Below are positions 1 through 29,315 of a DNA stretch of 29,315 nucleotides, one piece after another; position 1 is the stretch's first letter, and each line of letters opens with the position of its first letter. The DNA is from a virus. Below the pieces are notes generated by a model, which was not told the origin of the DNA, ran no database searches, and worked only from the letters and a program-made list of their open reading frames with translations. Made by a program: the position numbers and the translations under genes. Location of the stretch: positions 1 through 29,315 of the IMG/VR virus record IMGVR_UViG_3300043803_000806. The stretch is one strand, 5' to 3'.

Positions 1-1
1 A

Positions 2-2281
2 CTTGACTTCCTTCCTGACCTTGAAGCATCAAGCAAAGAGCTACACGATAAACTTTGTGGATGCGTTGAAACAACACCATCTGAAGGATTGCACATTTTC
101 TACTATTTGCCACTAGGTAAATCAAAATGCCGTGAATTGGCGGTAATGTCTACGGACAATGGCAAGAGATGGCTTGCCGAAGCAAAAGCCAAAGGATCGA
201 CTAAAAAGATTGCTCCACCATTAATAGAAACAAGGGGGGCGGGTGGGTATGTAGTTGGATTCTATTCTCAGGCAGTCTCAAAAATTGATGGATTAGTTAA
301 GCCATATAAAATGCTGCATGGTGATGTTTCAACCATTCCAACCCTGACTGCGGATGAGCATGAATTTCTGATGTCATTTGCCCAGTCTTATGATCAAAAA
401 GCAGCAAAGAGATTCATCGAGTTAAATAAAGAACCTTACCAGTACAAAGAAATAGGTAAGAAAACTGCCCTTGACCAATGGAGAGCGGAAACTTCATGGC
501 CCGAAATCCTTCCAGATTCTTATAGAGTCGTGGAAGTCAGGCATGATTACTTTTTAGTTTGGCATCCAGATTCGTCAGGCAGAGAACCTAACGCAATTGC
601 AGGGTGCAAAAATGGTGGCATGGATCGCTATTGGAATTTCAGTCCATTAGACTGGAGATTGAGTCCAAACATTCCATTAACCAAAGATTATGTCTACTGT
701 ATGAGTCGAGGATGGCAACCTGGAAGTAGAGAATGGAAAACATTTTACGCACAGGTGTTTGCTAAGTATTCAATAGACAAAATTGAAGACGAACCTGTGA
801 ACGAATCAAGATGGGATTTCCTTGAAACAACAAAGTCAGGTAAGGTTAAACAAGTCAGAACTGTAGACATTGTGCCTGACGATGCCATTTCATTTCCTGG
901 GTGGATCGATACATACATCGACTACTGTATGAGAAACGCACTATACCCAGAGAAGCGAATTGCTGCTGCATCTGCACTAGGTATGTTCTCCGCTTTAGTG
1001 GGAAGATCCATCATGGGGCCAAATGAACTAAAGCTTAACTTGTATATAGTTGTTCTTGGCCTGACAGCTTCGGGCAAAGATTTCCCGCGAAAATTAAACG
1101 CTAGAATCTGTATGGAAATTGATAACGCAAGCTTGCTAATGACGAAAGTGGGTTCAAGAGAGGGTCTTGAAGAAAAAGTAATTCAAGGGCCAAAGTTTCT
1201 CATGGCTGATGAAGGTGCATTTGATCTTGAGAAAGCTAAATCGGGTGACACAAGGTTCAATGATGTTATGGGAACGATGCTTGAACTATTTACATCGAAC
1301 TATATCAAGAGGCGAGCAAAGGCGGGTGATGCGGATTCTGAAAACTTTATTCGCTATCCATTTCTTTCGATTATGACCTCATCAACTCCAGAAGAGTATT
1401 TCAAAGCACTATCACCTAAAATGCTTCGGTCAGGTTTTTACAATCGTTTGCTAATTCTTCAGTCTGCAATCCGAGGTAGGATGAATCTTCGTGGAATGTC
1501 TGTATCAGAACCAATTCCAGAATATTTGGTTGAAGTTGCTGCAAGACTGATCGCCATGAATGAGAATCTTGTTCCTGGAGTTATCAAGGAATTCATGCAA
1601 GATACTAAGCTTGATGCACTTGGAAATGCACCACTAAACCAGATTGAAAAAGATTCAAAGGTTCTTTTGCTTGATGAAGATGCGTTAGAATTCTTTCAAA
1701 CCCAAGTATGGGAAAATGATGATTTGTATTCCAAGTATCAGAAGAACAGCGAAGAAGAAAAGGCTTCTTCATGTGCGAGGCTTCCTGAGTTGGCTTTGAA
1801 AATAGCTTGCTTGTGGGAATTAAGTCAGGACATAAACGCTGACACGATTTCTTTAGCTGGTGTAATGGCTGGATTTAAATTTGTTCGTGAAGTGAATAAG
1901 AGGCAAACTGCAAACACAGTCATGGTAAGCGATACTAAGTTTGGTGAAATTACAGATAAGCTACTAAACATGATCAAGGATTCGTTGAACGAAATCGAAC
2001 CAGATGTGTATGGTGTAAAAATGATTGATGCTAAGAGGCATCTTAGGAAGATTGTACACAGCGGACAATCGGTTGACGATGCAATTCGATACCTTCAAGA
2101 TTGCGGTGAGATTTCAATCAGAAAAAGCAGGGATAAAAATGGTGCTGGTTCAATGTACATTGTTATAAATGAACAAACACCACAAAGCATGATTGAAACA
2201 GTTATCGAAAAAAGACCTCCTAAAGATGACCAATCACCTTCTCGATCCCAATCCGAGGAATCGACATCAGAGCCAAGTTAA
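2..2281 (+). CDS. Prim-pol / superfamily 3-like helicase replication protein (5' partial)
   Basis: This is a phage replication protein combining a primase-polymerase domain with an ATPase. The frame stays open to the left edge, so the true start lies outside the window; a TTG at 89 would be an artefact of truncation. The visible N-terminus has VETTPSEGLHIFYY followed by LIETRGAGGYVV, which matches the second half of the bifunctional primase/polymerase fold (TPSGG-x-H and the RG-x-GGYVV strand). The catalytic acidic residues would lie upstream. ETSWPEIL resembles the linker seen after prim-pol domains. The ATPase part (about nt 900-1500) has GLTASGKD as Walker A and FLMADE as Walker B, as in DUF3987-type phage/plasmid helicases. 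The last 100 residues look like a winged helix (KMIDAKRHLRKIV, DDAIRYLQDCGEI). The extreme C-terminus is a Ser/Pro/Glu tail that overlaps the terminase gene on the other strand. The family assignment is by motif only. Confidence 0.8.
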   Translation, partial: LDFLPDLEASSKELHDKLCGCVETTPSEGLHIFYYLPLGKSKCRELAVMSTDNGKRWLAEAKAKGSTKKIAPPLIETRGAGGYVVGFYSQAVSKIDGLVKPYKMLHGDVSTIPTLTADEHEFLMSFAQSYDQKAAKRFIELNKEPYQYKEIGKKTALDQWRAETSWPEILPDSYRVVEVRHDYFLVWHPDSSGREPNAIAGCKNGGMDRYWNFSPLDWRLSPNIPLTKDYVYCMSRGWQPGSREWKTFYAQVFAKYSIDKIEDEPVNESRWDFLETTKSGKVKQVRTVDIVPDDAISFPGWIDTYIDYCMRNALYPEKRIAAASALGMFSALVGRSIMGPNELKLNLYIVVLGLTASGKDFPRKLNARICMEIDNASLLMTKVGSREGLEEKVIQGPKFLMADEGAFDLEKAKSGDTRFNDVMGTMLELFTSNYIKRRAKAGDADSENFIRYPFLSIMTSSTPEEYFKALSPKMLRSGFYNRLLILQSAIRGRMNLRGMSVSEPIPEYLVEVAARLIAMNENLVPGVIKEFMQDTKLDALGNAPLNQIEKDSKVLLLDEDALEFFQTQVWENDDLYSKYQKNSEEEKASSCARLPELALKIACLWELSQDINADTISLAGVMAGFKFVREVNKRQTANTVMVSDTKFGEITDKLLNMIKDSLNEIEPDVYGVKMIDAKRHLRKIVHSGQSVDDAIRYLQDCGEISIRKSRDKNGAGSMYIVINEQTPQSMIETVIEKRPPKDDQSPSRSQSEESTSEPS

Positions 2282-3776
2282 AGGCATCTGCAAGGTCAGG
2301 AGAGTGCTTAAGTCTACGCTTCATCATGTCCTTAGACTCGACCACTCTTCTTCCGTTCGTATCCACAATGTATACTGGTGTGCGTAACTCTTCCATCATT
2401 CTTTCCCGCATATGAAGCGGAAGATGTCCGATTGAAACTTTGCCTTCCATCGCAAGTTCTGCTGCTTCAAACCATAGAGCGGATCTCATGTTCGGGAACT
2501 CCCGCCACCTTGGTGCTTCACCAGATGAATTAATGCCGTAAAACATATAGTCACCCTTGTTATCGACCACACCACCACCAACACCACCCTCATCAATAAG
2601 CACAGGGATTTTGTATTGCGATTGCCTTGGTGTTTCATACTTCTGACAATACTCTTTAATCTTTTCCGAGAATTCTTTCGTAGACAATCCACGATACTCC
2701 TTTGCATCTATGATGCAGCATCCATGCCTGACCACTAAACAGGATCTATCGTCACCGAATCTTGCAGGGTCAGCACCAATTTGAACCACCCAATCCTTAT
2801 TGAGCGGAATTGGATCAAGGATTTGTTTGAGTGCCAAAGCACCCCATACCGAGTTGATCGCCTTACTTGGATATCTCCCAAGAACTTGAATATCAAAAAG
2901 CGGGTCTTCAACCATGTAGTTTTTATCATTGAAGGTAAAGTACCCTGGCTCAGATTCTTCACCTTCTCTAGCGGATCTACATTCGTTTTTGATGCGGTTC
3001 TCTACATACTCATAGTTAATTGCACCTGGAACTAGATCGGCTTTAAAAGCAACATTAGGATGGTCTAAAGCTGAGAGGTGAAACACTTTCCAGTCAGGAG
3101 AGTTTTCAGCAAAGTAAGCGGGTGATGAGGCATCGTATGGATTGAAAATACAGAACCATAAACAATTCTCTTTGCTTGCTGAAAGCATCGATTCCGCTCG
3201 TTCCCAGAAGGTTGGTTCAATACCGCTCGCTTCGTCAAACAAGATGCACAAACCACCAGCGGAATGCCTCCCTTGGAAAGCATCAGCTTTCTGGGCGGTA
3301 AGTCCTTGGATGTAATGCGAGGGGTTCTTTTCTAATCGATTAGCCTTGGGCATCCAGTTTGGATCTCTAGGTCTAACCCTGCGTAATTCTTTGAACACAC
3401 CATCTTTAATTTGTTGGGCAACAGGTGCTGATATCAAAACTTCTGATGGAGTAAAGTGATCGTGAAACCATGAAGCAATAACAGCACACAAAAAAGTTTT
3501 GCCTTGATTGTGTGCGGATCGAACTAGAACTTTTCTTGCACCATTGGCAACGGAATTAAATATTTCCATCTGCTGGGGAGTCAGGCTGATTCCGAGGTAT
3601 TCGCAATACTCCCCTGGGTCTTTCGGAATCACTATAGTCTTCTGATTCTCCCGATTCACCCTCTTCACTTCTTGGATTTCCGAAAGTTTCCCCTGCAACG
3701 CTGGACTCGATAAGACCCTTTGCCATTTCTTTTGCAAGTTGTTTGTTGAGGAGTTTTTGGAGTTCTTGCTCATCAT
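2220..3776 (-). CDS. terL: Terminase large subunit
   Basis: This is the ATP-driven motor and nuclease that packages DNA into the prohead, working with TerS and the portal. With the start at 3776 it has 518 residues. The ATPase has a Walker A variant, SAHNQGKT (residues 87-94), and Walker B LCILFDE (176-182). The RNase H-like nuclease shows acidic residues in GADPARFGDD (D336), VLIDEGG (D395) and SPDLADAF (D494, D497), so both active sites look intact. An ATG-ATG pair at 3776 is preceded by AAGGA at five bases. The frame opens earlier, at 3914, but that extension has no ribosome site. The conserved stretch DPGEYCEYLG-x-x-LTPQQ (residues 53-69) is still inside the upstream gene's coding region, so TerL really does overlap TerS by 221 bp. 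The 3' end overlaps the convergent replication gene. Confidence 0.9.
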   Translation of the reverse strand: MMSKNSKNSSTNNLQKKWQRVLSSPALQGKLSEIQEVKRVNRENQKTIVIPKDPGEYCEYLGISLTPQQMEIFNSVANGARKVLVRSAHNQGKTFLCAVIASWFHDHFTPSEVLISAPVAQQIKDGVFKELRRVRPRDPNWMPKANRLEKNPSHYIQGLTAQKADAFQGRHSAGGLCILFDEASGIEPTFWERAESMLSASKENCLWFCIFNPYDASSPAYFAENSPDWKVFHLSALDHPNVAFKADLVPGAINYEYVENRIKNECRSAREGEESEPGYFTFNDKNYMVEDPLFDIQVLGRYPSKAINSVWGALALKQILDPIPLNKDWVVQIGADPARFGDDRSCLVVRHGCCIIDAKEYRGLSTKEFSEKIKEYCQKYETPRQSQYKIPVLIDEGGVGGGVVDNKGDYMFYGINSSGEAPRWREFPNMRSALWFEAAELAMEGKVSIGHLPLHMRERMMEELRTPVYIVDTNGRRVVESKDMMKRRLKHSPDLADAFNLALMSIPRIGIEKVIGHL

Positions 3777-4014
3777 TTCGTTCCTTATTATTTCTCTCGA
3801 TGATCCATTGCATGGCTCGCCAATCCTCAGAACCATGTTCATGGATAACCTGTTGCATAGCAATGGTTGCCTGTGCTTTGGCTTTAACCATCTCTTTTTT
3901 ATGCCAAGGTTCAAGATCCCTTCTGGAAATCCCGAAGGCCTTCATGGCTAATTTAAAGTCAATTCCACGCTGAATGTTCTCCAGCATTTCATAAAAACTA
4001 TCTGAATCTATCAT
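3556..4014 (-). CDS. terS: Terminase small subunit (putative)
   Basis: This is the probable DNA-recognition subunit of the packaging terminase, 152 residues long. The N-terminal third reads as a helix-turn-helix (GIDFKLAMKAFGISRRDLEPW). It is followed by a helical stretch with WRAMQWIIERN, a pattern typical of small terminase and related phage HTH proteins, which often have W-x-A-x-x-W-x-LER. The C-terminus (residues ~95-152) is acidic and low in complexity (SEEGESGESEDYSDSE) and is encoded in the region that also encodes the N-terminus of TerL in another frame. The start ATG at 4014 overlaps the upstream stop in an ATGA, suggesting translational coupling. The assignment rests on position directly before TerL, size and the HTH. 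Confidence 0.72.
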   Translation of the reverse strand: MIDSDSFYEMLENIQRGIDFKLAMKAFGISRRDLEPWHKKEMVKAKAQATIAMQQVIHEHGSEDWRAMQWIIERNNKERNDEQELQKLLNKQLAKEMAKGLIESSVAGETFGNPRSEEGESGESEDYSDSERPRGVLRIPRNQPDSPADGNI

Positions 4015-4202
4015 GATTTTGGAAACTCCTTGCCCCCTGGAAATTCAACATTTTCTGGTGTTTCTGGATCGATCAACATTCTCATAAGTTCAAGTGTCTC
4101 AGAGATATAGATCAAACTTGCTGCTATTGATTGAGATGGTTTTCCTTTTTCATAAGCAGCAATGGCTTCTACCATCCAATCCGCTCCAGCTTTACTTAAC
4201 AT
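4011..4202 (-). CDS. Small hypothetical protein, first gene of the terminase operon
   Basis: This 63-residue protein is mostly helical, with an Ala-rich centre (AIAAYEKGKPSQSIAASLIYISETLELMRML) and a Pro/Glu tail. The family is not recognised. The frame opens further upstream to 4469, but that part is antisense to the divergent gene. The start at 4202 has AAGGA six bases before the ATG and is preceded by a TATAAT hexamer. Its stop overlaps the TerS start in ATGA, so it is probably cotranslated with the terminase subunits. It could be a packaging accessory or an unrelated small regulator. Confidence 0.6.
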   Translation of the reverse strand: MLSKAGADWMVEAIAAYEKGKPSQSIAASLIYISETLELMRMLIDPETPENVEFPGGKEFPKS

Positions 4203-4241
4203 ATTGCATCCTTTCAAAAACAAGGTAAAATAGGTAACAGT

Positions 4242-4247
4242 ATTATA
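4242..4247 (-). promoter_or_regulatory. Candidate -10 box for the terminase operon
   Basis: The minus strand reads TATAAT, a perfect sigma-70 -10 hexamer, about 40 bases before the first ATG of the terminase operon. No convincing -35 hexamer is seen at the usual distance, so the call is tentative. The plus strand at 4241-4246 reads TATTAT and could serve the divergent gene at 4270, which would make the two promoters overlap. Confidence 0.35.
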
Positions 4248-4269
4248 GCAAAAAGCAAGAGGAATTTCG

Positions 4270-4785
4270 ATGGCAGATTTACTTGGAGCTATAGAAAAGC
4301 TTAAAAGATTATTGCAAGATAGAACTAGAAGAGTTGCTAGAGCTACTGGAAATAGTCCTGACCCAGATATTACCACCACTAGCGAGTCCGTTTTATATAC
4401 ACCACCTTCTAGGTGGATGAAATCTCTTGAATATTTTCCAATGGCTAAAGCTCCGTCAGGATCGGTCATAATGAAAGCTAGAGGCCCAGATATTGGATAT
4501 ATTTACCCAAGGGTAGGTAAGGCCACTTTCAACAAATGGGTGGCAAATAACTGGAGAGGTGGCTTCATATACTGGTACGCTACACCAACATTGAAAGACT
4601 ATTCTATCATAGCAAGAACAAGCGGTTCAAAAGCTAGGAAATCAACAGGAAGGGCATCTGCATGGGCATTCTTGAAAAACAAAAGAAGAAAGAATCTTAA
4701 AGCAAGGGTTATGAGAGGCCCGCAAGCTGGTAATTTACCAGCCCATGTTTTATCAAGGGCAAAAAAAGTTTACCACACTCCATAG
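4270..4785 (+). CDS. Hypothetical basic protein, divergent cassette gene 1
   Basis: This is a 171-residue protein with a strongly basic C-terminal half (KARKSTGRASAWAFLKNKRR), suggesting nucleic-acid or anionic-surface binding. The centre has an aromatic stretch (IGYIYPRVGKATFNKWV, then WRGGFIYWYATP) that looks like a compact beta fold. The family is not recognised. The ATG at 4270 follows AGAGGAA at five bases. It lies opposite to all neighbouring late genes and is followed eight bases later by a second gene in the same direction, forming a small independent cassette between the terminase and virion modules. A possible TATTAT -10 is at 4241-4246. Confidence 0.65.
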   Translation: MADLLGAIEKLKRLLQDRTRRVARATGNSPDPDITTTSESVLYTPPSRWMKSLEYFPMAKAPSGSVIMKARGPDIGYIYPRVGKATFNKWVANNWRGGFIYWYATPTLKDYSIIARTSGSKARKSTGRASAWAFLKNKRRKNLKARVMRGPQAGNLPAHVLSRAKKVYHTP

Positions 4786-4793
4786 GAGAAGAA

Positions 4794-5099
4794 ATGTACC
4801 TAAATCCATACTATCGCCATATACAAGAAATGAAACGATTCTATGTTGAATCCATCACCAAGGAAGATATGGCTATTGTAAAGAGTTGCCTAGTAAGAAA
4901 GATTCGGGGTGGCAACATGAAGGCGGTAGAACTGTTTATGAAGTTCACCGAATGGCAAAAAGAATTGGATGCAGCAGCGGATGCTAGACATGAAATTCAA
5001 ACCATCATGGGTTCACCTACGGATGGATTGATGAAATCGCTTCGCCCTGGTTCTATGGAAATTTCTACTGGGCAACTTGAACAAAAGAAACAAGCTTGA
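4794..5099 (+). CDS. Hypothetical protein, divergent cassette gene 2
   Basis: This 101-residue, largely helical protein carries ITKEDMAIVKSCLV followed by RGGNMKAVELFMKF. This resembles the small helical module (T-x-E-x-x-x-AIV..L, GD-x-x-A-x-x-LL) seen in many short phage proteins near terminase genes. I do not know a proven function for that module. A strong AGGAG lies five bases before the ATG, and the gene follows the 4270 gene by eight bases, so the two are probably cotranscribed. The C-terminus is polar and likely disordered. Confidence 0.62.
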   Translation: MYLNPYYRHIQEMKRFYVESITKEDMAIVKSCLVRKIRGGNMKAVELFMKFTEWQKELDAAADARHEIQTIMGSPTDGLMKSLRPGSMEISTGQLEQKKQA

Positions 5100-5111
5100 T
5101 ATATTAACTTA

Positions 5112-5203
5112 GTCCGAATGATTCTAGGGCTTGTTTTAGCAATTTCCTGAGACTAATTCCTTCCGAAGTAGAATTGCGACAGGAAGGGAAGTTTCATTCG
5201 GAC
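5112..5203. repeat. Nested inverted repeat between convergent genes
   Basis: A 10-bp perfect inverted repeat (GTCCGAATGA at 5112-5121, TCATTCGGAC at 5194-5203) encloses a second (TTCCTG at 5144-5149, CAGGAA at 5180-5185) and a third (AATTC at 5155-5159, GAATT at 5171-5175). It fills most of the 107-bp gap between two convergent transcription units. No T-tract follows on either strand, so it is not a classical intrinsic terminator. It could be a bidirectional transcription block, an RNA 3'-end protector or a structured non-coding RNA. Confidence 0.6.
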
Positions 5204-5206
5204 ATC

Positions 5207-6109
5207 TTAATCAGCATCAATATAAGCTTTAAATATTCCAGATGCAGTTGATGTTTCACTTTCTGGAATGTATCCAGAATTGAAACTAAAAACAACAGGG
5301 TGATTGACTTTAATATTAACTGATCCATATACAATTCCTGTTTTCCTGTTAGAAGATCCTTGCTGGTAATTATTAATTATCATAGATGCTGTTGCTTCTG
5401 TTTTATTAGGATCAATAACTTTATAGTTGTAATAAAGAACTCCATTGCTTCCAGATACAAAATTCATGTATTTAGTCACTCCGTCACTAAGCATAGTAAT
5501 TTCCAATTTTGATGTACTTTCAAGTCCGCTTCCGGTGTAAGTTCCAGCATAATCACCTGTTCCTGTTTGGCTTAAAAAAGAAATGCCAGCGGGTGGTGTG
5601 GGTGTTGGGGTTGGAGTAGGGGTTGGTGTAGGTGTTGATCCACCAATAGTATCTACCATTATTGCCGGTATTAATTGATCTGGATCAAAATCAACAAAAA
5701 ATGTTTGACTAGGAACTAAAGAAACAACTGAAGTGTAATCATAATAGCCAATTAATCTGTTGCTAATGCTGCTATTGTAAATTATAAGGTATCTAAAAGG
5801 CCCGAAGAATTCATTTTCTGGGCAATTAAAAGTAAGGTTTTTAAAAAACAAACTATATATACCATCTTTTACAATATATTTTGTTTTTTCTAATGTATAA
5901 CCTCCATTTGGATAAGAAAAGCTTCCAAAGGGTTCTGGAAAATCTGTGGTGTTCCAATTGGTTTTATTTAATGGAATAGGTTCATAGTTTTCTTCGTCAG
6001 GATCATACACGCCAGATGTAATTGCCATCTTTAAAACATCTGTTTCTAGGTTATGAAGACCACCAGAAAAATCTGTTTCAAAACAAGAAAATGGAATTAA
6101 TGTCGCCAT
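5207..6109 (-). CDS. Putative virion protein with Pro-Thr linker
   Basis: This is a 300-residue protein, last in the leftward late region. The N-terminal half (FGPFRYLIIYN, LIGYYDYTSVVSLVPSQTFFVDFDP) matches the beta-rich pattern common in phage particle proteins, in which an 'iiY..../LIgYyDy.....v..GqtftVdfdp' segment recurs. A (PT)8 linker (about residues 158-173) joins it to a second beta domain rich in Ser, Thr and Tyr, which might bind a surface glycan. The ATG at 6109 follows AGGG closely behind the upstream stop. It is probably a tail or surface decoration component; its exact position in the particle cannot be told. Confidence 0.68.
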   Translation of the reverse strand: MATLIPFSCFETDFSGGLHNLETDVLKMAITSGVYDPDEENYEPIPLNKTNWNTTDFPEPFGSFSYPNGGYTLEKTKYIVKDGIYSLFFKNLTFNCPENEFFGPFRYLIIYNSSISNRLIGYYDYTSVVSLVPSQTFFVDFDPDQLIPAIMVDTIGGSTPTPTPTPTPTPTPPAGISFLSQTGTGDYAGTYTGSGLESTSKLEITMLSDGVTKYMNFVSGSNGVLYYNYKVIDPNKTEATASMIINNYQQGSSNRKTGIVYGSVNIKVNHPVVFSFNSGYIPESETSTASGIFKAYIDAD

Positions 6110-6124
6110 AAAGAATACCCTTTA

Positions 6125-7720
6125 TTATTCGTTAGAATAGTCAGAACATTTCCAACATAATTGAACTTTAGGATCATTACCAGCTTGTCTACAAGTGCCA
6201 TGTCTTTTGCATTCATGCAAAATTCCACCACCACAGCCACATGAAGGTGTTTTTTCTAAAGCCATTCCAAGACTTACACATGGTTTGGATTTAACTAATT
6301 GTATTTTTTTTATCATCTCTTTAACACGAATCATATTTGGGTCTGATTCTTGAATAGTTTTTTCATCTTGTTTAATAGGAACAGGCATAGGAACTTCTTT
6401 TTTAACTTCTTCAGAAACTGCTTTTTCTTGAAAGGTGTTTAATTGGCAATCTTCAATCGCTGCTGTTGGAAATTCCATTCCATAAAACTGAAGAATAGGA
6501 TCACCTGGAAGAAGACCTGAAAAACTTGCTTGCATTATAAATGGAGAAACAGGCTGAATCACAGTTATGTCTCCTATTATCCAAGGAGATTCAATAGTAG
6601 TTGCTGGAACCCCTGGTGGTGGTGTCGGCCCAGCAGTAAAAGTTTTTGCAGCAACGCAGATAGGCCCATTCTCTACTGTCTTTAATATAATGTGTAATTG
6701 ATCACCACTAGGCCATTCAGTAGAATACCCATATTGAATCAACTGGCTTTTACTGGCAAAAGGAGTTTCATTCGGACATCCAACATTAACAAAAAACATT
6801 GGATCAAAACTGTTTTGATATGGTGCTGGATTCATAGTGTTACCTTGCCACTTAAAGCAACCGCAAAGAATCCCTTGATCAAAACAAGCAAATGGATTTA
6901 CACCTAACTGAATTACATAAGGATTCCAAGCTAACGGAACGCTTGGAGTAACAAGACAAACCAAGCAAGAATAAGACTTATTTCCAGACTTTAAATTGCA
7001 CTTGTCTCCAAAATCGTTGTTCTCTACGGAACACCCAAAATCATATGAATACAAATATACTTCTGCTTCAATATATTTTAAATCGCCACCACATTCATCA
7101 CCATCGTAAGATGCTGGTGTAATTTCAGATTTGTAGGTTCTTGCACCAACACCATTGTTTGCTAAAGAAGCAGCGGTTTCAAAACAAGTTAGAGTTACAG
7201 TACCACAGGTAAAATAAGTATTGTCAGAACCTGGCATAAGCTTTGATGTAGTAATCGTTACGCTTACAACTCCTCTAGATATCGCTGTCATTACTACATC
7301 AGTTTTAATGACAACAGAAAAATCTGGCCCATAGTCATAAGGCATACGAGGGCTTTCGGGAGTCGGAAATTCATTATCCCAAGGCCTCCCTTGATTATGA
7401 GTTGTAATGCTAGATCCAGTCCATGTATTATTGTTAGGATTGTCTTCTTCATAGTCAGGTGGACAGCCAAAACTAACCATTCCAATTGAATCAATCCAGC
7501 GAATACCAACTCTACTTCCATTACACAAATCTGGATGCGTTCTAAGCCTAGAAAAATTAACAGTACCGCTAAGAAAAGGTTCACCTAAAACGCAAACCAA
7601 CGAACAATCAATATCAAAAACTTTTCCAGATACAGCGGGTTCTGGATCACAAATGTTTGCTGCAACCCTTGAAACATGGGTTTTGTGAAGATGTGCCGTA
7701 CCGCTTATTACATATGCCAT
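6125..7720 (-). CDS. Putative virion protein with Cys/His-rich C-terminus
   Basis: This 531-residue protein has a long beta-rich body containing many cysteines and short polar loops, with no recognised fold. A charged linker (about residues 430-475, KKEVPMPVPIKQDEK) precedes a compact C-terminal cluster, CGCGGGILHECKRHGTC, then CWKCSDY. The spacing of Cys and His residues suggests a zinc-ribbon-like knot. Similar terminal clusters recur, as I recall, in proteins of planctomycete-associated phages, but the role is unknown. The start overlaps the upstream stop as TAATG, so translation is likely coupled. It is probably part of the virion, from its place among other beta-rich late genes. Confidence 0.68.
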   Translation of the reverse strand: MAYVISGTAHLHKTHVSRVAANICDPEPAVSGKVFDIDCSLVCVLGEPFLSGTVNFSRLRTHPDLCNGSRVGIRWIDSIGMVSFGCPPDYEEDNPNNNTWTGSSITTHNQGRPWDNEFPTPESPRMPYDYGPDFSVVIKTDVVMTAISRGVVSVTITTSKLMPGSDNTYFTCGTVTLTCFETAASLANNGVGARTYKSEITPASYDGDECGGDLKYIEAEVYLYSYDFGCSVENNDFGDKCNLKSGNKSYSCLVCLVTPSVPLAWNPYVIQLGVNPFACFDQGILCGCFKWQGNTMNPAPYQNSFDPMFFVNVGCPNETPFASKSQLIQYGYSTEWPSGDQLHIILKTVENGPICVAAKTFTAGPTPPPGVPATTIESPWIIGDITVIQPVSPFIMQASFSGLLPGDPILQFYGMEFPTAAIEDCQLNTFQEKAVSEEVKKEVPMPVPIKQDEKTIQESDPNMIRVKEMIKKIQLVKSKPCVSLGMALEKTPSCGCGGGILHECKRHGTCRQAGNDPKVQLCWKCSDYSNE

Positions 7721-8883
7721 TATGCACCTATCATTATGTTCATGTTACTAAAAGGTAGTTTTGAAGGCAAAACAGAAGGATCATCATCTATAACTTGTGA
7801 TGGTTTAATAGCAAAATCCATTGTCATATCAATACTGTTGAGTACAAATGGCTTGAAAAACAAAGTGAAATAGTTTCCAGCAGGGTCGTTACCAAACCCC
7901 TGTGTAGATGGGCCTTGACGATTAGGCAACATAAATCTTTGTCTACCTATTCTTGGACTGGGTATTCCATCTCCAGCAAGAAATATATTTACTTCAACAC
8001 CCATGTATTGCCAAGCTGGATCCATATATGGAGGGGCAAGATTATTTGTAGCTTCGGTAAAATCTTTTAAGACCCCTTGATATTCTGGAAGGTCAACAAT
8101 TGGAAGCTTGAAAGCCATTTCTCCAAATAAAACAACAAATGCAAGTCCATCAAATTGGCCTAACCTGTGTTCATTAATATCAAAAACACGGAGTGGGTCT
8201 ACGAACGGCAAAAAATCTATCTGCTTCCGTCTTTTTGCTGTTGATCGGTCAACGCTACTGCCACCATTTTCGTAAGTTCTCTGTGTTAAATAAGGTTCTG
8301 GAACGCTTCTGTTGCTATACATCCATCCCGCTGGCTTTTTTATATTTTCGTTATCATCTGGAGAATATGGATAAAATCCTGAGAACTCCAAAGGGTCTAG
8401 CTCTCCAGAAAAATCTGAAAGATTAAATATAGGAGAATGAGTATTATTCGGATTACTATCTAAAAAATCATATGTTAACCTACCTTGTTTAAGCGGATTT
8501 AAAGTGTGTTTTCTTAATGGAATTACAACTAAATTATTTCTGAATCTTGGGCCTCGAAATCTCATAGTGCATGATGAAAAGTCTTCATTGCAACCAACTC
8601 CACGAACTCCCCAAGACTCAACTTCTGTTTTGTCAAAGTAATAAGTAGGAAAAGTTGTAGTGGGTTGTATAGGGGTGCAATTATACGGAAGACCTTTAAC
8701 AGTATTGTCAAACTGGGATTTTCTTACTCTTGTTAAATTTGCTGCTTGCGTAAAATCGGTGTTAGCTAAGTTTAATTCGCTATTATCAAAAGTAATATAA
8801 GCGTTGCAACTTCGCATCGGAGTAAATCTTCGAGCGTTTCCGTAGCAAGAACCATTTATTTTTAAGCCATATCCATGTCTCAA
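7720..8883 (-). CDS. Putative virion structural protein
   Basis: This is a protein of about 387 residues, rich in Asn, Pro, Phe and Arg, with no transmembrane segment or known motif. I chose TTG at 8883 as start because it overlaps the upstream stop as TTGA, with a GGTGG just before. The frame can be opened to another TTG at 8919, which lacks a ribosome site and would overlap the upstream gene by 40 bp. The body has repeated polar-aromatic segments (FSGFYPYSPDDNEN, MYSNRSVPEPYLT) typical of a beta-structured particle protein. It sits in a four-gene overlapping chain with the genes on either side. The family is not recognised. Confidence 0.66.
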   Translation of the reverse strand: MRHGYGLKINGSCYGNARRFTPMRSCNAYITFDNSELNLANTDFTQAANLTRVRKSQFDNTVKGLPYNCTPIQPTTTFPTYYFDKTEVESWGVRGVGCNEDFSSCTMRFRGPRFRNNLVVIPLRKHTLNPLKQGRLTYDFLDSNPNNTHSPIFNLSDFSGELDPLEFSGFYPYSPDDNENIKKPAGWMYSNRSVPEPYLTQRTYENGGSSVDRSTAKRRKQIDFLPFVDPLRVFDINEHRLGQFDGLAFVVLFGEMAFKLPIVDLPEYQGVLKDFTEATNNLAPPYMDPAWQYMGVEVNIFLAGDGIPSPRIGRQRFMLPNRQGPSTQGFGNDPAGNYFTLFFKPFVLNSIDMTMDFAIKPSQVIDDDPSVLPSKLPFSNMNIMIGA

Positions 8884-9455
8884 AATGCCACCCCAGTTAT
8901 TTCTAATTGGACTTTGCAAGAGCCAGAAACAAAAAGTGCAAGCATATAAAAACTATCTTCAGAACAACTTGCTGCCATTACTACATCTGGGCCTAACTCA
9001 ATTATCTGAGTTGCTGAAATTCGTACCGCTCTAGCTTGCAAAGAAAGTGAAAGATTAGCTGGAACCAAAGGGTCATAAATGCCCATTGCAAATGCTGGCA
9101 TCTCTGGCCCTGTGCCATCGTAATCAATTGGATATTTATAATTGAATCCGTAGTTTTGTGGGCCACAATCCCCTGTGTCTATTACTTCTCTGTAAGATTG
9201 ACTTGGTGCGTGCCAAGTTGAATTTGATGCGTCACCAGGCTTCCATCGGCTAAGAGTAATTGGAGTTGCTACTCTTGGCATTGTTGGACACAATTCGGGA
9301 GGTGTATCATACACAAACCATGTACCAGAAAATGACGAAGGCATTTTACCTCTCCAATCACACATCCATTTTTTCCAATTAATATTGGCTACAATGTCTG
9401 TATCGTTTTCATTAGATACATAACAATTGAATTCTTCATTTCGTTCTTCTGCCAT
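8880..9455 (-). CDS. Hypothetical late protein
   Basis: This is a 191-residue protein starting MAEERNEEFNCYVSNEND. The ATG at 9455 follows GGAG at eight bases and lies just after the stop of the upstream gene, so the longer reading from 9503 is not needed. It contains WKKWMCDWRGKMPSSF and several short beta-like segments ending in a hydrophobic strand pair (VVMAASCSEDSFYMLALFV). The family is not recognised. It overlaps the next gene at TTGA, which implies coupled translation. The context suggests a particle or particle-assembly role. Confidence 0.6.
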   Translation of the reverse strand: MAEERNEEFNCYVSNENDTDIVANINWKKWMCDWRGKMPSSFSGTWFVYDTPPELCPTMPRVATPITLSRWKPGDASNSTWHAPSQSYREVIDTGDCGPQNYGFNYKYPIDYDGTGPEMPAFAMGIYDPLVPANLSLSLQARAVRISATQIIELGPDVVMAASCSEDSFYMLALFVSGSCKVQLEITGVAF

Positions 9456-9460
9456 AATAA

Positions 9461-9931
9461 TTACTCCGCTGAATAAGTTACTCGAAGAACATTGCCAACG
9501 CATTGAACATTAGTAACAGAACCAACAGGAGAAGTAGAACCAAGGAATTCGTATATTTCTCGACCATCAGCCTTGTCAACACCTCTTGATCTAGCAAGAT
9601 AAACTAAACCATTTCCTGTGTAATTACTTCTACTAAAAGAAACATCTACATCATAAGGAACAGTAACCATTTTTACACAAGTGAATCTTGTATTATAGTC
9701 AGCATATAAACCGCCAACTGCTTTTACAAAAGTCGATCCATTCCAATTAACCTCATAAAATTCGTGATACCTGTGATAGCCAGCAGTAGCATTATTAATA
9801 TCTATAGCAATCTTGCCTTTTACAACGGCATATAAAAAAGGGGTGTTGCCTTCATTGCTTATGGTAATGCTGCCAGATGCAGCATCAAAGCCAACATTCA
9901 TCCCAGAACCTTGTACTGGTTGTATACGCAT
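9461..9931 (-). CDS. Hypothetical beta-rich late protein
   Basis: This 156-residue protein looks all-beta (FDAASGSITISNEGNTPF, KGKIAIDINNATAGYHRYHEFYEV), a style seen in small phage tail-associated and decoration proteins. No family is recognised. The ATG at 9931 follows AGAGG at six bases. That site lies only a few bases after the T-tract of a strong hairpin terminator, so expression must come from readthrough or from a promoter that I cannot identify. It is the first gene of the last leftward block (9931-5207). Confidence 0.6.
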   Translation of the reverse strand: MRIQPVQGSGMNVGFDAASGSITISNEGNTPFLYAVVKGKIAIDINNATAGYHRYHEFYEVNWNGSTFVKAVGGLYADYNTRFTCVKMVTVPYDVDVSFSRSNYTGNGLVYLARSRGVDKADGREIYEFLGSTSPVGSVTNVQCVGNVLRVTYSAE

Positions 9932-9942
9932 TAGATACCTCT

Positions 9943-9976
9943 AAAAAAACAGGACACAGTTTTACTTGTGTCCTGT
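9943..9976 (-). terminator. Rho-independent terminator
   Basis: On the minus strand a perfect 10-bp stem (ACAGGACACA / TGTGTCCTGT, eight-base loop) is followed at once by seven T residues. It lies just after the stop of the small exported protein gene at 10002 and just before the ribosome site of the gene starting at 9931. This is the strongest intrinsic terminator visible in the window. It should end, or partly attenuate, the main late transcript. Confidence 0.85.
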
Positions 9977-10001
9977 GGTTATCTACATATCTTAGCGAAG
10001 A

Positions 10002-10214
10002 CTATCGACCACAGCAGCTTGATCCACGAAGGCTAAAGCGAAGTTTGCCTCCACGGAAAACCTGTGATTCTGTTTTCACAGTTTCGATTTTAATTGTTTT
10101 CTCAACCTTTTTTTCGACTTGTACTGCGGGTGCAGAACATTGACCATTCGCACAAGAACTCTTGCGGATGGGCAGATCGATCACCATACCAACTGCTAAC
10201 ACTAAACTAAACAT
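10002..10214 (-). CDS. Small exported Cys-containing protein
   Basis: This is a 70-residue protein starting MFSLVLAVGMVIDLP. The ATG at 10214 has a full AGGAGG seven bases upstream, so I prefer it to the longer frame beginning at 10403, which is antisense-like inside the peptidase gene. The N-terminus is a short hydrophobic export or anchor segment without a clear lipobox. It is followed by SSCANGQCSAPAV, a Lys/Val/Glu stretch and the tail GSSCCGR. Four cysteines in pairs suggest disulphides outside the cytoplasm. Small proteins of this look are common in planctomycete genomes, as I recall. It is the last gene before a strong terminator, downstream of the C1 peptidase, and might assist envelope disruption; that is inference. 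Confidence 0.62.
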   Translation of the reverse strand: MFSLVLAVGMVIDLPIRKSSCANGQCSAPAVQVEKKVEKTIKIETVKTESQVFRGGKLRFSLRGSSCCGR

Positions 10215-10251
10215 AATGCTTCCTCCTAAAGAAAAAAAGTAACCAAGCACA

Positions 10252-11253
10252 TTATATCGACCAATCGATAGTTCGTGCAGGGTATCCATCAAAATTCGAG
10301 AAAGAAAAGACTTCCTCTGCACAGATTCTATCCATATCCCTCGCTTTAATCCAGTACGAACCTTTAGGCTCGCCAAAATTCCCTGGAGGTGTTCCGTGAG
10401 CATTACCCCAAGAATTTTGAATTAAAAATATTAATCCGAATTCTGGATGGGTAGTAAACCCTAAACACGATTGCTGATGCCCCCAGCTTTGATTTCTTGA
10501 GGCTAATTGAACAGCAGGGGTTCCAGATGGCCTTACTTTTAAATCGCTAAATCCAAACCAAGAAGAAGCAATGGTAACAGGGTATCCGTTAGACAACGCT
10601 TGTTTCACTTCATCGCTGTTCTTAAGCTTTGATGTGCTTTTTACTTTAAATTTATTAGCAGAATCAGAAAGATCGATTGGCGGTTTATTTCCATTTGACC
10701 ATGCCATTTCAGCCTTTGCACCAAAAGTCCAAGATCCGTCTTGCTGACAAACAGGTTGTGGATAGCTTGGATCTAATGGCGGGCAACCATCCTCATTCAA
10801 TGATTCTGCCATCGAAGAACCAAAAGAACCTTCGCCTTCACCATTAAGGCCTCCACGCTTGCGAGATTGACCATAATTATAAAGAATGAATGGAAGTCTC
10901 CACTCTTCAAAAGTCTGCCTCTGCGTGATGATTTCAACCGCTTGCAAAGTAGCCATAACAGCCAATGCACCTTGACCTACACATGAGCCAGTTTTTTGAT
11001 CCCAAGGAAAAAATTCGTACCCAGCAGCTTTGTTGACTACTTTATAAAGAAGCGATTCATTTAAATCTGGAGAAGGGCCAGAGATTTTAAAAGGAACAAG
11101 TTCTGCATTGAACTTATCTTGAAGTTCTTTAGGCTGAATATTAATTGGCAACCAACCAAATTTATTTGGTGATATTGGTTCTACTTGTACTGGAACCTCT
11201 TTTTTATCTAGATTTTCTTTTTTTCCAAATCTTGGTCTTTTTTCCATAGCCAT
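10252..11253 (-). CDS. Papain-like (C1 family) cysteine peptidase
   Basis: This is a 333-residue cysteine peptidase that hydrolyses peptide bonds. The active site can be read directly: WDQKTGSCVGQ (oxyanion Gln86, nucleophile Cys91), SWGHQQSCLGF (His259) and IQNSWGNAHG (Asn280), followed by GSYWIK, the usual strand after the Asn. The first ~75 residues are a polar extension with no signal peptide or obvious inhibitory propeptide. The ATG at 11253 overlaps the previous stop as TAATG and has AAAGGAG eight bases upstream. It sits in a cassette with a membrane-segment protein and an Ig-like protein. No lysozyme, amidase or endopeptidase-like lysin is visible nearby, so this enzyme may cut envelope proteins during exit or entry. 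A role in particle maturation is an alternative. Confidence 0.85.
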   Translation of the reverse strand: MAMEKRPRFGKKENLDKKEVPVQVEPISPNKFGWLPINIQPKELQDKFNAELVPFKISGPSPDLNESLLYKVVNKAAGYEFFPWDQKTGSCVGQGALAVMATLQAVEIITQRQTFEEWRLPFILYNYGQSRKRGGLNGEGEGSFGSSMAESLNEDGCPPLDPSYPQPVCQQDGSWTFGAKAEMAWSNGNKPPIDLSDSANKFKVKSTSKLKNSDEVKQALSNGYPVTIASSWFGFSDLKVRPSGTPAVQLASRNQSWGHQQSCLGFTTHPEFGLIFLIQNSWGNAHGTPPGNFGEPKGSYWIKARDMDRICAEEVFSFSNFDGYPARTIDWSI

Positions 11254-11888
11254 TACTTCAACTCCTTTGCTATTTGGTTAAATTCGTTAGTCAAAAGATC
11301 CCTAAGTTTTTGATCTAGTTTAAGCGTTCCATCTTTGGGAAGTCTTTGGTTCAATCTTTTCCCAATCACATCTCTAAGATTTGCAAGTTCATTTTCCATA
11401 AATTGTTTATTGATGGTTGCTTTTGCTGCTTTAAAGACATCTGTAAGAAATTCGTAGTCGTTTTTCTGACACTCTTTTGCAAGCTCATCATAAAACATAG
11501 ACAGCCATTTGACTTGATCTTTGTCTTCTTTTGCTGCTGCTGCTCTGATGTCATTATCTGGATTTACTGGTGGAGCGGGTGGAGTTGGAGCGGGTTCATC
11601 ACCGATCACAACAGATGTAAACGCTGGTTCAGAAGGGCCAAACTCGTTGCCAACATAAGCAAACAATCTGTACACACCTTGGGCTTGTGATGTAACCACA
11701 AGTGTCTTTGAATCCTTTAGCAAATCAACAGGAAAAATATTTAACCCTTTGTCGATAGATACCCATTTAACTGCTTTGGCTTCAGTCTTTGAAGCAATGC
11801 TTATAAATGCCCCTGGTTGACCAGAAACCTTTGCAGGGAGTTCTATAGTCGGAATCTGAAGAAACACTAAAAACAAGAAATTAATCAT
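11253..11888 (-). CDS. Ig-like domain protein with helical C-terminus
   Basis: This is a 211-residue protein. A short hydrophobic start (MINFLFLVFLQIP) may be an export signal or membrane anchor. Residues ~18-95 form a bacterial Ig/cadherin-like beta sandwich (PGAFISIASKTEAKAVKWVS ... GVYRLFAYVGNEFGPSEPA). A Pro-rich hinge (EPAPTPPAPPVNPDND) leads to a charged helical domain of about 95 residues. The same Ig-like pattern is, as I recall, frequent beside C1 peptidase genes in planctomycete-associated phages. AAAGGAG lies seven bases before the ATG. It is translationally coupled to the peptidase and may position it on the envelope or particle; this is inferred from the arrangement. Confidence 0.65.
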   Translation of the reverse strand: MINFLFLVFLQIPTIELPAKVSGQPGAFISIASKTEAKAVKWVSIDKGLNIFPVDLLKDSKTLVVTSQAQGVYRLFAYVGNEFGPSEPAFTSVVIGDEPAPTPPAPPVNPDNDIRAAAAKEDKDQVKWLSMFYDELAKECQKNDYEFLTDVFKAAKATINKQFMENELANLRDVIGKRLNQRLPKDGTLKLDQKLRDLLTNEFNQIAKELK

Positions 11889-11927
11889 GGTTGCTCCTTT
11901 TTATTTACGATGTGCTTTAGAATGTGC

Positions 11928-12245
11928 TTATAAGAAAACAGAGATTAACAATTTTAGTGCAGTCTTAAGAACGATTGCCCAAGGAACAATTCCAATCGTA
12001 ATTGGATTGCCATGAAACTCACCTTGGGGAATTGCTTGTTCAAGAATAGTTGCAAATTCTTCAAGAGAAACTTCTGCTTCTTGAAATATTTGCCTATCAT
12101 CTGGAATCACTTGGTCAGCAGCGTATCCAGCAATGTTCCAAAGTGCATTACTAAATTCTTTATTACCTACATCTTTTTTTCCACGGATTTTGTCCACGAT
12201 CAACATCATGGCATCCGCTGGCATAGACTTGGGAAAATCAATCAT
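11928..12245 (-). CDS. Hypothetical protein with C-terminal hydrophobic segment
   Basis: This 105-residue protein has a mixed helical N-terminal part (MPADAMMLIVDKIRGKK) and an acidic centre. It ends in a hydrophobic helix (ITIGIVPWAIVLKTALKLLISVFL) that is long enough to span a membrane. The family is not recognised. It overlaps the upstream membrane-protein gene by eight bases and has AAGGAAG upstream. A C-terminal membrane anchor, small size and the neighbouring peptidase fit a lysis accessory such as a holin partner, but a structural role cannot be excluded. Confidence 0.55.
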   Translation of the reverse strand: MIDFPKSMPADAMMLIVDKIRGKKDVGNKEFSNALWNIAGYAADQVIPDDRQIFQEAEVSLEEFATILEQAIPQGEFHGNPITIGIVPWAIVLKTALKLLISVFL

Positions 12246-12510
12246 GCTTCACTTCCTTTTTTAGAGTTCTGGTGTAATTCAACACCTCTGTTAAAATCCT
12301 CAAGCTTTCTGCTTGAGCCTTGGCAACTTCACCAATTGAGTTTTCTAATCGATCTATAAACAACATATGTCTTTGATGCAATGGAAGTATAATATTTTGA
12401 CCTAACCAGCTAAATCCTTTATAAACAGCCCATAACATAAAGACAAGAAAACTTAATGCCACACCGAATCGTTCAAAAATGTCGATGATATTGATTTCTG
12501 CGAACATCAT
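12238..12510 (-). CDS. Small membrane protein, holin-like
   Basis: This protein of about 90 residues has one transmembrane helix (FGVALSFLVFMLWAVYKGFSWL) near the N-terminus, followed by an amphipathic coiled-coil-like helix (RLENSIGEVAKAQAESLRIL) and a basic tail (RTLKKEVKHD). That layout fits class III-like holins or small phage anchor proteins. I chose the ATG at 12510, which has GGAG nine bases upstream; a TTG at 12525 and an ATG at 12519 are in frame but poorly spaced. It heads the cassette that continues to the C1 peptidase. A holin function is inferred from topology and context. Confidence 0.55.
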   Translation of the reverse strand: MMFAEINIIDIFERFGVALSFLVFMLWAVYKGFSWLGQNIILPLHQRHMLFIDRLENSIGEVAKAQAESLRILTEVLNYTRTLKKEVKHD

Positions 12511-12578
12511 TTGAATCATCTCCAATAAATAAGCATTTTATCATTTAAAGCCCAAAATTGGAACAGTTTTTTGACCTT

Positions 12579-13211
12579 TTAAACAGAAATATAGATTGAT
12601 GTTATAGTTAAATAAGCCATGCCAACAGAAGCCCCACCTATGTTAAAATAAATCTGTACTAAATCACCAGAATTAATTGCTATTGTTCCTGTAAAACTCA
12701 TTCCACTAGCATAAAGAACACCTTCTATGTAAGTTCCATTGATCGTAACATAACCCATCGCCCCGCCTGACATCATGTCATATAGATTGAAATTGTAGTT
12801 AAGAGTACCACTAATTGAAGCCTGATAATTAATTGATGCATCAGTTCCATTAGTGCTTCCAGATAAAGGTGAAATCATCGAACCTTCACCAGTAATTGTG
12901 TGGTCACTATTGATTTCTGAAATCTTAACTAAATTTGGTGTAGGAGTTGGAGATGGAGTTGGTGTTGGCGTTGGAGTAGGAGTAGGTGTAGGTGTAGGTG
13001 TAGGAGTAGGGCTAGGAGTAGGAGTAGGAGTTGGTGTAGGAGTCGGTGTGGGTGTGGGTGTGGGGCTAGGGGATGGAGTGGGTGTAGGAGTGGGGGTAGG
13101 AGTAGGAGTAGGACTAGGAGTTGGAGTAGGTGTAGGAGTAGGACTTGGACTAGGGGTAGGTGCAACATTTTTTATATTTACCACTCTGTTTGTGAAATTA
13201 GTTACTGTCAT
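12579..13211 (-). CDS. Surface/fibre protein with long Pro-Thr-Ser linker
   Basis: This is a 210-residue protein of three parts: a short N-terminus ([15 protein letters not shown]) probably for attachment, a stiff Pro-Thr/Pro-Ser linker of about 75 residues, and a C-terminal beta domain ([19 protein letters not shown] ... [20 protein letters not shown]) resembling a jelly-roll. HTITGEG-x-x-x-SPL is a variant of the TL-x-GDG-x-x-SPL motif often found in phage fibres. The start at 13211 is two bases after the previous stop, with GGAG upstream; an earlier in-frame start is antisense-like. The linker is built from degenerate hexamers, so the repeat is old at DNA level. It is likely an outward-projecting virion protein. 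Confidence 0.68.
12936..13161. repeat. Degenerate hexamer array coding (PT/PS)n
   Basis: About 225 bp of imperfect hexamer repeats (GGTGTA, GGAGTT, GGAGTA, GGGGTA on the plus strand) code for the Pro-Thr-Ser linker on the minus strand. Many synonymous changes separate the units, which suggests selection for the peptide rather than recent slippage. Confidence 0.85.
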
Positions 13212-13212
13212 G

Positions 13213-13542
13213 TTATGAAATCTCCACACCAAACAAAGAGAATGAAACTGAACCTCCAGCAGAATAAACAAAAATTGCATCTGTTGCTGCCAATGTTATT
13301 CCTATTGTAAGAAAAATTGAATCTGATGCTGCAATAGGTGAATCGTAAGCAATATACATTTCTGGTACAACTGCTGCATTTAGTTTTGCTACACCTATTC
13401 TAAAAGTTCTTGCTGACGCAGTTTGATTACAAATAACCAGCGTAGAAGCGATAGCACTTTTTGATGCTGGAACTATATACAAATTGTTTTCTGTTGCTGC
13501 TGGTGGAATAACCTGACCAAGAACTTTATGTACCTGTGCCAT
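13213..13542 (-). CDS. Small conserved phage structural protein
   Basis: This is a 109-residue beta protein beginning [20 protein letters not shown] and continuing [20 protein letters not shown]. It matches, by eye, a widespread small phage protein in which 'KVLGQ..P.a.t...LY.VPa.....vSSLvicN' is followed by 'Y..yd.pi.a.dt......t....D.i.vys', usually found among tail-fibre genes. The biochemical role is not known; it is probably a receptor-region or fibre-attachment component. The ATG at 13542 overlaps the previous stop in TAATG, behind a GGGGG-rich ribosome site. Confidence 0.7.
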
Positions 13543-14219
13543 TACATACCCCCAATTAAAAAAGGATGAAATATTTTTGAATCAAAATCTGGCACAGCAG
13601 CAGTAGTTGCTGCTACAACTTGGCCTTTAGTATTTATCGTTAAAACAGGAATTAAAGATGGAGTTCCATATTTTCCAGCGACAACACCTGTTGTTGCAAT
13701 TGCTAAAGTTATCGTTCCAGAATCAACAACTGGAGAATCATAAACCATTAAATCTTCTGATTCTATTGCCACGGAGCTTACACCACCAACTATTACTTCT
13801 AATGGTGATTCGGGTGTTCCATCTCCAACAAGAGTAGAATTATGACTAACCGCTGTAAGATATATGCCAGATAAGTCTGGAATATCATCAGAAACTAATT
13901 CACGAAAAGAAGGTTCACCAGTAGTGCTTATTTTACCGCACAGAACTGTATTCTTTGCAACACTTTCAAAAGCTATATCTATAACACCGCTGGAAACAAT
14001 CGGGCTACCAGAAATAGAAAAAATAGAAGGTGCTGTGATTCCAAATGAACTTGTAGAAGGTGTAGTGCTTTCATATCTAAAAACAGTTACATAAGTATCA
14101 TCAACAGTTACCACTTTAGAAACAGGGTCTGAAGCCGTTACAACAACTTTTTGATTGTTTACGGAAACCATGAATGGTTCTTCTTGAACAGTCACATTAG
14201 CAAAAATATCTGTTGGCAT
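13542..14219 (-). CDS. Tail fibre-like protein
   Basis: This 225-residue beta-repeat protein has fibre motifs: NSTLVGDGTPESPLEVIVGG, close to the common TL-x-GDGT-x-x-SPL, and IPVLTINTKGQVVAATTA, a variant of the T-x-D-x-KGRVTA segment of tail fibres. Residues ~7-52 (VTVQEEPF ... VTVFRYESTT) match the N-terminus of the protein encoded at 18008-18481, so the two genes share a duplicated attachment domain. It ends in LIGGM. It is likely a structural piece of the tail-tip fibre system. Confidence 0.72.
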   Translation of the reverse strand: MPTDIFANVTVQEEPFMVSVNNQKVVVTASDPVSKVVTVDDTYVTVFRYESTTPSTSSFGITAPSIFSISGSPIVSSGVIDIAFESVAKNTVLCGKISTTGEPSFRELVSDDIPDLSGIYLTAVSHNSTLVGDGTPESPLEVIVGGVSSVAIESEDLMVYDSPVVDSGTITLAIATTGVVAGKYGTPSLIPVLTINTKGQVVAATTAAVPDFDSKIFHPFLIGGM

Positions 14220-14229
14220 TTTATTCTCG

Positions 14230-14793
14230 TTATTGAATTAATTCTATTTCTTCAACAGTTGTTGCCGATTCAACCGCTCTTCTTTTTGCTGCAAAATCAT
14301 CTGACAATTGTGATCTTGCAGCACCATAGCGAAGCAAAAGAATAGTCATTTCAGATATGGTTTCAAAATTAACAACAGAATTATTCATGGCTATGATTGA
14401 TGGTACAGAAAGGCCCATTACTGCTGCTTCTTTTGCTAAAGAAAATACACCTACTAAAAGAGCAACATCAGATGCAGTAATGCCAAGACTAAAACCTTGG
14501 CCAGAATCCCAACCAGATTTTTCTAAAGCAGTCCATTGGCTGTTTATTTCTTGTAGCTTCCTTGCTTTTGCTTGTGATAAAGCATCTGGTTCTGCATCTG
14601 GAATATAATCCCAAACTTTAGATACCAATGATTTTAAAAATACACCATCAGCAGTATCTAATTCTACTGGCATATTAATATTTTTTGTTGTTCCGTCAGT
14701 AATTGTTTTACACAAAGTAACATTGTAAATATCTTGCAATGTGTTTGTAACTGTATTTACTTTTTGAGTTAAAATTATACTTAAGCTTTCCAT
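14230..14793 (-). CDS. DUF4376-like fibre-associated protein
   Basis: This is a 187-residue, mainly helical protein. The central part (DALSQAKARKLQEINSQWTA, GWDSGQGFSLGITASDVALL) resembles the DUF4376 pattern found in or beside tail-fibre and fibre-assembly genes. The C-terminus is helical (RYGAARSQLSDDFAAKRRAV, then TVEEIELI). It is placed directly after the collar-domain fibre gene and before further fibre genes. It may be a fibre assembly chaperone or a structural adaptor; the family match is by pattern only. Confidence 0.6.
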   Translation of the reverse strand: MESLSIILTQKVNTVTNTLQDIYNVTLCKTITDGTTKNINMPVELDTADGVFLKSLVSKVWDYIPDAEPDALSQAKARKLQEINSQWTALEKSGWDSGQGFSLGITASDVALLVGVFSLAKEAAVMGLSVPSIIAMNNSVVNFETISEMTILLLRYGAARSQLSDDFAAKRRAVESATTVEEIELIQ

Positions 14794-14802
14794 ATTAAAC
14801 CC

Positions 14803-15993
14803 CTATGTTTTTATAATGTAGTTCATTGTTATTGAAGGCTGAATGTTGTTATGAGCAGAACCAGATCCATTGTTTCCAATACTAACATTAGCTGTTCCAT
14901 TATTAACTGTAACATCATGTTTATGTGTTTGCACTTCGCCTTGCATTATTGCATTCAAGTTAAAAGCTGACCATGTATTTCCAGTTACCAAATTTGCACC
15001 ACCACCTCCACCAACATAACCCAACATAACATTATTTGCGTTATGGTTATGTGCTGCACTTTGATTGCCAACTGAAGTTGTATGAGCATGACCAGAATCA
15101 GTTGCTGTATGGTTATGCTGTGGCATTTCAGCCGTTGACAACGCTACTGTTTCTGCACCATAATTTGTACCAAGAACCCTTGCAGTAAGACCAGCACCTG
15201 TTCCAGAACCAATTGGAGTTCTACCAGATAAGTTTGGCACATTGAATGTAGTTGAACCATTTCCTAAACCATATGGGCAATGAAACAAAGTGTGTGTTCC
15301 AGATTGCGTTCCAGATGTATTTATTGCCGTACCCGCTGCTGCATTCGCTGCTGATGTTGCCAATCTAAATGTAGTAGAGTTTACACTAATAACATAGTAA
15401 AGAGTGTTCTGAGCTAATCCAGTTGGCAACGCCCCTGTTGTAGTTAGGTATACAATATCTCCTGTCTGAAATCCGTGTGCTGACAAGGTGACTACCGCTG
15501 GAGAGGCGATTGTTACTGTAATTGTTCCTCTACTTGGTGATATTGTAGAAAACAATGTTGCATAAGTGGATCTCGAAACAGCAGATCCGTCACATAGCAA
15601 ATACCCTGTTGGCGGGGAAATTGCTGCAAAAGGCATGATAGCCCCAGTAGGCATACCAGATGATGCTGCTGGTGCTGTGCTTTGCCATGTGGTTCCATTG
15701 CTAGTAAGGACATTCCCGCTTGTACTAGGTGCAACAAAGCTTGGGGTGGAAGTGCCATTACCAAGGATAACATTGTTCGCTGTTAATGTTGTTAAGCCAG
15801 TTCCACCATTGGCAACACCAAGAGTTCCAGTATGATCAGATCGAGCTAAAGATGAAACCAAAACATTAGCATTTCCAGCAGCATTACCGATCCAAATCTT
15901 ACCATCAGCAGCATTAATACCAATCTCCCCAGTAATCAAAGTTGGGGTATTGGTAGCCGTGTAGGATCTCTTAGGTCGGATCTTGTTTGACAT
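14803..15993 (-). CDS. Tail fibre with phage tail collar domain
   Basis: This is a 396-residue fibre protein that should bind the host surface. The N-terminal module (IRPKRSYTATNTPTL, GEIGINAADGKIWIG, residues 5-36) probably attaches to the tail. The tail collar domain starts at about 115 (GAIMPFAAISPPTGYLLCDG) and resumes at 241 (YGLGNGSTTFNVPNLSGRTP). Between them, at about 152-237, is an inserted beta domain with HGFQTGDIVYLTTTGALPTG and YYVI, as in the FCCH-like insert of many fibres. The C-terminal third is rich in His pairs (HNH, HAH, HNH, HKH), as in metal-binding trimeric fibre tips, and ends HNNIQPSITMNYIIKT, the usual fibre terminus. The stop of the upstream gene abuts the start (TAAATG). 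Confidence 0.88.
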   Translation of the reverse strand: MSNKIRPKRSYTATNTPTLITGEIGINAADGKIWIGNAAGNANVLVSSLARSDHTGTLGVANGGTGLTTLTANNVILGNGTSTPSFVAPSTSGNVLTSNGTTWQSTAPAASSGMPTGAIMPFAAISPPTGYLLCDGSAVSRSTYATLFSTISPSRGTITVTIASPAVVTLSAHGFQTGDIVYLTTTGALPTGLAQNTLYYVISVNSTTFRLATSAANAAAGTAINTSGTQSGTHTLFHCPYGLGNGSTTFNVPNLSGRTPIGSGTGAGLTARVLGTNYGAETVALSTAEMPQHNHTATDSGHAHTTSVGNQSAAHNHNANNVMLGYVGGGGGANLVTGNTWSAFNLNAIMQGEVQTHKHDVTVNNGTANVSIGNNGSGSAHNNIQPSITMNYIIKT

Positions 15994-16797
15994 TTAAAAT
16001 GTACCACCATCAATGCTTGGTGGTAGATCATTCAACTCTGACATTAGCACAGGTTCCCCAGTTGCATCAGCCACCCATATTTTTTTATCAGCAATGTTGA
16101 CCGCTATTTCATAAGCAACTAAGCCTGTTGGGGTTGCAGATGCAGTCGAGCTTCTTTTGGGCCGAATAATGTTCGCTGTTGTTGGCGAAGGTGTCGGGCT
16201 CGGTGTCGGGCTCGGTGTCGGGCTCGGTGTCGGGCTCGGTGTCGGGCTCGGTGTCGGGCTCGGTGTCGGGGAACTACACGCTCCCGCTGTAACTGTGGGT
16301 GCTGATGCTGCCCCATAATCAGTAGACCAAAGACCCGTCAAGGTCGATGCGTAATAAAGTCTAGTAGTATCATTAATGATTTCATATGACCCCATCATGC
16401 CCATGCCCATTTTTAAAAGGGGCTGGGTGATGTGCTGCCAATATCCAGACATGAATTGGTTGTAGGTATTAGAAGTAAAACTATATGTTCCGTTTGCGAC
16501 AGCGGTTCCTGCACCAGCTACGCAATAAGGATCTACTAAACAGGCTCCCTCTGTTAGCGTTGGGGCTGGTGATGTGCCATTGCCTGAAACATTCCATCCG
16601 GTCAGAGGTGGTGTAGCAGCAGAACCACTTGCAGTATACCCTTCCGTACTGCCGTTAATAAAATACCATAGGTCATCACCATTATAAAGAATCTTTATTG
16701 TAGGTGTTCCTACTTTTCTGTATTCACCCGATGCATAATAATCATATGTACCATTATAAGCTGATGTACCAGCATTTTGGACGCAATAACTAGGCAT
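15994..16797 (-). CDS. Fibre/receptor-binding protein with duplicated Cys-bounded domain and PTPS linker
   Basis: This is a 267-residue protein. Two similar domains of about 83 residues (4-86 and 91-174) both begin YCV-x-x-AGT-x-x-x-NGTY and end PT-x-T-x-GAC, so each is bracketed by a Cys near its start and one at its end. A (PTPS)n linker (about 177-206) follows. Then comes a module (IIRPKRSSTASATPTG, EIAVNIADKKIWV) nearly the same as the N-terminus of the next fibre protein. The protein ends in SIDGGTF. The order suggests outward-facing adhesion domains on a stalk above a mounting module. The start overlaps the upstream stop (TGATG). Confidence 0.75.
   Translation of the reverse strand: MPSYCVQNAGTSAYNGTYDYYASGEYRKVGTPTIKILYNGDDLWYFINGSTEGYTASGSAATPPLTGWNVSGNGTSPAPTLTEGACLVDPYCVAGAGTAVANGTYSFTSNTYNQFMSGYWQHITQPLLKMGMGMMGSYEIINDTTRLYYASTLTGLWSTDYGAASAPTVTAGACSSPTPSPTPSPTPSPTPSPTPSPTPSPTPSPTTANIIRPKRSSTASATPTGLVAYEIAVNIADKKIWVADATGEPVLMSELNDLPPSIDGGTF
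16190..16270. repeat. Perfect 12-bp coding minisatellite
   Basis: The unit GGTGTCGGGCTC (plus strand) is repeated six times without change, plus nine bases of a seventh copy. It codes for Pro-Thr-Pro-Ser on the minus strand. It is clearly more GC-rich than its surroundings and identical unit to unit, which points to recent slippage expansion and probable length variation. The 12-bp period keeps the frame. Confidence 0.95.
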
Positions 16798-17996
16798 CAG
16801 AAAGACCCTCCATCTATATCCACACCATAAATTGCGGTAGCGGAAAGGACTGTTGTTCCGTTAACCTTTAAGACCTTGCCACTAGCAAGGCTTAAATTAT
16901 CGCTTGAAGTCCAAGAAGTTGTTGAAGCTACATAATTAAAAGTATGATCAGAAACACTCTTAAGAGTGATGCCACCACCATCACAAGTGACCTCACTAGG
17001 AGAAGCAACATTTCCTAAAACAATGTTCTTGTCTGAGATATCTAGAGTAGTAGAATTCAAAGTTGTTGTAGTGCCATTAACAGTTAAATTTCCACTAAGC
17101 ACAAGGCTAGTTCCAGTTGCTGCACCAATATTTGGGGTAACAAGTGTAGGACTTGTATCTACAACAAACTTTGTTCCAGTTCCAGTTTGGGAGGCTATTG
17201 AGGTCGCATTACCAACTGATGTTATAACACCAGTCAAGTTTGCATTTGTGGTTACAGTTGCAGCATTACCAGTTGTATTTTGATTTAATGTGGGGAATGT
17301 ACAATTGGTTAGTGTTCCAGAACTTGGGGTTCCTAAAGCACCACCTGGAGCAACATAATCAGTTCCAGCAATTGCAATACTTGGTTGACCAGTTGAAGTA
17401 GTATTCTTCAAAACTCCTGTTGCTAGTCCAGCTAAAGAAACGCCATTGATTCGGACAACAGTCAACGCTGTACTACCAGTAGCATCTCCAGTATGAGTGG
17501 CATTTGATACTAAAGAACTATACAATGTATTTACTGCATTATCACCAGTATTTGTTCCACTTACAGAAGCGGTAGCAGATGCGGTTAGAGTTGCACCATC
17601 AACAATAGTCAATGTTGCAGATGTTGCTGGTTGCGTAAATACAACCTTGTTTATGCTTGTGGCCGTTGCCACACCTAATACCGGAGTCACTAATGTTGGA
17701 GAAACGGACATAACAAAAGTTGTGCCAGTTCCAGTTTGAGAAGCAATAGAAGTTGCATTTCCAACAGAAGTAATCGGGCCTGTTAAATTTGCATTAGTGG
17801 TTGCTGTAAACGCATAATCTGGCCCGCCAACTGCAATTACGCTAGTAGCAGTTCCATTACCATCGTTGCCAAGTCCGTAGTACAAGATACGAGATCCAAC
17901 TGTTTCGTTAAATGCAAGTTCAGAAGCAGCAAGCGTAGAAGGAGCGGAGCTACCACCACCATTTGCCCTCCGTTTAATTCGTAGTGTTGTTGGCAT
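16797..17996 (-). CDS. Repetitive tail fibre shaft protein
   Basis: This is a 399-residue fibre protein. The segment NANLTG-x-ITSVGNATSIAS followed by QTGTGT-x-FV and SPTLVTP occurs at residues 68-104 and again at 251-287. It is a common fibre-shaft repeat. Other standard fibre segments are ISDKNIVLGN (about 320-329), GGGITLKS, and a GK-x-LKVNGTTVLSA end module. The C-terminus is DIDGGSF, a signature shared with two neighbouring proteins. The N-terminus (TLRIKRRANGGGSSAPSTLA, SELAFNE) is a variant of the R-x-KR mounting module. A good AAGGAG precedes the ATG. It probably forms a trimeric beta-rich shaft. Confidence 0.82.
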   Translation of the reverse strand: MPTTLRIKRRANGGGSSAPSTLAASELAFNETVGSRILYYGLGNDGNGTATSVIAVGGPDYAFTATTNANLTGPITSVGNATSIASQTGTGTTFVMSVSPTLVTPVLGVATATSINKVVFTQPATSATLTIVDGATLTASATASVSGTNTGDNAVNTLYSSLVSNATHTGDATGSTALTVVRINGVSLAGLATGVLKNTTSTGQPSIAIAGTDYVAPGGALGTPSSGTLTNCTFPTLNQNTTGNAATVTTNANLTGVITSVGNATSIASQTGTGTKFVVDTSPTLVTPNIGAATGTSLVLSGNLTVNGTTTTLNSTTLDISDKNIVLGNVASPSEVTCDGGGITLKSVSDHTFNYVASTTSWTSSDNLSLASGKVLKVNGTTVLSATAIYGVDIDGGSF

Positions 17997-18007
17997 TTAT
18001 TTTCTCC

Positions 18008-18481
18008 TTAAAAATTACCACCATCCAAAATCGAAGTATTGATCCATTTTTCCGAAGTATTACTGTACCTTATAAGATTATCTGTTTGAATCGATGTAAT
18101 TGCAACATCTGAAAGTCCAGCAAGAGTTACTGGGGCAGTAGTTCCATTTGCTGCTGCTGTAACTCTTCCTTTGGCATCTACAGTTATGTTTGCTGATGTA
18201 TAGCTTCCAGATGTAACTCCTGTTGACGAAAGATTTAAATCAATAACTCCATCAGAAGTAACAGGAGAACCAGCTATTTCCAAGTCTTCGTCTGTTGAAC
18301 TTATCCCAATAGAAGTAACACGCTCGTAAGCACCTGTTGTTGTCTCGTATCTAAAAACAGCAACGGAATTTTCCCTAGAAACAATAACTTGAGAAACAGG
18401 ATCACTACCAGTTGCAACTACTTTTGATTGAGTCACTAAAACTTTAAAAGGTTCTTCTTGAACAGTAACTTTTGATGGCAT
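18008..18481 (-). CDS. Tail fibre-like protein (short)
   Basis: This is a 157-residue protein with the paralogous N-terminal domain VTVQEEPFKVLV ... AVFRYETTT, also found in the gene at 13542-14219. It is followed by ITVDAKGRVTAAANG, the very common fibre motif. The C-terminus, SILDGGNF, matches the DGG-x-F ends of the two fibre genes immediately downstream. CAGGAG lies upstream of the ATG. It is likely a fibre shaft or adaptor protein attached near the tail tip. Confidence 0.75.
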   Translation of the reverse strand: MPSKVTVQEEPFKVLVTQSKVVATGSDPVSQVIVSRENSVAVFRYETTTGAYERVTSIGISSTDEDLEIAGSPVTSDGVIDLNLSSTGVTSGSYTSANITVDAKGRVTAAANGTTAPVTLAGLSDVAITSIQTDNLIRYSNTSEKWINTSILDGGNF

Positions 18482-18492
18482 AATTGCTCCTG

Positions 18493-18840
18493 TTATGCTG
18501 GCCTAGTAACTTCTGGACTTACCCTAAAAGACCCTTGAACTAAACGAATAACCTCAACACCTGTTTGTATTTCTAAATCATACTTGTAAGTTCCAAAAGG
18601 CAACGCTGCTGTATCAGTAGCCGAAATTGCTAAAGTTAATGAATTATCTTCAAGGGTTATACCATCGTTTTCAGTATTTAATTCTAGGATAATTGTTGCT
18701 GATTCAACTGAAGGCCTAACTTGCATTCTAGCTGTACTAGACGAGTAATCTGGAAGCGAATCATCAGCGTTAACAACCGATATGATTCTTCGGAATGTTG
18801 CACCTTGTTCGCAAATTATATCATAATTTCCAGCTAGCAT
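18493..18840 (-). CDS. BppU N-terminal domain-like baseplate/tail protein
   Basis: This 115-residue protein follows a familiar phage pattern: a start close to 'AG.YDI.cEQGATF.R', then ARMQVRPSVESATIILELNT, a 'gi.l....l.l.is..dTa.Lp.G.Y.YDLEI' core and a terminal 'RL.QGsf.VspEVTR'. Proteins of this type resemble the N-terminal module of baseplate upper proteins and commonly lie between tail-tip and fibre genes. It probably mounts fibres on the tail tip. AGAGGTG precedes the ATG. The family name is my best match by pattern. Confidence 0.72.
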   Translation of the reverse strand: MLAGNYDIICEQGATFRRIISVVNADDSLPDYSSSTARMQVRPSVESATIILELNTENDGITLEDNSLTLAISATDTAALPFGTYKYDLEIQTGVEVIRLVQGSFRVSPEVTRPA

Positions 18841-18859
18841 ATGTCACCTCTCATGGGGT

Positions 18860-20128
18860 TTAGACAGTAGTCATTTTATACGGCAATGCGTTAAATATCA
18901 ATTCAAAAGGGTAACTATCGTATATCGGTTTTTTCTTTAAATTATTAGGAGGAGCAGGGCTGTCTACATCTTCCGATATGACAGGATAGTATTTTTTGTT
19001 TATATTAGATTGAGCTAAATTGTGACCAGCATTGATGTAGCTTTCGTTGTCTGGATTTATAACACCCGCTGGGGAACTTGGATAAGGAGTTCCGCTAGTT
19101 GTTGTTGAAAAAACAGGTATATAAAGGAAGCTTAAAACTATATCTGCATAAAGCAAAGAATCTAATGTAGGCAAATCCATTACATCTGACAATGCGTAAG
19201 AGTTAAAATCAAATTGCTGCTTCATTTTTGGAGTACTAGTAAAACCCGTAAAAAGCAATTCCCCAGGTTCATACCCAAACCATTCATTTTGATTTACTCT
19301 CCCAAGTGCTTCATAAATATTTGTTGATGCAGGATTGGCTGGATCTACAAATTGATATGGAATTTGAAACCATGTAACTTTTAATACAACTTTTGGAAGT
19401 AATGTTTTTCCATAAAAACCAACTATTGTTTGGTTGTTTACTTGGGAAACATCTGATGAAAATTTATAAGCCCCGCCTTTCATTGTTAAAAATTCAGCAG
19501 AAGGTTCTGTTACATATGTAGTATACCGCTCATATTCTCTAATAGGATTTCCAGAAGCAGCATTCTGACTACCATCATCCATATAATATGTTCCATCAGC
19601 ACCATCAATTCTATAATCACCTGGATATTCTTCATTAAGAGCATCCATAGTTTCATCACTAACAACAAGATATGGTCTTGCAGAAAACTCAACAGTAACT
19701 TCATACTTGTCATATACAACGAAATATGGAGCAACATATTGCCATGAAGTTGCCGGAGAAGTATCTACTGATAAAAGGTCGGTAGTGATATCGCCTTCAA
19801 CTTTTCTTTCAAGACCAATGCCTCTAATGCTTGATATTCTATCTGCATATAACCAACGGAATTGAGGATGTGCCATTGGTGGTGTTCTTTTTAAAGAACC
19901 ATCTACTGTGTTTATTTCTGTTTTACCTAATACCTCTTGGCAAAACAATGACAATGGGTTTGTTTCAATTTCTAAATTTTCATTTATGCCGTTTACAATA
20001 TATGTCATTGATGCTCTTGCATCACCATCTATTGATATAGATGTTGAATTAGGAGAGGTACTAGCAATCTTTTCAGATATGTCTCCGTCTGTCCACAAAT
20101 CTTGCTTATTAAAAGGTACAAAAGGCAT
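18860..20128 (-). CDS. Tail protein after tape measure (possible distal tail/tip protein)
   Basis: This is a 422-residue protein with alternating polar and aromatic beta segments and no catalytic motif that I can see. It contains MAHPQFRWLYADRISSIRGI, a Tyr/Asp-rich stretch near residue 170 (EYPGDYRIDGADGTYYMDDG) and an aromatic C-terminal half. The gene sits directly downstream of the tape measure, where siphoviruses encode the distal tail and tip proteins, so a tip-hub role is likely, but the sequence does not show a classic Dit or Tal signature. AGGAG precedes the ATG. Confidence 0.7.
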   Translation of the reverse strand: MPFVPFNKQDLWTDGDISEKIASTSPNSTSISIDGDARASMTYIVNGINENLEIETNPLSLFCQEVLGKTEINTVDGSLKRTPPMAHPQFRWLYADRISSIRGIGLERKVEGDITTDLLSVDTSPATSWQYVAPYFVVYDKYEVTVEFSARPYLVVSDETMDALNEEYPGDYRIDGADGTYYMDDGSQNAASGNPIREYERYTTYVTEPSAEFLTMKGGAYKFSSDVSQVNNQTIVGFYGKTLLPKVVLKVTWFQIPYQFVDPANPASTNIYEALGRVNQNEWFGYEPGELLFTGFTSTPKMKQQFDFNSYALSDVMDLPTLDSLLYADIVLSFLYIPVFSTTTSGTPYPSSPAGVINPDNESYINAGHNLAQSNINKKYYPVISEDVDSPAPPNNLKKKPIYDSYPFELIFNALPYKMTTV

Positions 20129-20145
20129 TTTTATCTCCTAAAATT

Positions 20146-23007
20146 TTAAACACCTAATTCAAATTTTTCTTGTTTATTCAAAGCACCAGGAATTTTTCCT
20201 TCAAGAGCAACTGGAGGTGCTGCTTGTGGTTTATTCCCATTAGCTTTCTTTATTCCTTCTGCAAAAGCATCTGCGAGATTATTCTTGTCTAATTTTCCAG
20301 CAATATCGCCAAGCATATCTTCTTGGGTCTTTGCTCCAGATGCTGCCATCAACGCATTCTTTCTGACTTCGTCACCAACTCCAGCAATTGATGTTGATGA
20401 TACTTCTCTTACTGCTGCACCAACAGAAGATCCCTTTTTTATCCTATCCTCTTCTGCTGGTTTTCCTTTTTTAAGGCTTTCTCCTGACCTTGATATTGCT
20501 TCTCCACCTTTAGCAATACTTTCTCCAACATCACCCATTAACGGTATGTAAGATATTACTTTCCCTAATCCCTGAATAATTAAACCAACAATGTTTACAA
20601 ATGCACCCAATAAAGTTTGAATTATCCCAAGAGTTGTTTTTATAACAATGGTTAACAAATTAAACGCACCACTAAGAGTTGCCATAGCAACATATACAAT
20701 TGGTTCTCCTAAAACTCCAATTGTCCGAACTAAAGCTGATGTAAAGGCAGTTAAAAACTCTATTATTGGCTTTATAACATTTGTAATCCCAACAATTATA
20801 AGAGCAAATTTGTCAAGTACTGGGCCAATAACGCTGTATAAAACCGCTCCAAAATCAAGCAAAGGAGAAGCGATATTATCAAATGCAACCGCAGATTTAT
20901 TTATCGAAGGAGTCAACTTCTTCATCGAGAAGTCTACATAGTCTGCGTATTTCTTAAGCAATGGTGTTAAATATTCAACCGCTGGTACTAAAGCCCTTCC
21001 AATTACACCACTAAGATCGTTCATCACTATTTCAAGTTTTTGCATTAAAGCTGGATTTGCTTTTGAAACCATTGGGCCAAAAATAGCAAGTGCTTGATTA
21101 GCTATTTTAACAGATTGTGTAACGCTGTTAAATGCAACACCTAATGCAGCGGATGCTGCACCAGCAAGAGTAAGTGATTTTGCGGATTTTATTATAGAAG
21201 AAACAGTACCACCAATGTTTACAATTGCTGCTGCAATCGTTCCACCAACTGAACCGCCAGAAGCATAATAACCAACTCCGCTAGAACCTCCTCCTCCAAT
21301 TGAACCGCCAGAAGAACGATATTCAGTTTTTGGTGCATCTTTCCCTTGTTTGTACTGACTAATAACTGACTTTAAAAAACTTCCAGAAATGTTGTCTCCA
21401 AGTTTCCTTTTGTTTTTCCCGCTGTTTATTGATTCAAGTTGCTTTTTGTTTTCTGGATCTTGAGAAGCCTTTTTATTTACAACGAACTCACCTGGAGTAA
21501 GCATTGCTGGTTGGGTATCTGTACCCTTTGGCTTCATTGGATTAGAAGCATCACCACCACCAGCAAGGTAAGAAACATCATTGTCAAGCTGTTCTTTTGG
21601 TTGCTTATATCCAATACCCTTGGCCATCATCTTTAAGCCATAGTTAACCAATGGGCCTCTAAACAATGGTGAAAAGCTTTGAAACCCAGCAATCATAGAA
21701 TCCAATTCTTTTTTGGTTCTCTGATTGGCTTGTTCAAGCTGTTTAGCAGCTTGCTCTTGCTGTTTAATTAAGTCGTTTGCAGCTTTTGCTGATTCTTGTG
21801 CTGCTTTTAAAGATTCTTGTGCTTCTTTTTCTTGTTTTTTTCTAAAGTAATCTCTTAATACTTTTTCTGCTTTAGCTGCATCTTCTTCTGCCTTTTCTTT
21901 TCTTTTTGCTGCATCTTCAATAGCTTTGGCAGCAGCATCTGATGCAGCAGCAATCGCTTGTGCTGCTGCATCAGCAGTAGCTTTTTCGTCATTTTCAAAA
22001 AGCTTTTTAGGAGGCCCAACAAAAACCTTTGTTCCTTCTTTTCCAAGCTTTTTTACTTCTTCTTCGTCTTTTTGTCTTTTTTGATCCCTATTAAATAAAT
22101 CTTTTGATGGGCCTACAAACTCAGGCCCAGTAGGAAGAACTTTCTTTCTTTCGTTTTCTTCAAAGTCTTTTTTTAAAGGCCCAACAAATTCTTTAGTTCC
22201 TTCTTTACCGGCTTTTTCAACTTTCTTTTCTTCTGCTTTTCTAGCATTATCAATGTCTGCTACAGTATCCCTAACACCAGAAATCATCTTAGACCAAGCA
22301 TCTCCGGTTTGATTGATGCCTTCAATCAAAGAAGAAATTTTTACTGGTCTAACTTTTTCCTGTCTTTTTTCTATCTCTTTTTCTCTGGCCTTTTCTTTTA
22401 CTATTCTTTCTTTTTCTTGAGGATCAATTATTTTTTTAGGCTCTTTTGCTGCCTTTAGTTCTTTTGGTGGCTTTGGTTCTTTTGGTGGCTTTGCTTCTTT
22501 GACTGGTTTTGGCTTTAATGCCTCTTCTAAACGCAAAGCAATTATTTTTGCTTGATCCCTTAACTTCTGACTTCTAAGGTCAGCATCTTCTTGTTTTTGC
22601 TTTTTTGCTTTTTGCTTTTCTGCTTCTACTTCTGGATCTACAACTTTGGGTTGTTTAGGTTGCTTTGGAACATCTACCTTTGCTGCTTCTATCTTAGGAG
22701 CTTTAGCTTTTGGTTCTGGCTTTACTTCGGTCTTTGTTTCTTTTTCTTTTACAACCTCTTTAGTTGATGTAGGCTTGTCCTTAACCGCTGGTTTTTGAGC
22801 CTTCTCAGGCTTTGACACCACTTGAATTTTTATCGCTTTAATTGCGTTTACAAGAGTTGTCTGCAATTTCTTAATTGCTGTAGTCAAGCCATTAAAGCTT
22901 TTAGTAAAATCCCTAGATCCCGCTTTAACGCTTTGGGCGATATTCTCTACTGCACCAACCAGATCGTTTGTCATCTCGTCATCTGATTTTAGTGGAATAT
23001 CTGCCAT
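20146..23007 (-). CDS. Tail tape measure protein
   Basis: This 953-residue protein sets tail length and threads the tail tube. Residues 1-430 are highly charged and helical, with Lys/Pro/Glu-rich and long Ala/Lys/Glu coiled-coil stretches. Three copies of an EGTK-x-FVGP-like repeat lie at about 266-343. At 480-515 is the marker AGGG...KGTDTQPAMLTPGEFVVNKKAS; TPGEFVV-x-K is widespread in tape measure proteins. A Gly/Ser linker (565-590) leads to hydrophobic helices (595-650 and 715-820) that could enter the membrane during DNA delivery. At roughly 0.15 nm per residue the tail would be about 140 nm; that is an estimate. The start overlaps the chaperone stop as TAATG. Confidence 0.93.
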   Translation of the reverse strand: MADIPLKSDDEMTNDLVGAVENIAQSVKAGSRDFTKSFNGLTTAIKKLQTTLVNAIKAIKIQVVSKPEKAQKPAVKDKPTSTKEVVKEKETKTEVKPEPKAKAPKIEAAKVDVPKQPKQPKVVDPEVEAEKQKAKKQKQEDADLRSQKLRDQAKIIALRLEEALKPKPVKEAKPPKEPKPPKELKAAKEPKKIIDPQEKERIVKEKAREKEIEKRQEKVRPVKISSLIEGINQTGDAWSKMISGVRDTVADIDNARKAEEKKVEKAGKEGTKEFVGPLKKDFEENERKKVLPTGPEFVGPSKDLFNRDQKRQKDEEEVKKLGKEGTKVFVGPPKKLFENDEKATADAAAQAIAAASDAAAKAIEDAAKRKEKAEEDAAKAEKVLRDYFRKKQEKEAQESLKAAQESAKAANDLIKQQEQAAKQLEQANQRTKKELDSMIAGFQSFSPLFRGPLVNYGLKMMAKGIGYKQPKEQLDNDVSYLAGGGDASNPMKPKGTDTQPAMLTPGEFVVNKKASQDPENKKQLESINSGKNKRKLGDNISGSFLKSVISQYKQGKDAPKTEYRSSGGSIGGGGSSGVGYYASGGSVGGTIAAAIVNIGGTVSSIIKSAKSLTLAGAASAALGVAFNSVTQSVKIANQALAIFGPMVSKANPALMQKLEIVMNDLSGVIGRALVPAVEYLTPLLKKYADYVDFSMKKLTPSINKSAVAFDNIASPLLDFGAVLYSVIGPVLDKFALIIVGITNVIKPIIEFLTAFTSALVRTIGVLGEPIVYVAMATLSGAFNLLTIVIKTTLGIIQTLLGAFVNIVGLIIQGLGKVISYIPLMGDVGESIAKGGEAISRSGESLKKGKPAEEDRIKKGSSVGAAVREVSSTSIAGVGDEVRKNALMAASGAKTQEDMLGDIAGKLDKNNLADAFAEGIKKANGNKPQAAPPVALEGKIPGALNKQEKFELGV

Positions 23008-23375
23008 TATTTTATCCCTGGTGGTAAGCTTCCAAATTGCTTAATCCAAGATGTTTTCATCTTGGCTTGACTCATCCCTAATGATGCTCCCATTTTCATA
23101 AATTTATCGTATTTTTGCAACAGCATATCTTCTGGAGAAACTCTTTTTTTCCTAGTATTCCATTCATGCTTTTGGTCAGGAATGGTAATAGGAATCCCCT
23201 TGTCATCCCTCTTTCGGTAATAAAGTTCTACTATCTGCCTATCGGTTAACTTCTCAATCTCCCAAGGCCGAAGGAGATAAGGCTTATCCATCAAGTTTAC
23301 ATAATAGTTTTTTAAATTAGGTGGAGGGATTGGTTCTTTTGGATTAAAAGAACTATCACCTACACCTTCTTGCCG
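23007..23375 (-). CDS. Tail assembly chaperone T-part, made as a -1 frameshift fusion
   Basis: This frame is the second half of a G-T type tail chaperone. It has no ATG with a ribosome site near its beginning, and it is open without a stop back into the end of the 23360-23782 gene. The reading RQEGVGDSSFNPKEPIPPPN through NYYVNLMDKPYLLRPWEIEK looks like normal protein before any ATG. Ribosomes slipping -1 at CCCAAAC would join residues 1-136 of the upstream protein to 122 residues here, giving a fusion of about 258 residues. The C-terminal part is basic and helical. In lambda, G and G-T bind the tape measure during tail assembly; position just before the tape measure supports the same role. 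Confidence 0.82.
   Translation of the reverse strand, partial: RQEGVGDSSFNPKEPIPPPNLKNYYVNLMDKPYLLRPWEIEKLTDRQIVELYYRKRDDKGIPITIPDQKHEWNTRKKRVSPEDMLLQKYDKFMKMGASLGMSQAKMKTSWIKQFGSLPPGIK
23333..23353 (-). promoter_or_regulatory. Stem-loop downstream of frameshift site
   Basis: GTTCTTTT and AAAAGAAC form a perfect 8-bp stem with loop AATCC on the minus strand, 21 bases after the slippery heptamer. This is farther than the usual 5-9 base spacing, so it could act as part of a larger fold. AGGTG between the two and CACCT after the hairpin could add a closing stem. Confidence 0.5.
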
Positions 23376-23782
23376 TTTGGGAATGATTTATCCCGAACAA
23401 TTTCCATTACCGCTTCAAACCTTTCATTCTCAGCAAGCATGACATCTTGAACTTCATTCTCAGGTGCGGAAAACAATATAGATGCAAATGACAATGCTCC
23501 AGATGGAGTGGACAATGCTGCTATGGAATTCTCGCTACCAAATGAATAAATTCCGCTAGCAATATCTCTGGTTACAGAAGAAATCGCTTCACGGAATTCA
23601 ACAGGTTCAAGTCTGTCCTTCATTGAGAAAACAGAATCGAGAGCTTTCTTCTCCATTCGCTTTTCAAATTCAGCTTTGACTCTCTGAGTGATTAATCCAG
23701 CGGTATATTTTTTCCCATTGTATTCAATGGTCAAAGATCCTTCACCGCTGGAATTCAACAAATTACCAACTGTATCTGACAT
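23360..23782 (-). CDS. Tail assembly chaperone G-like protein
   Basis: This is a 140-residue protein, helical and acidic overall. It begins MSDTVGNLLNSSGEGSLTIE and has a beta hairpin near the N-terminus (LTIEYNGKKYTAGLI) followed by helices. It is located between the tail tube and tape measure genes, the normal place of the G chaperone. Near its end the codons TTC CCA AAC contain the canonical slippery heptamer C CCA AAC, at 23381-23375. Most ribosomes should read through to the stop and make this short form, and a minority should make the G-T fusion. GAAAGGAAG lies before the ATG. Confidence 0.8.
   Translation of the reverse strand: MSDTVGNLLNSSGEGSLTIEYNGKKYTAGLITQRVKAEFEKRMEKKALDSVFSMKDRLEPVEFREAISSVTRDIASGIYSFGSENSIAALSTPSGALSFASILFSAPENEVQDVMLAENERFEAVMEIVRDKSFPNGKKV
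23375..23381 (-). promoter_or_regulatory. Programmed -1 ribosomal frameshift site CCCAAAC
   Basis: The heptamer C CCA AAC fits the X-XXY-YYZ rule in the zero frame of the G gene. After slipping, CCC and AAA pair in the -1 frame, which is open to 23007, while the zero frame stops four codons later. Two stops bound the overlap, so the site is near the end of G, as in lambda-like tail chaperones. Confidence 0.85.
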
Positions 23783-23807
23783 AAATGCTTCCTTTCAAAA
23801 AAACTAA

Positions 23808-24212
23808 TTAATCTGTAAATTCTGAAACATAACCAACCCTAAAATCAAACTCTCCGTATGTAGCAAAAGTCAAAGATATTTTCTGAACATCTTTTACATC
23901 TGCTGTATAAGTCAAAGCGGTTACAACGCAATTAGTTATAGCTATAAATTGTTCTGGAGTATCTCCATCAAGAATCGTTATTGTACCAACAGATCCTTGC
24001 TTTAAATCTTCGTATCCACCAACAACTTGAAGCAAATCAAGTGTAATCTCTGCTGAATACAAACCAATTGCATGAGAATCAAAACCTTGATTCGTGAAAT
24101 TAGTAGTATCAACAAGTTCTGCTTTTGAATTTACAGAAATGTTGGTTGCTGGAAGATCATTTGCAAAACCAGAAAGCCTGACTCTTCCATTTTTACCCGA
24201 TAAAATAGCCAT
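23808..24212 (-). CDS. Tail tube-like protein 2
   Basis: This is a 134-residue beta protein. The core, TTNFTNQGFDSHAIGLYSAEIT, and the end segment, YTADVKDVQKISLTFATYGE, match the neighbouring upstream protein, so the two are paralogues. The fold pattern (SAEIT, a central strand block, 'KDVQKI.LTF') is that of siphovirus major tail tube proteins, which polymerise in hexameric rings. Its gene lies directly before the chaperones and tape measure. AAGGAG precedes the ATG. Which of the two copies forms the main tube cannot be decided by reading. Confidence 0.72.
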   Translation of the reverse strand: MAILSGKNGRVRLSGFANDLPATNISVNSKAELVDTTNFTNQGFDSHAIGLYSAEITLDLLQVVGGYEDLKQGSVGTITILDGDTPEQFIAITNCVVTALTYTADVKDVQKISLTFATYGEFDFRVGYVSEFTD

Positions 24213-24251
24213 TTTTAAATCTCCTTGGATTATAACTAGTAATCGAAATTT

Positions 24252-24806
24252 TTAACCTAATTTGTAATCAGCAAAGTTTACTGTTGGTGTAGCAGAAGGA
24301 ATCAAAGTTAATTTGATCTTTTGTACATCTTTAACAGCAACATCGTAAGTCACTTGGGAAACAGTACAATTTTCAAACACAAATTCGGTTCCAGCATTGC
24401 TTGATGCTTTGTATTCATTAGTTGCTAATGATGATTCTGTACTGGTTGGCAATCCAACTGGAGAGGTAAATGGTGCTAAACCAAGAAATCCATCCCTATT
24501 ACCATCTGGAGAAAGCTTTAGATCGCATTTCATGCCAGCAAATATAACAGGCATATTTGGTGAATGAGTTCCACCATCAAAATTACCTTTGTCATAAACA
24601 GCTTCTACAGTTATTTCAGCACTTTGAATTCCGTCTGAAAGAACTACAAATCCTCTACCATTGTAATTACTTGCATCTGGAGTATCATGCTTTGTAGCGA
24701 TAGAAACAGATGTACAAGGAAGAAATATTGGTGTTAAATCGTCAGTTCTTTCTATGTAAAGACTGGCAATTTTACCTGTTAGAAAAATATTGTCTATTGC
24801 AGCCAT
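24252..24806 (-). CDS. Tail tube-like protein 1
   Basis: This is a 184-residue protein paralogous to the next one downstream: DASNYNGRGFVVLSDGIQSA followed by EIT, and TYDVAVKDVQKIKLTLIPSA. It carries about 50 more residues, including a Gly/Asn/Ser-rich central insertion (KLSPDGNRDGFLGLAPFTSP). Both genes have AAGGAG ribosome sites. It is the probable major tail tube protein or a second tube/terminator-associated form. The order after the connector genes and before the chaperones supports this. Confidence 0.72.
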   Translation of the reverse strand: MAAIDNIFLTGKIASLYIERTDDLTPIFLPCTSVSIATKHDTPDASNYNGRGFVVLSDGIQSAEITVEAVYDKGNFDGGTHSPNMPVIFAGMKCDLKLSPDGNRDGFLGLAPFTSPVGLPTSTESSLATNEYKASSNAGTEFVFENCTVSQVTYDVAVKDVQKIKLTLIPSATPTVNFADYKLG

Positions 24807-24821
24807 TTTTAACTCCTTAAA

Positions 24822-25304
24822 TTAAACTATACCTTGTTCCATGAAACCATATGATACCTTAAAACCAGTCACATTGTAAACTGTATTCGGGTTGTTATTG
24901 ACCGAAAAAGGTTGAATCCCCTTGATGTTTATTCTTGTAGGACTTAGTGATCCTGGAAATTGACTTATTTGAAATATTTGTTTTCTTATTTTGTACCTGT
25001 CATCGAGATCGGTATAAGTTAAATCTCTAGAGTATTCTTGAATATAATAAACCCTGACAGAATATATGTACTCAGATATACCACCAAAAACTTCTATTCC
25101 AAGTTCTTCGCCTTCTTCAGAAGGTGCTATTACTATGCATGGGAATGCATCCGATTCTCTGATAACAGCACCCTTCCGCTTGTATATTATCGTGTAACCA
25201 AAAGTAGTCAAAGTGGTGGCTAATGTGTCAATGATAGTGGTGTACCGATCATTGACATTTGCTGCCATAATTGGTCTATTTTTGCTAAAAACTCTTTTGT
25301 TCAT
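24822..25304 (-). CDS. Tail terminator / head-tail joining protein (putative)
   Basis: This is a 160-residue alpha/beta protein. A helix (DRYTTIIDTLATTLTTFG) leads to strands (CIVIAPSEEGEE, YIYSVRVYYIQEY), a helix (DRYKIRKQIFQIS) and a last pair of strands. That order resembles tail terminator proteins of siphoviruses, which cap the tail tube and join it to the head. The ATG at 25304 is two bases after the upstream stop; a TTG at 25325 is also in frame. It sits between small connector genes and the tail tube genes. Confidence 0.62.
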   Translation of the reverse strand: MNKRVFSKNRPIMAANVNDRYTTIIDTLATTLTTFGYTIIYKRKGAVIRESDAFPCIVIAPSEEGEELGIEVFGGISEYIYSVRVYYIQEYSRDLTYTDLDDRYKIRKQIFQISQFPGSLSPTRINIKGIQPFSVNNNPNTVYNVTGFKVSYGFMEQGIV

Positions 25305-25306
25305 GT

Positions 25307-25630
25307 TTAGCTCTGTTGAGTACAATCGAGTCCGTAATATTCTCTGTTCCCAGAGTTATCAATGCTGTTTACATAGTACTTGACTAATGCAGCATCTGTT
25401 ATTTCGCAATCAACCATTGGCTTAAATGGAGTTATGTTTGCCTTCCAAACTAAAAACCTTGTGATGTTTTCAATTTTAGCTACACCACTCTGATCGGTAT
25501 AAGCTAAAGTCATCGCTCTTCTAAATCCGTAACTGGTCGTTGTTGGGCTAGCATCTCCAGGGTTTTTTAAACTTAGTGCTTCTGGATTGTCGAATACATG
25601 GAATTCCTGAGACAGATTTAGCGTAGGCAT
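25307..25630 (-). CDS. Hypothetical head-tail region protein
   Basis: This is a 107-residue protein starting MPTLNLSQEFHVFDNPEALS. It contains SYGFRRAMTLAYTDQSGVAK and ITRFLVWKANITPFKPMVDC, giving an alternating beta pattern. The family is not recognised. The ATG at 25630 has AGAGGTG just before it, the same ribosome-site sequence as the next gene upstream. Its place among connector genes suggests a head-completion or stopper role, without direct evidence. Confidence 0.62.
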   Translation of the reverse strand: MPTLNLSQEFHVFDNPEALSLKNPGDASPTTTSYGFRRAMTLAYTDQSGVAKIENITRFLVWKANITPFKPMVDCEITDAALVKYYVNSIDNSGNREYYGLDCTQQS

Positions 25631-25639
25631 AAACACCTC

Positions 25640-25852
25640 TTACATGAATTGCGTTTTAAATATTTGGGGATTCACATAAGTGAGCAGTTTATTTACTTGC
25701 GTAATGTGCTGCAAGGTTTGCTGTCTCCATTCTGTCCTAGAAACAGCAACACCTTCCCATGAATAAGAAGGTTGAGGACTGGCTGAATCAGCCACCAATG
25801 CGTTTATGTAGTTGTCTCGTATAGTCAGGAGGTTTTCGGCTGGAGTTGGCAT
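25640..25852 (-). CDS. Small conserved head-tail region protein
   Basis: This is a 70-residue protein starting MPTPAENLLTIRDNYINALV. It includes PSYSWEGVAVSRTEWRQQTL and a final helical part. The pattern of an N-terminal helix, 'P.Y...G..v.w.ew...l...i...n..l' and a short tail recurs in small phage proteins between capsid and tail genes. It may act as a connector; its biochemical role is unknown to me. I prefer the ATG at 25852, after AGGTG, to a GTG two codons earlier. Confidence 0.65.
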   Translation of the reverse strand: MPTPAENLLTIRDNYINALVADSASPQPSYSWEGVAVSRTEWRQQTLQHITQVNKLLTYVNPQIFKTQFM

Positions 25853-25863
25853 AATCACCTCTT

Positions 25864-25902
25864 AAAAAGAAAGTCAGGGGCCAAGAACTGACCCCCAACT
25901 TT
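25864..25902 (-). terminator. Hairpin with T-tract after the major capsid gene
   Basis: On the minus strand AAAGT-TG-GGGG and CCCC-TG-ACTTT form a stem with an internal mismatch, followed by C and five T residues. It lies 14 bases after the major capsid stop. Terminators in this place are common in phages and limit expression of downstream connector and tail genes relative to capsid. The imperfect stem suggests partial readthrough. Confidence 0.6.
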
Positions 25903-25915
25903 AGGGTAGGAAGGA

Positions 25916-27136
25916 CTAAGCGGGAAGACCTTGAACCACATAGCGTGGATCAGTAACACCAGCAGAACCCCACCAAGATGCTTTAATCGCAACAGCGATA
26001 TCTTGGTTGAATTCGGCCCAATTATTGGCTGGTGCTTGAACAACTTCCATAGGCTTGGCTTCTCGCCATACGAAAGCCTTCTTGAAGTTACCCAAGTAAA
26101 CATACTTGTCTGCGGTTGCAGCAGCAACACCACTAGTTACCAACAGGTTTCTCGCATGAGCGGATGTGAGAAGACCATAGTTGTTATCAAGTGGGTTAGG
26201 ACTTTCCAACTGCTCGACTTCGCCAGAAGTGGCATAAGGCCCATTCTTGCTAGTAGTCTGAGGATTCAAAATCCTGCTTGCAGTATATTTCTGGAAAGGC
26301 ATAACAAGCATTTGCATACCAGGGCCAAAGATGTCGATTGGCTTGCCAGTATTGGGATCTCGCATTTGGTAGAACAATTGCTCTAGCGTGTTGATAGAAG
26401 CAAAGTTGCTCAAGGCATAAGAAGTAACCTTGTTTGCAAAACCAAAGGTCATACCACTTTGGTTAGCAGTAGCTGAATAAGTACTCAAGGTTGATTCTGA
26501 GCCAGTAGCAGTACCATAAACATAGCTACCTGTGAGGCCGAGTACTGTGTTGAGAATTCTCTCTTCACGCACTAGACCGCAATAAGTACCTACGGATTCG
26601 GCAGATGCCAAAGCTTGCGAGGTCTTATCCGAATAAATCATTTCTGCGGTAATTGCACAAATTCTACCCACCTTTTCGATGGCTGGAAGTCGTACATAAT
26701 TACCAGAGAACTGAGTTTGTGGATAAGGCATACCGGGTTGAACAACCTCTGGAGAAGGACTGATGTCGCTCAACCAAGGGATGATCTCGCTAGCAAGGTT
26801 TTGACCAGCAGGGATGGTCGATACAAGTTGATCACCAATGAATGATGCCAATTTGTATTTTTCTTGAACAGTAGTGATAAGGATCTGACCAGTAATGGCA
26901 GCAAAGTTAGAAGCATCAACTGCTTCGGTTGCTTCCATAAAGGTTCGCTCAGGGCCATTGAAACGATTAAGCTGTTCGGCCCAATCATCGCCAATGATAC
27001 CTTCAGCAAGACCTCTAAGGGAGATTCGGTTTACCGAAATATCGCCTTTGCTGATAGATTCCGAAAAGAATGCTTTGGTTTTTGCCAACCCATTTTGCTG
27101 GCCAAATTCCTTCAGCTTTTTACCTAAACTCTTCAT
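25916..27136 (-). CDS. Major capsid protein
   Basis: This is a 406-residue protein that most likely adopts the HK97 fold and forms the head shell. It follows the portal, protease/scaffold and decoration genes, and its size fits. It has a basic helical N-terminus (KKLKEFGQQNGLAKTKAFFS), an E-loop-like region near 110-160 (DQLVSTIPAGQNLASEIIPW ... PYPQTQFSGNYVRLP) and a C-terminal P-domain-like part with Trp-rich strands (AFVWREAKPMEVVQAPANNW). No protease cleavage site is obvious. AGGAG precedes the ATG, and a terminator-like hairpin follows the gene. A GP-like family name cannot be given by eye. Confidence 0.85.
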   Translation of the reverse strand: MKSLGKKLKEFGQQNGLAKTKAFFSESISKGDISVNRISLRGLAEGIIGDDWAEQLNRFNGPERTFMEATEAVDASNFAAITGQILITTVQEKYKLASFIGDQLVSTIPAGQNLASEIIPWLSDISPSPEVVQPGMPYPQTQFSGNYVRLPAIEKVGRICAITAEMIYSDKTSQALASAESVGTYCGLVREERILNTVLGLTGSYVYGTATGSESTLSTYSATANQSGMTFGFANKVTSYALSNFASINTLEQLFYQMRDPNTGKPIDIFGPGMQMLVMPFQKYTASRILNPQTTSKNGPYATSGEVEQLESPNPLDNNYGLLTSAHARNLLVTSGVAAATADKYVYLGNFKKAFVWREAKPMEVVQAPANNWAEFNQDIAVAIKASWWGSAGVTDPRYVVQGLPA

Positions 27137-27147
27137 GCTATTCTCCT

Positions 27148-27173
27148 AAAAAAGTTGTGGTTACTTAGCCACA
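27148..27173 (-). terminator. Weak hairpin with T-tract between decoration and capsid genes
   Basis: On the minus strand TGTGG and CCACA form a 5-bp stem with an eight-base loop, followed by AAC and six T residues. It lies between the decoration gene stop and the capsid ribosome site. The stem is short, so it may only slow polymerase. Confidence 0.3.
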
Positions 27174-27631
27174 GGGTTTTGACCAGACAACAATTGGAAT
27201 TTTACTACGCCAGTACCCGCAAGGGCTTCAACAACTCGACCAACAGCTAAAGCAGCGGAAGCAACTTTAACCAAAGATTGGGGCTGAAGAACATTAGATA
27301 CTGCTGTTGGGCCTACAAAATCCCCAACGAGAAGGGCAGTACCAGTATAATCGCCTTGGAAAATACCAGAGCAATCTACACGAATCTGATTGGCTACAGA
27401 ATTGCCGTATACAAGTGCTGTATTTGCAATCTTAGCTTGACCAGAAACACCTAACAAAGCACTTGCAAACGCAGTTTGAGTGGTTGCTAAGTCGGTAGTC
27501 CAAGCGAAATCAGAAGCGGAAATAGCACTACCCGAAGATAAAGCTACTAGATCGCCAACTGCAATCGCCTTGTTGGTGGCAACTGGAGCCACCACAGGAT
27601 TAGTCGCATTGAAACTGTAAGTAATCGCCAT
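27161..27631 (-). CDS. Capsid decoration-like protein
   Basis: This is a 156-residue, Ala/Val/Gly-rich beta protein (MAITYSFNATNPVVAPVATN, KAIAVGDLVALSSGSAI) ending FQLLSGQNPVAK. The pattern 'i.vGDlv.l..g.......' with later 'G...G......Vd..G.f' is like small capsid decoration or DUF2190-type proteins, which sit next to the major capsid gene. It probably coats or cements the head. TAAGGAG precedes the ATG. The function is inferred from position and fold pattern. Confidence 0.72.
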   Translation of the reverse strand: MAITYSFNATNPVVAPVATNKAIAVGDLVALSSGSAISASDFAWTTDLATTQTAFASALLGVSGQAKIANTALVYGNSVANQIRVDCSGIFQGDYTGTALLVGDFVGPTAVSNVLQPQSLVKVASAALAVGRVVEALAGTGVVKFQLLSGQNPVAK

Positions 27632-27654
27632 TGATAGGACTCCTTAATGATGGC

Positions 27655-28263
27655 TTACTTGCCAAGGACATTTTCACGGAACTGTTGATAATTCGACTCG
27701 CCTTGGATTGCAGTCGAACTAACTGGCTTAACACTAGCTCTAACAAGAGCAACCTTTTTCCTGTCTTCAATCGCTTCTGCCCACATCGTTTCACCGATAG
27801 CGGAAAGTTGCTTTACGAACACAGGGGTCGGCTCCAATTTACTTTCTCTAAGCAAAGAAAGTATTTTTTCTTCATTGATCTTTTCGGCTTTCCATTTGCG
27901 AAGGTCTTCAAGTTCTTTCAAAGATTCTTCAAGTTCATCTTCGGTTGGATCTTCTTCAGTATCATCAACTTTAGCTTGTGCTGGTGTGCCAGAAGTAGGA
28001 TTGCCTGTTACATCTGAGGTTTCAGCGGTCATATCACCACCGAGGCCAGTTGCAGCAGCAATAAGATCAAGAATCATCTTGCCTTTTGCCGAACCTTCAC
28101 CTGGGCCAACGCAAATTTCCATAATTTTCTTGAGCATATCAGAAGCTGGTTCTTCTTGAGCCGGTGCAGCAGCAGGTGCTTCTGTGGGTGCAGCATCTGG
28201 AACCTCTTCCTTATACATTTCCTTGACAGGATTTTCTTCGGTCATCATTTTGTCATTTTTCAT
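27655..28263 (-). CDS. Nested scaffold protein from internal start
   Basis: This is a 202-residue product in frame with the protease/scaffold gene. The start codon at 28263 (MKNDKMMTEENPV) is preceded by AAGGAG and a six-base spacer, better than the ribosome site of the full-length gene. The start falls exactly at the boundary between the protease fold and the acidic scaffold. Lambda Nu3 inside C is the known precedent. Both products would make a protease-scaffold mixture in the prohead core. Confidence 0.6.
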   Translation of the reverse strand: MKNDKMMTEENPVKEMYKEEVPDAAPTEAPAAAPAQEEPASDMLKKIMEICVGPGEGSAKGKMILDLIAAATGLGGDMTAETSDVTGNPTSGTPAQAKVDDTEEDPTEDELEESLKELEDLRKWKAEKINEEKILSLLRESKLEPTPVFVKQLSAIGETMWAEAIEDRKKVALVRASVKPVSSTAIQGESNYQQFRENVLGK

Positions 28264-28731
28264 TGCAGTCTCCTTGGATTCAAAAATGGTGGTGGTAGTT
28301 GCAGGGTTAGCAACTAGATCCACCGATCTTACTCTGTCGATTCGGACAACTCTTTCTGTACCATCTTGATCTGGAATCGATTTTCCACTAACGAGATGGG
28401 AAAAGCCTACATCACCGAGGCCATTATTTTCTGCGAACCACAAAAACGAATCAATCCCATCAGCATGGGGGTTGTATCTGAAGTCAGCGTATAAACCTTC
28501 GGAGGTAAAACGGACATTTTGAAGCCATCCTAGCCGATCAGAAAACAAAGGTGCTTCGGTTTTGTGGTCTTTATTTACTGGAGCGTTTTCGTATAGCGGA
28601 ACCGCATCACGAATCGCTTTTGGATCGTAGATTCTGCCATTCATTGAGCTAAATCCAAGGACTTTTACACCGTAAACAATGCACTTGTTTCGGTCTACTA
28701 CGCCAGGTTTATTTTCGATGACGGCATTCAT
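27655..28731 (-). CDS. Prohead maturation protease fused to scaffold
   Basis: This is a 358-residue, two-part head-assembly protein. Residues 1-152 form the protease: candidate catalytic residues are His56 (NKDH), Ser111 (GDVGFSHLVSG) and Asp138 (SVDLVANP), arranged as in herpes-assemblin-like phage prohead proteases. Residues ~157-358 are acidic, Ala/Pro/Glu-rich and then helical (DELEESLKELEDLRKWKAEK), typical of a scaffold that fills the prohead and is degraded. An ATG with AAGGAG six bases before it at codon 157 marks a probable internal scaffold start. The gene lies between portal and decoration genes. GGATG upstream is a weak ribosome site. Confidence 0.82.
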   Translation of the reverse strand: MNAVIENKPGVVDRNKCIVYGVKVLGFSSMNGRIYDPKAIRDAVPLYENAPVNKDHKTEAPLFSDRLGWLQNVRFTSEGLYADFRYNPHADGIDSFLWFAENNGLGDVGFSHLVSGKSIPDQDGTERVVRIDRVRSVDLVANPATTTTIFESKETAMKNDKMMTEENPVKEMYKEEVPDAAPTEAPAAAPAQEEPASDMLKKIMEICVGPGEGSAKGKMILDLIAAATGLGGDMTAETSDVTGNPTSGTPAQAKVDDTEEDPTEDELEESLKELEDLRKWKAEKINEEKILSLLRESKLEPTPVFVKQLSAIGETMWAEAIEDRKKVALVRASVKPVSSTAIQGESNYQQFRENVLGK

Positions 28732-28770
28732 AATACGATATTACATCCAATCGTCTAGTGTTGTCAACAA

Positions 28771-29315
28771 TTATCCTGTTACAGTCGATGTTTTTGGTGC
28801 TTTTGCAGCGGGAAGGTTTGGTGGTGGTTCAGTCGAGTCAAGTTTTTCTGCTGAAGAACTTGACACAGGTTGTACTGGTTCGGGTATCTTAACCACTACA
28901 TCACGAAACATAAGATCGATGATCTCAGGTGTGATGGCAGGGAAGGATGCTCTCGCAATCGCCTTGCCACTTTCCATTGGAATCTCACCGATAGTGCATC
29001 GATGAATAATATCGACAAGGTTTGCGATCTGTGCCCCATTGAGAGCAGAATCTTGAACTTGCTCGCCACCACCAATGCCTTGGGTAGCATTTCCAGACTC
29101 AACTCTTGATGAAGGATTCATCGGATCAATTTCCGTTGCACCCTTTTTCTCGTCAACAATCGGCTTGATGAAGTTTGATGCTTCGGTATCGTTATCAAGA
29201 CCTAATTCGGAGCGAATTGTCTGAATAGACTTCACACCCATTGAATGGTACACATTGTTCATCTCAGCTTCCTTCTGATGCTCTCTTGATTGAAGAGAAT
29301 ACGCTTCAGAAGTGA
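28771..29315 (-). CDS. Portal protein, C-terminal part (5' partial)
   Basis: The frame runs off the right edge; the visible end is about 180 residues. An ATG at 29262 begins no new gene, since the reading SEAYSLQSREHQKEAEMNNV continues upstream without a stop and lacks a ribosome site. VKSIQTIRSELGLDND, with helical charged flanks, resembles the wing/stem end of portal proteins, where 'S..ti...lgld...E' is common. LNGAQIANLVDIIHRCTIGE followed by IPMESGKAIARASFP is a recurrent portal C-terminal motif. The tail is Pro/Ser-rich. The order before protease and capsid supports the assignment. The portal ring is the DNA entry channel and the docking site of the terminase. Confidence 0.78.
   Translation of the reverse strand, partial: TSEAYSLQSREHQKEAEMNNVYHSMGVKSIQTIRSELGLDNDTEASNFIKPIVDEKKGATEIDPMNPSSRVESGNATQGIGGGEQVQDSALNGAQIANLVDIIHRCTIGEIPMESGKAIARASFPAITPEIIDLMFRDVVVKIPEPVQPVSSSSAEKLDSTEPPPNLPAAKAPKTSTVTG

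Follow-up and report, generated by a model that had tools for sequence, protein, structure and literature searches.

An uncultivated freshwater phage very probably produces two tail assembly chaperones, G (140 aa) and the longer G-T (258 aa), by −1 programmed ribosomal frameshifting of the type known from lambda G/G-T. The phage DNA analysed here is IMG/VR record IMGVR_UViG_3300043803_000806, positions 1–29,315, and this whole 29,315-nt stretch is referred to as the window. The putative shift site, C_CCA_AAC, lies on the minus strand near the 3′ end of the G-like gene, and the features that surround it are listed in Table 1.

Table 1. Features of the putative frameshift region and of its neighbouring genes in the window.
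Feature	Position	Strand	Basis and remarks
Second tail-tube-like gene	24252..24806	−	C-terminal part like the 23808-24212 protein, translations compared by eye (VKDVQKIKLT / VKDVQKISLT)
Tail tube (major tail) protein	23808..24212	−	Profile search, PHROG 1407 major tail protein, E 5.9e-5
G-like gene, zero frame, 140 codons	23360..23782	−	GAAAGGA ribosome binding site just 5′; family alignment
Shine-Dalgarno-like CGGGA	23391..23395	−	9 nt 5′ of heptamer; AGGGA in half of relatives
Slippery heptamer C_CCA_AAC	23375..23381	−	Sequence; conserved in 39/40 distinct relatives; spans three codons without synonymous change
T-like frame (−1), 122 codons + stop	23007..23375	−	Would be read only after the shift
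7-nt spacer, heptamer to hairpin	23368..23374	−	Predicted folds
Downstream hairpin	23319..23367	−	Predicted outer stem 23367..23357 with 23329..23319; inner stem 23353..23346 with 23340..23333
Tape-measure-like gene, 953 codons	20146..23007	−	Hydrophobic C-terminal third; relatives' gene at homologous position matches tape-measure profiles

The heptamer and its genomic setting

On the minus strand the 3′ end of G reads GAT AAA TCA TTC CCA AAC GGC AAG AAG GTG TAG, in which C_CCA_AAC (23381..23375) occupies the canonical X_XXY_YYZ register of the zero frame. This bears out a preliminary description of the region, which had placed CCCAAAC at these positions within the codons TTC CCA AAC. The same description held that the −1 frame stays open to 23007 and gives a fused product of about 258 aa; the T frame indeed ends with a TAA at 23009..23007, and the fusion amounts to 136+122 = 258 aa. 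A stop codon immediately 5′ of the site closes the −1 frame on that side and so confines the frame change to a junction zone of 28 nt (23387..23360), within which CCCAAAC is the sole X_XXY_YYZ. On its own, the heptamer carries little weight: with the codon usage of this phage, an in-frame X_XXY_YYZ is found in 5.5% of random 10-codon stretches, the genes of the window contain 55 such in-frame heptamers, and CCCAAAC itself occurs four times in the window. Judged from sequence comparison, it is the conservation among relatives that makes the case strong and takes it well beyond chance.

The gene order in the window is tail tube, G, T and tape measure, with profile support mostly from relatives, and it agrees with the earlier placement of a lambda-like G/G-T pair just before the tape measure. 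The two overlapping frames lie between the tail tube and tape measure genes, as in the lambda type of arrangement. The ATG of the tape-measure-like gene shares the last base of the T stop codon (TAATG). A long tape-measure-like ORF is located directly 3′ of T in 17 of 17 relatives examined, and at the homologous position tape-measure profiles match in L229 and L069. The two adjacent tail-tube-like genes of the window look like tandem duplicates; a deep relative likewise carries two tandem tail-tube-like copies (L229:1221-1976).

Elsewhere in the window, the large terminase (2220-3914, minus strand) shares only ∼25–29% identity with Sinorhizobium phages, Arthrobacter phages and uncultured Caudoviricetes, which places this group at a distance from cultured phages. 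No tRNA genes are encoded in the window, and CCCAAAC is therefore not backed by a window-encoded phage tRNA-Pro or tRNA-Asn. ORFs 3′ of the tail module contain long Pro-Thr/Pro-Ser repeats (5207-6109, 12579-13280 and 15994-16797). A T_TTT_TTA stands in frame at 13557-13563 (minus strand), where only a few codons of 13542-14219 remain, and from it the −1 frame leads directly into the following gene (109 aa, TAATG overlap); this could be a second frameshift fusion, though it is probably due to chance.

Conservation of the site and of both frames

Matches to G and T were obtained in about 60 IMG/VR contigs from many metagenomes and in one bacterial MAG contig from the host search, labelled Proteobacteria, which may be phage DNA binned along with the bacterium. 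A genome match in Neobacillus (L228) covers 27 residues and was set aside. The comparison set comprised 40 distinct relatives, in which G is 64–99% and T 45–93% identical to the window. All 40 have the same heptamer position and −1 register, and in those examined the junction is followed by the G stop after 13 or 28 nt. The preliminary description had suggested an alignment of homologues as a check, and in this alignment heptamer, register and both frames are kept down to 45% T identity. The frequency of chance heptamers given above might favour a reading in which CCCAAAC is fortuitous and the second frame results from a sequencing or assembly frameshift within one gene. This reading is hardly credible and is already refuted by the relatives: the two-frame arrangement recurs in contigs from many metagenomes as well as in the MAG contig, the G stop follows the junction at the distances just given, and synonymous substitutions are found in both frames.

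CCCAAAC is present in register in 39 of the 40 relatives. The third base of the preceding Phe or Tyr codon is C in 40/40 (vs 32% usage elsewhere in the genes), CCA encodes the Pro in 39/40, with ACA in the remaining one (vs 41%), and AAC encodes the Asn in 40/40 (vs 28%); F/Y-P-N is the sole three-codon window of G with zero synonymous change. Constraint acts on each heptamer base, the third base of the preceding codon among them, which fits tandem slippage and argues against fusion of the frames by transcriptional slippage or by another kind of shift (+2 or single-tRNA slippage). Moreover, the runs at the window's site are only three bases long, too short for polymerase slippage, and the downstream RNA hairpin described below fits ribosomal rather than polymerase slippage.

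Two relatives nevertheless lend such alternatives some weight. One of them (L025/L039, a 4.4-kb contig; L025:3395-3410) has CACAAAC in place of CCCAAAC, which breaks P-site re-pairing and would permit A-site re-pairing only. Both frames are open and the hairpin is retained in this contig; because the variant is known from this single contig, it may represent a sequence error or a weakened site. The other is the deep relative L166/L229 (T 34% and G 26% identical to the window), in which G and the −1 T frame lie between a major tail protein (E 6.6e-11) and a tape measure protein (E 7.1e-8), in the same order as in the window. Its junction, CCC AAA AAA AAA GTA, has an A-run instead of CCCAAAC, and therefore the direction and position of the shift have been kept while the slippery letters have changed; the A9 run could support polymerase slippage. 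With all of this considered, it is extremely improbable that the frames are joined otherwise than by tandem −1 slippage at C_CCA_AAC.

The −1 frame past the site is a protein-coding frame of 122 open codons. In relatives with 45–68% identity, T similarity begins at the shift point or one codon later. T codons 6–27 show pN/pS values of 0.06–0.15 within clades, comparable to the remainder of the gene, and in most sequences they precede any ATG, GTG or TTG start. The impression of the preliminary description that T reads as protein ahead of its start codons is thereby substantiated, and purifying selection on these codons means that ribosomes must enter T from G.

We also considered that T might be made separately, from an internal start at ATG 23291 (or TTG 23294) whose use is coupled to G termination. 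It had been stated earlier that T has no plausible independent start. Such codons do exist, 27–28 codons into the frame, the ATG is present at this position in 40/40 close and medium relatives, and the end of G is just 67 nt upstream of it; the statement holds insofar as the ATG is not preceded by a Shine-Dalgarno sequence in the window or in seven relatives. The conservation of the ATG is explained by its Met being part of an invariant protein motif, LMDKPY, with Val at this residue in the deep relative L166. In addition, the ∼20 codons preceding the ATG are under purifying selection as T-frame protein, and internal initiation leaves the frozen CCCAAAC unexplained. Separate synthesis of T is therefore very unlikely, and we favour entry into T by frameshifting from G.

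A downstream hairpin and a possible upstream element

While the preliminary description was right about the heptamer, it missed a conserved hairpin 3′ of the site and perhaps a Shine-Dalgarno-like stimulator 5′ of it. The predicted hairpin of the window has a minimum free energy of −19.3 kcal/mol (z −4.6), and its distance of 7 nt from the heptamer falls within the 5–9 nt spacing considered for a downstream RNA structure. Hairpins beginning 7 nt past the heptamer are predicted in most distinct relatives. The covariation analysis was restricted to the 16 sequences that share the stem register of the window. In this set, 93.8% of the cells pair and two-sided changes, which represent few independent events, are seen at 5/10 pairs (U-A to C-G, A-U to G-C, G-C to U-A, G-C to C-G, and U-A to A-U/G-U). 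As a control, the partner strand was slid by 1–3 columns, which resulted in 38–53% pairing and two-sided changes at ≤ 2 pairs. Likewise, native hairpins were more stable than 1000 synonymous-codon randomisations (mean z about −2, from 29 related, non-independent sequences).

In other clades the G-rich and C-rich arms are the same but pair in another register, and because the stem register varies between clades, the hairpin is not one rigid element. A single covarying stem common to all relatives was not found, RNAalifold gave no useful consensus for the L053/L066 group, and no comparable hairpin was seen at the junction of the deepest relative. Collectively, the position, stability and covariation of the hairpin indicate that it is a probable frameshift stimulator. 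Upstream, the Arg codon 9 nt from the heptamer is CGG or AGG in 40/40 relatives, which is suggestive of CGGGA/AGGGA as a possible second, Shine-Dalgarno-like stimulator.

Proposed mechanism and comparison with known systems

We propose that most ribosomes would complete G. A minority would pause at the hairpin, perhaps aided by the upstream CGGGA/AGGGA, and slip one base back, with tRNA-Pro and tRNA-Asn moving from CCA AAC to CCC AAA; these ribosomes would then carry on in the T frame to yield G-T. Both the occurrence of slippage and its efficiency are inferred. The preliminary description had predicted FPKRQEGV as the peptide that spans the junction. The main product should instead contain FPNRQEGV, because tandem slippage after decoding of AAC retains the Asn; FPKRQEGV would mark P-site-only slippage before A-site decoding and is probably minor.

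Re-pairing at an A-site AAC needs tRNA-Asn on AAA, which is thought to be less favourable in bacteria than AAG and counts against the proposed mechanism. It is conceivable, if rather doubtful, that this freshwater phage lineage depends on C_CCA_AAC, with tRNA-Asn rather than tRNA-Lys in the A site, together with a clade-shifting stem register and a constant 7-nt distance. If this were true, it would point to hosts whose tRNA-Asn, e.g. through a changed wobble modification, turns AAC into a good shift codon for bacteria.

The role of G and T as tail assembly chaperones is deduced from their position and architecture, by analogy, because neither sequence searches (G and T) nor fold searches (G) matched a named chaperone. 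Specifically, comparison of G and T with PHROG, Pfam and PDB gave no named-chaperone match, and nucleotide and protein searches of annotated phages with G, T and the capsid gave no match. With the G model (pLDDT 82), a fold search returned nothing in PDB and only uncharacterised phage proteins among viral models; the T model is of low confidence (pLDDT 69), and the fold comparison therefore covers G only. G-T pairs usually have little sequence in common (PMC5009743). By analogy with lambda, in which the tape measure is coated by G and tube subunits are recruited through the T part (PMC5009743), G would coat the tape measure protein of this phage and the T part of G-T would recruit its tail tube subunits.

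Tail assembly chaperones have thus probably been identified in a group of phages with G and T proteins unmatched in the annotated phage collection, which also supports the tail tube and tape measure calls. The relatives further amount to a clean, naturally occurring alignment of a bacterial −1 frameshift cassette that has AAC as its A-site codon; the cassette consists of heptamer, 7-nt spacer, covarying hairpin and a possible upstream Shine-Dalgarno element, and the alignment is useful for testing which parts are essential.

The −1 cassette of E. coli dnaX has a Shine-Dalgarno-like element about 10 nt before the heptamer and a downstream hairpin. The site described here is like dnaX in having an upstream Shine-Dalgarno-like element, with a role suggested by an Arg codon that always ends in GG, and a 3′ hairpin; it is unlike dnaX in gene and heptamer. 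A literature search for CCCAAAC as a phage shift site found no paper, most subscription papers being outside its coverage. The related C_CCA_AAG is highly shift-prone in E. coli (PMC5009743), and in the haloarchaeal tailed viruses HCTV-1, -2 and -5 the g-t frameshift sites end in AAC (PMC5009743). Unlike the present site, those of the HCTV viruses function in archaeal hosts and have a different first triplet; the comparison covers the site only.

As in phage lambda, overlapping frames between the tail tube and tape measure genes would give a short and a −1 extended product, and an X_XXY_YYZ site is located near the end of G. In contrast to lambda, where the slippery site is G_GGA_AAG (Xu, Hendrix and Duda 2004, as reviewed in PMC5009743), the site here is C_CCA_AAC, and neither the sequences of G and T nor the fold of G show detectable likeness to their lambda counterparts. 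The window's site also has a covarying 3′ hairpin; the comparison with lambda covers slippery site, gene arrangement, sequence and fold. The feature is real but of an ordinary type: this frameshift strategy is already known from lambda and many other tailed phages, and the general picture is unchanged.
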